51,761 nt of DNA from Dehalococcoides mccartyi (lineage in GTDB: Bacteria > Chloroflexota > Dehalococcoidia > GIF9 > DYGU01). The stretch is from the NCBI GenBank assembly GCA_020724525.1, contig DYGU01000011.1:1-51761 (forward strand), in the 5' to 3' direction. How positions within the stretch are numbered: the first letter of the stretch is position 1; every line of letters begins with the position of its first letter. Positions 1 through 51,761 of the stretch are shown piece after piece. Made by a program: the position numbers and the translations under genes. The notes under the pieces were generated by a model. It was not told where the DNA came from, searched no databases, and was given only the letters and a program-made list of their open reading frames with translations.

Positions 1-59
1 GGGTAAAAAATAAAAAGGGTGCGCAGGCTTGACAAAACTGTGCGCTCATGGGAGACAAT

Positions 60-1160
60 ATGGGTAAAATAAATGTAGCTCTTATAGGTATAGGCAACTG
101 TGCCTCCTCTTTAGTTCAGGGTGTTTATTATTACAGGGAAGCTAAAGAAGGAGAGTTCATACCCGGACTAATGCACATTAATCTTGGTGGGTATCACATA
201 AAGGACATTAATTTTGTGGCTGCTTTTGATGTCGACAAAAACAAGGTAGGAAAGGAACTATCAGAGGCTATTTTTACTCCGCCTAACAATACCATCAAAT
301 TCTGCCAGGCACCTAACACTGGTGTTAAAGTGGAGCGGGGGATGACTCATGATGGTTTAGGGAAGTATTTAGCTCAAATTATTACCAAAGCCCCTGGACC
401 TACCGCTAACATTGTTAATATTTTGAAAGAGACTGGAACTCACGTAGTAGTTAATTTTTTACCTGTAGGCAGTGAAGAGGCAACTAAATGGTATATAGAG
501 CAGGTATTGACTGCTGGCTGTGGCTTTGTCAACTGCATTCCAGTTTTTATTGCCAGGGAGCCTTACTGGCAAAATCGTTTTGCTGAGAGGGGGTTACCTG
601 TTATCGGCGATGATATCAAATCCCAGGTCGGTGCTACCATCGTCCATAGGGTGTTGACCAGGCTTTTCCGTGACCGGGGTGTCAAGTTGGAACGTACTTA
701 CCAGTTAAATTTTGGAGGTAATACAGATTTTTATAATATGTTGGAGCGGGAGCGTCTGGAATCAAAGAAGATTTCTAAGACTAATGCTGTCACCTCTCAA
801 CTGGACTATGAACTTGAGCCTAGTAATATTCACGTTGGTCCCAGTGACTATGTCCCCTGGTTGGCTGACCGTAAATTCTGCCATATTAGAATGGAGGGAC
901 GTACCTTTGGCGATGTTCCTTTGAATTTAGAGTTAAAGTTGGAGGTGTGGGATAGCCCCAATTCAGCTGGGGTGGTTATTGATGCTGTAAGGTGTTGCAA
1001 ATTGGCTTTAGACCGGGGACTCAAAGGGACTATAGTAGCACCGTCAGCTTACTTTATGAAATCCCCACCTATCCAATATTCTGATGACGAAGCTCGTGAC
1101 CGACTGGAAGAGTTTATTACCGGGAAAGAAGAACGGGAGCCAGTTTCTTTACCTGATTAA
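60..1160 (+). CDS. ino1: Inositol-3-phosphate synthase
   Basis: Converts glucose-6-phosphate to 1D-myo-inositol-3-phosphate with NAD, the first step toward inositol phospholipids. The N-terminus has a Rossmann NAD loop ([12 protein letters not shown]), and the 366-residue length fits the short bacterial/archaeal form. An upstream in-frame ATG exists at 48, but GGAG at 51-54 lies five bases before the ATG at 60, so I prefer 60. It is followed on the same strand by a PimA-like glycosyltransferase and a CDP-alcohol phosphatidyltransferase, which together suggest phosphatidylinositol synthesis and mannosylation. Family assignment is firm; the exact start is less so. Confidence 0.93.
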
Positions 1161-1214
1161 AGCTGAGACCAATAACAAAGTCAGGAAAATCCTCACGGTT
1201 TAATTTAAACTTAA

Positions 1215-2351
1215 ATGAAGATCGGGCTTGTTTCCCCTTATGATTATGCTTCCCCTGGGGGGGTTGTTGTCCATATTTCTAACTTAATTCGCCACTTTAT
1301 GATAATGGGGCACAAGGTGAAAGTCCTAGCTTCTTGTTCAAAAAAGGGTGTTTCTTATTTTGGTGAGGAAGTAATTTGTATAGGCAAGCCTTTTCCTATC
1401 CCTAGTGCCGGCTCCATAGCCCGGGTCGCTTTATCTCCCTGGTTACCTGCCCAAGTCAGGAAGGTCTTAAGTGAAGAAAAGTTCGATATTCTTCATATTC
1501 ACGAGCCCTTTGGTTCTGTGCTTTCTTTATGGGCGCTTATTGAATCTAATACTATTAATGTTGGTACTTTCCATGCCTATCATACTAAACCTCGTGGCTA
1601 TTGGTTAGGCAAGTCAATTCTTAGAAGGTTGCTACCTAAATTACAGGCTAAAATAGCTGTTTCCAAATCAGCTCTGAAATTTATTAGCCGTCATCTCCCC
1701 GGTGATTACCAGATTATCCCCAATGGGGTTGATATTGAGCGGTTTTGCCCTGAGGGTCCAGTGGTAGATGGATTTGCTGATGGTAAATTGAACATTCTCT
1801 TTACTGGTCGGCTTGAGAAACGTAAAGGTCTGGATTATTTGCTGGGGACTTATGGGAAGGTCAAAGAGCGGTTCACTGATGTTCGGCTTATTGTCGTTGG
1901 TCCGGGAACAAGACTACGCCGCAGATATGAAAAGATGGTCAGGGACAATGGCTTGACCGATGTAGTTTTTATTGGCTTTGTCCCCGGTATTGATTTGCCG
2001 AAGTATTATCGAACTGCTCACATTTTTTGCTCCCCGGCAACTGGGGGTGAGAGCTTTGGTATTACTTTGTTAGAAGCTATGGCAAGTGGCAAACCAGTAG
2101 TAGCATCTAATATTGAAGGTTATGCCAATGTAGTAAGCCATAAAGAAGACGGATTGCTGGTTTCACCAAAGGATGAGGAAGCCATAGCCGAAGCTTTATT
2201 ATCTCTCCTGATTGATGAGTCCTTGCGCTATGAGATGGGCTTGAAAGGAAGAGTTAAAGCAGAGCAATATAGTTGGGCAAATATTGCTCTTAAAGTGATG
2301 GACTGCTATACTAACTTGCTTGGGGGTCTTAGTTTAAAGAAATCTCTGTAA
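1215..2351 (+). CDS. GT4 glycosyltransferase, PimA-like (phosphatidylinositol mannosyltransferase type)
   Basis: 378-residue GT-B fold glycosyltransferase. The N-terminal acceptor domain begins MKIGLVSPYDYASPGGV, as in PimA. The C-terminal nucleotide-sugar domain has the retaining GT4 motif GGESFGITLLEA (EX7E), followed by SGKPVVAS. In actinobacteria PimA puts the first mannose on phosphatidylinositol at the cytoplasmic membrane face. The assignment here rests on sequence style plus the adjacent inositol-phosphate synthase and CDP-alcohol phosphatidyltransferase. No clear ribosome-binding site precedes the ATG. Another membrane-lipid GT4 specificity remains possible. Confidence 0.85.
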   Translation: MKIGLVSPYDYASPGGVVVHISNLIRHFMIMGHKVKVLASCSKKGVSYFGEEVICIGKPFPIPSAGSIARVALSPWLPAQVRKVLSEEKFDILHIHEPFGSVLSLWALIESNTINVGTFHAYHTKPRGYWLGKSILRRLLPKLQAKIAVSKSALKFISRHLPGDYQIIPNGVDIERFCPEGPVVDGFADGKLNILFTGRLEKRKGLDYLLGTYGKVKERFTDVRLIVVGPGTRLRRRYEKMVRDNGLTDVVFIGFVPGIDLPKYYRTAHIFCSPATGGESFGITLLEAMASGKPVVASNIEGYANVVSHKEDGLLVSPKDEEAIAEALLSLLIDESLRYEMGLKGRVKAEQYSWANIALKVMDCYTNLLGGLSLKKSL

Positions 2352-2405
2352 TTTCCCTTTTCAAATTCAGGTAATAAAAGATTTCTACTAAATAGAAGCA
2401 GTCCT

Positions 2406-2993
2406 GTGATAAGTTTGGGCGGAATTCGAGACACTTTAGCTGGCTGGATTATCAAACCACTGGCACCTGTTTTAAGTAAAAGCCGGCTCACACCTAACAG
2501 TTTAACCGTGATTGGTCTGGCAGTAAACGGATTTGCTGCTGGTGCTATTGCTACCAGACACCTTCTTCTTGGCGGCTTTCTTATCCTTTTTTCCGGATTG
2601 TTTGACCTGCTTGATGGTGCCTTAGCCCGCCTTACTAAGCAAGCTACCTCTTTCGGTGCCCTTTTAGATTCTACTGCCGACCGTGTTTCCGAAGCTGTAT
2701 TATTTTTTGGACTTTTGTTCCTGTTTGTGAAGGAGTCATCGGTTTTAGGAGTTTTCCTGGTTTTTTTAGCTATGGTTGGCTCCTTTCTCATTAGCTATAT
2801 AAGGGCTCGAGCTGAAGGTTTGGGAATTGCCTGCCAGGTTGGTTTATTCACCAGAGCCGAGAGAGTAATACTACTGGCGCTGGGGCTTATTTTTAAACAG
2901 ATCCTGGTTGCTTTGCTAATTCTGGTGGTAATTGCTTTTATTACTGTGGGACAACGATTGCTCTATGTATGGCACCAAGCTAATAGAATATGA
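2406..2993 (+). CDS. CDP-alcohol phosphatidyltransferase (probable phosphatidylinositol-phosphate synthase)
   Basis: Integral membrane enzyme of 195 residues that transfers a phosphatidyl group from CDP-diacylglycerol to an alcohol. The full signature is present: D67-x2-D70-G71-x2-A74-R75-x8-G84-x3-D88-x3-D92, with hydrophobic segments on both sides. Next to inositol-3-phosphate synthase and a PimA-like enzyme, the likely acceptor is inositol-3-phosphate, giving phosphatidylinositol phosphate as in actinobacteria (inference). The start is a GTG with only weak Shine-Dalgarno support; TTG at 2415 is an alternative. Glycerol-3-phosphate as acceptor (PgsA) cannot be excluded. Confidence 0.88.
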   Translation: MISLGGIRDTLAGWIIKPLAPVLSKSRLTPNSLTVIGLAVNGFAAGAIATRHLLLGGFLILFSGLFDLLDGALARLTKQATSFGALLDSTADRVSEAVLFFGLLFLFVKESSVLGVFLVFLAMVGSFLISYIRARAEGLGIACQVGLFTRAERVILLALGLIFKQILVALLILVVIAFITVGQRLLYVWHQANRI

Positions 2994-3017
2994 TAAAAAT
3001 AAAGGAGATAAGCTTAA

Positions 3018-3209
3018 ATGAGCGACACTACTTTTGAACGAAGTCTTATAGTCCTGAGTTGTCTAGTTTTAGCCTGGATAGTAGCTGGGATAGTCTTGAA
3101 TTTACTTAGTATTGCCTGGGTGATAATTATTGGTTTGGTGGTTGAAATTATTGGCGGTGGTACTTTGCTCTATTACTACTGGGGCAAGAGTTATATGTCT
3201 CGCACCTAA
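3018..3209 (+). CDS. Small two-helix membrane protein
   Basis: 63 residues with two hydrophobic segments (about residues 9-29 and 32-53) and short polar ends; it is probably an inner-membrane hairpin. A good ribosome-binding site, AAAGGAGA, precedes the ATG. It sits 24 bases after the CDP-alcohol phosphatidyltransferase and 35 bases before purA, so it is probably cotranscribed. I do not recognise a family and assign no function. Confidence 0.6.
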   Translation: MSDTTFERSLIVLSCLVLAWIVAGIVLNLLSIAWVIIIGLVVEIIGGGTLLYYYWGKSYMSRT

Positions 3210-3244
3210 TCTTGCGTTTGTAGAACTGAATAAGGAGACAGGGA

Positions 3245-4525
3245 GTGGTTATTGCTGTTATTGGTGGTCAGTGGGGGGATGAAGGCAAAGGAAAGATAGT
3301 CGACCTATTAGCTGAGAAAGCTAAAGTAGTGGTTCGTTTTTCCGGGGGGGATAATGCCGGACATACGGTGATAAATCCCTATGGGGAATTCCGACTACAT
3401 TTGGTTCCATCAGGCATTTTCTATCCGCAGGTAACCTGCATTATTGGTAATGGTGTTGTCATCAATCCGGCAGTGCTTCTTGAGGAAATTAGAGAGCTTC
3501 AGAGTAAGGGGGTGAATACAAGTCGTCTTTTCATTAGTGACCGGGCTCACTTGATTATGCCCTATCATATTCTTCTTGATGGTCTTGAGGAGGAGAGGCG
3601 GGGGAGGGGGGCAATAGGTACCACACGGAAGGGGATTGGTCCTGCCTTCGCTGACAAGATAGCGCGTCTTGGAATTCGAGTTGGTGATTTGCTTGACCGG
3701 GATACTTTTTTAACCCGACTTAGTTCAGTCTTGGAACTTAAAAATGATATTCTGACCAAAGTATATGGGTCACCCCTCCTATCGCTGGAAGAGGTTTATG
3801 AGCAGTATTGCCGTTATGGGGGGCAATTGTCTCCTTTCATCCGGGAGACCGGCTTCATGCTTCAAGAAGCCCTCTTGCGGAAGGAACCGATTTTGTTAGA
3901 AGGCGCCCAGGGCACTTTACTTGACCCTGATTTTGGTACCTATCCCTATGTCACCTCCTCTTCGCCATTAGCTGGTGGCGGCTCCATTGGTGCTGGTTTG
4001 AGCCCAGTGAAAATTGACCACATTATTGGTGTCTTCAAAGCTTATATTACCAGGGTGGGGGGTGGTCCGATGCCGACTGAATTAAAAGATGAGACGGGGC
4101 AGCTTATCCGGGAGCGGGCTCACGAGTATGGCACGACTACTGGTAGGCCCCGTCGCTGTGGTTGGTTTGATGCTGTATCTGGTCGCTTTAGCGTCGGAAT
4201 TAATGGTTTTACCATGATAGCTCTTACCCGTCTTGATATTTTGGATGCTTTCCCGGTAGTGAAAATATGCACCAGCTACAAGGTTAACGGACAGACTTTG
4301 GACCGTTTTCCGAGCAGCACAGCTGTATTGGAAAAATGTCAGCCTGTTTATGAGGAACTACCGGGCTGGCAAACACCTACCACTGAAATACGCGATTTTA
4401 AGAAACTACCCCACCAAGCTCGCCGCTACGTCAAGAGGGTAGAAGAACTTCTCTCCTGTCCTGTAGTTATTGTCTCTGTCGGTGCCCGACGGGAGCAGAC
4501 GATAAAGGTTAGGTCGGTAATATAA
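3245..4525 (+). CDS. purA: Adenylosuccinate synthetase
   Basis: Joins IMP and aspartate using GTP to give adenylosuccinate, the first committed step to AMP. 426 residues is the usual bacterial length. The N-terminus carries the GTP-binding and catalytic loop GQWGDEGKGK, followed by SGGDNAGHTV with the catalytic histidine; IGTTRKGIGPAF and TTTGRPRRCGWFD are further family motifs. The start is GTG, with AAGGAGA at 3231-3237 as ribosome-binding site. It is the last gene of the first plus-strand cluster. Confidence 0.96.
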   Translation: MVIAVIGGQWGDEGKGKIVDLLAEKAKVVVRFSGGDNAGHTVINPYGEFRLHLVPSGIFYPQVTCIIGNGVVINPAVLLEEIRELQSKGVNTSRLFISDRAHLIMPYHILLDGLEEERRGRGAIGTTRKGIGPAFADKIARLGIRVGDLLDRDTFLTRLSSVLELKNDILTKVYGSPLLSLEEVYEQYCRYGGQLSPFIRETGFMLQEALLRKEPILLEGAQGTLLDPDFGTYPYVTSSSPLAGGGSIGAGLSPVKIDHIIGVFKAYITRVGGGPMPTELKDETGQLIRERAHEYGTTTGRPRRCGWFDAVSGRFSVGINGFTMIALTRLDILDAFPVVKICTSYKVNGQTLDRFPSSTAVLEKCQPVYEELPGWQTPTTEIRDFKKLPHQARRYVKRVEELLSCPVVIVSVGARREQTIKVRSVI

Positions 4526-4776
4526 TTTGGGGCAAGATAATTGGGGTGGAGGAGTTTCCGAAGTTTTAGTTTTTGGGGTTGTCTTGGCGAATAGCGAAGT
4601 TGTTTTGCTCAAGCCTGAACGAGAAGTCCCCTTAGGCTGTAAGGTTGGCTGAGTGAGGTAGAAGCTTTGCCTTATAACCTGGGGATGCTACTACTATTTG
4701 TCAAATCGGTGCATACTCTTATTTGGAAAGTAAAAACTGTGGTGGAGATGTCATATGAAGTGGTAAGGGGATGAGA

Positions 4777-5457
4777 ATGATAAAAAACTTGGAAGTTAGA
4801 AACTTTAAATCTCTAAAGCATCTAAAATTGGATTGTCAAAAAATCAATATCTTTATAGGTAAGCCGAATACAGGTAAGTCAAATATCCTTGAAAGCATAG
4901 GTATTTTGTCTTTTCCATATCTCTCTTTTGGATCAGAGATTAAAAGGATAATTAGAGTAGAAAACTCAATTAACTTATTTTATGACCAGGATTTAAGCCA
5001 AAAAATACAAATAATTGGTGATAGTGTAGATTGCCAGATAGTGTTTGAACAGGGGGATTTTAAGGGTTCCGGGCATCTCAGGAAAGAACAACAGAGCTTT
5101 CCTTTTAGCTTTAGATTGAGCTATGATATTGTCATAAGTTATTCGTTTCCCGCTTCACCTTGGCCTTTCAAATTTTACAGGTTTGCTACAATGGAAAGTT
5201 TTTTAGAAAAGGAGTCTGATTTTCTCATACCCCCGGCGGGAGCCAATCTCCTATCAATTCTTCTTGTTAATAAGGATTTGAGAAAAGTAGTATCAGATAT
5301 ATTTAGTGAATATGGTCTGAGGGTTGTTTTAAAGCCTCTCGAAAGTAAAATAGAAGTCCAGAAAGAGACGGAAGGTATAATAGTTTCTTACCCTTATTTT
5401 GTAGTTTCTGACACCTTACAGAGGCTCCTTTTTCATCTTTCATCTTGCTGCTGTTGA
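4777..5457 (+). pseudogene. OLD/RecF-like AAA ATPase, N-terminal part (frameshifted)
   Basis: The N-terminal ATPase part starts MIKNLEVRNFKSLKHL, the RecF/OLD/SMC-type beginning, with a Walker A motif G28-K-P-N-T-G-K34-S35. ATG at 4777 has AAGGGG six bases upstream, better placed than the ATG at 4771. The frame ends at 5457 after LFHLSSCCC, just before the Walker B region, which continues in another frame from 5438. Deleting one copy of the 7-base direct repeat at 5431-5444 restores LLFHLAAVE and an intact protein of about 325 residues. ATPases of this type pair with TOPRIM nucleases in OLD, Gabija and PARIS defence systems; a related role here is inference. Confidence 0.75.
5431..5444 (+). 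repeat. 7-bp perfect tandem duplication that breaks the ATPase frame
   Basis: TTTCATC occurs twice head to tail (5431-5437 and 5438-5444). Seven bases shift the frame by one; with a single copy the ATPase reads through in one frame. Replication slippage or an assembly error could create it. Confidence 0.9.
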
Positions 5458-5758
5458 AACAAACAAGGACTCGGTGATTATTTTCGAAGAGCCAGAAGCC
5501 CATGCTTTCCCTTATTACACTAAATTTCTTGCTGAGAGAATTGCTCTGGATAAAACTAATCAATATTTTGTTTCCACCCATAATCCTTATTTCCTTCTCT
5601 CAGTGTTAGAAAAGGCGCCAAAAGAGGATGTTGGCATTTTCATCACCTATTTTGAAGACCATCAAACTAAGGTTAAACCATTAAGTGAAAAGGAAATGGA
5701 AGAGGTATTGGACTTAAATGCCAGCATTTTCTTTAACCTGGACCAATTTCTGGAGTAA
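5438..5758 (+). pseudogene. OLD/RecF-like AAA ATPase, C-terminal part (frameshifted)
   Basis: Continuation of the broken ATPase in the second frame. It carries the Walker B/ABC-like segment SVIIFEEPEAHAFP and the later NQYFVSTHNPYFLLSVLE, the D-loop and H-loop region of this family. GTG at 5474 is the first start codon, but initiation there would yield a fragment without Walker A. The stop at 5756-5758 lies two bases before the GTG of the TOPRIM-like gene, so the two were a translationally coupled pair. Confidence 0.75.
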
Positions 5759-5760
5759 CA

Positions 5761-6216
5761 GTGATATTTGTCGAATGCGAGTCTGATAAGGTCCTACTAA
5801 AGGCCTTAGGCATTCCAAGCAAAGAAGTAAAACACGCTTACGGAAAGGGAAATATCTGTAACAAATTAGAAAGAAGTAGAAATTTTAAAGGATTAGTAGA
5901 CGAGGATCCCTACAGTATACAGCCCAGTTATATGAGAAATTTGCAACTACACCTCAATGAGAATGACATAAAAGTCTTATATAATGAAACAAATCAAAAT
6001 ACCTTAAATTTATTATGTCCGAATTTAGAAAAGTGGTTTTTAAAGGCAGTTAAAGAAGAGAACGTAGATATTAAGAAATACGGCTTACCTGATGATGTTG
6101 ATAAGTTACATAAGGCTATAAATACAAAGGTCATTAACTTTGAGAATTTAATAAAAGATATCATGGGGAGAAGTAAGGAGTTTAAAACTTTAAAGAAAGT
6201 TATAAAGGAAAATTAA
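5761..6216 (+). CDS. Small TOPRIM-like protein, partner of the preceding ATPase
   Basis: 151 residues beginning with GTG two bases after the ATPase stop. A TOPRIM-like pattern is visible: E5 in FVECESDKVLL at the end of the first strand, a glycine turn GKGN at 28-31, and an acidic pair D47-x-D49 in GLVDEDP. TOPRIM domains in OLD-family nucleases, AriB (PARIS) and RNase M5 use this E plus DxD arrangement for metal-dependent phosphoryl chemistry. The second half is lysine-rich and helical. The assignment is by motif only and the protein is short for AriB, so it may be a minimal or divergent relative. Confidence 0.5.
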   Translation: MIFVECESDKVLLKALGIPSKEVKHAYGKGNICNKLERSRNFKGLVDEDPYSIQPSYMRNLQLHLNENDIKVLYNETNQNTLNLLCPNLEKWFLKAVKEENVDIKKYGLPDDVDKLHKAINTKVINFENLIKDIMGRSKEFKTLKKVIKEN

Positions 6217-6302
6217 GCCAAAAATAAAATCTACAAAAGTCTTTAAAGTTCAAAAGCCAGGGTTGACGAGCCTATTTTACTTAGAAAGAGGAGGGTAACA
6301 GA

Positions 6303-6782
6303 ATGCAAGTACTCCGCATTATGAATGTGGGAACTAATTATCAATATAAATGGCCATCGGGAGACACTGAGATTTATAAGCATTGGGTGGAATATGTTGC
6401 TTTGGATAAAAGAGGGGAGCATTCTGTGAGAATAGGGTTTGGCAGAAGGCCAGCCTACGGCAAAGAGCGTGTCAGGGTAGTGGTTTGGATAGATGATTAC
6501 CCACAGGCTGAGTTTATAGGTGCGGATGATTCTGAAACTTCTGGTGAAGTTTTGTCAGAGATAAAGGTGCCAGGGGAAAGAGGGGAGCGTATCTGTCGCT
6601 ATCCTGACGAACCAATTCCCGAGCGTTATATCATGTTTAATGTCGTAGGGCTACCACTTCGGGTTCAGGCTAAAGGCGTTCACAATGCTTGGGCCGTCAG
6701 TGTCAATATTGCGGACCATAAGACCATGGTAGCGGTGGCTGGGTTGAGATGTCTCGAATGGTGGATAGGGCAGCAAGTTTAG
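6303..6782 (+). CDS. Conserved-looking protein of unknown function
   Basis: 159 residues without signal peptide or membrane segment, predicted rich in beta strands (alternating hydrophobic stretches such as VRVVVWIDDY and YIMFNVVGLPLRV). A strong ribosome-binding site, AGGAGG, sits just upstream of the ATG at 6303. It converges on dapA. I recognise no family. It may belong to the accessory insert 4.6-6.8 kb with the broken ATPase. Confidence 0.55.
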   Translation: MQVLRIMNVGTNYQYKWPSGDTEIYKHWVEYVALDKRGEHSVRIGFGRRPAYGKERVRVVVWIDDYPQAEFIGADDSETSGEVLSEIKVPGERGERICRYPDEPIPERYIMFNVVGLPLRVQAKGVHNAWAVSVNIADHKTMVAVAGLRCLEWWIGQQV

Positions 6783-6819
6783 AGACTTGCTGTGAGGGAT
6801 GACCTATTTTGGTAACGGA

Positions 6820-7737
6820 CTAATCTTGCACTCTGGCAGCTATGGGCAGGTCAATTTTGTAGTTTTTCAGGGCTGCTTTAATAAGGGCGGCTGATTTTTT
6901 ATCAGCCTCAGTGAGAGGCAGGCGGGGCTTACCTACCGGAAAGCCGATATAGTTCAGGGCATATTTTATGGGAATAGGGTTAGAAATAATGAAAAGGGCG
7001 TTTATCAAGGGTAATAGCTGGCGGTGAATAGCCGAAGCTTCTGTGATTTTGCCATTGACAAAATTCTGAATCATTTGCTGAATCTGTTTGCCAACCAGGT
7101 GAGAAGCCACACTAATTACTCCATAGCCACCTAAAGTTAAAATGGGTAAAGTGTCACCATCGTTGCCGCTGTAGACCAGAAACTCTTCTCTGGTGCCCTG
7201 AACAATTTTGGCAATCTGGTCGAAGTTACTGCTGGCTTCTTTAACACCAATAATGTTATCAATGTGACTGAGTTTGATTACCGTCTCGGCAGCCAGGTTA
7301 ATCACGGTTCGCGACGGAACATTATAGAGAATGCAGGGTAAGTTTGTAGCTTGGGCGATAGTTTTGAAATGCTCAAATAACCCTTCCTGGGTGGGACGGT
7401 TATAATAAGGGACTACCAGAAGAAAGGCGTCGACACCAGTTTTCTCGGCTTCTTTGGTTAGCTGACAACTTTCAGCGGTGTTATAACTTCCGGTACCAGC
7501 GATAACTATACCTTGTTCGTCTACTACTGATTTGACTTCGGCAAAGAGACGGAGTTTTTCTTCATGACTTAGAGTCGGGGATTCTCCGGTAGTCCCCGAG
7601 ACTAAAATGCCATCGCTACCGGAATCAAGCAAAGCTTGGGCCAGTTTCCTGGCTTGCGTGTAGTCAACCTTCCCCTCCGTATCAAAGGGAGTTACCATTG
7701 CGGTTAGTAAACGACCAAATTTCGCCATCTGCCCCAT
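6820..7737 (-). CDS. dapA: 4-hydroxy-tetrahydrodipicolinate synthase
   Basis: Condenses pyruvate with aspartate semialdehyde, the branch point to diaminopimelate and lysine. It is a TIM barrel with the substrate motif SGTTGESPTLS, the tyrosine region LYNVPSRT, and the Schiff-base lysine in IGVKEASSNF. Length 305 is slightly long for the family. Two ATGs are possible (7737 and 7728); the second gives MAKFGRLLTAMVTPF and has GGGGCA just before it. It is the last gene of the rpsO-pnp-dapB-asd-dapA run, 26 bases after asd. Confidence 0.95.
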   Translation of the reverse strand: MGQMAKFGRLLTAMVTPFDTEGKVDYTQARKLAQALLDSGSDGILVSGTTGESPTLSHEEKLRLFAEVKSVVDEQGIVIAGTGSYNTAESCQLTKEAEKTGVDAFLLVVPYYNRPTQEGLFEHFKTIAQATNLPCILYNVPSRTVINLAAETVIKLSHIDNIIGVKEASSNFDQIAKIVQGTREEFLVYSGNDGDTLPILTLGGYGVISVASHLVGKQIQQMIQNFVNGKITEASAIHRQLLPLINALFIISNPIPIKYALNYIGFPVGKPRLPLTEADKKSAALIKAALKNYKIDLPIAARVQD

Positions 7738-7763
7738 CTAGTTTCAGGATGAGATGAAGTTAC

Positions 7764-8777
7764 TTATAGCCATCCCCTTCGTATAGCTTCTTCAGCAATC
7801 TGGACAGCATTGACAGCAGCTCCTTTGCGAAGGTTATCTGCTACCACCCACATAACTAACCCGTTGGGACGGGAAGCATCAGCCCGAATTCGACCAACGA
7901 AAACATCGTCTGAGCCAGCGACAGACCATGGTTGGGGATAAAGGCTGACACTGGGGTCATCAAGCACTTTGACTCCGGGGGCATAAACCAGTATACGCCT
8001 GGCTTCCTCAGGAGTCATAGGGCGAGTGAATTCCACATTTATGGATTCACTGTGTCCAATAAAGACAGGTACTCGAACACAAGTTGCTGATATGGCTATA
8101 TCAGGAGCATGCATTATTTTCTGTGTTTCCTCCGCCATTTTCCATTCTTCTTTAGTGTAACCGTTGTCCAGGAAGACATCTATCTCCGGGAGTAGATTGA
8201 AAGCTATCTGGTGAGGGTAAACATGGGGCACAACGCTCTGCCCTTCCAGAACCAGTTTAGTTTGGGTGGTTAACTCCTCCATAGCCGCGGCTCCAGTACC
8301 AGAAACGGACTGGTAAGTGGTGACGACGATGCGCTTAATCGGATTAACCTTGTGTAATGGATAGAGAGCTACCACCATCTGGATGGTAGAGCAGTTAGGG
8401 TTAGCAATAATTCCTTGATGCTCCTTTATGTCTTGGGGATTTACCTCAGGGACGACCAATGGGACTTTAGGTTCCATCCTAAAGGCGGCACTATTGTCTA
8501 TGACCACAGTACCCTTTTGAGCAGCTATTGGAGAAAAATAGCGGCTAGTCTCGCTACCGGCAGAGAACAGGGCAATATCTATATGGTTGAAGGAGCTGTG
8601 ACTTGTTTCCTTGACCTCAACCTCCCGATGTCCGACGAAAAGCTTCTTGCCTGCAGAGCGGTCGGAAGCAAAAAGGTGAACTGAAGCCATAGGAAAATTT
8701 CGCTGCTCCAGAACTTTAATAAATTCTCTGCCCACAAGTCCAGTAGCGCCAACTATGGCTACAATATATTTCTTCAC
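7764..8777 (-). CDS. asd: Aspartate-semialdehyde dehydrogenase
   Basis: Reduces aspartyl phosphate to aspartate semialdehyde with NADPH. 337 residues; NADP loop VGATGLVGREF near the N-terminus, the catalytic cysteine in NPNCSTIQM, and the later substrate-binding GHSESINVEF. Its start overlaps the dapB stop by four bases (ATGA on the minus strand, 8774-8777), which indicates translational coupling. It supplies the substrate for the DapA encoded next. Confidence 0.96.
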   Translation of the reverse strand: MKKYIVAIVGATGLVGREFIKVLEQRNFPMASVHLFASDRSAGKKLFVGHREVEVKETSHSSFNHIDIALFSAGSETSRYFSPIAAQKGTVVIDNSAAFRMEPKVPLVVPEVNPQDIKEHQGIIANPNCSTIQMVVALYPLHKVNPIKRIVVTTYQSVSGTGAAAMEELTTQTKLVLEGQSVVPHVYPHQIAFNLLPEIDVFLDNGYTKEEWKMAEETQKIMHAPDIAISATCVRVPVFIGHSESINVEFTRPMTPEEARRILVYAPGVKVLDDPSVSLYPQPWSVAGSDDVFVGRIRADASRPNGLVMWVVADNLRKGAAVNAVQIAEEAIRRGWL

Positions 8778-9583
8778 GGTTTTTCCTTCAGCTCAAGCAA
8801 AGTGTCTAACCCGTAAACTAATCCTTTACATTCTACTACTTTTTTAATAGCTAAGACGATTCCGGGCAGGTAGCAATCTCGGCTTATAGTGTCGTGGCGG
8901 AGACTTAGCGTTTGCCCGAGTCCGCCCAGGATAACCTCCTGGCTTGCCATAATTCCGGGAAGGCGTATGCTATGAATAGTCACCCCGTCTATTTGACCAC
9001 CACGAGTGCCACCGAGGCTTTCCTTTTTGGTTACTGGATAGGAGAAAGGTTTCCCCCGGCCCTCTACCATAGCTTTAGCTGTAGCCAGAGCTGTGCCCGA
9101 AGGAGCATCGGCTTTTTCATGGTGGTGAAGTTCGATAATTTCAGCGTGATCAAAAAACCGAGCCGCAATTCTGGCTAAATGAAGAAGGACCACGGCACCT
9201 AAAGCAAAATTAGGGACAACTACGGCACCGACATTGTTAGCTTTTGTCAGTTGCTCAATTTCTGAGAGATCCTGGCTGGAAAGTCCGGTGGTGCCAATAA
9301 CTAAGTTGACCTTATGTTTGGTGGCAATGCGGGCGGCTGCCATAGAAGCTTCGGCGATGGTGAAGTCTACCAGCACTTCGGGGTGGTAGCGAGTCAGAAG
9401 GGTTTCCAGATTAGAAGAAAAGGGTACTGTTTTGGAGCCATCGGGTAGCTGGAGATAGTCCTGGGTTACTTCTTTTTCTACGGCGCCGACTATTTCCAGT
9501 TCCGAGTGACGACACAGTCCGGCAGTGACCGTCCGTCCTATCTTGCCTAAAGCTCCGTGAATGACTACTTTTATCGGCTTCAC
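8774..9583 (-). CDS. dapB: 4-hydroxy-tetrahydrodipicolinate reductase
   Basis: Reduces the DapA product to tetrahydrodipicolinate using NAD(P)H. 269 residues; N-terminal GALGKIGRTV nucleotide loop, and the signature ELHHHEKADAPSGTAL with the catalytic histidine and lysine. It starts at GTG 9583, about 50 bases after the pnp stop, with GAGAG upstream. It overlaps asd by four bases. Linking dap genes to rpsO-pnp is an arrangement I associate with Dehalococcoidia. Confidence 0.96.
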   Translation of the reverse strand: MKPIKVVIHGALGKIGRTVTAGLCRHSELEIVGAVEKEVTQDYLQLPDGSKTVPFSSNLETLLTRYHPEVLVDFTIAEASMAAARIATKHKVNLVIGTTGLSSQDLSEIEQLTKANNVGAVVVPNFALGAVVLLHLARIAARFFDHAEIIELHHHEKADAPSGTALATAKAMVEGRGKPFSYPVTKKESLGGTRGGQIDGVTIHSIRLPGIMASQEVILGGLGQTLSLRHDTISRDCYLPGIVLAIKKVVECKGLVYGLDTLLELKEKP

Positions 9584-9633
9584 TTCTTCGCTCTCATTTT
9601 AAGAAATGGCAACCTTTTTACTATTCAACTTGC

Positions 9634-11841
9634 TTATTGCTTATAAAAACGACGATAACGAGTGTCCTTGTTTGGTGGTCGAGGGAGAGAACGCTCCCTG
9701 GGGCTTTGTTTTACCGGACGGTGACCTCTCAGGGAATCACTAACCCTTGCTCCAGGTACCCGAGATAGATCCTCAAACACTGCCCGCCGGGATAGGTTTA
9801 TCCTACCCAGATGGTCAATTTCAATAACCTTAACCATAATTTCATCGCCAACTTTGACTACCTCCTGCACCTTGCTGACATGGTAGTCAGCAAGTTCACT
9901 AATGTGAACCAGTCCTTCTTTACCCGGCACGATTTCAACCATAGCTCCAAAAGGTAATAGGCGGGTTACTTTTCCAGTGTAAATTTCTCCGGCTTCTACC
10001 TCTTGTGTCAGCCCCTGGATAATTTTGATTGCTTTTTGGGCTGCTTCTTCACTTGTTGAGCCAATGTATACTGTGCCATCATTTTCAATATCTATAGTCA
10101 CTTTAGTCTCATCTATGATGGACCTTATGACTCTGCCTCCAGGACCGATAACACTGCCAATTTTGCTTGGGTCAATGGTGATTTTGTATATTCTTGGGGC
10201 GTATCGGCTTAATTCGGGTCGACTGGAGCTAATGACCTGCCGCATTTCATCCAAGATCTTGAGGCGGGCCTCCCGGGCTTGGCTTAAAGCTTGCCCTAAT
10301 ATTTCCTGACTGATACCGGGTATCTTGATATCAAGCTGGAGAGCTGTAATCCCGGTAGCTGTCCCGGCAATCTTAAAGTCCATATCTCCATAGGCATCTT
10401 CCAAGCCTTCAATATCGGTTAAGATGACATAGTCACCATCTTCTCCGGTAACCAGTCCCATAGCTACTCCAGCAACTGGAGCTTTAATAGGAACACCGGC
10501 ATCCATTAAAGAAAGGCTGGAGCCACAGACACTTGCCATAGAAGTGCTACCATTGGAACTAAGGACTTCGGAAACCAGGCGAATAGTATAGGGGAAATCT
10601 TCTTCGGGGGGTAATACCGGGGCAATAGCCCTTTCGACAAGGGCTCCGTGCCCAATTTCTCGTCTTCCCGGACCCCCCATCCGCTTTACCTCTCCGGTGG
10701 CGAAGGAAGGGAAATTATAATGATGCATAAAGCGCTTGCTTTCCTCCAGTCCCAAGCCATCAAGGAGTTGTTCTTGTCCTAAGGAGCCGAGGGTAGTTAT
10801 AGTCAATACCTGGGTTTGCCCTCGGGTAAATAGTCCTGAACCATGGGTTCGGGGCAAGAGCCCGACTTCACCATGGATGGAGCGAAGCTCCTCAGGTAAT
10901 CGACCGTCAAGATGTTGCTTTTTCTGCAGAATAATCCTTCTTATGGCATTTTTCAGTTGAACTTCAAAAGCTGCTACAATTTCAACTTCAGGAAAGGTAT
11001 CTTTCAATTTTTCAATGGCTTCCTGTCGCAGAGGTGTTGTTGCCTCCTCCCCTTTGAGCTTTTCCGTTTGCCTCCGAGCCGAGGAAAGTCTATCTTCGAT
11101 AAGGGGCAGCAGAGCTGCCCGCAGGTCTGGGTTAATCTCTAATGGCGCAACCATTTTCTTGGGTTTACCGTAAGTTTGCTGGAGTCTTTCTTGGAGACTA
11201 ATAATTTCTTGATTTGCCTGGTGCCCAATTTGAATAGCTTCCAGCACCAAACTTTCCGAGACTTCTTTAGCTTCAGCCTCAATCATTACTACCGCTTCTT
11301 TGGTACTCGCCACAACCAGGTCAAGCAAACTATTGGTTAATTGGGGCAGGGTTGGGTTTAATATTAGGTTCCCGTTAAGGTAACCGATACGGACAGCTGA
11401 TAGGGGACCATTAAAGGGGATATCGGAGATGGTCAGACTTGCTGAAGCCCCGATGATTCCCAGGATATCAGGGGCATTTTCCTGGTCAGCCGAGAGAACG
11501 GTGATAACAATTTGGGTATCGTTTCTCCAACTCTTGGGGAAGAGGGGACGGATTGGTCGGTCAGTGAGTCGGCTTGATAATGTGGCTTCTTCACTGGGGC
11601 GACCTTCTCGCCGGATAAAGCTGCCGGGGATTTTACCGGCGGCATAAAGTCTCTCTTCATAATCTACCGTGAGCGGGATAAAATCATTGTCCTTTCGGAT
11701 TTCGTCGCTGGCGCAGGCAGTAACCAGCACTATACTATTTCCGTAACGAACCGTAACGGCACCGTTGGCTTGCCGGGCAACTTTGCCCGTTTCAATACCG
11801 AGGAGCCTACCACCAACAGTAGTTTCAAAGATCAATGACAT
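9634..11841 (-). CDS. pnp: Polyribonucleotide nucleotidyltransferase (PNPase)
   Basis: Phosphorolytic 3'-5' exoribonuclease acting in RNA decay. Domain order is first RNase PH core, helical linker, second RNase PH core (about residues 320-540, containing GPGRREIGHGAL), KH domain (about 560-615, IGSVIGPGGRVIRSI) and S1 domain (about 625-695, GKVTRLLPFGAMVEI), then a basic tail. 735 residues is normal. The ATG lies two bases after the rpsO stop. In E. coli PNPase binds its own leader to control expression; nothing here shows whether that holds. Confidence 0.97.
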   Translation of the reverse strand: MSLIFETTVGGRLLGIETGKVARQANGAVTVRYGNSIVLVTACASDEIRKDNDFIPLTVDYEERLYAAGKIPGSFIRREGRPSEEATLSSRLTDRPIRPLFPKSWRNDTQIVITVLSADQENAPDILGIIGASASLTISDIPFNGPLSAVRIGYLNGNLILNPTLPQLTNSLLDLVVASTKEAVVMIEAEAKEVSESLVLEAIQIGHQANQEIISLQERLQQTYGKPKKMVAPLEINPDLRAALLPLIEDRLSSARRQTEKLKGEEATTPLRQEAIEKLKDTFPEVEIVAAFEVQLKNAIRRIILQKKQHLDGRLPEELRSIHGEVGLLPRTHGSGLFTRGQTQVLTITTLGSLGQEQLLDGLGLEESKRFMHHYNFPSFATGEVKRMGGPGRREIGHGALVERAIAPVLPPEEDFPYTIRLVSEVLSSNGSTSMASVCGSSLSLMDAGVPIKAPVAGVAMGLVTGEDGDYVILTDIEGLEDAYGDMDFKIAGTATGITALQLDIKIPGISQEILGQALSQAREARLKILDEMRQVISSSRPELSRYAPRIYKITIDPSKIGSVIGPGGRVIRSIIDETKVTIDIENDGTVYIGSTSEEAAQKAIKIIQGLTQEVEAGEIYTGKVTRLLPFGAMVEIVPGKEGLVHISELADYHVSKVQEVVKVGDEIMVKVIEIDHLGRINLSRRAVFEDLSRVPGARVSDSLRGHRPVKQSPRERSLPRPPNKDTRYRRFYKQ

Positions 11842-11843
11842 AT

Positions 11844-12107
11844 TTATTTCCGCAAGCCCAGCCTTGAAATCAGAATGCGATAGCGACTGGGGTCTCTTTT
11901 TCCCAAGTAAGCCAGCAAGCGTCTTCGTTGACCTATTAACATAAGAAGCCCGCGTCGGGAGTGATGGTCGTGAGCCTGTGTCTTTAAATGTTCACTCAGC
12001 CGATTTATTCTCTCCGTAAGCAGGGCTACCTGGACGTCTGCAGAGCCAGTATCATTCTCCTTAAGTCCAAACTCTTTAATCATAGTTTCTTTCCGCTCTT
12101 TATCCAA
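11844..12107 (-). CDS. rpsO: Small ribosomal subunit protein uS15
   Basis: 87-residue S15 of the 30S platform, with the hallmark [16 protein letters not shown] and [18 protein letters not shown] that bind the 16S rRNA three-way junction. It starts at TTG 12107: AAGGAG at 12120-12115 is seven bases upstream, and the resulting length matches other S15 proteins, whereas the next ATG would cut off the first helix. First gene of the rpsO-pnp-dapB-asd-dapA operon. Confidence 0.96.
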
Positions 12108-12140
12108 AACTTAACTCCTTAAGTCTACTTATAGACAAAA

Positions 12141-12169
12141 ATTATACCATAGGGCAAAAAAACTGTATA
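12141..12169 (-). promoter_or_regulatory. Promoter of the rpsO-pnp-dap operon
   Basis: On the minus strand TATACA (12169-12164), a 17-base spacer and a perfect TATAAT (12146-12141), about 34 bases before the TTG of rpsO. It is divergent from the promoter at 12196. Confidence 0.65.
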
Positions 12170-12195
12170 GGATAATGGTAAAGGGGTAACTGTCC

Positions 12196-12224
12196 TTGAC
12201 TTGCCTTTAATTAAGGAGTATAGT
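12196..12224 (+). promoter_or_regulatory. Sigma-70-type promoter of the zinc-ribbon gene
   Basis: TTGACT (12196-12201), 17-base spacer, TATAGT (12219-12224). The predicted transcript starts near 12231, leaving a leader of about 110 bases before the ATG at 12340. Confidence 0.7.
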
Positions 12225-12230
12225 AGCAGT

Positions 12231-12339
12231 GTAGGGGAAGCCTTGGTTTGCTGCCGTTTTCTGACTGGCGCGGGGGTCTTGAGCCGCAGAGACTGCAATA
12301 GAAACTGGGCTAATTATCTATTAAGAAGGGAGGTATTGC
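12231..12339 (+). other. Long untranslated leader of the zinc-ribbon gene
   Basis: About 110 bases between the predicted transcription start and the ATG, G+C-rich in the middle and ending in a ribosome-binding site (GGGAGG). It matches no riboswitch class I recognise; it may simply be a structured leader. Confidence 0.3.
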
Positions 12340-12630
12340 ATGGCTCTTGCGGATAAGACCTTAACTTGTCGGGACTGTGGTGCCCGCTTTACGTTTACTG
12401 CTGGTGAGCAGGAGTTCTACCGCTCCCGAGGGTTGCGGAATGAGCCGAGTCGGTGTCCTGATTGTCGGGCAAGCCGGCGCCAAAGTCGCTATGGACGCCG
12501 GGATTATCCACGGGTCATGTACTCGGTAGTCTGCGCCTCGTGCGGAGTTGAGACAGAAGTGCCCTTTGAACCGAGACAGGACCGGCCAGTTTACTGTAGT
12601 GAGTGTTATGCCAAGATGAGGAAAGCTTAA
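12340..12630 (+). CDS. Zinc-ribbon domain protein
   Basis: 96 residues with two zinc ribbons: CRDCG near residue 10 pairs with CPDC near 39, and CASCG near 67 pairs with CSEC near 88. The first resembles the probable zinc-ribbon family found in many Chloroflexota (L-x-C-x-D-C-G-x-x-F-x-F-T-x-x-E-Q-x-F-Y). The basic linker RRQSRYGRRDY may contact nucleic acid. The ATG has AGGGAGG upstream and the gene has its own strong promoter. Cellular role unknown. Confidence 0.8.
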   Translation: MALADKTLTCRDCGARFTFTAGEQEFYRSRGLRNEPSRCPDCRASRRQSRYGRRDYPRVMYSVVCASCGVETEVPFEPRQDRPVYCSECYAKMRKA

Positions 12631-12711
12631 TAAGCAGAAACAAACTAAGAGGAGCCCTTAGCACCCCCGGCTGAGGGTTTACCTTTTAAGTTTATTTGAT
12701 TATCCAGTCTG

Positions 12712-13005
12712 GTGAACGTTGGTGTTTTGCAAGTAAAGCTTCACTTTCCAGAAAACCGGTCGCTTAAGGATAAGCGCCGAGTAGTGAAGTCTATCCTTGC
12801 TCGCCTTCAGAATCAATTTAATATTTCCGTGGCTGAAGTTGATGCCCATGATTTGTGGCAGATAGCAATCCTGGGCATAGCCTGCGTCAGTAACCATAAC
12901 CAGCACGCTAATGAGACTTTGTCCCGGGTTATAAATTTCATTATCAGTAACTATCCGGAACTGGAAGTCGTAGACCAGGAGCTGGAAGTCTTTCCTGTTT
13001 TTTAA
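12712..13005 (+). CDS. DUF503 family protein (YlxP-like)
   Basis: 97 residues, the usual size of DUF503. The family signature is present: N-terminal VGVLQVKLHFPENRSLKDKR, then the VVKSILARLQNQFNISVAEVD block. YlxP-like proteins sit near ribosome-biogenesis genes such as rbfA in Gram-positives, but their function is unsettled. It starts at GTG 12712 without a strong ribosome-binding site. Here it stands alone between the zinc-ribbon gene and the helicase. Confidence 0.85.
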   Translation: MNVGVLQVKLHFPENRSLKDKRRVVKSILARLQNQFNISVAEVDAHDLWQIAILGIACVSNHNQHANETLSRVINFIISNYPELEVVDQELEVFPVF

Positions 13006-13040
13006 ACTGTAGCACTACCCTTAGGGTCGCTTTTTCCTTT

Positions 13041-13074
13041 GAGATTGTTTCGTCATTTCATCCCTCGCAATGAC
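13041..13074. repeat. REP-like dispersed element (degenerate copy)
   Basis: GAGATTGTTTCGTCATTTC followed by CCCTCGCAATGAC reads, on the other strand, as the widespread GTCATTGCGAGG...GAAACAATC intergenic repeat. It lies between the DUF503 gene and the helicase. A related copy is at 26960-26987. Confidence 0.5.
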
Positions 13075-13088
13075 CTGGAGGAGTAGGG

Positions 13089-14357
13089 ATGGACGGGGCA
13101 AGTTTTATTCATTATTTGACCACTCTACCTGAATATAGACGGCAAATTGTCCACATCGAGCACCTCCCTTACCGTAATGCCCGCTTTGGCAAATTAGACC
13201 AGCCTTTGCCCCCGGCGCTCCAAAAGCACCTTGAGCCTCTGGGGATTTCAGCCTTTTATCGCCATCAAGCCCAGGCAATAAATAGTGCCCGGGCTGGAAA
13301 AAATGTTATGGTAGCCACGCCCAGCGCCAGTGGCAAGACATTATGCTATAACCTGCCCGTATTGGAAGTCCTTTTAAAAGATAGAACCAGTCGAGCTCTC
13401 TACCTCTTTCCGACTAAAGCTTTAGCCCAGGACCAGCTTCGCAGCTTGAAGGAATTAGCTGGCACTGAGATATCTGGATTAGATTGCGCTACTTTTGATG
13501 GTGATACTCCCTGGGAGGAACGGGCTGAAATCAAAAGGCGGGCGCGATTAATACTGTCTAACCCGGATATGCTCCATCTGGGCATTTTGCCCAATCATCA
13601 AGCCTGGTCAAGATGGCTCCGTGGGCTTAAATACGTGGTGATAGACGAAGCCCACAGTTATCGGGGAGTCTTTGGTTCCCAGGTTGCCAATGTTTTGCGT
13701 CGCCTCAGACGTCTATGTTCTTTTTACGGGTCTAATCCCCGGTTTATTTGTTGCTCGGCTACTATTGCCAACCCTGAAGAGCATGCCCGGAAGCTGGTTG
13801 GCTTGCCTTTTGAAGTGATTAAGGATGATGGTTCCCCCCATGGTGAAAAGTTTTTTATCTTCTGGAATCCCCCGATTGTTGACGAAACCAAATTCTCTCG
13901 GCGTAGCCCTAATACAGAGGCTGCCTTCCTGTTTATGGAACTTACTCAGAAAAGGATCCGCAGTCTGGTCTTTGCCCGGACCCGGAAGCTGACCGAACTT
14001 ATCTACCTTTATACTCGGCAACAATTAGGCTCCCCTTTAGCTCAGAAGATTAAGCCGTATCGGGCTGGCTATCTTCCAGAGGACCGACGTCAGATTGAGC
14101 GGGAGCTTTTTGAAGGTGAGTTACTGGGTGTGGTAGCGACCACAGCTTTAGAACTGGGGATTGACATTGGCGATTTGGAAGCCACAGTATTAACTGGATA
14201 TCCCGGGAGTATTGCCAGTACCTGGCAACAGGCTGGTCGGAGTGGTCGGGGGGAGGGGAGTTCTTTAAGTATTCTCATTGCCAGGAAAATCCCCTTGACC
14301 AGTATTTTATGCGCCACCCCGTTTTTTTCTTTAGTAGAAATTTTGAAAATGCCTTAA
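13089..14357 (+). pseudogene. MrfA/YprA-like DEAD/DEAH helicase, N-terminal part (frameshifted)
   Basis: Superfamily 2 helicase half with Walker A ATPSASGKT (GKT at 82-84), motif II VVIDEAHSYRG, motif III SATIANPEEHA and motif VI QAGRSGRG, so both RecA-like lobes are essentially present. The ATG has GGAGGAG upstream. After SLSILIARK the frame goes wrong and ends at 14357; one extra A in the run at 14286-14289 would give ARKNPLDQYFMRHPVFFF, the expected continuation. MrfA is a 3'-5' DNA helicase in repair of DNA damage such as mitomycin adducts. The frameshift could be real or a homopolymer error. Confidence 0.85.
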
Positions 14358-15397
14358 TCAATCCAGATAACCCTCATATTTTGAAGCCCCACCTCTTGTG
14401 TGCTGCCTGGGAAAAGCCATTAACTGAAGAGGATGCCCATTTCTTTGGTGATACCTTTAGCCAGGAGGTTGCTGAACTGGAAAAGGAAGGAAAGCTTAAG
14501 AGGCGGGGAGAGCACTGGTATTTATCTCCAGGGGTAACTTATCCGGCTCAGGGCATTAATATCAGGTCTACCTCAACCAAAAACTTTGCCCTCATTGATA
14601 CTTCTCAGGGTTACGAATTGCTGGAGACCATTGAAAGCAGTTTTGCCTTTTCCCAGGTCCACCCCGGAGCCATTTATCTGCATCAAGGTGAGTCTTATTT
14701 AATTATTGGTCTGGACCTGGAAAGGCGGGTGGCTTTAGCTTCACCAACTGATGCACCTTATTATACTCAGGCTAAGGAAATAACGGATATTCGAATTATT
14801 AGAGCAAATCAGGAGAAGGTCTGCTCTGGAGTGAGGGTTTACTTTGGGGAAGCCGAGGTCACTACCACGGTTATTGGCTTTAAGAAGAAAATGCAGTTTA
14901 CTGAGGAGGTTATTGGTGAGGAACGTTTAGACCTGCCTACCCAGCGTTTTCTAACTCAAGCCTTATGGTGTGACATACCTCAAAAGGCTGTTGACCGTAT
15001 TGCTGAAGTCGGGCTTGACTTTGCCGGTGGACTTCATGCTGCCGAGCATGCCGCAATAAGCATGCTTCCCCTTTTTGCTTTGTGTGACCGCAATGACATT
15101 GGTGGTGTTTCCGCGCCTTTTCATATCGACACAGGTAAAGCCCAAATTTTCATTTATGACGCCTATCCCGGTGGGATTGGCATAGCTGAAAAAGGCTTTG
15201 AAATGATAGCTGAACTATGGCGAGCTACCTTAAAGACCATTGAGGGCTGTCCTTGCCGGGATGGTTGCCCCGGCTGTGTCCACTCGCCCAAATGTGGCAA
15301 CAACAACGAGCCCCTGGACAAAAAAGCCGCCTTAATCCTCCTCCAGGAGCTCCAGCCATTAGAAATTGCTCGGAAGCAGAAAAGAATGACCAAATAG
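14288..15397 (+). pseudogene. MrfA/YprA-like helicase, C-terminal DUF1998 part (frameshifted)
   Basis: Second frame of the split helicase. It reads NPLDQYFMRHPVFFF, then the typical NPDNPHILKPHLLCAA, and ends in the DUF1998/MrfA zinc-binding domain with four cysteines in CPCRDGCPGCVHSPKCG. The first ATG in this frame is 14309. Joined to the N-terminal half the protein would be about 770 residues, close to YprA. Four-cysteine DUF1998 domains also occur in DrmB of DISARM, but the overall architecture here is the housekeeping MrfA type. Confidence 0.85.
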
Positions 15398-15490
15398 GGC
15401 ATGCTTCTCAATCTTGCACTGTATCCGACCATGGACTATAGTATTCACGACCAAGCTAAAGCAATTCGCACCTAATGCTCGGAGAGTAAT

Positions 15491-15832
15491 ATGCCCTTCA
15501 AAATTGGATTAGCCCAGAAACGCAAGAGTTTATTAGAGGAAGAACTAAACAGGATTATCGCGGGGATTAAGGAACGTGGGGTAGAAAAAGTCTTCCTTTT
15601 TGGTTCTTTGGCCTCTGACAAAGTTCACAGGTCCAGTGACCTTGATATTATCGTTGTTCAGAAAACAGCAAAAAGCTTTCTTGATAGATTAGATGAATTT
15701 TATCAATATTTAAACCCCCGCCTTGGGATAGACATACTTGTTTATACCCCGGAGGAGTTTGAGGAAATGAAAAAGACAAATCAATTTATAAAATCGGCTA
15801 TAAAAAACGGAAGAGTTATTTATGAGAGATAA
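15491..15832 (+). CDS. Minimal nucleotidyltransferase (MNT), antitoxin-type
   Basis: 113 residues with the polymerase-beta superfamily pattern G38-S39 in FLFGSLASDK, D50 and D52 in SSDLDIIVV, and a third acidic residue near D81 in GIDILVY. In HEPN/MNT pairs the MNT protein can neutralise the HEPN toxin, in some systems by adding AMP to it. GGAGAG precedes the ATG. It overlaps the HEPN gene by 11 bases, a coupled two-gene unit. Confidence 0.85.
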   Translation: MPFKIGLAQKRKSLLEEELNRIIAGIKERGVEKVFLFGSLASDKVHRSSDLDIIVVQKTAKSFLDRLDEFYQYLNPRLGIDILVYTPEEFEEMKKTNQFIKSAIKNGRVIYER

Positions 15833-16229
15833 AACACCAGAGTCAAAAAGATGGTTTTGGCAAGCAGTTCAAGATTTAGACGATGCTAAATTCAACCTCT
15901 CCGGTAAAAGATATAATGTTGCCTGCTTCCTGGCGCAACAATCAGCGGAGAAGGCTCTAAAGGCCTATCTTCTCCAGAAAGGGGCTGAGGAAGTTTGGGG
16001 ACATTCTACCTCAGAATTATGCAAGGACGCCGAAAGTTTTGATGAAGCCTTTAAGACCATAGCATCAGAAGCCAGCTCACTTGACAAATACTACATTCCT
16101 ACCCGTTACCCCAATGCCTTACCTGGAGGGATACCATCCACCGCCTTTGATGAAAGTGACGCCAACAGAGCTATTTCCTTAGCTGAAAAAGTAATAGACT
16201 TTATAAAATCTAAGTTAGGGGAATTATAA
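15822..16229 (+). CDS. HEPN-domain protein, toxin-type partner
   Basis: 135-residue helical HEPN protein (COG2250 style): RWFWQAVQDLDDAKF, then the AQQSAEKALKAYL helix, and a late YIPTRYPNALPGG. The catalytic RNase motif R-x4-6-H of active HEPN toxins is not apparent, so it may belong to the nucleotide-binding branch or be inactive. It overlaps the MNT gene, and the pair begins the defence-like island. Toxin-antitoxin function is inferred from the family. Confidence 0.82.
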   Translation: MRDKTPESKRWFWQAVQDLDDAKFNLSGKRYNVACFLAQQSAEKALKAYLLQKGAEEVWGHSTSELCKDAESFDEAFKTIASEASSLDKYYIPTRYPNALPGGIPSTAFDESDANRAISLAEKVIDFIKSKLGEL

Positions 16230-16338
16230 AGGTTGGACCTTCACCAAAAAGTGTTCCTCCTCACCTACAACCTAATAGTTAATCATTAACAGCTTACAAA
16301 TGCTTTAATTCTCTCGGTGAGCTTGCCAAAGAAACTAT

Positions 16339-16429
16339 GAGGCTGTGTGAGTAATCACTGCCGCAGATTCAAAATTGCCGAAAACCAGTCCTTCACCAGA
16401 TTCGGACGGGATATTACTCACACAGCCTC
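16339..16429. mobile_element. MITE-like element with perfect 17-bp inverted repeats
   Basis: GAGGCTGTGTGAGTAAT at 16339-16355 and its exact reverse complement at 16413-16429 bound a 91-base unit with no reading frame. The ends resemble insertion-sequence termini, so it may be a miniature element mobilised in trans or a strong structured RNA or terminator. I see no clear target-site duplication in the flanks. Confidence 0.55.
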
Positions 16430-16841
16430 CTAGGGAAATCTCCCTCAGTAGAAGCTCAATCAAGGGAGGGCATTGACCTCAATTGGCTCATTTCATCTCA
16501 TCATTCACAGTAAAAGACAAGACCTTTGGCGAAGACCGTTGCCCTATTGTAATAAAGCGACCGTCTGGCTATTAGAATCGCCTCGTGAGCCAAAATAATT
16601 CTTATTGTTTACCTTGCTGGGTGATGCCCTGCTGATGCCTCGTCAACCCATTTCCTGCTTTGCTGCCCTATCAGGTAACCTCATTTTCCTTCACTCTAAA
16701 CAGATTAGCCATTATACAAAATAGCGTTTTGTGTCTCTTGACCATAAACCACTCGGCTCAAAGCAAGTGCGAGGAAAATTGGAGTTAGACAGCACCTACC
16801 AAAGCACGAGAATTGATATGTGAGTCAACACTAAATTGAGG
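16430..16841 (+). other. Gene-poor stretch with a possible transposase remnant
   Basis: No intact gene. In one plus-strand frame, 16510-16539 reads VKDKTFGEDR, close to the conserved RDVTFGED block near the C-terminus of ISAs1-type transposases; a nearby frame reads RLAIRIA, similar to the following LRNLAI block. The fragments are in different frames with stops, so at best this is a heavily decayed transposase. The rest shows nothing I can identify. Confidence 0.25.
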
Positions 16842-17054
16842 TTAATCGCTTCGGACATTGCAGGAAGGACGCACCTTATTGATAATATTTTTCTCAAGTC
16901 GCCGGCGGTTAACGATCCCCGGTGCTGGGAAGAATTCAATCTTTTTAGGGTGCCCAATGCATTGCCCATGCTTTTTGAGGACCTGGGGGATTCTTTTGTA
17001 CACGTCGGTTGACTGACCAACCCGCGTTCCTTTAGTACCCCGGATTACATACAC
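16842..17054 (-). CDS. GIY-YIG-like nuclease domain, short or truncated
   Basis: 70 residues from GTG 17054. The in-frame codons just upstream give GVYVIRG (the GIY position), followed by RVGQSTDVYKRI (the YIG position with the conserved arginine), and near the end RRLEKNIINKVRPSCN, matching the E...I...P-x-N end of the fold. A TGA four codons before the GTG excludes a longer protein in this frame, so the N-terminus is clipped or the gene is a remnant. It runs against the neighbouring genes. A second overlapping frame at 16796-17020 looks like a shadow. Confidence 0.4.
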   Translation of the reverse strand: MYVIRGTKGTRVGQSTDVYKRIPQVLKKHGQCIGHPKKIEFFPAPGIVNRRRLEKNIINKVRPSCNVRSD

Positions 17055-17287
17055 TCCTGCTTTTTTTCACTTTACGGTTTCCTTTGAAATATCCCTTGGT
17101 TGGCAATTTTAGCACATTCATGAGCGCGACTCAAAAACCAATTAATTTAGTCTCCATATACAATGGAAGTCAAGTTTATGTTATATTATCATCCAAAATT
17201 GAATTCATTATAGGAAAAATGAGTCTTGATCTCCCAGCGCGACGCATAATTTATTGCCAGAATATATTGAGATAACGGAAGACAGGA

Positions 17288-17803
17288 ATGGACCAACAGT
17301 ATGCCGAATTAATCTTTGATAGGCCTGTCCATAGATTTCTTCAGAGATTCTTCTTGTCAAATACAGCAATGCAAAGCCTTATTCTAATTTCACCGATTAT
17401 GACCACCTTGGAAGGAACAAGATTTAGCTTAGCCCGAGTATGCCACAAGATTAACCACGACCGAATACCAACCTATGTCATCACCAGAGAACCGGAAGAG
17501 GATTTCCACGAAGAAGCAGTAAAGCTACTCCACACTTCCGATTTTACCGAAGTTAGATTTAATCCATCGCTTCATGCTAAACTGTATATATGTAAACAAG
17601 AGAACGGCGGCTTCGCTCTATTAGGTTCAGGGAACCTTACTCGCAGCTCGATAGAGCGAAATATTGAGATTGGAATTATTATTCGTGACCGGGGTCAGGG
17701 GAGGGAGCTCTTTCACGAATTATTCTATTGGGGTGTAGTGAGACTTAGAACACTTGCTGAAAGCAAGTTGGTCAAAAGAATGACTTATGTTAGGAGGATG
17801 TAA
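17288..17803 (+). CDS. PLD-family nuclease-like protein with one HKD motif
   Basis: 171 residues with a single phospholipase-D active site: H-A-K-L-Y followed by GFALLGSGNLTRSSIERN (H-x-K...G-S-x-N). Single-HKD proteins such as Nuc or the BfiI nuclease domain work as dimers and cleave DNA without metal. It is the first gene of a tight plus-strand run with two ATPases, an unknown protein and an adenine methyltransferase, pointing to a nuclease in a defence module. The stop at 17801-17803 lies one base before the next start. DrmC of DISARM is also PLD-type but longer. Confidence 0.75.
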   Translation: MDQQYAELIFDRPVHRFLQRFFLSNTAMQSLILISPIMTTLEGTRFSLARVCHKINHDRIPTYVITREPEEDFHEEAVKLLHTSDFTEVRFNPSLHAKLYICKQENGGFALLGSGNLTRSSIERNIEIGIIIRDRGQGRELFHELFYWGVVRLRTLAESKLVKRMTYVRRM

Positions 17804-17804
17804 A

Positions 17805-18962
17805 ATGGAATTTAAGGAATGGTTTTGCTTAAAGAATAGAGAAAGCTTTATTATTGACGCCAAGGTTAATCCCACTGATGCCAGATTTTATTTTGGCAGA
17901 GATGAGATAAAGAGAAGGATTCAGAATCAATTAAAGAGGTCTTTTATTGAACCGGGCATCCCCAAAATGATCGTCTATGGTAGCTATGGCTCAGGCAAGA
18001 CCCAGACGCTTTACTACATGCAACACTTTCTCCAAAAGGAGATGCCGGGTGAAAAAGCTTTTACTATTTGTCCTGTTCATGTAGACCTGGAAATGAGGAG
18101 TAAATCTGATCACTACCATTGGCATCTTCAACTCATGGAGAAGCTTGGCAGAGAAACGGTGACCAAGTGGATTGAAAATTTGATTAAGCGTAGCTTACAT
18201 ATTAATGAAGAAGTTAAGGCAATTTTTGGCGATTTGAACCTGGTTGAAGCAGTTCCCCGCATCCGGGAAGGAGGTGACATTGGCTTCGCTGCTTGGCGTT
18301 GGCTTTGTGGGCAACCACTCCCTACGAGGGAATTGGAGCAACTGAAGGTAACCCGAAACTTAGGACAAACCGGCTCTGGTGATTTAGTCAATGCTATGGT
18401 AGGAATAGGTAAGCTTGCCGAAGTTAATAGCGAGAAGATTGTTTTTTTCATGGACGAGGCAGAACAATTCCACAATGTGACTGCACACGATGCAGTCCAA
18501 TACCTCCATGATTACGTGAGGAAGCTATCTGAAAGGGCAAACTCTACCGTAGGCTTTGTCATTTCCAGCTATGGATTGACTGTCGACGATATGCCATCGG
18601 TCTTATCCAGACCAGACATAAGGCAAAGAATTAAAGAAATCAACATTATTCATCTTCCCCCTTTGCCCTCGATTAAAGATGTCCAAATATTTCTGAAAGA
18701 ACTGCTTTCTGAACTAGTTGATAGACCAAAAGCGGAAGCTAAGATACATAATGAAGGATTAGGTGTAGCTCTTGATACCTATCCTCTTAATAGTGCCGCC
18801 TTTGACCGGCTGTGCGATTATGCCTTGGCTGACCCGGCAAAATGTCTTCCACGCAATATTATTAACGCCCTTAATGAAAGCTGCATTACTGCCTGGGACG
18901 AGGGAAAGGCTATTGTTGATGAGAATATTATCGATGAGATTGCTCCTCTTGTATTTGGTTAG
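17805..18962 (+). CDS. AAA/ORC-like ATPase of the defence-like operon
   Basis: 385 residues. Walker A YGSYGSGKTQTL near residue 58 and Walker B KIVFFMDEAEQFHN near 214, followed by a helical C-terminal lid region (PRNIINALNESC...), the layout of ORC/Cdc6-, ExeA- or BrxC-like ATPases. AGGAGG at 17792-17797 is seven bases before the ATG at 17805, so the upstream in-frame ATG at 17787 is rejected. It begins one base after the PLD gene. It may load or drive the HerA-like protein encoded next; that is inference. Confidence 0.72.
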   Translation: MEFKEWFCLKNRESFIIDAKVNPTDARFYFGRDEIKRRIQNQLKRSFIEPGIPKMIVYGSYGSGKTQTLYYMQHFLQKEMPGEKAFTICPVHVDLEMRSKSDHYHWHLQLMEKLGRETVTKWIENLIKRSLHINEEVKAIFGDLNLVEAVPRIREGGDIGFAAWRWLCGQPLPTRELEQLKVTRNLGQTGSGDLVNAMVGIGKLAEVNSEKIVFFMDEAEQFHNVTAHDAVQYLHDYVRKLSERANSTVGFVISSYGLTVDDMPSVLSRPDIRQRIKEINIIHLPPLPSIKDVQIFLKELLSELVDRPKAEAKIHNEGLGVALDTYPLNSAAFDRLCDYALADPAKCLPRNIINALNESCITAWDEGKAIVDENIIDEIAPLVFG

Positions 18963-18969
18963 GCTATAA

Positions 18970-20349
18970 ATGAAGAGGTTTTCAATTAAACCGCGCTGCC
19001 CACAAGCAAAGGAAATATTGATTGGACTGACCAAGGATATATCTTCAGAGAGGGTGTTTCTGGGGCGATTGACTGAAGCCGGCCCAGTTGTTTTGGCTAA
19101 CTTCGACCTCTCTTCGGAGCATGTTATCGCCATCTTTGGGAAAAGAGGCTCCGGAAAGTCATTTACATTAGGGAGTATCTTAGAGGGACTGTGCACTCAG
19201 CAAAATAATTCATCTATATCACAAATTTCCAAAACTAAAGGCATTCTTCTTTTTGACACTTTAGGCATATTTCAGTGGACAAATATATCTCTTTCTCCAG
19301 ACTCAAGCCAGAAGATAGTTCGTGAACAGCTATCTCAGCACAAAGGCTGGAATATTCATCCTGAGCCTTTGGATGTCCTTATTTGGGTGCCTGAAGACGG
19401 CAATGTGAATGTGGTTACTGGAATAGCTAAGAAGTTTACAGTAAATACCTCAGGCCTTGATGCCTCCGACTGGGGATATTTGCTTGGGCTGGATATTTTC
19501 CAGGACCGTATGGGGCAGCTCCTTAGCGATGCCTACATAAAAGTTGTATGGGAAGGGTGGCACGATACCAGTAAATTACATCCTCCAAAAGCAGATTATT
19601 CTTTAGATGACCTCATAAACTGTGTTAAGCGGGACGCGGAGCTCCAAGAAAGCTATCAATCAGAGACCCGCCGAGCTATTATGCAGCAGCTTGCCACCTA
19701 TCAGCGCAACCCGCCTTTTCAGACTTCGGGGACAAAGCTGGCTGAGCTTCTTCGCCCAGGACACTTAAGTGTATTGGTAATGAATAAGATGTCCGATGAG
19801 CTAAGGTTTGTTCTCCTAACTGCCTTAACCAGGAAAATTATTCAGGCACGAATTGAAGCCTCCGAAATTGAAAAACAACTCCAGATTTTACCAACCCTTT
19901 CACCACAAGAAAAACAATTATTAGAGAATAAGCTAGCCAATTCTATCCCACCCTCTTGGATAGCCATTGATGAAGCACAAAACGCCTTACCTGCAGAACG
20001 ACGAACCACCGCCTCAGACATTTTGGTTAAATTGGTTCGCGAGGGCAGGAACTACGGTTTATCTTTTGTATTTACCACCCAACAACCTTCGGCTATAGAC
20101 CAACGCATCCTAGCCCAGGTAGATACCATTATTGCCCATAAACTTACAGTGCAGAGCGATATTGACTATGTCAGAAAAAACCTGAAGTCAAGCCTGCCCG
20201 AAGAAGTCATGTATGGCAATAGTGTTCTTTCTTTTGATAGTCTGTTGAGGGCTTTAGACATTGGTCAAGCCCTCGTTTCCAATACTGAAAGCGAAAGAGC
20301 TTTTATTTTGGATATTCGCCCTAGAGTGAGTGTTCACGGAGGCTTCTAA
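18970..20349 (+). CDS. HerA/DUF87-like ATPase
   Basis: 459 residues of the HerA-FtsK class. Walker A FGKRGSGKSFTLGSI near residue 57, the GILLFDTLGIFQW strand seen in DUF87 proteins, Walker B SWIAIDEAQNALP and FVFTTQQPSAID as sensor. An N-terminal barrel-like segment (about residues 10-45, FLGRLTEAGPVVLANFDL) fits the HAS-barrel that HerA uses to bind partners. HerA hexamers pump DNA and pair with nucleases such as NurA, Sir2 or DUF4297 in repair and defence. It lies eight bases after the ATPase. Confidence 0.8.
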   Translation: MKRFSIKPRCPQAKEILIGLTKDISSERVFLGRLTEAGPVVLANFDLSSEHVIAIFGKRGSGKSFTLGSILEGLCTQQNNSSISQISKTKGILLFDTLGIFQWTNISLSPDSSQKIVREQLSQHKGWNIHPEPLDVLIWVPEDGNVNVVTGIAKKFTVNTSGLDASDWGYLLGLDIFQDRMGQLLSDAYIKVVWEGWHDTSKLHPPKADYSLDDLINCVKRDAELQESYQSETRRAIMQQLATYQRNPPFQTSGTKLAELLRPGHLSVLVMNKMSDELRFVLLTALTRKIIQARIEASEIEKQLQILPTLSPQEKQLLENKLANSIPPSWIAIDEAQNALPAERRTTASDILVKLVREGRNYGLSFVFTTQQPSAIDQRILAQVDTIIAHKLTVQSDIDYVRKNLKSSLPEEVMYGNSVLSFDSLLRALDIGQALVSNTESERAFILDIRPRVSVHGGF

Positions 20350-20352
20350 CTA

Positions 20353-21609
20353 ATGATCGTAATCAGAGCTTTGGAGAATACTAACCGCTCCATGCAACGC
20401 CTGGGGTTCTTAAAATACCTAGCCTCCAGATGTGCCGCTAGAGATACTTCAAATCTGACAGTTTTGGGGCAGGAATTGATTAGCACTGTAACTCAGAAAG
20501 TGAAGTTGTCAGTAAAACCGGAGATTTTGCGCTATATTGAAAGGAGGCTTACCGACCGAGCTTATCAAGAACTAAGGAAAATCGCCTCCAAAAATCCAGA
20601 ATTTCTTACTCTGGAAATCCAGGATGTTTATCTTTCCTCAACAGAACTACCTTCGCGAACCGGGAAATTGGTTCATGATGACTGGAGAAAGTTCCCTTAC
20701 TTTCTCTCTTCCCTGGGCTTAATGCGTAAGGGACTTTACTCTTTAGTGGTTCGAGGTTATGCATTATTGAAACTGGTCTCCCCACAGGAAATTACCGCTT
20801 TTAAGGAATATTCATCTCATTTCAACCCCTTTAAACTGGACTTGAAACAAAAAATGCTGTTTTTGTTTCAACTTCTTGAGCACGACGGGGACATTCTGCA
20901 GCCTCTATATTCCCAAATTCTAGCTGAAAATGGCTCTTTTAGCGACCGTGATGCTGGCGACCTTCTCCCCGATATTTTCCGAGGACTGGAGAAAAGGCTA
21001 AGAACCAGGGTGATAAGTGGCAGTGATATACTTCGCCTCCAACGCCTGCTTAGCACTGCATCAAATGTTGAAAAATGGAAAGGAAAACCCTATACTGGCA
21101 AAGGTGCCAGGGAAGAATCTATTACAGTCAGACTTGAACCTTTGGTAGATATTGGGCTTCTGGAAAAGAAAGACCCTTGTGCTTATAAATATCACCTTTC
21201 CCTACCCGGCAAAGCTTTCTTCCATTTCTTTACTGCTTCCGACGATATAGATAGCTTTTTAGGCAAATATTTCTTTCATAGCCTCAATTCAAGTTTTAAA
21301 TTGGGTGCAAAGACCACTACTAATAGTAACTTCATTCTAAACCAGCTCTACCAAAGCTATGACAGCCTTAAAAGCCCCTGGGGCTACGCCCCTCTGACTG
21401 ATGTTGCCCTTCTTGCTGGCATTAACAGCCTGGCAGATAAAAAAGTTTACTTTGAGATTAATGATGCCATTGCTCTCTTGAAGACTTTTCAGAAACAGCA
21501 ACCCGAGGCAATAAGGTTCAATATTAACCGCATGGGGAAACTGGCTTATGTCGAATTCATTATCCCTCCTACTAACACACAAATTCAGCCTGCCTTAAGG
21601 AACAAATAA
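20353..21609 (+). CDS. Unknown protein with a probable winged-helix region, defence-like operon
   Basis: 418 residues, mostly helical. Around residues 255-290 the segment LEPLVDIGLLEKKDP...YHLSLPGKAFFHFF looks like the recognition helix and wing of a winged-helix domain, which suggests DNA or protein binding. No catalytic motif is evident. It starts three bases after the HerA stop and ends two bases before the methyltransferase ATG, so it belongs to the same transcript. I recognise no named family; it may be the specificity or adaptor subunit of the module (speculative). Confidence 0.6.
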   Translation: MIVIRALENTNRSMQRLGFLKYLASRCAARDTSNLTVLGQELISTVTQKVKLSVKPEILRYIERRLTDRAYQELRKIASKNPEFLTLEIQDVYLSSTELPSRTGKLVHDDWRKFPYFLSSLGLMRKGLYSLVVRGYALLKLVSPQEITAFKEYSSHFNPFKLDLKQKMLFLFQLLEHDGDILQPLYSQILAENGSFSDRDAGDLLPDIFRGLEKRLRTRVISGSDILRLQRLLSTASNVEKWKGKPYTGKGAREESITVRLEPLVDIGLLEKKDPCAYKYHLSLPGKAFFHFFTASDDIDSFLGKYFFHSLNSSFKLGAKTTTNSNFILNQLYQSYDSLKSPWGYAPLTDVALLAGINSLADKKVYFEINDAIALLKTFQKQQPEAIRFNINRMGKLAYVEFIIPPTNTQIQPALRNK

Positions 21610-21611
21610 TA

Positions 21612-22184
21612 ATGAAAAAGAACAGGGCTCAACCCCAATCCAGACATCTTCATCAGATAGAAATAGATGCTAAATTTTTTGTCCACAGGCTGACTCAGGC
21701 TGTGGAGAAGCTGAGAAAGCCAATAAGGCAATCTCTACAGACAACCATCAGCCGTGACCCCACTTTTAAGAAAGGGCTTGAGGCTTGGGCAAAAAAGCAG
21801 GGGATTGCCAACTTCGCCGATGAAGCCTTCTATAATGCTACTGCTCGACAGCTTGTTTACCGCATCCTGGGCAAAATCCTCTTCTATCAAAGCTTGCAAG
21901 GGCATAAAAAGGAGCTTGACCCAATAGACTTCTCTGGTCTGGATATTGCCTTGGTAATCCCCCGGCTTTGGGAATGTTTTGAAAAAGCTCGTCAGATTGA
22001 CTATCAAGCCGTGTTTGGAACCGATATCTGCGAACAGATCCCCTTCCCCGAGCCGGCAGTTCAAGAATTGTGCCAACTCATAAGCGACCTTAATAATTAC
22101 AACTTTTCCACTATGCCCCATGATGTGATGGGACAGGTCTTTGAACAACTTATTCCACCTGAGGAACGACATTCTTTAGGGTAA
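21612..22184 (+). pseudogene. Adenine methyltransferase, N-terminal domain, ending at an in-frame TAA
   Basis: 190-residue helical N-terminal domain resembling HsdM/Eco57I-type methyltransferases, ending FEQLIPPEERHSLG before TAA at 22182-22184. In the family this reads ...R..LGQ(Y/F)(Y/F)TP, and the frame continues immediately as YFTPEDLVDF, so TAA sits where CAA (Gln) is expected: a single C-to-T change. The ATG follows the previous gene by two bases. Without readthrough this fragment has no catalytic domain. Confidence 0.75.
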
Positions 22185-24560
22185 TACTTCACCCCTGAGG
22201 ATTTGGTTGACTTTATTAATGCCTTCTGCATCCGAAGCAAGGATTATAATGTTATTGACCCTACTTGTGGCAGCGGCACCTTTCTGCTTCGGGCATATGA
22301 TAGATTGAACTTCTTTGGGCAGCGAAATCATGGAGAGCTTCTCAATCAGCTTTGGGGAGTGGATATTGCTCATTTCCCTGCTGAACTGGCGACGATAAAC
22401 CTCTATCGTCAGAATTTAGCTGACGTGGCTAACTTCCCTCGCATAGTTCGCAAAGACTTCTTTGAGGTAAAAGCAGGCGATATATTTGACTTTCCTGCTC
22501 CAGAGCCAGAAACTGACCTATTAGTCTCTGAAAAGCTTCCTGTGTTTGATGCTGCTGTAGGTAATTTCCCTTATATCAGGCAAGAACTTATTGAAAGGAG
22601 TGTCAAAGGTTATAAGCAAAATTTGGAGCGAGTTCTGGCTGAGGATTGGCTTAATGATTATCCAGAGTTTTTTGAAAAGGGCGGGATCCCTCGGCTCTCA
22701 GGTCAAGCCGATATTTATGCCTATTTGTTTTTCCACACCGTCCGCTTCATAAGGGAAGGTGGAAGGATGGGCTTTATTACCTCTAATGCCTGGCTTGATG
22801 TCGCCTATGGGTATGAGCTACAAAAATTCTTCCTTAAGAACTTCAAAATCATAGCCATTTTGGAATCCCGGTATGAGCCTTGGTTTGAGCAATCGGCGGT
22901 TAACACTGTGGTTACTATCCTTGAGCGTTGCTCCGATAAAGAGGAGCGGGACCAGCATCTGGTCAAGTTTGTCAAAGTAAAAAGGAAACTCCGTGAGCTT
23001 ATCCCCAGGGATATGAAGCTTGATGCCATGAACCGCTGGTCGGGAATAGACAGGCTTGTTGCCAAAATAGAAAATGCCGGTGGTGAGTATTGGCAAATTA
23101 TAGGTGACAAGTCAGTCAATATCCTCAAAGGGCATAAGACCTACGAAGATATGGATTTCCGCATCAGGGTGAAAAGACAGGTTGAACTGCTTAACGAATT
23201 GGAAAAAGCAGGCAAAATGGTGAAGTGGGGAGTTTATCTCAGAGCGCCGGAAGTTTACTTTGAGATTCTGGAGAAATGCAAAGATAAGCTCGTGCCCTTA
23301 AATAACAGGACAAAGATTATTGGTGGAATTATAACAGGCGATAATAATTTCTTCTATTTAAGCAAGGAGAAACTTAGCCATCATGAGATCGAGGATGAGT
23401 TTCTAGTGGATGTAGTGAAGACCCCGCGGGAAATAAAAACTATTTCTTTTTCTTCAAAGGGTACTAAGTACAAATTATTGAATGTTCAACTGCCTAAATC
23501 AGAGCTTTATGGGAAAAAAGTAAAAAGATATATCGAAGAAGGAGAAAACCGAAAAATCGATGGAAAATCTTCTTTCAAAGACAAAGAAACTTGGTATAGA
23601 TTGAGAATAAAGCGAGCACCTTTATTATGGCCAGACTTGAGAAACGATATTCATATATGTCATATCAATAAAGATTTGATTCCCTTTGAGCACAATTTTT
23701 ATGGAATAATACCTATTAAAAAAGAAGACGAAGAAATATTGTGTTCCTTTTTAAATTCTTCAATTTTATGGAATTTTCTAGAAGTAGAAGGCAGAGTTGC
23801 TTTAGGTGAGGGTGCAATAAGATTGGTAAAGGAGGATCTAGAGAAAATCCCAATAATAGCCCCAGATCTGATTTGCGAGCCTGGAAAACAAGAAATCATC
23901 CAAGCCTTCTCAAACCTCCTAAAGCGCCCCATTAAGTCTATCTTTGAAGAGGTGAAGATGGCTGACCGGCAAAAGCTGGATAGCCTGATTTTAGAAGCTA
24001 TTGGGCTTGACTCCAACAAATACCTTCAACCGCTTTATGAAGGGTTAACCCAACTGGTGCGAGAAAGGCTAGAACTTGGGAGAATGAGAGGAAGGATAAA
24101 AAAGGCAAAGTCGGAGAGAAACCTGGAGAGAATAAAAGAACAAGTGATAGCAGAGTTATTACCCAATGGCGTCAAAAAATTCCCGGAGGATTTTCGTGAG
24201 CCTTCAAAAGCTGGCTTCTTTGAACTGGATATCCCTACTGAGCCTCTCAAACTTGAACCACCTTTCTTCGGTAAGCAAAAAGTAATCTCTGACAGTGGTT
24301 GGTGTCATGAGGCTAAGAGCCCAGCTGAAGCCAAATTCATTATCTATGCTCAAGCAGGCGGTCATACCAGAGTAGCTATTCCTAAAGATGGTGTAGTCCT
24401 TCTCAAAATGGTGTCTAATTACGAAAGATATCTGAAGGAACTCAAAGAAAACCTTTTCAATGCCTTTTCAATTCGTATTTTTGACTATAAACAAGCTCAA
24501 GCTCTCACAGGGATAGTCTTTAAGGAATTAGGATTACCAGAATCTGTGGAAAAGGAATAG
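22185..24560 (+). pseudogene. Adenine methyltransferase, catalytic and C-terminal domains after the in-frame stop
   Basis: Same frame as the preceding fragment. It carries SAM motif I DPTCGSGTFLLRAYD and a motif IV variant VGNFPYIRQE, where NPPY is usual and the second residue is Phe. A long C-terminal region (from about 23300) resembles the target-recognition part of type IIG/Eco57I enzymes; no PD-(D/E)XK nuclease motif is obvious. The first possible restart is TTG 22203, which would lack the N-terminal domain. Whole protein about 980 residues. It would modify adenines in host DNA while the PLD/ATPase proteins attack unmodified DNA (inference). Confidence 0.78.
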
Positions 24561-24694
24561 AGGATTGGCGTGGAGAGATTAAAGGAGCAAGGACATTCTT
24601 AAGCCCGCTTTATACCTTTGCACTTTATAGCGTTCTGTTCAATTTGGCTGCATCCTCTTTGCCTACCGGGAAAAGCAAAGATAATTTATTAAAA

Positions 24695-24721
24695 CCCCTG
24701 AAAAACTTCGTTTTTCAGGGG
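24695..24721 (+). terminator. Strong hairpin after the methyltransferase operon
   Basis: CCCCTGAAAAA (24695-24705), loop CTTCG, TTTTTCAGGGG (24711-24721): an 11-bp perfect stem. There is no following T-run, so it is either a rho-independent terminator of unusual form or a processed 3' end. Confidence 0.5.
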
Positions 24722-24806
24722 GCCCGAATTTGGAGACGGGTTAAGCACAGGTTTACTTTGAGAAAGACATAAGGACTTTTTCAGCAATCTCTTATTGCTT
24801 TGGCTT

Positions 24807-24825
24807 AATGTAATAATGTTGCATT
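24807..24825 (+). promoter_or_regulatory. Putative Zur box
   Basis: AATGTAATAATGTTGCATT is an imperfect palindrome with AATG/CATT ends and an A+T-rich centre, as Fur-family operators are. It covers the -35 hexamer of the promoter just upstream of the fur/zur-type gene, consistent with zinc-dependent self-repression (inference). Confidence 0.5.
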
Positions 24826-24847
24826 TAAAATAAGAACTTGTTAAAAT
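24819..24847 (+). promoter_or_regulatory. Promoter of the zur-znu operon, predicted nearly leaderless
   Basis: TTGCAT (24819-24824), 17-base spacer, TAAAAT (24842-24847). The expected start of transcription is at about 24854, only a few bases before the ATG at 24857, and no Shine-Dalgarno sequence is visible. Confidence 0.5.
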
Positions 24848-24856
24848 GGTTTTACT

Positions 24857-25291
24857 ATGTCCCAAATTGGGGATTCGCTGCAGTTCTTGCGCTCTCGGGG
24901 CTATAAAGTAACGGCACCCCGGAAGCAGGTGCTGGAAGTCCTGAGGCGGTCGTCTAAGCCATTATCGGCTTACCAGATTCAAAAATCGCTGCCAATAAAG
25001 GGTAAACCTTTAAACGCGGTCACTATTTATCGCATTCTCAACTTGTTTTGCTCTCTTAATTTAGCCCATAGGGTGTTGTCTTCCGGGGGTTTTGTGATAT
25101 GCACCTTGAGCGAAGGGGAAGGCTGTCACCGGTTTGTGGTCTGTCGGCATTGTGGTAGTCTTCAAGAATTTGCCAGTGAAACATTGTGTCAGGAAGAAAG
25201 CCAAATTACCCAAGATTTAGGCTTTCAGGCGGAATATCACTTGTCGGAAGTCTCAGGTTTGTGCTTGAAATGTCGAGGAGGTCAAAGGTGA
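24857..25291 (+). CDS. zur: Fur-family regulator, probably Zur
   Basis: 144-residue metalloregulator. The N-terminal winged helix (residues 5-80) includes RGYKVTAPRKQVLEVL and NAVTIYRILNLF. The C-terminal dimer domain has structural zinc cysteines CRHCG and CLKC and sensory residues around CHRFVVC. It is followed by znuA, znuC and znuB, so the sensed metal is most likely zinc. The stop overlaps the znuA start by four bases (GTGA, 25288-25291). No Shine-Dalgarno sequence is seen. Fur or Mur specificity cannot be excluded from sequence alone. Confidence 0.88.
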   Translation: MSQIGDSLQFLRSRGYKVTAPRKQVLEVLRRSSKPLSAYQIQKSLPIKGKPLNAVTIYRILNLFCSLNLAHRVLSSGGFVICTLSEGEGCHRFVVCRHCGSLQEFASETLCQEESQITQDLGFQAEYHLSEVSGLCLKCRGGQR

Positions 25292-26169
25292 AGGTGGGGC
25301 TTGGTTTAATAGTCACCGTTAGTTTACTTTTGGCTTTAGCTGGCTGCCAGGTGCTGCCTGTGGAAGCAAAACTTAAGGTGGTCGCCAGTATTTTTCCTCT
25401 GGCTGACTTTGTCAGTAATATAGGGGGAGAAAAAGTAGAGGTAATTACTCTCCTGCCTACAGGAGCCAGCCCCCATACTTATGAGCCAAAGCCGAGACAG
25501 GTAAAAGAGATAGCCAGGGCTAAAGTCTTTGTTAAGAACGGTCTGGGGCTGGAATTCTGGGCAGAGAAGGTGGTCAGGGCTGCTGCCAATCCCAATTTGA
25601 TGATAATTGATGCTTCCGAAGGAATATCTCCTATAGGTGATGAGCACCATGGTGGGGCTAATCCCCATGTCTGGCTTGACCCTGTTTTAGCTCGGCAACA
25701 GGTGAAAAATATCACTCAGGCTCTTATTCAGGCTGACCCGGTAAATAAAGAGTTTTATGAAAAGAATGCGGCACAGTACTTAGCAAGCTTGGAAGCTTTA
25801 GACAAGAAAATCAGGGAGACGGTGACTAATTTTTCTATCCGGGAATTTATTGCTTTTCATCCAGCGTGGACTTATTTTGCCCAGCGTTATGGGCTGGTGG
25901 AAGCAGCTACAATTGAAGAAGCACCGGGGAAGGAAGCATCTCCGGCGCATATAAAAAATGTTATTGATACGGCGAAAAAGTTAGGTGTTAAGGCTATTTT
26001 TGCCGAGCCCCAGTTTAATCCTAAAGCTGCCAAAAGGATTGCTGAAGAAGTAAGTGCTCAGGTTCTTTTTCTTGACCCTTTAGGGGGACCTGAGTTAAAG
26101 GACAGGAATAGCTACCTGAAGCTGATGAGTTATAACTTAGAGCAGATGAATGAGGCTATGGGTAAGTAG
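25288..26169 (+). CDS. znuA: Zinc ABC transporter substrate-binding lipoprotein
   Basis: 293-residue cluster A-I binding protein. A signal peptide ends in the lipobox LALAGC, so it is a membrane-anchored lipoprotein. Metal ligands are expected at H in SPHTYEPKP, H in NPHVWLDP and H in AFHPAWTYFAQ; the short DEHHGG stretch fits a histidine-rich zinc loop. GTG 25288 is chosen because GAGGAGG lies just upstream and a start further upstream would put about 30 extra residues before the signal peptide. It overlaps the zur stop. A manganese-specific relative is possible, but the neighbours favour zinc. Confidence 0.88.
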   Translation: MKVGLGLIVTVSLLLALAGCQVLPVEAKLKVVASIFPLADFVSNIGGEKVEVITLLPTGASPHTYEPKPRQVKEIARAKVFVKNGLGLEFWAEKVVRAAANPNLMIIDASEGISPIGDEHHGGANPHVWLDPVLARQQVKNITQALIQADPVNKEFYEKNAAQYLASLEALDKKIRETVTNFSIREFIAFHPAWTYFAQRYGLVEAATIEEAPGKEASPAHIKNVIDTAKKLGVKAIFAEPQFNPKAAKRIAEEVSAQVLFLDPLGGPELKDRNSYLKLMSYNLEQMNEAMGK

Positions 26170-26170
26170 T

Positions 26171-26953
26171 ATGGACATAGTAAAAGTTGAAAGCGTTTGG
26201 GTCTATTGTCGGGATAATTTAGTATTGAAGGATGTCAGCTTAAATATTGGGACCGGGGAGTTTCTGGGTCTTATTGGACCTAATGGGGGTGGGAAGACGA
26301 CTCTGGTAAAAGTCATTTTGGGCTTGGTTAGACCTGATAAGGGGAGGGTGGAAGTTTTTGGCAGTTCTCCGGAAAGATTAGGTAAGAAACGACCCTTAAT
26401 TGGTTACCTGCCGCAAAGAAATCTTATTGACTGGGAATTCCCGGCTTCAGTCCTGGATGTGGTTATGATGGGGAGGTACGGACAGATAGGGGTCTTGAAG
26501 CCACCATCCCGTGAAGACAGGGAAAAGGCTCTTCAGGTTCTGGAGCGGGTAGGTATGGTGGACCTGGCACAGCGTCAGATTGGGCAACTTTCTGCAGGAC
26601 AACAACAACGAGTATTTATTGCCCGAGCTCTGGTTACTTCCCCCAAACTCTTGCTTTTGGATGAGCCTGTAGCCGGGGTAGATGCTGCCACTCAAGATAA
26701 GTTTTATCAATTTCTGGGAGAGCTTAAAGAGGAATTAGGATTGACTATTGTTATGGTTTCTCATGACTTAGCCGTAATCTCCAACTATGTGGAAAAGTTA
26801 GCTTGCTTGAACCAGAATCTTCACATACATGCGCCTCCAGAGGAGGTCTTCGCCAGTGGTAGCTTGAAGAAAGTCTATGGCTGCGAGGTGGAATTATTAA
26901 CTCACGGATTGGTGCCACACCGGGTGGTGGAGAAACATAAAGGAGGGTCATAG
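26171..26953 (+). CDS. znuC: Zinc ABC transporter ATP-binding protein
   Basis: 260-residue ABC ATPase: Walker A GPNGGGKTTLVK, Q-loop in GYLPQRNLIDW, signature LSAGQQQRVFIARAL, Walker B LLLLDEPVAG, H-loop VMVSHDLAVI. ATG 26171, one base after the znuA stop, fits homologues better than the in-frame ATG at 26150 inside znuA. It powers import with ZnuB. The gene ends 51 bases before znuB, and that gap holds a REP-like hairpin. Confidence 0.92.
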   Translation: MDIVKVESVWVYCRDNLVLKDVSLNIGTGEFLGLIGPNGGGKTTLVKVILGLVRPDKGRVEVFGSSPERLGKKRPLIGYLPQRNLIDWEFPASVLDVVMMGRYGQIGVLKPPSREDREKALQVLERVGMVDLAQRQIGQLSAGQQQRVFIARALVTSPKLLLLDEPVAGVDAATQDKFYQFLGELKEELGLTIVMVSHDLAVISNYVEKLACLNQNLHIHAPPEEVFASGSLKKVYGCEVELLTHGLVPHRVVEKHKGGS

Positions 26954-26959
26954 GCATTT

Positions 26960-26987
26960 GTCATTGCTTCGCTACGCTCGCAATGAC
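26960..26987. repeat. REP-like hairpin between znuC and znuB
   Basis: GTCATTGC (26960-26967) TTCGCTACGCTC GCAATGAC (26980-26987): an 8-bp palindrome whose arms and loop match the common GTCATTGCGAGCGTAGCGAAGCAATGAC dispersed repeat. It may modulate mRNA stability between two operon genes. Confidence 0.6.
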
Positions 26988-27004
26988 GGAGGAAAGCAGG
27001 GAGT

Positions 27005-27829
27005 ATGGATATTTTTCAATATGTTTTTATGCAGCGGGCTTTAGTGACCGCGGTTCTGGTGGGGGGACTGTGTGCTGTGGTGGGTGTTTATATAGTGCTG
27101 AAGAGGATGGCTTTTATTGGGGCTGGAATTTCCCATTCAGCTTTTGGTGGGGTAACTCTGGGTTTTTTATTGGGACTAAATCCGGTGGCAGTGGCTATCC
27201 CCTTTTGTCTGGCTGTTGCTCTGGCTATTGGTTGGGTGAGTCAGCGGGGACGAATACCAGAGGATACTGCCATCGGTATTTTCTTTGCCAGCACTATGGC
27301 TCTGGGGGTTATTTTTGTGGGAATTAGCCGTGGTTACAATGTGGACCTTTTTGGCTACCTTTTCGGCTCTATCCTGTCTGTTTCCAGCTCCGACCTGTGG
27401 CTGATTCTGGGCTTAGGTTTAGGAGTAATAGGGATAATAGTCCTTTTTTTTAAGGAACTTTTTTTTCTTAGCTTTGATGAAGAGATGGCAAAGGTCAGTG
27501 GTCTGCCGGTTACTGGGTTTTATTATTTATTGCTGACCCTGATAGCTTTAACTATAATCCTTTCCATTAAAATTGTGGGCATCATTCTGGTTTCGGCTCT
27601 GCTGGTTATCCCGGCGGCGGCTGCCTTTCAGTTTACTCATAATTTCAGGACAATGATGCTCCTATCTGTCTTAATAGGTATAGTCTCGGGCGTAGCTGGA
27701 CTACTCCTCTCTTATCAACTGGACTTAGCTTCCGGAGCCACTATTGTTCTGGTAGCCACAGTTATTTTTGGTCTGTGCTTTGCTTTTTCTCCGAAACGGC
27801 GACGGTGGTGGGTGAGAGCAGTTCAATGA
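27005..27829 (+). CDS. znuB: Zinc ABC transporter permease
   Basis: 274-residue cluster A-I permease with about eight hydrophobic segments and the conserved GGLCAVVGVYIVLKRMAFIG start, GAGISHSAFGG coupling region and VSALLVIPAAAA segment. AGGGAG precedes the ATG. The stop overlaps the ftsY start as ATGA (27826-27829), so ftsY is translationally coupled to the zinc importer, an unusual partner. Confidence 0.92.
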   Translation: MDIFQYVFMQRALVTAVLVGGLCAVVGVYIVLKRMAFIGAGISHSAFGGVTLGFLLGLNPVAVAIPFCLAVALAIGWVSQRGRIPEDTAIGIFFASTMALGVIFVGISRGYNVDLFGYLFGSILSVSSSDLWLILGLGLGVIGIIVLFFKELFFLSFDEEMAKVSGLPVTGFYYLLLTLIALTIILSIKIVGIILVSALLVIPAAAAFQFTHNFRTMMLLSVLIGIVSGVAGLLLSYQLDLASGATIVLVATVIFGLCFAFSPKRRRWWVRAVQ

Positions 27830-28740
27830 AGAGGGAATTATTACTTAAGACCGAGCCAGCCTTAAAAAAGAGTCGGGAAAGCTGGTTTAGCAAAATAGGA
27901 CGTCTCTTTAACCGTTATCGGGTGGAGGAGGAGTTGTGGGAGGGTTTAGAAGAGCTTTTAATTTTAGCTGATGTTGGTGTCGCCACTACCGAGAAACTTA
28001 TCCAGAACGTCCGGAAACGAGCAAGAGAGGAAAGGCTAAGCCAGGGCTCTGAGATACGGTTGGCTTTAAAGAAAGAGATGGTTCAGATGTTAACTGTCAA
28101 CTCTGATAGGGGGGTTAGCCGGACGGGAGAGCGGCGAGTCATTCTGGTGGTAGGGGTAAATGGTTCCGGGAAAACTACCAGCATCGCCAAGCTGGCTTAT
28201 AGTTTCAAGAAAGAGGGTAAGCCAGTAATATTAGCGGCTGCTGATACTTTCCGAGCTGCGGCTATTGACCAGCTTAAGCTCTGGGGGAAGCGAGCCGGGG
28301 CTGAAGTTATTGCCTATAAACCAGGCGGTGACCCCGGGGCGGTAGTATTTGATACCCTTCAAGCTGCCCAATCAAGGCATGTTCCCATAGTTATAGTGGA
28401 TACGGCGGGTCGCCTCCATACTAAATTTAACCTTATGGAGGAGCTTAAGAAGATAAAGCGGGTGGTTTCCCGATGGCAAGATGTCTTTGAGGAAGAAGTT
28501 TTGCTGGTTATGGATGCGACTACAGGACAAAACGGGTTGGCTCAAGCGAGATATTTTACTGAAGCTATAGGTGTGTCGGGCATTTTCTTAGCTAAGCTGG
28601 ATGGTACCGCTAAAGGTGGCATTGTCTTAGCTATTTGTGACCAGCTCAAAATACCAATTACTTATATTGGGACAGGGGAGAGGCTGGAGGATATAGCCCT
28701 TTTTGCCCCTGAGACCTTTGTTGAAGCAATTTTCACCTGA
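27826..28740 (+). CDS. ftsY: Signal recognition particle receptor
   Basis: 304-residue SRP GTPase that docks ribosome-SRP complexes at the membrane. Helical N domain (residues 15-85), then the NG GTPase: G1 [15 protein letters not shown]2 [12 protein letters not shown]3 DTAGR, G4 in [11 protein letters not shown], and C-terminal [14 protein letters not shown]. It has no long acidic A domain, as in many Gram-positives. ATG 27826 overlaps the znuB stop; an upstream in-frame start at 27775 inside znuB is rejected. Confidence 0.94.
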
Positions 28741-28751
28741 TTTCACAAAAG

Positions 28752-28779
28752 TTGAATTTTTTAAAAATTCGGCTATCCT
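28752..28779 (+). promoter_or_regulatory. Possible promoter of the LIV-type transporter operon
   Basis: TTGAAT, 16-base spacer, TATCCT, about 100 bases before the binding-protein ATG. The -35 region lies in an A+T palindrome GAATTTTT-T-AAAAATTC. A similar arrangement (TTGTTTT...AAAACAA then TATTCT) occurs at 35291-35319. Confidence 0.35.
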
Positions 28780-28880
28780 TTTCACCAAGAAAGGTTTCGA
28801 AAGATTGAGTAAGGGGGCGGTATCATGTGAAGTAGTAATGAAAGCCAGTGAAGACCAAAAATTTAACGGAGGTGAACTTG

Positions 28881-30167
28881 ATGAAAAAGAAAGGGTTATT
28901 ACTGCTAACTGTTGCTATATTAATAGGCAGTATTTTTGCTGGTGCCTGTGCACCTAAACCGGCACCACCAGCCCCACCTATCATAATAGGCGCCCCCTTG
29001 TCTACAGCTTACGTGTATGGCTGGGCAGCCCACAGAGGAATGGTCTTGGCTATTGAAGAAATTAATGCTAAAGGTGGTGTTTCTATTGGTGGTGTAATGC
29101 GTCCCTTCAAGCTTGAAGTAATAGATACCCGAGATTTAGAGCCTGGAGTACCCGTGGCTGAAGCACTTTTGGCAATGGAGAAACTAATTTTGGAGAAAAA
29201 AGCCGATGTAATCCTGGGTGGTCCGCTTCGGTCAGAAGCAGCCCTGGCAGCTCAGGACTTACTTACTAAATATAAGAAGGTATCTATTTTAAGTGCCGGA
29301 GTCTTAAGCCCGGCTTACCATGCCAAAATCGCTAGGGAATATGATAAATACAAATATGCCTTCAGGATAACCAGCGAAGTTATCTGGCTAAGCAAAGAAG
29401 CCACTGATATTTTTGAATCTTTAAGGAAAGATTATGGATTTGACAGGACTTTCATTATGGTTCAGGATGTGGCGCATGCCCGGGCTATAGGTAAGATCAT
29501 GGAGGACGGGCTTACCAAAAAGGGTTTCAAAGTCCTGGGGCATGAAGTCTACCCAACTGGTGCTATAGACTATTCCATAGGGTTGGCTAAAGCCAAAGCT
29601 GGTGGCGCTCAGATGCTCTTTATCTGGATGGACCATCCGGAGACAGGCATTTTAGCTAAACAGTGGTATGATATGAAGGTGGAGGCTTTGCCTATCAGCG
29701 GCATCTGCTCGGCTATAGAGCAACCCGGTGCCTGGGCTGGGACTGAAGGCAAAGTTAATTATTGGTTTGCTTCTCCATGCAATGCCGGTAACGCCCCATC
29801 TACCGCTACTGAATGGACTATGAAGTTCTACGACGCCTATAAAGCTAGGTGGCTAATAGAGCCGGAAGCATATGGAGTTTCAAGCAGCTATATGGCTGTT
29901 TATGTGTTAGCCGATGCTATTACTCGTGCTGGCTCTCTGGAAGCTGATGCTCTAATAGCGGCGCTGGAAAAGACAGATATGATGGGGATCTATGGAAGGA
30001 TAAGGTTTGACCCGAAAAGCCATCAAATTATCCCCAGCTATGACCCTAAGGAGGGTGCTGTAGGCACCTGGTTCCAGTGGCAGGATGGGAAGAGAGTAGT
30101 GGTCTGGCCACCGACAATAGCTATGGGGACTATCAAGCTTCCGCCGTGCCTAAAGCCAGTTAAGTAG
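28881..30167 (+). CDS. LIV-type ABC transporter substrate-binding lipoprotein
   Basis: 428 residues of the type I periplasmic-binding (Leu/Ile/Val) fold. The signal peptide ends in the lipobox FAGAC near residue 24, followed by a proline-rich linker. ATG 28881 has GGAGGT seven bases upstream; the GTG at 28848 would put extra residues before the signal. Substrate is not readable: amino acids, urea, or aromatic and fatty acids are all handled by this family. The downstream acyl-CoA ligase makes a carboxylic acid plausible (inference). Confidence 0.85.
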   Translation: MKKKGLLLLTVAILIGSIFAGACAPKPAPPAPPIIIGAPLSTAYVYGWAAHRGMVLAIEEINAKGGVSIGGVMRPFKLEVIDTRDLEPGVPVAEALLAMEKLILEKKADVILGGPLRSEAALAAQDLLTKYKKVSILSAGVLSPAYHAKIAREYDKYKYAFRITSEVIWLSKEATDIFESLRKDYGFDRTFIMVQDVAHARAIGKIMEDGLTKKGFKVLGHEVYPTGAIDYSIGLAKAKAGGAQMLFIWMDHPETGILAKQWYDMKVEALPISGICSAIEQPGAWAGTEGKVNYWFASPCNAGNAPSTATEWTMKFYDAYKARWLIEPEAYGVSSSYMAVYVLADAITRAGSLEADALIAALEKTDMMGIYGRIRFDPKSHQIIPSYDPKEGAVGTWFQWQDGKRVVVWPPTIAMGTIKLPPCLKPVK

Positions 30168-30190
30168 ACCAGTTTTAATTATAAAGTCAA

Positions 30191-30222
30191 TAAGGGTGTG
30201 GGGGTAGACCCCCACACCCTTA
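30191..30222 (+). terminator. 14-bp perfect hairpin between binding protein and permease genes
   Basis: TAAGGGTGTGGGGG (30191-30204), loop TAGA, CCCCCACACCCTTA (30209-30222). There is no T-run. Its position suggests an mRNA 3'-end stabiliser or partial terminator that gives more binding protein than membrane components. Confidence 0.6.
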
Positions 30223-30244
30223 GATTATGAGAGGAAAATAGTTT

Positions 30245-31117
30245 ATGTTGGAAAATGTGCTCATTTATGGGCTCATAAACGGTATGGTATTGGCATTATT
30301 AGCCATAGGGTTTGCTTTGACCTTCGGAATTAGTGGGATAGCCAATTTTGCCCATGGAGCCTTGTATATTCTGACTGGATACACAGTCTGGGTTTTTCTC
30401 CATACCTTAGGGACACCTTACTTATTAGCTATCTTTCTGGCTATGGCCATCACCGCCTTAATCGGAGCCGCTATATATAATGTTATCCTTCTGCGGATAA
30501 GGGGGATGAGGTCTTCTGAAATCATTGCTACCTTCGCCTTAGCCCTGGCGATTCTGGAAGCCTTCCGTTTTTTTGGCTTTGTGGGCGCCAAGTATACCTT
30601 ACCCACGTTTGTTGAGGGCAGTGTTTCTGTAGCCGGTGTCATTGTCGACTACCAGCGTCTCATCCTTATTGGTGTCGGAGCTGGACTGGTCGGACTCCTC
30701 TGGTTTTTTACTCATTATACTAAGACGGGGCTGGCATTCAGGGCGATAGCCCAGGTTGAGCGCACAGCGCTGACCCTCGGTATAGATTCTGACAGGATGG
30801 CAACCTTGAGTTTAGCCTTTGGGGCAGCTTTAGCTGCACTGGCAGCTATAGTATTATTACCTTTAGGTCAGATAACAGTGGAGACAGGACTTAACGTTTT
30901 GCTTAATGCTTTGGCGATATGTATTTTGGGGGGTTTAGGTAGTGTTACCGGCATTGTTGCTGCCAGCCTGCTCTTGGGCTATGCTCAAATAATCACCGTT
31001 ACCTATATAGCTCCTCACTGGTTAATGGTAGTGACTTTAGTGGCTATTTTTGTAGTGCTTTTAGTCAAGCCTTCAGGTCTTTTTGGCAAGCAGAAGGAGC
31101 TTGAGGAAAGGGTATAA
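30245..31117 (+). CDS. livH: LIV-type ABC permease (LivH-like)
   Basis: 290-residue membrane protein with about eight hydrophobic segments. LivH hallmarks are visible: LINGMVLALLAIGFALTFG at the N-terminus, then IANFAHGALYI, the later FRAIAQVERTALTLGID coupling helix and ILGGLGSVTGIVAASLLLG. GAGGAAA precedes the ATG. The TAA abuts the ATG of the next permease, so the two are coupled. Confidence 0.92.
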   Translation: MLENVLIYGLINGMVLALLAIGFALTFGISGIANFAHGALYILTGYTVWVFLHTLGTPYLLAIFLAMAITALIGAAIYNVILLRIRGMRSSEIIATFALALAILEAFRFFGFVGAKYTLPTFVEGSVSVAGVIVDYQRLILIGVGAGLVGLLWFFTHYTKTGLAFRAIAQVERTALTLGIDSDRMATLSLAFGAALAALAAIVLLPLGQITVETGLNVLLNALAICILGGLGSVTGIVAASLLLGYAQIITVTYIAPHWLMVVTLVAIFVVLLVKPSGLFGKQKELEERV

Positions 31118-32122
31118 ATGGTTTCCCGGCGCCGGGAAAGGCTGGAACGGGGTATAAAAGTGCGGACCGATGATGTCTATGCCCTTTGTTCCACCAAGGA
31201 AATGCTCTACTTAGTAGCACCGAGGTTAATACCCATATTGGTGTTACTTCTGCTCCCCTTGATTTTGCCCACCTACTGGCAAAAAGTTGTCATTTTTACC
31301 GGTGTTTTTGCGCTGCTCAGTATAAGCTGGGACTTTTTGTATAGTTTTACCGGTTTGGTCTCTCTGGGGCAGGCTTTATTTTTTGGGGTTGGCGCCTATC
31401 TGGCGGGTAGTTTAAACCACTATTTTGACATATCCCCGGGATTGACTATTCCTATTAGCACTATTGCTGGAGCTACCTTATGCACTCTTTTTTTGTTGCC
31501 CGCCTTGCGGTTGCGGGGCATTTACTTTGCTATGATAACCCTGGTTCTGCCCCTGATATTTCTGAGGATTATAGAAGCCACCGCTATTCTGGGAGGTACT
31601 GATGGTTTAACTGCTCTAGCTCCCCTCCCCGGTATATGGATTGAACTATATCTCATACTGGGTATAATGCTGGTAGCTCTCTTCGCTTTGAGGCGGTTAG
31701 TGAATAGCGATTTTGGGCTGGTGCTGAGGGGAATACATGATAATGACCAGGCTGTCAAGGGGGCAGGTATCAATATATACTGGTACAAAGCTCAAGCCTT
31801 ATTCATTGCTGCCCTTCTGGGAAGTTTTGCCGGGGCTTATCTTACCCATGTTTATATGTTTGTCGGCTTATCTGCTTTCGCCTTAGATTTCACTGTAGTT
31901 CCCATTGCCGCTACTGTAGTTGGTGGCATGGGCACTTTAGGTGGCTCCGTGTTGGGGGCTTTTATATTAGTGCCTTTGTCTGAAGTGTTACGCGCTTTCG
32001 GTCCGCTGAGAATTGTTTTTTACGCTCTTCTGATAGTGGTCTTTATTATTTTGAAACCCGAAGGATTGTTTAACTATCTTCAAAGGAAATATCGTGAGTT
32101 TGAAAGGTGGGTAGAAGTATGA
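31118..32122 (+). CDS. livM: LIV-type ABC permease (LivM-like)
   Basis: 334 residues with about nine hydrophobic segments after a charged 35-residue head. Family motifs: YSFTGLVSLGQALFFGVGAY, LRLRGIYFAMITL, and VVGGMGTLGGSVLGAF near the end. It starts directly after the LivH stop and its own stop overlaps the LivG start as ATGA (32119-32122). Confidence 0.92.
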   Translation: MVSRRRERLERGIKVRTDDVYALCSTKEMLYLVAPRLIPILVLLLLPLILPTYWQKVVIFTGVFALLSISWDFLYSFTGLVSLGQALFFGVGAYLAGSLNHYFDISPGLTIPISTIAGATLCTLFLLPALRLRGIYFAMITLVLPLIFLRIIEATAILGGTDGLTALAPLPGIWIELYLILGIMLVALFALRRLVNSDFGLVLRGIHDNDQAVKGAGINIYWYKAQALFIAALLGSFAGAYLTHVYMFVGLSAFALDFTVVPIAATVVGGMGTLGGSVLGAFILVPLSEVLRAFGPLRIVFYALLIVVFIILKPEGLFNYLQRKYREFERWVEV

Positions 32123-32874
32123 AGGAAGTTCCCCTCCTTCAGGTCGTCAACATTAGCAAACAGTTTGGTGGAGTTCGGGCAGTAGATGGTGTAAGCTTTG
32201 AATTGTGTCAAGGTGAAATCCTGGGCATCGTCGGTCCTAATGGCTCCGGGAAAACTACTTTAGTCAATCTCCTTACTGGCTTCATAAAACCGGCTTCGGG
32301 CAAAGTTTTCTATAAGGGCAGGGATATTACCGCATTGGCAGCTCACGAGATTGCTGGCCTCGGGATTGCCCGAACATTCCAGATGGTAAGACCCTTCTAC
32401 CATCTCCCGGCATTCAAAAACCTGATTGTACCGTTGTACTCTCCCAGGGTTAAGCGACTATCTGGAGGTAAGTTTGGGGATAGAGATGCCGTAGCTATAG
32501 ACCTTTTAGAGGAGGTGGGATTTGAACGGGATTCCTTTGTTCCTTACAAACCAGCAAGTGCCCTCCCCCATGGCTATCTCAAGCGGCTTGAGCTGGCTCG
32601 ATGTCTGGCTTTAAGACCTGCTTTACTTATTTTAGATGAACTTTTTTCCGGCTTAAGCATGGCTGAGGTAGCCAGCACGCTTCCCGTTCTGGAGAAATTG
32701 CAGATAGAGGGCATCACCCTTATTATGGTGGAGCACAGGTTAAGGGAGCTTTTCCGACTGGCTAACCGGGTGATTGTGCTCAACTTTGGTGCCAAGCTGG
32801 CTGAAGGCACTCCTCAAGAAATTATAAATAATGAAGAGGTTAAGGAAGCTTACCTGGGAAGCGAGGCGGTGTAG
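32119..32874 (+). CDS. livG: LIV-type ABC ATPase (LivG-like)
   Basis: 251 residues: Walker A GPNGSGKTTLVNLLTG, the LivG-specific IARTFQMVRPFYHL Q-loop region, a diverged signature around ALPHGYLKRLELARC (LSYG usual), Walker B LLILDELFSGLS (E-L in place of E-P), H-loop MVEHRLREL. The atypical signature and the DEL variant are worth noting, but both lie in otherwise intact motifs. ATG 32119 is supported by the ATGA overlap and AAGGTGGG upstream. Confidence 0.9.
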   Translation: MKEVPLLQVVNISKQFGGVRAVDGVSFELCQGEILGIVGPNGSGKTTLVNLLTGFIKPASGKVFYKGRDITALAAHEIAGLGIARTFQMVRPFYHLPAFKNLIVPLYSPRVKRLSGGKFGDRDAVAIDLLEEVGFERDSFVPYKPASALPHGYLKRLELARCLALRPALLILDELFSGLSMAEVASTLPVLEKLQIEGITLIMVEHRLRELFRLANRVIVLNFGAKLAEGTPQEIINNEEVKEAYLGSEAV

Positions 32875-32878
32875 TCCG

Positions 32879-33625
32879 ATGCTTGAGATTAATAATCTTA
32901 TGGTATTTTATGAAAATGCTCTGGCTATAAACAATCTCAGCATGCAAGTAAACGAGGCTGAAATTGTTGGGCTTTTAGGTTCTAATGGTGCCGGTAAGTC
33001 CACGCTAATGCATACTATCTCAGGGCTAACCCTGGATATGAAGATAAAGGAAGATAGGAGGGGTGGGGAGAGGATAACCATACTTGGGGAGATGAAATTT
33101 AGGGGGAAAGATATAATGAATACTAAACCCAGTGACAGAGTGAAGATGGGGATTGTGCTCTGTGCTGAAAGACATCCGGTTTTTCCTGAAAGTAATGTAA
33201 TAGAAAACCTGAAAACGGGTGGTTACCTAAGGAAACAGTCTGAAGTAAAAGAAATGCTGGAGTATGTATTTAACCTTTTCCCGGCGCTGGTAGAGCTAAA
33301 GAAGCGAGAAGCGGGCTTCTTGAGTGGGGGTGAACAGCAGATGCTTTCTATAGGGACAGCGCTAATAGCTAAACCATCCTTGCTCCTGTTAGACGAGCCG
33401 TTACTGGGACTAAGTCACGCCATACAACCAAAACTGGTCGAGGCAATCAAGAGAATCAGAGACGAAACCGGTATTGCCATATTAGTTGCCGAACAATACG
33501 CCAGACCATTGCTACGGATACTTGACCAGGGCTATGTGATTGAAAATGGCTCGCTTACCTTCTCCGGGACTGGTAAGGAACTCATTGATAATCCCGATGT
33601 AAAGGCAGCTTATTTTGGAGTATAA
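32879..33625 (+). CDS. livF: LIV-type ABC ATPase (LivF-like)
   Basis: 248 residues: Walker A GSNGAGKSTLMHTISG, signature FLSGGEQQMLSIGTAL, Walker B LLLLDEPLLGLSH, then VAEQYARPLLRI typical of LivF. About 20 extra residues (DMKIKEDRRGGERITILGE) sit after Walker A compared with the standard protein. ATG 32879 begins four bases after the LivG stop; the in-frame ATG at 32831 inside livG is rejected. Confidence 0.9.
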   Translation: MLEINNLMVFYENALAINNLSMQVNEAEIVGLLGSNGAGKSTLMHTISGLTLDMKIKEDRRGGERITILGEMKFRGKDIMNTKPSDRVKMGIVLCAERHPVFPESNVIENLKTGGYLRKQSEVKEMLEYVFNLFPALVELKKREAGFLSGGEQQMLSIGTALIAKPSLLLLDEPLLGLSHAIQPKLVEAIKRIRDETGIAILVAEQYARPLLRILDQGYVIENGSLTFSGTGKELIDNPDVKAAYFGV

Positions 33626-33628
33626 CTT

Positions 33629-35275
33629 TTGAAAGTTAAAAATCCAGGGCAAAGGGAAATGAATTTATTTACTCCCTTGGAATTAATGTGCCAGAAATAT
33701 CCTGATAAACCGGCGGTGATTTATTTAGGTACCCAATTCTCATATTCTAAGTTAAAAGAGCTGATTGAAAGGTTTGCCACTGCCCTATATGACCTGGGGA
33801 TTGGTGGGGGGGACAGGGTTATGATTTATTTGCCGAATTGTCCCCAATGGTTTATCTCCTACTTTGGAGCCCAAAAGATTGGCGCCATATGTGTGCCCAT
33901 TACCCCCATTTATGTGGTTGACGATGTTGAGTATATAGCTAATGACGCCGAAGCCAAAGCTATAGTTTGTGCCGATACTAATTTTGGCTATGTTAAACAG
34001 GTTTTACCTAAGACTGCGCTGAGAAAAGTAATTGTTACTAATCTGGTGGATTTATTACCCTGGTATAAAAGGGCTTTTGGCAAGATTTTGGATAGGGTTC
34101 CGGAGGGACATGTTTCGAGGGATAAGGATACTTATTTCTTCAGGGAATTAATAGGGAGATACCCGCCCCAACCACCATCTATTGAGGTTACCGGAGACCA
34201 GTTAGCCTATTTACTTTATACTGGTGGCACTACTGGATTTCCAAAGGGGGTGCCCGGTACTCATCGCTTTTTCCTGAATAGTATTCTTGACATGATGGAA
34301 ATGCATCAAGACTACATAAGGGAAGGTGAGCATAAACTGGCTCAAATGGTACCCCTTTTCCACATTATGGGACAGTTAATAGCTTTAGCTACCAGTTTAT
34401 ATAAAGGTAATCCTTTAGTATTATTACCCAGGGTTAATTTGGATGGCTTATTTGAGGCTATACAAAGGTATATATTGACGCTTATGATCGGTGTTCCCAC
34501 TCTTTATCGGATGATTCTGGAGCACGACCGTGTGGACTTATATGACTTGAGCTCCCTTAAATATTGCTTTTGCGGTGGTGATGTCTTGCCCTTTGAGGTG
34601 TATAAACGGTGGCAACAGAAATTCAAAATACCTATATACCAAATTTATGGTTCAACAGAAGTTAGCACTGTATCATTATCTCCCCTAGATAGAGAACCAC
34701 CATCGGGAAGCATAGGAAAATTGTTACCCAGTCAAAGGACTATGATTATAGACCCGGATACTTTAGAGCCGGTGCCGCTGAATGAGGTTGGTGAGCTGCT
34801 GGTCACTACTGATTATATGATGGACGGTTATTGGAAAAAACCGGAAGAAACTGCCCAATCCTTTATTAAGGCGGATGACCGGGTGTGGTACCGAATGGGA
34901 GATTTGGTCCGAATGGACGAGGAGGGGCAAATATATTTTGAAGACAGGAAAGTGGATATGATAAAAACTAAAGGTTACCGGGTAGCTGCGGCTGAGGTAG
35001 AGAGGGTATTACAGGACCACCCGGCAGTGATTGCCACCTGTGCTGTTGGGGTTCCACACCCTGTAGTTGGGGAGCGCATTAAAGCCTTCGTCGTCCTTAA
35101 AGAAGATGCCAGAGGGGTTACTGCCCACGACTTAATCCGATGGTGTCGGGAACGGCTGGCTGCCTACAAAGTTCCGGACTATATAGAATTTAGGGATATG
35201 CTACCCAAGTCTAAGGTGGGAAAGCTTTTGAGGCGTGAGATGAGAGACGAGGAGCGGAGACGGGTAGCGAAATAA
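33629..35275 (+). CDS. AMP-dependent acyl-CoA ligase
   Basis: 548-residue ANL-superfamily adenylating enzyme: P-loop-like YTGGTTGFPKGVPGTH, A5 motif YQIYGSTEVSTVSLS, A7 YRMGDLVRMDEEG, A8 FEDRKVDMIKTKGYRV, and the catalytic lysine near the end in PKSKVGKLLRREM. It activates a carboxylic acid to an acyl-AMP, then an acyl-CoA. TTG 33629 is three bases after the LivF stop, with GGAG upstream. Being last in the transporter operon, it probably traps an imported acid as its CoA ester (inference); chain length or aromatic specificity is unknown. Confidence 0.88.
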   Translation: MKVKNPGQREMNLFTPLELMCQKYPDKPAVIYLGTQFSYSKLKELIERFATALYDLGIGGGDRVMIYLPNCPQWFISYFGAQKIGAICVPITPIYVVDDVEYIANDAEAKAIVCADTNFGYVKQVLPKTALRKVIVTNLVDLLPWYKRAFGKILDRVPEGHVSRDKDTYFFRELIGRYPPQPPSIEVTGDQLAYLLYTGGTTGFPKGVPGTHRFFLNSILDMMEMHQDYIREGEHKLAQMVPLFHIMGQLIALATSLYKGNPLVLLPRVNLDGLFEAIQRYILTLMIGVPTLYRMILEHDRVDLYDLSSLKYCFCGGDVLPFEVYKRWQQKFKIPIYQIYGSTEVSTVSLSPLDREPPSGSIGKLLPSQRTMIIDPDTLEPVPLNEVGELLVTTDYMMDGYWKKPEETAQSFIKADDRVWYRMGDLVRMDEEGQIYFEDRKVDMIKTKGYRVAAAEVERVLQDHPAVIATCAVGVPHPVVGERIKAFVVLKEDARGVTAHDLIRWCRERLAAYKVPDYIEFRDMLPKSKVGKLLRREMRDEERRRVAK

Positions 35276-35376
35276 GCATTCTCTCTTAAGTTGTTTTTTT
35301 AAAACAAGTCTGCTATTCTTATCCAACAGGGAAAGTCTTCGGAGGCAGTTCCAAAACTAAAATTTAGAGGTTTAAA

Positions 35377-36083
35377 GTGGTAAAGACTTCTTTGAAATGG
35401 CTGAGCCATGCTGGATTTCAAATCACTTCACCTGAAAGAAAGATAGTTATCATTGACCCCTGGATTGTAGACAATCCCTTGTCTCCGGTTAAACTTGATG
35501 AGATTACAGCCGCTGACATAGTATTGCTTACCCACGACCATTTTGACCACACGGGAAATGTTGCTGACATTGTTAAGAAGACAGGCGCAACTTTAGTGGC
35601 TGTCCCGGAAACCGCTGGTAAATTCCAGTCCTAGCTGGGGATTCCGGCCAAGAATGTAATATTCGGCGGGTATGGTATGAATATCGGAGGAAGTGCCAAA
35701 GTAAAAGGGGTCACGGTGACGATGACCCAAGCCTTTCATTCTTCAGAGACAGGTTGCCCGGTCGGATACATTTTGAAAATGGAAGATGGGGTTCTTATTT
35801 ACCATGCTGGAGACACTGGCATCTTCGATTCTATGAGACTGCTGGGGGAGCTCTACAAGCTTGATGTGGCCTTAATTCCTATAGGCGGTGTGTTTACTAT
35901 GGACCAGTTCAAGCCTCAAAAGCACTGACACTTCTTAAATCTAAGGTGACCATCCCGATGCATTACAAAACATTCCCTATTCTGGAACAGGATGCCAACC
36001 GATTTGTTGATTTAGCTAAGAAAGAGACTCCGGAAGTAAAAGTTGTAGTGTTAGAGCCCGGTCAAGAGTACGTTCTGGAATAA
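35377..36083 (+). pseudogene. Metallo-beta-lactamase-fold hydrolase (UPF0173-like), doubly broken
   Basis: The intact protein would be about 235 residues: KWLSHAGFQI at the start, the metal motif THDHFDHTG, a later YHAGDTGIF, and the C-terminal VTIPMHYKTFPIL with the last histidine. Two lesions: an in-frame TAG at 35632-35634 (KFQS-stop-LGIPAKN) and a one-base loss near 35904, where GACCAGTT should be GACCCAGTT to read [13 protein letters not shown]. The tail then continues in the other frame to TAA at 36081-36083. Two independent lesions argue for a genuine pseudogene more than a single error would. Confidence 0.75.
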
Positions 36084-36139
36084 AGCAGCTACCAGTACTA
36101 TTAACATCCAGATTGAAGCAGGAAAGACAAAGAGGATAA

Positions 36140-36955
36140 ATGATTATTATTGGCATTGACCCAGTATTATTAAAAATTGGTGGTTTTGAATTGAGATGGT
36201 ATGCGGTTATGGTGGTTCTGGCTATTGTAGCCGTTATTTTTACTGCCTCTCGGGAAGCTAGAAGAGTAGGTATGTCTCCACAAGTTATCTATTCAGTAGC
36301 CTTGTGGGCAGTCCTTGCCGGCATAATAGGGTCACGGCTTTTCCATATTATTGATGAGTGGGACTATTATATTGCCAATCCTCGGCAGATTATTGGTTTT
36401 GAAGGGCAGACCATTTATGGAGCCGTTCTTGGTGCTATGGTAGGAGCATTGATTTATTCCTGGGTTAATAAACTTTCTTTCTGGCAATTAAGCGATGTTA
36501 TTGCTCCCGGGGCAGTCCTGGGACAGGCTATCGGTAGAGTTGGCTGCATCATAAACGGGTGTTGTTACGGGTTGCCCACTTCTTTACCCTGGGCAGTGAC
36601 TTATACTCATCCCGGGAGTTATGCACCGTTGGGAGTGGCGATGCACCCGGCGGTAGTTTACCAGTTAATATGGAATTTACTGGTCTTTGCTATCCTGTGG
36701 AAATTGCGGGGACGCCTTAAGCCTGAAGGTTGTCTTTTACTCCTTTACTTAGCTTTATATTCAGTAGGTGATTTTGGGATAAGGTTTTTCCGAGAAAGCA
36801 CTCCATTTCTTTTTGGGCTTCCCCAGGCTCAGGTCATTGGACTGGCAGTTTTGGTGGTGACAGTGCCATGGCTGGTTATCAGGATTCGCCGGGAAAAAGC
36901 TGTAGTAAGTCCGCTTGAAGGAATTAAGCTGAAGGAGCAAAATCAAGGAGATTAA
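36140..36955 (+). CDS. lgt: Prolipoprotein diacylglyceryl transferase
   Basis: Membrane enzyme that transfers diacylglycerol from phosphatidylglycerol to the lipobox cysteine of prolipoproteins. 271 residues with about seven hydrophobic segments; the Lgt signature appears as GQAIGRVGCIINGCCYGLP, with the key arginine and asparagine retained, and RWYAVMVVLAI near the start. Its tail overlaps the recJ tail by 32 bases (36924-36955) in convergent orientation. Substrates in this window include ZnuA, the LIV binding protein and the PrcB-like protein. Confidence 0.92.
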   Translation: MIIIGIDPVLLKIGGFELRWYAVMVVLAIVAVIFTASREARRVGMSPQVIYSVALWAVLAGIIGSRLFHIIDEWDYYIANPRQIIGFEGQTIYGAVLGAMVGALIYSWVNKLSFWQLSDVIAPGAVLGQAIGRVGCIINGCCYGLPTSLPWAVTYTHPGSYAPLGVAMHPAVVYQLIWNLLVFAILWKLRGRLKPEGCLLLLYLALYSVGDFGIRFFRESTPFLFGLPQAQVIGLAVLVVTVPWLVIRIRREKAVVSPLEGIKLKEQNQGD

Positions 36956-38606
36956 GGCGGAGGACTTCTTGAGCGCTCCACCGGTCTATTTCCAGGTTGT
37001 AAACGATGTCCAGATAAGGGGTAATTTCTGAGGCTAAATTACCTAACTTAAAGCCAACGGCTTGCCAGGTGATGTCTCCTTGTCTGAGCTTAAACCCCAG
37101 GTGCTCTCCTTGATTGCCTAAGTTGCGGATCTCCACTACTTTGACCTGGTGGCTCAGGAAAGTGGGCGTGGGGTTACTGCAACCAAAGGGCGCCAGTTGC
37201 TGTATAGACTGGTAAGTGTCCCCACTGAAAATAGACAAAGGCACTTTGGCATCAATAAGGAGGTGAGGGCGGAGGTCAACTTCAGCCAGTTTTTCTTTAG
37301 CTAATTGGAGCAGTCGTTGTTCAAAATGGCTCAAATTTTCCGCGGGTAAAGTGAAACCGGCAGCCATAGAATGCCCCCCAAAACGGAAAAGAAGGTCACG
37401 GCATTTGTGGAAAGCAGCGACCAGGTCAAATTCAGGAATACTCCGAGCACTACCTCGGCAAATCTCTTCACCGAGTTTAACTAAAACTACTGGACGGTAG
37501 AATTCTTCTGATAGTTTGCTGGCAACAATGCCGATAACCCCTGGAGGATAGTTTTCACCTTTGCTCATGAGTAAAGGAGATTCAGTTCCGTTAGCCACTA
37601 ATTTTTGTCTTACTCCTTGAAGGACCTCGTTGGTTATTCTTTGACGCTCACTATTCTTTTCTTCTAACTCCAGAGCCAGGCGTTTAGCTTCTTCTGGCAT
37701 TTGGGTTAGAAGCAGTCGGTAGGCGGAGATAGCATGGTCAATTCTACCAGCGGCATTAAGGCGAGGTCCTAATATCCAGGAGATGTCGTCTGTTTCAAGA
37801 TTGCCTGGTTTTAGACGAGCACACTGAATCATTTCAGCAAGTCCAAGACGAGGTGAGCGGTTTAGAAGTTTTAGCCCTGACTTTACCAAATACCTATTCT
37901 CACCGAGAAGTGGTGCAATATCGGCAACTGTGCCCACAACTACTAAATCCAGCAAGCTGGCTAATAGTTCTTCTCTGCCACTGCGCCAGAGAAGGGCTTG
38001 AAGGAGTTTAAAAGCCACCCCGACACCGGCGAGCTCAGTGAATGGATAGGCGGAGTCTTCCCGTTTTGGGTCAACCACGGCTAAAGCTGGGGGTAAGGGT
38101 GTTGTCGGCAGGTGATGGTCGGTAATTATAATATCCAGGCCAAGTTTTTGGGCTCCTTTTACTTCGTTGATAGCCGAGATACCGCAATCAACGGTGACTA
38201 CGAGGGTAACTCCTTGTTTGCGAAGCCTTTCTAAGGCGGTCAGTTTCAAGCCGTAGCCTTCGTGAAAGCGGTGAGGGATGTAAGGAATGGCTCGACCACC
38301 TAAGGCTGACAACCCCTGGACCAGAAGAGCGGTGGCGGTAATACCATCAGCATCAAAGTCACCATAGATGGCTATCTTTTCTCCAGAGAGGAGAGCTTTA
38401 TAAATCCGGCTTACCGCCTGAGGCATATCGGGAAGAAGGAAGGGGTCACTCTGGAGACGGTCATCACCACTGAGAAAGGTTTCAAATTGAGACTGATTGG
38501 TGATCCCTCGGTTGTAAAGGAGCTGGACAATTAATGGGTGGAAAGAGACAGAGGCAAGTTGCTCTGGAGATAAGAATGGTAATAATTTCCAGTGTTTCCG
38601 GCTCAA
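36924..38606 (-). CDS. recJ: Single-stranded-DNA exonuclease RecJ
   Basis: 5'-3' ssDNA exonuclease of the DHH family; 560 residues is in the normal range. DHH domain motifs: [23 protein letters not shown] and [13 protein letters not shown]1 domain [12 protein letters not shown]-terminal OB-fold tail. It starts at TTG 38606, which overlaps the fabF stop as TTGA (38603-38606), a coupled pair. It acts in recombination and mismatch repair. Confidence 0.93.
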
Positions 38607-39853
38607 GCCTCAGCCCCAGTATATTTTTGGAAGATTAAGACCGAGTTATGACCGCCGAAGCCAAAAGAATTAGACATAGCTGTCTTAACCTCAACTTGGC
38701 GAGCTCTATTAGGCACATAGTCCAAGTCACACTCAGGGTCGGGGTGGGTCAAGTTTATAGTAGGCGAGATTATCCCATGCTGAACAGTTAGAAGACAGGC
38801 TATAGCTTCAATGGCTCCGGCTGCCCCGAGGAGATGTCCAATCATGGACTTGGTGGAACTTATAGGTATGCGATAGGCATATTCCCCAAAAACAGTCTTT
38901 ATGGCTAAGGTCTCGGTCTTATCATTGAGGGGGGTAGAGGTGCCGTGGGCGTTGATGTAATCAATGTCAGAGGGCTTGAGGTTAGCTTTCTTTAAAGCTC
39001 GAGCCATAGCCCTGGCAGCCCCTTCTCCGTTTTCATCAGGCTGGGTGATATGATAGGCATCGCTGGTGGCTCCATAACCAACAATTTCACCGAGGATGGG
39101 CACTCCTCTTTCTAGGGCTGAAGCAAGGTGTTCCAGAACCAGAGCTGCGGCTCCTTCCCCGATAACGAAGCCGTCGCGCTCGGCATCAAAGGGGCGGGAA
39201 GCTGCCTTTGGTTCATCATTTCTGGTAGATAGAGCCCGGGCGGCATTGAAAGCAGCTATGGCAAAAGGATTTATTGCTGCTTCAGCTCCCCCAGTAATCA
39301 TAATTTTAGCATCCCCCCGCTTTATGATTTCATGGGCTTCTCCAATAGCATCGGAGCTACTGGAGCAAGCCGAAGTGGAGGTGAAATTCGGTCCCTTAGC
39401 TCCTAAAATTATGGAAATTTGTCCGGGAGCAGCGTCGCTAATCATCATTGGTGCCGTAAATGGGCTGACCCTGCCCGGACCTTTCTCCAGGAGGACTTTG
39501 ATCTGGTCATACATAGTCATTAAGCCGCCAATGCCACTGCCGAAGAGGACGCCAATCTCATCTTCGTTTTTGTGGTCAATTTTGAGTTTAGCCTGCTCTA
39601 CTGCCTGGAGGGTAGCGGCTAAAGCAAACTGGGTGAAGCGGTCCATGCGCCGGGCTTCCTTACGGTCGACATAATTTGTTGGCTCAAAACCTTTCACTTC
39701 TGCGGCAAACCTGGTGTCAAAAGCGGTGGCATCAAACAGGGTAATATAATCAACCCCCGATTTTCCTGAGATTAGTCCTTCCCATAGCTCTGAGACGGTC
39801 AAACCAAGAGGGCTGATGGCTCCCATTCCGGTGATAACGACACGACTTTCCAT
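38603..39853 (-). CDS. fabF: 3-oxoacyl-ACP synthase II
   Basis: Condensing enzyme of fatty-acid elongation; 416 residues. Catalytic cysteine in [12 protein letters not shown], histidines in [15 protein letters not shown] and [13 protein letters not shown], and the C-terminal [12 protein letters not shown] loop. GGGAG precedes the ATG. It stands apart from other fab genes and is coupled to recJ. Confidence 0.94.
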
Positions 39854-39877
39854 ATTTTCGTTACTCCCTTTAAGATT

Positions 39878-40462
39878 TTAATGCTGACCATAACTATTCC
39901 GATGCAGGACATCGGCTAATTTTCTTTTCGGTACATGAAGAGTGTTCATTTCATCCTTCCAGTATTTGATAGAATTGGTAAATTCTTCGGCAATCGGGCT
40001 TTCCTTAGGATAGCCTAAGGCTACTACCAGGGTGATGGAATGAGTATCAGGAATGTTTAATATCTGCTTTAGCCTGTCTCTATTCACGTTTGCCAGAGGG
40101 CAAGCGCCAACCCCCTGCTCTAAGGCGGTCAGGATTATGTTTTCCACTGCCATCCCGATATCATACTCAAGCCATTTGGAGTCTATATTTCTATTAGCCA
40201 GTATGGCAATATAAGCTTTTGGTTCCTCCCCCGGGGGTGGGTTACCTCTGGGCTCAATATAGCTTGCCCAGCCTAAAGTGCTAAACACCTGCCTTAGTAA
40301 ATCTTCTCTATCCACAATAACAAACTCCCAGGGCTGGAGATTTTTGCCTGAAGGGGCTAATCGGGCGGCATTAACACATTTTTCCAGAATTTCGTAAGCG
40401 ACTTCTATATTTTTGAAACGCCGGATAGAGCGGCGGCGGAGAATTGTCTCGTAAACGCCCAT
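39878..40462 (-). CDS. Nitroreductase-family flavoprotein
   Basis: 194 residues with the FMN-binding RRRSIRRFKN start, APSGKNLQPWEFVIV, and the VENIILTALEQGVGACPLAN helix. These NAD(P)H:FMN enzymes reduce nitro, quinone or related substrates; the true substrate is unknown. It lies 24 bases upstream of fabF on the same strand and may be cotranscribed. Confidence 0.9.
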   Translation of the reverse strand: MGVYETILRRRSIRRFKNIEVAYEILEKCVNAARLAPSGKNLQPWEFVIVDREDLLRQVFSTLGWASYIEPRGNPPPGEEPKAYIAILANRNIDSKWLEYDIGMAVENIILTALEQGVGACPLANVNRDRLKQILNIPDTHSITLVVALGYPKESPIAEEFTNSIKYWKDEMNTLHVPKRKLADVLHRNSYGQH

Positions 40463-40527
40463 CTTTTGACTCTCCTCTAATTTTTCAATTTATACCATAG
40501 TTTGGAGGTAGTGGCAAGATGGGAAGC

Positions 40528-40557
40528 TTGACTTTTATAATCCGGATTCTTTACATT
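40528..40557 (+). promoter_or_regulatory. Possible promoter of the YkoP-like/GT2-NodB pair
   Basis: TTGACT (40528-40533), 18-base spacer, TACATT (40552-40557). Transcription would begin near 40564, which favours ATG 40617 over TTG 40572 for the first gene. Confidence 0.35.
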
Positions 40558-40616
40558 ATGGCTCAGTTTATTTGACCTCAAACAACGCGGCTAAAAGGGT
40601 ATTGGAACAAGGGTGT

Positions 40617-41216
40617 ATGGGTTATATTCTATCAGGATTTGTACCGTGGCTATTTCGCTCACTGGATAGCTTAGTTTCCAAGTTTCTTGGCGCAGAACCA
40701 CTCAGGAAAGACAAAATTGGCACCGTAAAGATTAAGCTTCGGCGATATCGGGGGCATCCGGTTAAGCTTGATGATGGCTGCAGAGTCCAAACCGGTGCCC
40801 CGGTGATAGAACTCCATCTGAACAATACCTGGTTTCTTTACAAAAGAAGAACGACAAATTTTGCTACAGTGGTAGGCTGGGAGTTCGCCTCGGCTTTTTA
40901 TGACGACCTGAAGTATTTGGCTCAACAAATAATGGAAGGAAAGTGGGGCGATGGAATCAAGGCTATCTATGGTGTAACTTTGCTTCACTCTTGGACCCGG
41001 CGCCTTGGTTTTACAGTCGTGGAACTCCCCAATAGTTTATGGGAGTACCTGGTCCGGTTCTACCTCTACGGTTTAATGCAGGCTTATGGTTTTCGAAGGG
41101 AGGGGAAGCCGGCTACAAGGGTAAAGCCCTATATTGCCAGGGAAATATGGATGTCCCGTCATAAGCTCTTGAGAAAATATGGTTCCCGGGAACCCCAAGC
41201 CTGTTCGCGGCTATAA
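40617..41216 (+). CDS. YkoP-like protein
   Basis: 199 residues resembling Bacillus YkoP: an N-terminal helix (FVPWLFRSLDSLVSKFLG), then a strand-rich part with KLDDGCRVQTGAPVIELHLNN, and a positively charged C-terminus. The role of YkoP is not established; relatives sit beside polysaccharide deacetylases and glycosyltransferases, as here. The frame is open from TTG 40572; I prefer ATG 40617 because homologues start near this helix, although its ribosome-binding site is poor. Confidence 0.6.
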   Translation: MGYILSGFVPWLFRSLDSLVSKFLGAEPLRKDKIGTVKIKLRRYRGHPVKLDDGCRVQTGAPVIELHLNNTWFLYKRRTTNFATVVGWEFASAFYDDLKYLAQQIMEGKWGDGIKAIYGVTLLHSWTRRLGFTVVELPNSLWEYLVRFYLYGLMQAYGFRREGKPATRVKPYIAREIWMSRHKLLRKYGSREPQACSRL

Positions 41217-41247
41217 TGTCGTTACCTTCTTTAATACGGGAAGAAGT

Positions 41248-42849
41248 ATGACTAAAACCGAGCCTAGTAGCCGGATGCAAAAGAAGCCTTTTATTTCGGT
41301 AGTTGTCCCTGCTTATAATGAAGAAAGGTTCTTGTCTGCCTGCCTGGCATCATTAAAAGCCCAGGACTATGCTGGCGGCTACGAGATTATTGTGGTTGAT
41401 AACGCCAGCACTGATAGAACAGCAGAGATTGCCTCTAACCTTGGGGCGAGGGTGGTTATTGAAAAGAGGCGGAGTCCGGCTTGGGCACGCCAGCGTGGTC
41501 TGTTCGAAGCCAGGGGGGAGATTGTAGCCTTTGTTGATGCTGATACTATAGTGCCTCGGAGATGGCTGAGCACTATAGCCTGGCGCTTTGGTCGTACTTC
41601 CCGGTTAGTAGCGGTGAGCGGACCCTGTGCTTACTTTGATGGTGGAGTTCTCGCCCGAATTGCTTCCACAATTATGAATTTTATCGTCATTATTTTTGAC
41701 CATACCTTACGCCGGCTTACCAAGAAGGGTGGTGCCCTGTGGGGCTCAAATTTTGCTGTCCGGAGAGAAATACTGCTTGAGGTCGGTGGCTTTGACACAG
41801 GTAAAAAGTTCCTTGGGGAGGATATTGAGCTGTCCCTGCGCCTGAAGACACGGGGGAAGATGAGCCTAATCTCCTATTTGTTTGTGCTTACTTCTGCCCG
41901 CCGTCTAAAAGCCCTCGGCACCTGGAATGCTTTTTGGAATTACGTCGTAAGTTATTTCTTGGAACTTTTGTTTCGCCGACCCCTCCCTGAAAGGTTGGCA
42001 GACTTACCGGGGAAGCTCAACAAGATTGTCCGGACTAAGTTACATTTGGTGCTGAAATGGGGCAATGGAGTAGGTTATGTGGTGGTTATTATCTCTCTTA
42101 TAAGTATCTTAGTCTGGCTAAATAATAAATCCCCGGTAAGTCAGAATTATAAGCTGTTTTACTCTTCCCTTGTGGCTTTTGTCTACTTAGGGACCCGTGT
42201 CTGGGTAAGGCACTTCCGTCGGGTAATTGCTCATGGCGACCGTCGCTATCGGCAGATTGCGTTAACTTTTGATGACGGACCTAATGAGCCCTTTACTTCT
42301 CAGGTCTTAGATATCCTGGGACAATATGATGTTAAAGCTACTTTTCTTGTGATTGGACAAAATGTGGAGCGCTGGCCCAATGTTACCCAAAAGATAGTGA
42401 AAGAAGGTCACACCATTGGCAATCATTCCTATTTTCATTCTCCCTGGCTGGCTCTTCGGAAAGGGGAAGAAATTGTTAGGGAGCTGAAGCTGGCTCAGGA
42501 GACTATTTGTAGAGTTAGCGGGGTGAGTCCTAAACTCTTCCGGCCTCCTTATGGTTTCTGGACACCGTGGTTATTGAAGGCATCAGAGGGCAACGGTCTT
42601 TCTGTCATTACCTGGGACAACATGACGAGCGACTGGAATTCGAGGTGGCGAGTGGAACAGATTGCCAGAGCCATTCTGAGGAAGGCAAAGCCCGGGGGCA
42701 TTATTGTTCTCCATGATGGTCGAGGTATACGGCAGAATTTCTCGCCAAACTCGTTAGTCGGAGCTCTTCCCATTATTCTGGCAGGATTGAAGCGACAGGG
42801 GTATCAGTTTGTTACTGTGCCAGAGCTATTAAATCAGAGACAGGGTTAA
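41248..42849 (+). CDS. Fusion of GT2 glycosyltransferase and NodB polysaccharide deacetylase
   Basis: 533 residues. Residues 15-240 are a GT-A family 2 transferase (ISVVVPAYNEERFLSACLAS, VDADTIVP, LWGSNFAVRREIL, FLGEDIELSLRL). Two membrane segments follow (about 280-300 and 315-332). Residues 345-530 are a NodB domain with TFDDGP, the metal pair HSYFH, RPPYGF and VLHDGRG. It may build and deacetylate a polymer, or modify a glycolipid, at the membrane. ATG 41248 has GGGAAG upstream; 41179 would overlap the YkoP-like gene. The order of domains on one chain is uncommon. Confidence 0.85.
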   Translation: MTKTEPSSRMQKKPFISVVVPAYNEERFLSACLASLKAQDYAGGYEIIVVDNASTDRTAEIASNLGARVVIEKRRSPAWARQRGLFEARGEIVAFVDADTIVPRRWLSTIAWRFGRTSRLVAVSGPCAYFDGGVLARIASTIMNFIVIIFDHTLRRLTKKGGALWGSNFAVRREILLEVGGFDTGKKFLGEDIELSLRLKTRGKMSLISYLFVLTSARRLKALGTWNAFWNYVVSYFLELLFRRPLPERLADLPGKLNKIVRTKLHLVLKWGNGVGYVVVIISLISILVWLNNKSPVSQNYKLFYSSLVAFVYLGTRVWVRHFRRVIAHGDRRYRQIALTFDDGPNEPFTSQVLDILGQYDVKATFLVIGQNVERWPNVTQKIVKEGHTIGNHSYFHSPWLALRKGEEIVRELKLAQETICRVSGVSPKLFRPPYGFWTPWLLKASEGNGLSVITWDNMTSDWNSRWRVEQIARAILRKAKPGGIIVLHDGRGIRQNFSPNSLVGALPIILAGLKRQGYQFVTVPELLNQRQG

Positions 42850-42866
42850 GCGAATTTAACCAATTT

Positions 42867-43238
42867 TTAAGCTTGACTAATTGAGTCACAATCCTCTTGA
42901 TACTGTCTCGGTTTGACAATTTTGTACCAATCGTTATAGCAGTAAGTACCCTGAAAAACTAAGCCACCTAAAAAGCCGTAGAAAATTTCCGGGGATACAA
43001 AATAGATACCTTTTACGGCGCTAATAACTCCGATGACAAGAGAAATAAACCAATGATGCAAATGGAGCTCATATTTTCGCAAAGGAATAACAATTGATTT
43101 TAACCTCCCAGGCTTGCCCTCTGTTTTGCCGCCTAAATATTTGGCTATGGCAAAACCTATTAGCCAGGTTATGTAGTGGAGATAACCAAGAGTGATACCG
43201 GTGGAAAGCAACGAAACAATGGCAAATTTTCTTCGCAT
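42867..43238 (-). CDS. Small membrane protein with HLHHW motif
   Basis: 123 residues with about three hydrophobic segments and the conserved-looking ELHLHHWFISLVIGV in the middle and GGLVFQGTYCYNDWYKI near the end. The histidine cluster at a membrane boundary could bind metal. I recognise no named family. It converges on the GT2-NodB gene 17 bases away. Confidence 0.5.
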   Translation of the reverse strand: MRRKFAIVSLLSTGITLGYLHYITWLIGFAIAKYLGGKTEGKPGRLKSIVIPLRKYELHLHHWFISLVIGVISAVKGIYFVSPEIFYGFLGGLVFQGTYCYNDWYKIVKPRQYQEDCDSISQA

Positions 43239-43347
43239 TTAGTTAGTCTACGGGGAAAATGTTCCAAAGTCAATAGTTTTTGCCCGTTAACGGGCTAAAA
43301 AAGGTAAATTTTCTTAATCGTGGTGAGTGGGCAGCCATGTGGCTGTG

Positions 43348-44127
43348 TCACGTTACCCGGTCTGTGGCGGCATAAACATTCATCCGTTTGCCGCGGACAA
43401 AGCCGATGACGGTTAGCCTGAGCTTTTGGGCTAAACCTGTGGTTAAGTCGGTGGGGGCAGAGGGGGAGATGATAATGGGTACCTGTCGTTTGGCGGTCTT
43501 AATTAGAATCTCGGAAGTTATTCGACCGCTGGTCAAAAGGATTTTATCCTGAGTGAGGATATCCTGAAGCAGGCATTCCCCAAAGACTTTGTCTACAGCA
43601 TTATGCCGGCCGATGTCCTCGGCGAAAACTTTAATTTTTTCGGGTGTAGCCAAGGCACAGGAGTGGACTCCCCCCGTCTCTCGGTAAAGGGAAGACTTTT
43701 GCTGGAACTCCTTCATTAAGGTGAGGACTTGTTCTCGAGACATTTGTAATGGGGAGTCTATTGGGGTAGTTTCTCGGGCGTCTACGCTCCGGTAAAAAGA
43801 AGTGACGCCAGCACAGCCGGAGCTTATCAGTCTGCCTGGAGATAAGGCTTGCTGATGGGTAGCCCCTTCATTCACACTTACCTGGATATACCAGCCTTTT
43901 TCATTCAAGACCATTCGCTTTATGTCTTCCTTTTTGTGAATTAGCCCTTCAGAAAGCAAAAAGCCAGCTGCCAGGTGGTTTAAGCCTGATGGGGTGCACA
44001 GCAGTGTGGCTAACTCTTTTCCGTTAAGGAAGATAGTAAAGGGCACTTCACGGACTACTGGCTCTTTCCTTCTGGCCTTTCCTTCGGGGTCGAGGCGGTC
44101 AATGGTTATTTCGGTTGTTTCTTCCAT
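43348..44127 (-). CDS. fdhD: Formate dehydrogenase accessory sulfurtransferase
   Basis: Moves sulfur from a cysteine desulfurase to the molybdenum cofactor of formate dehydrogenase. 259 residues; contains SSGCAG with the catalytic cysteine, and the FAEDIGRHNAVDKVFGECL and LTSGRITSEILIKTAK motifs. The usual second cysteine of the CxxC pair is absent. No formate dehydrogenase subunit gene is in this window. Confidence 0.93.
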   Translation of the reverse strand: MEETTEITIDRLDPEGKARRKEPVVREVPFTIFLNGKELATLLCTPSGLNHLAAGFLLSEGLIHKKEDIKRMVLNEKGWYIQVSVNEGATHQQALSPGRLISSGCAGVTSFYRSVDARETTPIDSPLQMSREQVLTLMKEFQQKSSLYRETGGVHSCALATPEKIKVFAEDIGRHNAVDKVFGECLLQDILTQDKILLTSGRITSEILIKTAKRQVPIIISPSAPTDLTTGLAQKLRLTVIGFVRGKRMNVYAATDRVT

Positions 44128-44200
44128 CTGACAAAATAAGCAATCTCATTATAGCAGTTTAACGCCTACCAGGTTAATTTACGACAGCGTTTATTTTGTC

Positions 44201-44247
44201 ACCCTCACCTTATTCCTCTCCCTTCAAGGGAGAGGGTAGGTGAGGGT
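44201..44247. repeat. 47-bp interrupted palindrome, dispersed-repeat type
   Basis: Outer arms ACCCTCACCT (44201-44210) and AGGTGAGGGT (44238-44247); inner arms CCTCTCCCTT (44215-44224) and AAGGGAGAGG (44226-44235). This CCCTCACC...CTCTCCC...AAGGGAGAGG pattern recurs in many bacterial intergenic regions. It lies between divergent fdhD and mtaB. Confidence 0.7.
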
Positions 44248-44307
44248 TTCTTCACTTTGTTCACGATGGGGGATAAGCATTAGTAAACAATCTCACGTGA
44301 CAGCTGT

Positions 44308-44336
44308 TTGACCCCATTAGGGGGGACAGATATAAT
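44308..44336 (+). promoter_or_regulatory. Strong promoter of mtaB, predicted leaderless
   Basis: TTGACC (44308-44313), 17-base spacer, perfect TATAAT (44331-44336). Transcription should start near 44343, four bases before the ATG at 44347, which has no ribosome-binding site. Confidence 0.75.
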
Positions 44337-44346
44337 TTATTCTATT

Positions 44347-45615
44347 ATGGCGTTTAAGACTGGTCCAAAGCTGGTAGTAGCTCTCCATACATTAGGTTGT
44401 AAGCTCAATCAAGCCGAAACGGAACTTCTGGCTCACAAGCTGGCTAAAGCTGGATATTTAGTTACCGGTGGGGAGAAGGCTGACATTTGTATCCTTAACA
44501 CCTGCAGTGTTACTCACATTGCTGACCGGAAGGCGCGGCACTGGCTCAGGCTGATGCGGCGAAAGAATCCTGAAGCTTTTGTCATGGCTATTGGCTGCTA
44601 TGCAGAAAGGGCGCCTGATGAGGTAAAGCAGGTTGGTGGTATTGATTTGGTGTTAGGCAATGGAGGGAAGCGTCGACTCTTAGAGATAATACAGACGCAG
44701 ATACCTTTGAAATCTGGCTCCGGTGGCAGTCAGGTGTTTTGGAGTAATAGTCGAGTCCGGACGCTGGTGAAGGTTCAGGATGGCTGCAATGATTTTTGCA
44801 CTTATTGTGTTGTTCCTCAGGTGCGGGGGCGGGAATATTCATTACCGCCCGAAGAAATAATCAGGGAAATCAAGGGTAGGGTAGCTGCTGGCTATCAGGA
44901 GGTTATCATTACTGGGACTAAGGTTGGGTCTTACCGGTATGATGGGATTGGTCTCAGGGAATTAATACAAAATATCCTGAGGGAGACCGGCTTGAGTCGG
45001 CTTCGGCTTTCTTCTCTTCAGCCGGATGAAATTTCCCCGGAGCTTTTATCTTTATGGCAGGACAGATGCTTGTGCCGTCATTTCCATATAGCTCTCCAGA
45101 GTGGCAGCGATAGTGTTCTGAGGCGGATGGGGCGACGCTATTCGGTGGCGGATTACCGGGAAGCAGTGGCTTTGATTCGACAAAGGATGCCTGATGCTGC
45201 TATCACCACCGATGTTATGGTTAGCTTTCCAGGGGAGACGGAAGAAGAATTTAATAACACTTACCGGGTGTGTCGGGAGACAGGTTTTGCCCGAATTCAT
45301 GTTTTTCCCTACTCACCTCGGCCGGGAACTGCAGCAGCCAGAATGTTGAAACCAGTACCAGAGGCACCAAAAAGGGAGCGTGTTGAAATAATGGTTGAGT
45401 TAGCTTGCTTAAGCGCTCAAAGGTTTCGAGAGAAGTTCTTGGGGCAGACTGTGGAAGTCCTCTGGGAGAAAGAGACTACTCCGGGTAGTGGTATTTATTC
45501 CGGACTGACCGATAACTATCTTCGGGTATTTACCCGGAGCCAAGAGCCTTTAACTAATAAACTCGTTTCGGTGCAGTTAATGGGGCTGTGGGGGGATGGA
45601 ATGCAGGGGAGATAG
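44347..45615 (+). CDS. mtaB: tRNA t6A37 methylthiotransferase
   Basis: Radical-SAM enzyme that adds a methylthio group to t6A37 in tRNAs reading ANN codons. 422 residues: N-terminal MTTase domain with LGCKLNQAE, NTCSVTHIADRK and AIGCYAE cysteines, radical-SAM cluster in CNDFCTYC, then a TRAM domain at the C-terminus. ATG 44347 is chosen because the frame's earlier TTG at 44308 is the -35 box of the promoter; homologues also begin just before VALHTLGCKLN. Confidence 0.92.
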   Translation: MAFKTGPKLVVALHTLGCKLNQAETELLAHKLAKAGYLVTGGEKADICILNTCSVTHIADRKARHWLRLMRRKNPEAFVMAIGCYAERAPDEVKQVGGIDLVLGNGGKRRLLEIIQTQIPLKSGSGGSQVFWSNSRVRTLVKVQDGCNDFCTYCVVPQVRGREYSLPPEEIIREIKGRVAAGYQEVIITGTKVGSYRYDGIGLRELIQNILRETGLSRLRLSSLQPDEISPELLSLWQDRCLCRHFHIALQSGSDSVLRRMGRRYSVADYREAVALIRQRMPDAAITTDVMVSFPGETEEEFNNTYRVCRETGFARIHVFPYSPRPGTAAARMLKPVPEAPKRERVEIMVELACLSAQRFREKFLGQTVEVLWEKETTPGSGIYSGLTDNYLRVFTRSQEPLTNKLVSVQLMGLWGDGMQGR

Positions 45616-45619
45616 GTAG

Positions 45620-46171
45620 ATGAGGCATCCCAAAGTTGTTTTTCGGTTTACCAGGCAGAGTTTAATCTGGTCGTTATTCCCTTTGGTCTGGGTAATGGTC
45701 CGGATTTTGCGCCAGTTTTCTCTGGAAGCTCGGTTTAGAGTTATTCGGACTATGGCAAGGTTTGTTTACTGGCTCTGGATAGGGAGGAGAGCTATGACTA
45801 GACGAAATCTGGCTCTACTTCGTCCTGATTTAACGGAAAGTAGGATAACCGAAGGTAGCTGGCGGGTAGTAGAAACTGTCGCCCGGTCTTGGGCAGCACT
45901 CCTGGGGGATGAGGGCACCAGTGCCGAGGCAATAATGCAAAAGCTTGAGGTCAGGGGGAGTGAAGGGTTACTCGAGTATCATTGTGGTGGTAAGAAAATC
46001 ATTGCCGTGGCTGACCATGTAGGTCCCTTTGATGAGATGATTGGAATAATTCCCAGTCTTGGTTTGCGAGTCTATGTTCCCATTGAGCCGCTTAAGCCGG
46101 AGTGGTTTTTGAACTTAATGATGCGGCTCTACGACTGGGCTCTGGTGGTGATATTGTTTTTGAACCAGTAA
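45620..46171 (+). pseudogene. LpxL/PatA-like lipid acyltransferase, N-terminal part (frameshifted)
   Basis: The N-terminal membrane anchor (LIWSLFPLVWVMVRIL) and catalytic H-x4-D in VADHVGPFDEM mark a lysophospholipid or lipid-A/PIM acyltransferase. The frame goes wrong after PEWFLNLMMRL and stops at 46171. One missing base near 46128-46135 would join it to the second frame (...RLGSGGDIVFEPVKK). In actinobacteria such an acyltransferase works with PimA on mannosylated phosphatidylinositol; here the PimA-like gene is 44 kb away. Confidence 0.75.
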
Positions 46172-46569
46172 AGAAAGGGCAAACCCTGTCTCGGTCGGCT
46201 CACCAATTAGCCGCGGGGCGGATAGTTGTGTTAATGGTGGATGTGGCAGGGCATGATAGCACTGGTGTTCGGTGTCGGATTGGTGGGGCTCAAGCCAGAT
46301 TTCCAGTGGGTGCAGTAAAGTTGGCTTTAGAGCAGGGGGCTACTATTTTCCCAATCTTCCCATCCTGGGGGCAAAAGAGGAAACTGAGGGTAATAGTTGG
46401 TCCGCCCTTTGAGCTAATTAAGACCGGCGATAGCAAGCGGGATATTGAGACTGACACCCGCCGCTTGATTGAGGAGTTATATGCGCCTCATATCCAGGAG
46501 AATTGGGATAGCTGGATAAGGGCATTATGGAGTAAGTTGGAACCAGTCAGGCTGTCTTGTGGGAAATAG
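46132..46569 (+). pseudogene. LpxL/PatA-like lipid acyltransferase, C-terminal part (frameshifted)
   Basis: Second frame, reading GSGGDIVFEPVKKGQTLSRS, then GRIVVLMVDVAGHDSTGV, RFPVGAVKLALEQGATIFPIF and the helical tail. An ATG in this frame exists at 46102 but would yield only the second half of the enzyme. Combined length about 315 residues, as expected for the family. Confidence 0.75.
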
Positions 46570-46584
46570 CTATTTGTTCGAAGG

Positions 46585-46842
46585 TCATTCAGCTTCGCCT
46601 TCAAGGGCTTCAAGGAAGGCTTTGGGGATTCTGGGGACTTTTCTATCTACCCATTTTTGGAGGCAGGTGAAGGAGCAGAAGTCATAGCGGTCAATGGCTT
46701 CAAAGCCTTGCCACTGGGAGACAGTGAGCCAGCCTTTAAGGGCAGCGCATTTGGGGTCCTCCGGTAAAGCTTCTACCTCGGAGCATTCGGTATAGGCTAT
46801 CCTCTTGCCGCAGGTCTCACAAACAGAATATTTCTTTCCCAT
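46585..46842 (-). CDS. Small zinc-finger-like protein
   Basis: 85 residues with an N-terminal CETCG near residue 8 and FCSFTCLQKW near 56, a treble-clef-like pair of CxxC/CxxxC knuckles. The middle is acidic with W-rich GWLTVSQWQGF. Function unknown; it resembles small zinc proteins common in Chloroflexota. It converges with the broken acyltransferase. Confidence 0.65.
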   Translation of the reverse strand: MGKKYSVCETCGKRIAYTECSEVEALPEDPKCAALKGWLTVSQWQGFEAIDRYDFCSFTCLQKWVDRKVPRIPKAFLEALEGEAE

Positions 46843-46947
46843 CTCTGTTTAACTATATTTTAGAGTTATCTGACTGAATTATCAACGACCTCAAATTATA
46901 ATCGTTTCCTGAATTAGCTTCCCTTTATGGTGATTTCTTGGTTCAAT

Positions 46948-47325
46948 TCAGCCCCAGATAACTTTCTTGGTCCAGGCGGCGACAAAGGTGAGGTACACCG
47001 CTATGAGCAAGAGAATAAATAAAGTATAAAGTAAACCTGGCAAGAAGCCACCGAGGGGCAGAGCCAGAAGAACAAAGGAGACAGCAGTCCTTAATACGGC
47101 AACTAAAGTGGCACAAAGCATAGTGGCTACAAGAACTCCCACCAGAGTCAACCCCTTGCTCCAGGTAAATTTCAGGTTAGTCAAGATAGCCACAATAACA
47201 ATCCCGGCTAACAAGGCAATACCCATACCTAAGAAGACAGTAACTGCTATTTCAGCTTCGCCAGCAATAAACTGTAAAGTGTCGGCGATTGTGCCTAACG
47301 GTCGTATAACGGTTTTGGTAAGCAA
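46948..47325 (-). CDS. Small integral membrane protein
   Basis: 125 residues with three hydrophobic segments (about 28-48, 58-76 and 82-117). The start is uncertain: TTG 47325 follows AAAGGG closely, and the frame stays open upstream to about 47400 without ATG or GTG. No family recognised. Confidence 0.5.
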   Translation of the reverse strand: MLTKTVIRPLGTIADTLQFIAGEAEIAVTVFLGMGIALLAGIVIVAILTNLKFTWSKGLTLVGVLVATMLCATLVAVLRTAVSFVLLALPLGGFLPGLLYTLFILLLIAVYLTFVAAWTKKVIWG

Positions 47326-47469
47326 CCCTTTGCCTTCGGAAAAATTATCGTCCCCAATATGGCTATTAGAAAGCTTATTCCTAATTTTTTCACCTTTCTA
47401 TTCCCTCCTTTTCTAACTTTCAAGGTAATAGGCTAAAGGGTAATAAACTAAAAGTCAATAGATTTCCGG

Positions 47470-47655
47470 TCATAAGCATAGCTAAATAGCTTTTAAAACT
47501 CTTCAGTGGTAGGGATGCGAGCTGAAGTCACAGTTTGGGAGTCCCTCTCGGCGTTGGATACCAATTTGGGTAGAGATTTTTCAAAATCATCACGGGAAAT
47601 ACCCAGGTCTTTGATGCTTAGTGGTTGGTGAATCGAAATATAGTTAAGGCACTGC
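47470..47655 (-). pseudogene. C-terminal remnant of an iron-containing alcohol dehydrogenase
   Basis: On the minus strand one frame reads IHQPLSIKDLGISRDDF, then LPKLVSNAERDSQTVTSARI and PTTEEF, the conserved tail of Fe-ADH proteins (..L..LGI...dl..L...A..D..t..NPR.pt..e...). A TAA at 47495-47493 interrupts it, and KLFSYAYDR continues after the stop. No catalytic part is present, so this is a decayed fragment filling the gap between the membrane-protein and PAC2 genes. Confidence 0.5.
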
Positions 47656-47661
47656 ACCTCG

Positions 47662-48501
47662 CTATAAAGCAGTATCCTCTCTATGCCGCTCCTTCTTTAG
47701 AAAGTCCTCTATTTCTTTAATGATTTTGTCGGCACCTTCTAAAATCTCTCTGGGAGCAGCACCTTCAATGTGATAGCGTTCTTCTAATTTATGGACATAG
47801 AGGCGCAGTTCCTCATTTTCAGAAAGAAGCTGGTCAAGAGCCCGTTGCATGGAGCTGGCAACCTGTCGCATTTCCTTAAGGTCAACCTCTATCTCAAGTA
47901 GCTCCAGTAACTTTTGCAAAAGCCCGAGACAGACCACAGGATTAGCTTCTGCCCGAATGTAGAAGGGAGCATGCCCCCATAGGCTGATAGCTTCTATGAA
48001 TTCCTGTTTACACCCAGCTAAGAGGGCACTATGGATACTACCTGGTCCCTGGTAGTTTATAAGTTCGATACTGTGTTTTCTTAATAGCTGAGTCAAACGA
48101 GGCTCGGAGACAACACCACTCACTCTTGGTTCTCGGGTATGAGGAATCCGGTCGTAAAGCTCACCCAGGGTATAAATTCTAACAACCCTTAGCTTCCTGG
48201 CTAAATCAAGAATTACCTTTATATACTTTTGCCAGTTTAGTTCCGGTTCGACACCGCGGGAAAGGATAAGGTCATGACCGCCAATTTCTTTTTGCCAGTA
48301 AAAGAAGTTGGTGCCTGGGTATTGCACTCCGGTGACGGCACCACGCTCAATAGTTATTTCGGGACGGAAAGAGGTAGAGGTATAAAAGTCTTCAGGCTTG
48401 AGTTCAGCAAATCTTCTGGTTTTCAGTTTCCTTATTAAATAGGTGATAGCTCCAGTGGCTGTCTGGGCAGCGTCAGGCCAGCCGGCGAGAGCCGTTATCA
48501 A
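47662..48501 (-). CDS. PAC2-family protein, with a stop at codon 4 of its likely original start
   Basis: 279 residues from TTG 48501 (LITALAGWPDAAQTA), then FYWQKEIGGHDLI, a central ligand-like domain and a C-terminal coiled coil (MQRALDQLLSENEELRLYVHKLEERYH). PAC2 proteins are related to proteasome-assembly chaperones, and actinobacterial and Chloroflexota members often carry this tail. Homologues begin about 15 residues earlier: the same frame upstream reads STIFYELPELQDPY, preceded by ATG AAG ATC TAA (48555-48544). The true start thus hits TAA at codon 4; TTG 48501 may be a rescue start or the gene may be silent. Confidence 0.75.
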   Translation of the reverse strand: MITALAGWPDAAQTATGAITYLIRKLKTRRFAELKPEDFYTSTSFRPEITIERGAVTGVQYPGTNFFYWQKEIGGHDLILSRGVEPELNWQKYIKVILDLARKLRVVRIYTLGELYDRIPHTREPRVSGVVSEPRLTQLLRKHSIELINYQGPGSIHSALLAGCKQEFIEAISLWGHAPFYIRAEANPVVCLGLLQKLLELLEIEVDLKEMRQVASSMQRALDQLLSENEELRLYVHKLEERYHIEGAAPREILEGADKIIKEIEDFLKKERHREDTAL

Positions 48502-48732
48502 GTAAGGGTCCTGAAGTTCGGGTAATTCGTAAAAGATTGTACTTTAGATCTTCATTGGAGGGCTGTCTCTCTTCTAGTTTAACACAACTGAAGCAATTAA
48601 AGAAAAAGATGTCTATTAGTGCCGGTCGAGGGCAAAGCCCGAGGGTATTTGGTAATCCTTGCCGTCATTGTAAAGGGCGAGGTGGGAAAATAATGTATCT
48701 CAAGAAATCCGAGTTCTACTCGGGAACTGTGT

Positions 48733-49542
48733 CTACCTGCCCTTAAAATGAGGCTGTCTTTTTTCCAGTATGGCTTTAGGGCCTTCTTCAGCGTCATCAG
48801 TAGTCCGGGTGAGAGCCCAAGCCATCTCCACATCTTCTAAGGCTTCGTCAAGGCTCTGGCTCCAGGCTCGATAGATGAGCCTTTTGGCAAGTTGCATGTG
48901 CACTGCTGGTCCTTCGGCAAACTTGTGGGCTAATTCGAGGGTAGCCCTGGTCAAATCATCGTGGGAGACTATTTTATTGACATATCCCAGTTCCAGCGCT
49001 CTTGTGGCGTCAAAGACCTCCCAGGTCCATACCAGTTCCAGAGTCCTAGGAATACCCAGAATCCGGACCAAATAATGATAGCCGCCATCGAGAGACAGGG
49101 CTCCAATTCTGAGATGGTTGATGGAGAAACTTGCCTTATCTGAGGCTATTCTAATATCATTCATGCTGCACAGGTCAAAGCCAAATCCATAAGCGATCCC
49201 ATTTATAGAGGCGATGACAGGCTTTTCAATGCTTTCTATCAGTCTTGGTATTCTCTGTACTCCGAAGCGCCCTTGATTTCGGGCTTGGACTGGGGTTAAG
49301 TCCCTGGTGGAAAAGGCTTTATCACCGCTCATAAGAACTTTCGGGTCGACTCCGGAACAAAAGGCTTTGCCGGCTCCGGTAATAACTATCACCTTTACGG
49401 TTTCATCACCTTTGCTCTCTTGTAAGGCTGACATAAGCTCAGCCAACATCTGAGAATTTACAGCATTCATAACTTCTGGACGATTAAGCGTTATAAAGGT
49501 GATACCGTCACTCTTTTTGTAGTTAATCAGCTCGTAATTCAC
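48733..49542 (-). CDS. Enoyl-CoA hydratase/isomerase family protein
   Basis: 269-residue crotonase-fold protein. The oxyanion-hole segments are TGAGKAFCSGVDPKVL and NGIAYGFGFDLCS. The usual catalytic-glutamate region reads LRIGALSLDGGYHYLVR, so one of the two hydratase glutamates is replaced; isomerase, hydrolase or other CoA chemistry is possible. It starts at GTG 49542 with AAGGAG nine bases upstream. It could work with the acyl-CoA ligase in the window, but that is only context. Confidence 0.9.
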   Translation of the reverse strand: MNYELINYKKSDGITFITLNRPEVMNAVNSQMLAELMSALQESKGDETVKVIVITGAGKAFCSGVDPKVLMSGDKAFSTRDLTPVQARNQGRFGVQRIPRLIESIEKPVIASINGIAYGFGFDLCSMNDIRIASDKASFSINHLRIGALSLDGGYHYLVRILGIPRTLELVWTWEVFDATRALELGYVNKIVSHDDLTRATLELAHKFAEGPAVHMQLAKRLIYRAWSQSLDEALEDVEMAWALTRTTDDAEEGPKAILEKRQPHFKGR

Positions 49543-49598
49543 TTTGTTTTTCTCCTTTCTGTGGATGAAATGTTAGTCAATGGTCCAAAGGTAGATAG

Positions 49599-49672
49599 CG
49601 CGCCTAGAGGGATTCGAACCCACGCCCCCCGGTTCCGAAGACCGATGCTCTAGTCCGCTGAGCTATAGGCGC
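49599..49672 (-). tRNA. tRNA-Arg (anticodon TCG)
   Basis: 74 nt cloverleaf read on the minus strand: acceptor GCGCCTA/TAGGCGC, D arm GCTC...GAGC, anticodon stem TCGGT/ACCGG with loop CTTCGGA (anticodon TCG, codon CGA), T arm GTGGG/CCCTC with one T-T mismatch. CCA is not encoded. Confidence 0.9.
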
Positions 49673-49680
49673 AATTTTGG

Positions 49681-49755
49681 GGTGGACGGAGGGATTTGAA
49701 CCCTCGATCTCCAGGGCCACAACCTGGCGCCTTAAACCTCTGGGCTACGCCCACC
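49681..49755 (-). tRNA. tRNA-His (anticodon GTG)
   Basis: Minus strand, 75 nt including the extra G at -1 that pairs with C73, the histidine identity element. The anticodon stem CCAGG/CCTGG encloses TTGTGGC, anticodon GTG. The T arm is GAGGG/CCCTC. It lies eight bases upstream of tRNA-Arg, so the two are cotranscribed. CCA is not encoded. Confidence 0.92.
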
Positions 49756-49843
49756 ATGAAGCCAGCAGGTAAGACATTATAAAGGATAAGGAATGAGCTT
49801 TCAATGAAAAGGATAGCTGAAGCGTCAACTAATATTTCCTCCC

Positions 49844-49872
49844 TTGTTATCTCTTCACTTTCGGTATATAAT
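49844..49872 (+). promoter_or_regulatory. Promoter of the PrcB-like lipoprotein gene
   Basis: TTGTTA (49844-49849), 17-base spacer, perfect TATAAT (49867-49872), about 30 bases before the ATG at 49902, with AGAGGTGGG as ribosome-binding region. Confidence 0.7.
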
Positions 49873-49901
49873 CTTAACTAAAGAGGTGGGCTTAATTTTA
49901 G

Positions 49902-50378
49902 ATGAAAGGGATTCAGTGGCTGGTCATACTTTTATTAGCAATGTTAGAGAGTTGTATGCCATCAGGTGAAGTGCCAAGAGCTATTGCCTTTCGCTCTGTT
50001 CTCAGCCCGGAGCAATGGCTTCCTGGGGACGAGCCCACTTATCTTGTGGTTACACAGAAAAATTGGTCAGCTTACTATACCACTCCCCCTAATGGTGCTG
50101 ATTTTATTACCTACGTTTATCTGGTTGCTTCCCTTGGGGTGAAGCCTAATCCGGGCTACAGTATTAAGATTGACCGGGTGGAGCAACTGAAAGATACGGT
50201 AAACATAAGGGTTAAGGTCGGGCAGCCTGACCCGAGAAAGGTTTACCCTCAAGTTATAGTGCGTCCCATCGCCGCAGCTAAAGTGGCTAAAGCTGACTTA
50301 GAACGACGCAACCTGTTAGCCTTCGTTTTTGTTGACCAAAAGGGGCAGCAGCTTGGCACAATGAGAATAGAAATTTAG
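49902..50378 (+). CDS. PrcB-like lipoprotein (protease complex subunit family)
   Basis: 158 residues. A lipoprotein signal peptide ends MLESC at residue 18. The mature part is one strand-rich domain with GYSIKIDRVEQLKDTVNIRV and a proline-rich stretch, the PrcB C-terminal pattern. In Treponema denticola PrcB is a lipoprotein needed for assembly of the surface protease dentilisin, whose catalytic subunit PrtP is a subtilisin. Here a secreted subtilisin is the convergent neighbour, so a functional partnership is plausible. Confidence 0.65.
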   Translation: MKGIQWLVILLLAMLESCMPSGEVPRAIAFRSVLSPEQWLPGDEPTYLVVTQKNWSAYYTTPPNGADFITYVYLVASLGVKPNPGYSIKIDRVEQLKDTVNIRVKVGQPDPRKVYPQVIVRPIAAAKVAKADLERRNLLAFVFVDQKGQQLGTMRIEI

Positions 50379-50408
50379 CGTCCTACAAAACAAAGTTGGG
50401 GCCAAATA

Positions 50409-50440
50409 AAGAGAGGCAAGCCATCTGGCTTGCCTCTCTT
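50409..50440. terminator. Bidirectional terminator between convergent genes
   Basis: AAGAGAGGCAAGCC (50409-50422), loop ATCT, GGCTTGCCTCTCTT (50427-50440): a 14-bp perfect stem with A- and T-rich flanks on either side, serving both the PrcB-like and subtilisin genes. Confidence 0.8.
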
Positions 50441-50457
50441 CTTACCCTTCTAACGCT

Positions 50458-51639
50458 TCACTGGACAGCTTTGTAAGCGTTAACTCGACCAATAGTCGTG
50501 CTAAAGCCACTTGTGGCGTCTACCGAAGCCTCTACTTTGGCTCTTACCTCGATATTTGTCCCACCAAATTTAGCAAATATCAGCGCAACTACCCCGCTTA
50601 CATGGGGTGTTGACATAGAAGTGCCGCTAAGAGAGCCGTAGTTCGTTGTTTTTAGCCTGTTGCGGTGGTTTGGTAGAGTAGAAAATATATCCACTCCGGG
50701 AACAGCGATGTCTACCCAGGTACCGTAATTAGAGAAAGTTGCTTTGGCATCATTTTGGTCAGTAGCGGCTACCGCAATGCAATTGTTGTAGTATGCCGGA
50801 TAAAGGGGTGCCGTAGTGTTGTTATTCTCGGCAGCGGCTACCAATACACTGCCCTTTCCCCAGGCATAATTTACTGCCGACTCCAGAGTGGCGGACGGTG
50901 AACTACCACCAAGGCTGAGGTTGATTACCTTAGCCCCATTGTCTGCTGCCCAGATAATGCCATTAGCCACCCAGTTGTAATAACCACTACCGGTATCTCC
51001 AAGCACTTTTACATTCATCAAACTTGAGTCAAAACCAACTCCGGCTACGCCTTTAAGGTTATTGGTAATAGCCGCAGCAATGCCGGCAACATGGGTGCCA
51101 TGACCATACCTGTCATCAACAGTGCGGCTCAAAGTGAAATTCTTGTTAGCTACAATCTTTGCCGCCAGGTCTTCATGGTCCTGGTCTATGCCTGTATCCA
51201 ATATGGCTATCCTTATTGCCGATGACCCTTTGGTAATATCCCAGGCTTGGGGTGCCTGAATTTTGGCCATTCCCCACTGCTTGCCCTCAAGAAAATAAGG
51301 GTCATTAGGTTCTAAAATGGCTGTGGCGATATAATCAGGTTCAGCAAATTTTACAGCAGCCTCTCCCCGGTAGTCCTTCACCTTTTCCTTAACCTGATTC
51401 TCGGGGATTTTGACTACCTGAACGTCTATTCCGGGGATGACAGCAACTACCTTACCCCCGTGTTTTTGATGCGCTTTGGCTTTGGTTTCCTCCGGTGTCC
51501 CGGGTACGAACTTAACCAGAATCTGGTCAGGGGCGTGACCCTGAGAATTATCTGGTGGCTGAGCCATAATCAAACCACCGCTGACACTCAGGAGCAGTGC
51601 GGTGATTACCAGTGCCGCCAAAATTAACTTTTTCCTCAT
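50458..51639 (-). CDS. Secreted subtilisin-like serine protease (S8)
   Basis: 393 residues. Signal peptide MRKKLILAALVITALLLSVS; an I9-like propeptide (about residues 40-100, DQILVKFVPGTPEETKAKA); then the S8 domain with aspartate in AILDTGID, histidine in GHGTHVAG and serine in SGTSMSTPH. ATG 51639 is chosen because AGGAGGT lies just upstream and it opens the signal peptide; the longer frame from 51738 adds 33 residues before it. It faces the PrcB-like lipoprotein gene across a shared terminator. Exported proteolysis for peptide scavenging is likely. Confidence 0.93.
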   Translation of the reverse strand: MRKKLILAALVITALLLSVSGGLIMAQPPDNSQGHAPDQILVKFVPGTPEETKAKAHQKHGGKVVAVIPGIDVQVVKIPENQVKEKVKDYRGEAAVKFAEPDYIATAILEPNDPYFLEGKQWGMAKIQAPQAWDITKGSSAIRIAILDTGIDQDHEDLAAKIVANKNFTLSRTVDDRYGHGTHVAGIAAAITNNLKGVAGVGFDSSLMNVKVLGDTGSGYYNWVANGIIWAADNGAKVINLSLGGSSPSATLESAVNYAWGKGSVLVAAAENNNTTAPLYPAYYNNCIAVAATDQNDAKATFSNYGTWVDIAVPGVDIFSTLPNHRNRLKTTNYGSLSGTSMSTPHVSGVVALIFAKFGGTNIEVRAKVEASVDATSGFSTTIGRVNAYKAVQ

Positions 51640-51674
51640 TTTCGGATACCTCCTCTCGTTATTGTGTAACGGAC

Positions 51675-51704
51675 AAAATAAAACAAAACTTTGCCTCCTG
51701 TCAA
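51675..51704 (-). promoter_or_regulatory. Promoter of the subtilisin gene
   Basis: Minus strand TTGACA (51704-51699), 18-base spacer, TATTTT (51680-51675), about 35 bases before the ATG. Confidence 0.6.
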
Positions 51705-51725
51705 GGCAACTGTTGGCTTGAAGGT

Positions 51726-51761
51726 AGAATAATACCATAACATTGAAGGAAGAATAATACC
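51726..51761. repeat. Two direct copies of AGAATAATACC at the window edge
   Basis: Identical 11-mers at 51726-51736 and 51751-51761, 25 bases apart, upstream of the subtilisin promoter. They may be operator sites or the beginning of a repeat that continues beyond the window. Confidence 0.4.

What the first reader, a model, noticed from the sequence alone, without database searches (positions are those of the whole stretch)
17288..24560. Candidate undescribed defence module: PLD nuclease, AAA ATPase, HerA ATPase, winged-helix protein and adenine methyltransferase
Five genes run head to tail with gaps of 1 to 8 bases, so they are one operon. The parts (modification methylase, single-HKD nuclease, two unrelated NTPases, an adaptor-like protein) fit a restriction-modification-like antiviral system. 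It recalls DISARM (PLD plus methylase) and HerA-based systems, but the DISARM helicase DrmA and DrmB are missing, and known HerA pairs have Sir2, DUF4297 or NurA rather than PLD and a methylase. I do not recognise this gene set as a named system.
Basis: partly seen in the sequence, partly recalled or inferred. Interest (0 to 1): 0.82.

Follow-up and report, generated by a model that had tools for sequence, protein, structure and literature searches.

The report
HerA–PLD defence operon, broken methylase
A rare five-gene bacterial operon, probably a DNA-restriction defence that pairs a BfiI-like nuclease with two ATP motors, a DNA-reader and a DNA methylase, recurs in the same order in several bacterial phyla and matches no named system I could find; in this genome a stop codon has broken the methylase.

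Summary
The operon is real, with one correction. PLD, AAA, HerA and winged-helix genes are intact and closely packed (17288-21609). The fifth gene is not one ORF: an in-frame TAA at 22182-22184 replaces a Gln that all nine comparable homologues keep (motif GQYFT), splitting the adenine methylase into 190 + 785 aa. The gene order recurs in independent contigs labelled as at least five phyla. The four core proteins co-vary strongly (r 0.87-0.98). No Pfam, NCBIfam or PADLOC family describes the winged-helix protein, and no named system contains the set. Nothing in the literature searched describes it; the nearest kind is the "HerA/FtsK capture" systems (PMC10853773). New here: the methylase's C-terminal domain, confidently modelled with no PDB match, also tags PC4, Mrr_N and HARE-HTH proteins of the same loci, sometimes replacing the methylase. 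The methylase is broken in the window, L015, L022 and L026. In the window and L022 the nuclease and motors are intact, which argues against classical self-protection by methylation. Best reading: a modular ATP-driven DNA-interception nuclease with interchangeable recognition subunits. Defence is inferred from parts and neighbours, not shown.

The parts
17288..17803 (+). Single-HKD PLD-family nuclease, 171 aa; H96, K98, S114, N116 and E127 invariant in 16 homologues
   Evidence: Pfam PLDc_2 above cut-off, RE_NgoFVII just below; family profile matches BfiI (2c1l) and SauUSI (7clg); alignment A6
17787..18962 (+). AAA ATPase (Orc/Cdc6- or BrxC/D-like), 391 aa from the first ATG; Walker A GSYGSGKT and Walker B MDE intact
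   Evidence: Pfam BrxC_BrxD 9e-5, just below cut-off; PADLOC BrxD matched by 7 of 18 family members; invariant residues in A5
18970..20349 (+). HerA/DUF87 translocase, 459 aa, short N-terminus, C-terminal RPRVSVHGGF signature conserved in the family
   Evidence: Pfam DUF87 2e-11; PADLOC HerA 6e-19; A4, 19 homologues at 45-63% identity
20353..21609 (+). Tandem winged-helix, adaptor-like protein, 418 aa, no named family
   Evidence: No Pfam/PADLOC/NCBIfam match; AlphaFold2 model pLDDT 92; weak PDB matches are largely winged-helix proteins incl. ORC, Cdt1, Nt.BspD6I, MukE, BrxA, none below E 0.001
21612..22184 (+). Methylase N-terminal helical fragment, 190 aa, ending at the premature stop
   Evidence: 40-57% identical to residues ~160-345 of full-length homologues
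22182..22184 (+). Premature TAA in place of a Gln codon (LG-Q-YFTP) conserved in all nine comparable homologues
22203..24560 (+). Methylase catalytic region and target-recognition region (785-aa ORF, TTG start): motif I DPTCGSGTF, motif IV NFPY
   Evidence: Pfam Eco57I 1e-15 and N6_Mtase 5e-8; PADLOC type IIG 3e-50; motif check
24093..24557 (+). Methylase C-terminal domain, about 155 aa, shared with PC4-, Mrr_N- and HARE-HTH-containing proteins of related loci; proposed docking tag
   Evidence: model pLDDT 93; no PDB fold or sequence match

Best explanation
The locus encodes a rare, modular, ATP-driven DNA-interception (restriction) machine. Proposed steps, all inferred from domains and gene context: the tandem winged-helix protein and the Orc/Cdc6-like AAA ATPase place the complex on DNA; HerA pumps the DNA; the PLD nuclease cuts it in a BfiI/SauUSI-like way. 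Which DNA is engaged is set by a recognition subunit carrying the shared C-terminal domain, usually an N6-adenine methylase with a target-recognition region and in other loci PC4, Mrr_N or HARE-HTH proteins. Shown: conserved order, co-variation, intact active-site motifs of PLD/AAA/HerA, the shared C-terminal domain, and the premature stop. In this genome the methylase arm is probably off, so any remaining activity would be methylation-independent.
For: Conserved operon PLD-AAA-HerA-wH-methylase in L014, L015, L016, L019, L020, L021 and L024, labelled Chloroflexota, Myxococcota, Planctomycetota, Verrucomicrobiota and Acidobacteriota, with intergenic gaps mostly -4 to +25 nt. Distances of the four core proteins correlate at r 0.87-0.98 over 11 loci, 0 of 2000 permutations. 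PLD catalytic residues invariant in 16 proteins, nearest solved relatives BfiI and SauUSI. HerA and AAA Walker motifs invariant. C-terminal domain shared by the methylase and by PC4/Mrr_N/HARE proteins; present in all 12 close-group loci whose contigs reach far enough, plus a remnant in L022. Defence and mobile neighbours: DRT4 beside L017, PDC-M61B and an LmuB/AriA-like ATPase beside L015, tyrosine-recombinase homologues near six loci, HEPN-MNT pair beside the window operon.
Against: No activity was measured and no phage resistance is known. Nearly all loci are metagenome-assembled, so some taxon labels may be wrong (L014 and L017 are close to each other but labelled as different phyla). The docking role of the C-terminal domain is inferred only from its distribution. 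Three distant loci (L027, L028, L030) lack that domain, and L011 and L029 lack a detectable PLD gene. No fold match supports a specific role for the winged-helix protein.
Confidence: 0.5

Rival explanations
1. A classical restriction-modification system: the methylase protects host sites and the HerA/AAA-driven PLD nuclease cuts unmodified DNA.
For: The methylase matches type IIG REase-MTase profiles over most of its length and keeps motif I and a NFPY motif IV in intact homologues; operon layout is RM-like.
Against: In the window and in L022 the nuclease and both motors are intact while the methylase is broken. L027, L028 and L030 have PLD, AAA and HerA with no methylase detected.
Confidence: 0.2
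2. The operon in this genome is a decaying relic: the premature stop is the first visible lesion and the system is no longer functional.
For: Premature stop here; other family loci also carry lesions: L026 nonsense, L015 motif-I deletion and AAA frameshift, L022 deletion, L012 wH frameshift, L018 PLD truncation.
Against: Four core genes keep full length and all invariant catalytic residues; the 785-codon frame after the stop is open, so the stop is recent or is a sequence error.
Confidence: 0.15
3. Not defence: a mobile-element or DNA-transfer/segregation module using HerA for its own DNA.
For: Tyrosine-recombinase homologues near six loci; a MITE-like inverted repeat upstream of the window operon; HerA relatives serve in DNA transfer and segregation.
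Against: No relaxase, replication or transfer genes were seen to travel with the operon; no match in plasmid (72,556 records), phage (50,697) or viral-contig collections; a methylase and a BfiI-like nuclease fit restriction better.
Confidence: 0.12

Closest known systems
HerA/FtsK capture systems, Orc/CDC6-coupled class (Rakesh, Aravind & Krishnan 2024, PMC10853773)
   Same: HerA translocase in one operon with an Orc/Cdc6-like AAA ATPase, a fast-evolving multi-winged-helix protein and a nuclease; same proposed logic of intercepting invader DNA.
   Different: Published class uses PD-(D/E)XK REases with an inactive REase inserted in the Orc/CDC6 protein; here the nuclease is PLD, the 391-aa AAA protein carries no recognised REase, and an N6-methylase belongs to the unit. 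PLD is not mentioned in that paper's main text.
DISARM
   Same: PLD nuclease (DrmC-like C-terminal half) plus DNA methylase.
   Different: No DrmA/DrmB helicase pair in the operon; HerA and AAA instead; PLD far below the DrmC cut-off (33.5 vs 133 bits).
MADS (methylation-associated defence)
   Same: N6-methylase (MAD2-like, E 5e-15 to 1e-28) and an ATPase matching the short mad8 profile.
   Different: MAD2 26.9 vs cut-off 720 bits; none of mad1 and mad3-mad7 matched; mad8 profile also matches unrelated ATPases.
BREX and BREX-related (BR, BRC) systems (PMC12839542)
   Same: PglX-like methylase; BrxC/D-like ATPases; BRC also pairs HerA with Orc/Cdc6 ATPase and wHTH.
   Different: No PglZ, no BrxC/DUF499/DUF6079 giant ATPase, no helicase in this operon; nuclease is PLD.
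HerA-Sir2, HerA-DUF4297, NurA-HerA
   Same: HerA-family hexameric motor domain.
   Different: Partner effector is PLD; HerA scores 36-51 bits against cut-offs of 800-970.
BfiI / SauUSI PLD restriction nucleases
   Same: PLD nuclease domain with HxK...N motif.
   Different: 171-aa stand-alone subunit without BfiI's DNA-binding domain or SauUSI's helicase.

Membership tests
HerA/FtsK capture, Orc/CDC6-coupled class | HerA/FtsK gene next to an Orc/CDC6-type AAA ATPase | tested here: inconclusive
   HerA adjacent to AAA wherever the contig covers both genes; the AAA has only weak Orc/Cdc6 (E 0.03) and BrxC/D (9e-5) matches
HerA/FtsK capture, Orc/CDC6-coupled class | Inactive REase inserted in the Orc/CDC6 protein plus an active PD-(D/E)XK REase | tested here: not met
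   No REase match in AAA or elsewhere in the operon; nuclease is PLD
[quoted passage not shown]
   Model pLDDT 92 with weak, mostly winged-helix PDB matches, none below E 0.001
DISARM | DrmA helicase and DrmB (DUF1998) | tested here: not met
   Absent from the operon; the upstream MrfA-like helicase (13089-15397, frameshifted) has MrfA/HRQ1 domains
DISARM | DrmC PLD protein above curated cut-off | tested here: not met
   33.5 bits vs cut-off 133
MADS | mad1-mad8 gene set | tested here: not met
   Only partial mad2- and mad8-type matches among operon proteins
BREX | PglZ and BrxC with PglX above cut-off | tested here: not met
   No PglZ match; PglX models 17-28 bits vs cut-offs of 400-900
HerA-Sir2 / HerA-DUF4297 / NurA-HerA | Named HerA equivalog with its Sir2, DUF4297 or NurA partner | tested here: not met
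   HerA 36-51 bits vs cut-offs 800-970; no such partner in the operon
Type IIG / RM methylase | Intact N6-methylase with motifs I and IV | tested here: not met
   Motifs present but the frame is interrupted at 22182 in the window; intact in L014, L016, L019, L020, L021, L024
Type IIG / RM methylase | 6mA at a specific motif in the host genome | not testable with these tools
   No reads or modification data
Antiviral defence system | Protection against phage or plasmid | not testable with these tools
   Only neighbourhood evidence

The most novel reading that the evidence does not exclude
A previously undescribed family of plug-in restriction machines: a fixed PLD-AAA-HerA-winged-helix cleavage core to which a new C-terminal docking domain connects interchangeable DNA-recognition subunits (N6-methylase, PC4, Mrr_N, HARE-HTH), so that methylation is one optional recognition mode and not the self-protection mechanism.
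Probability: 0.33. Interest if true: 0.8.

Novelty: new variant of a known kind. Interest (0 to 1): 0.57.

Why it matters
If it restricts DNA, this operon links three lineages usually treated apart: HerA capture systems, BfiI/SauUSI-type PLD nucleases and BREX/type IIG methylases. A shared C-terminal domain that swaps a methylase for non-catalytic DNA-binding proteins would explain how one nuclease core changes its targets. It also makes a specific question testable: is the methylase in such operons a protector or a sensor? Genomes with a broken methylase and intact nuclease suggest the latter.

Tried and rejected
Viral contigs, plasmids and phages gave no relatives. A search of the phylum with the three-row winged-helix profile found only 3 of 400 genomes, and a search of another class found none, so the family is rare. 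The idea that the ~160-aa N-terminal domain of full-length methylases is a nuclease lost in the window: it aligns with the REase part of a type IIG profile, but I see no ExK motif in nine sequences and it has no solved relative, so at most an inactive REase-like domain. The idea that methylase lesions exceed chance: 4 of 7 lesions fall in the methylase where length predicts 31%, P 0.13, not significant. MADS membership by the mad8 hit: rejected, because the profile also hits unrelated ATPases. Treating the upstream MrfA-like helicase as DrmA: rejected. The viral fold search of the winged-helix model gave nothing below E 0.001.
Full report
Observation. The window holds four intact, tightly packed + strand genes: PLD 17288-17803, AAA 17787-18962, HerA 18970-20349 and winged-helix 20353-21609. 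The fifth gene, an N6-adenine methylase, is interrupted. Its frame runs 21612-24560 with a single internal TAA at 22182-22184. Homologues read LGQYFTP where the window reads LG-stop-YFTP, and all nine comparable sequences have Gln, so a CAA to TAA change is the simplest origin. Among the stops in the window with at least 120 open codons on both sides, this is the only one I found that splits one homologous protein; others I could place, such as the HerA stop at 20347, are gene ends. Re-initiation at the TTG at 22203 could make a two-chain protein, but the break falls in a conserved cofactor-side motif, so full activity is doubtful (inference). Without reads a sequencing error cannot be excluded.

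What the proteins are. PLD matches PLDc_2 above cut-off, and the family profile's only PDB matches are BfiI and SauUSI. H96, K98, S114, N116 and E127 are invariant in 16 homologues, so a single-HKD nuclease is the best reading. AAA is weakly BrxC/D- and Orc/Cdc6-like with invariant Walker motifs. HerA is a DUF87 protein with a short N-terminus. The winged-helix protein matches no family; its AlphaFold2 model is confident (pLDDT 92), and its weak PDB matches are largely winged-helix proteins, including Nt.BspD6I and BrxA. The methylase is Eco57I/N6_Mtase with motif I DPTCGSGTF and an unusual NFPY motif IV, conserved in the family. The window, L012 and L026 lack all or most of the ~160-aa N-terminal domain of other members.

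Recurrence. A profile of three HerA proteins retrieved 19 loci from 84,980 genomes. L018 and L028 are the same contigs as two genomes of the window's own order found earlier, and both are labelled Dehalococcoidia. The complete order PLD-AAA-HerA-wH-methylase is present in L014, L015, L016, L019, L020, L021 and L024; L012, L013 and L017 fit but are cut by contig ends or frameshifts. Labels span Chloroflexota, Myxococcota, Planctomycetota, Verrucomicrobiota and Acidobacteriota; most are metagenome bins, so labels are provisional. Pairwise distances of HerA, wH, AAA and PLD correlate at r 0.87-0.98 over 11 loci, none of 2000 permutations reaching this, as expected of one co-inherited unit. Three distant loci (L027, L028, L030) have the nuclease-motor core with no methylase, plus BrxC/D-like ATPases.

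A shared C-terminal domain. The last ~150 residues of the methylase also occur in other proteins of these loci: four with PC4 domains (L015, L016, L020, L024), one with HARE-HTH and Mrr_N (L016), two with Mrr_N (L011, L018), and two with no recognised second domain (L018, L029). In L011, L018 and L029 they stand where the methylase would be. The domain's model is confident (pLDDT 93) and has no PDB fold match below E 0.001 and no convincing sequence match. Since its recognised partners are DNA-binding modules, I propose that it docks recognition subunits to the core; this is inference.

Methylase lesions. The methylase is broken by different lesions in the window (nonsense), L026 (a different nonsense, Tyr to TAG), L015 (in-frame loss of motif I) and L022 (internal deletion with frameshift). 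Its length alone could explain the excess (P 0.13). The informative point is that in the window and L022 PLD, AAA, HerA and wH remain intact, which classical self-protection would not tolerate unless the nuclease is silent.

Comparison. No PADLOC, NCBIfam or Pfam model covers the set, and DISARM, MADS, BREX and the known HerA pairs each fail a defining feature. The nearest published kind is the Orc/CDC6-coupled HerA/FtsK capture class (PMC10853773), from which this differs in nuclease type, methylase and layout. The BREX-related capture system (PMC12839542) shares HerA, ORC/Cdc6 ATPase and wHTH but is built on PglZ. Literature searches found no paper describing this set; the library is open-access only.

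Verdict. A real, rare, undescribed operon family, most likely a DNA-restriction defence of the HerA-capture kind with PLD as nuclease and swappable recognition subunits; in this genome the methylase is broken. Function is not demonstrated.

Noticed in passing
window 13089-15397 (+): MrfA/Hrq1-like (YprA-family) helicase split over two frames (ORFs 13089-14357 and 14309-15397), apparently one frameshift near 14250-14360.
   Followed up: partly
window 15491-16229 (+): Nucleotidyltransferase (MNT) and HEPN genes, a likely toxin-antitoxin pair, next to the operon.
   Followed up: partly
window 16335-16433: MITE-like element with 21-nt inverted ends (95% complementary); a second paired copy on contig 8 and a single end on contig 13 of the same genome.
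   Followed up: partly
L014 543-1622; L021 2857-4002: PLD nuclease fused to an N-terminal Schlafen AlbA_2 domain; PLD proteins of similar length occur in L017, L022, L023.
   Followed up: partly
L028 910-2679 and L030 13340-14572 (-): BrxC/D-family ATPase next to a diverged PLD-AAA-HerA core, strong in L028 (2e-57), weak in L030: a possible bridge to BREX.
   Followed up: partly
L014 10486-10959; L021, L022, L027: Small Cys-rich protein downstream of a second BrxC/D-like AAA in four loci; the L022 copy has a weak HARE-HTH match.
   Followed up: partly
L017 802-2394 (-): DRT4 reverse transcriptase (PADLOC 2e-185), a known defence gene, beside the operon.
   Followed up: no
L015 17193-20938: Two genes downstream, the second a PADLOC candidate defence family PDC-M61B (2e-50) and the first weakly PDC-M61A.
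   Followed up: no
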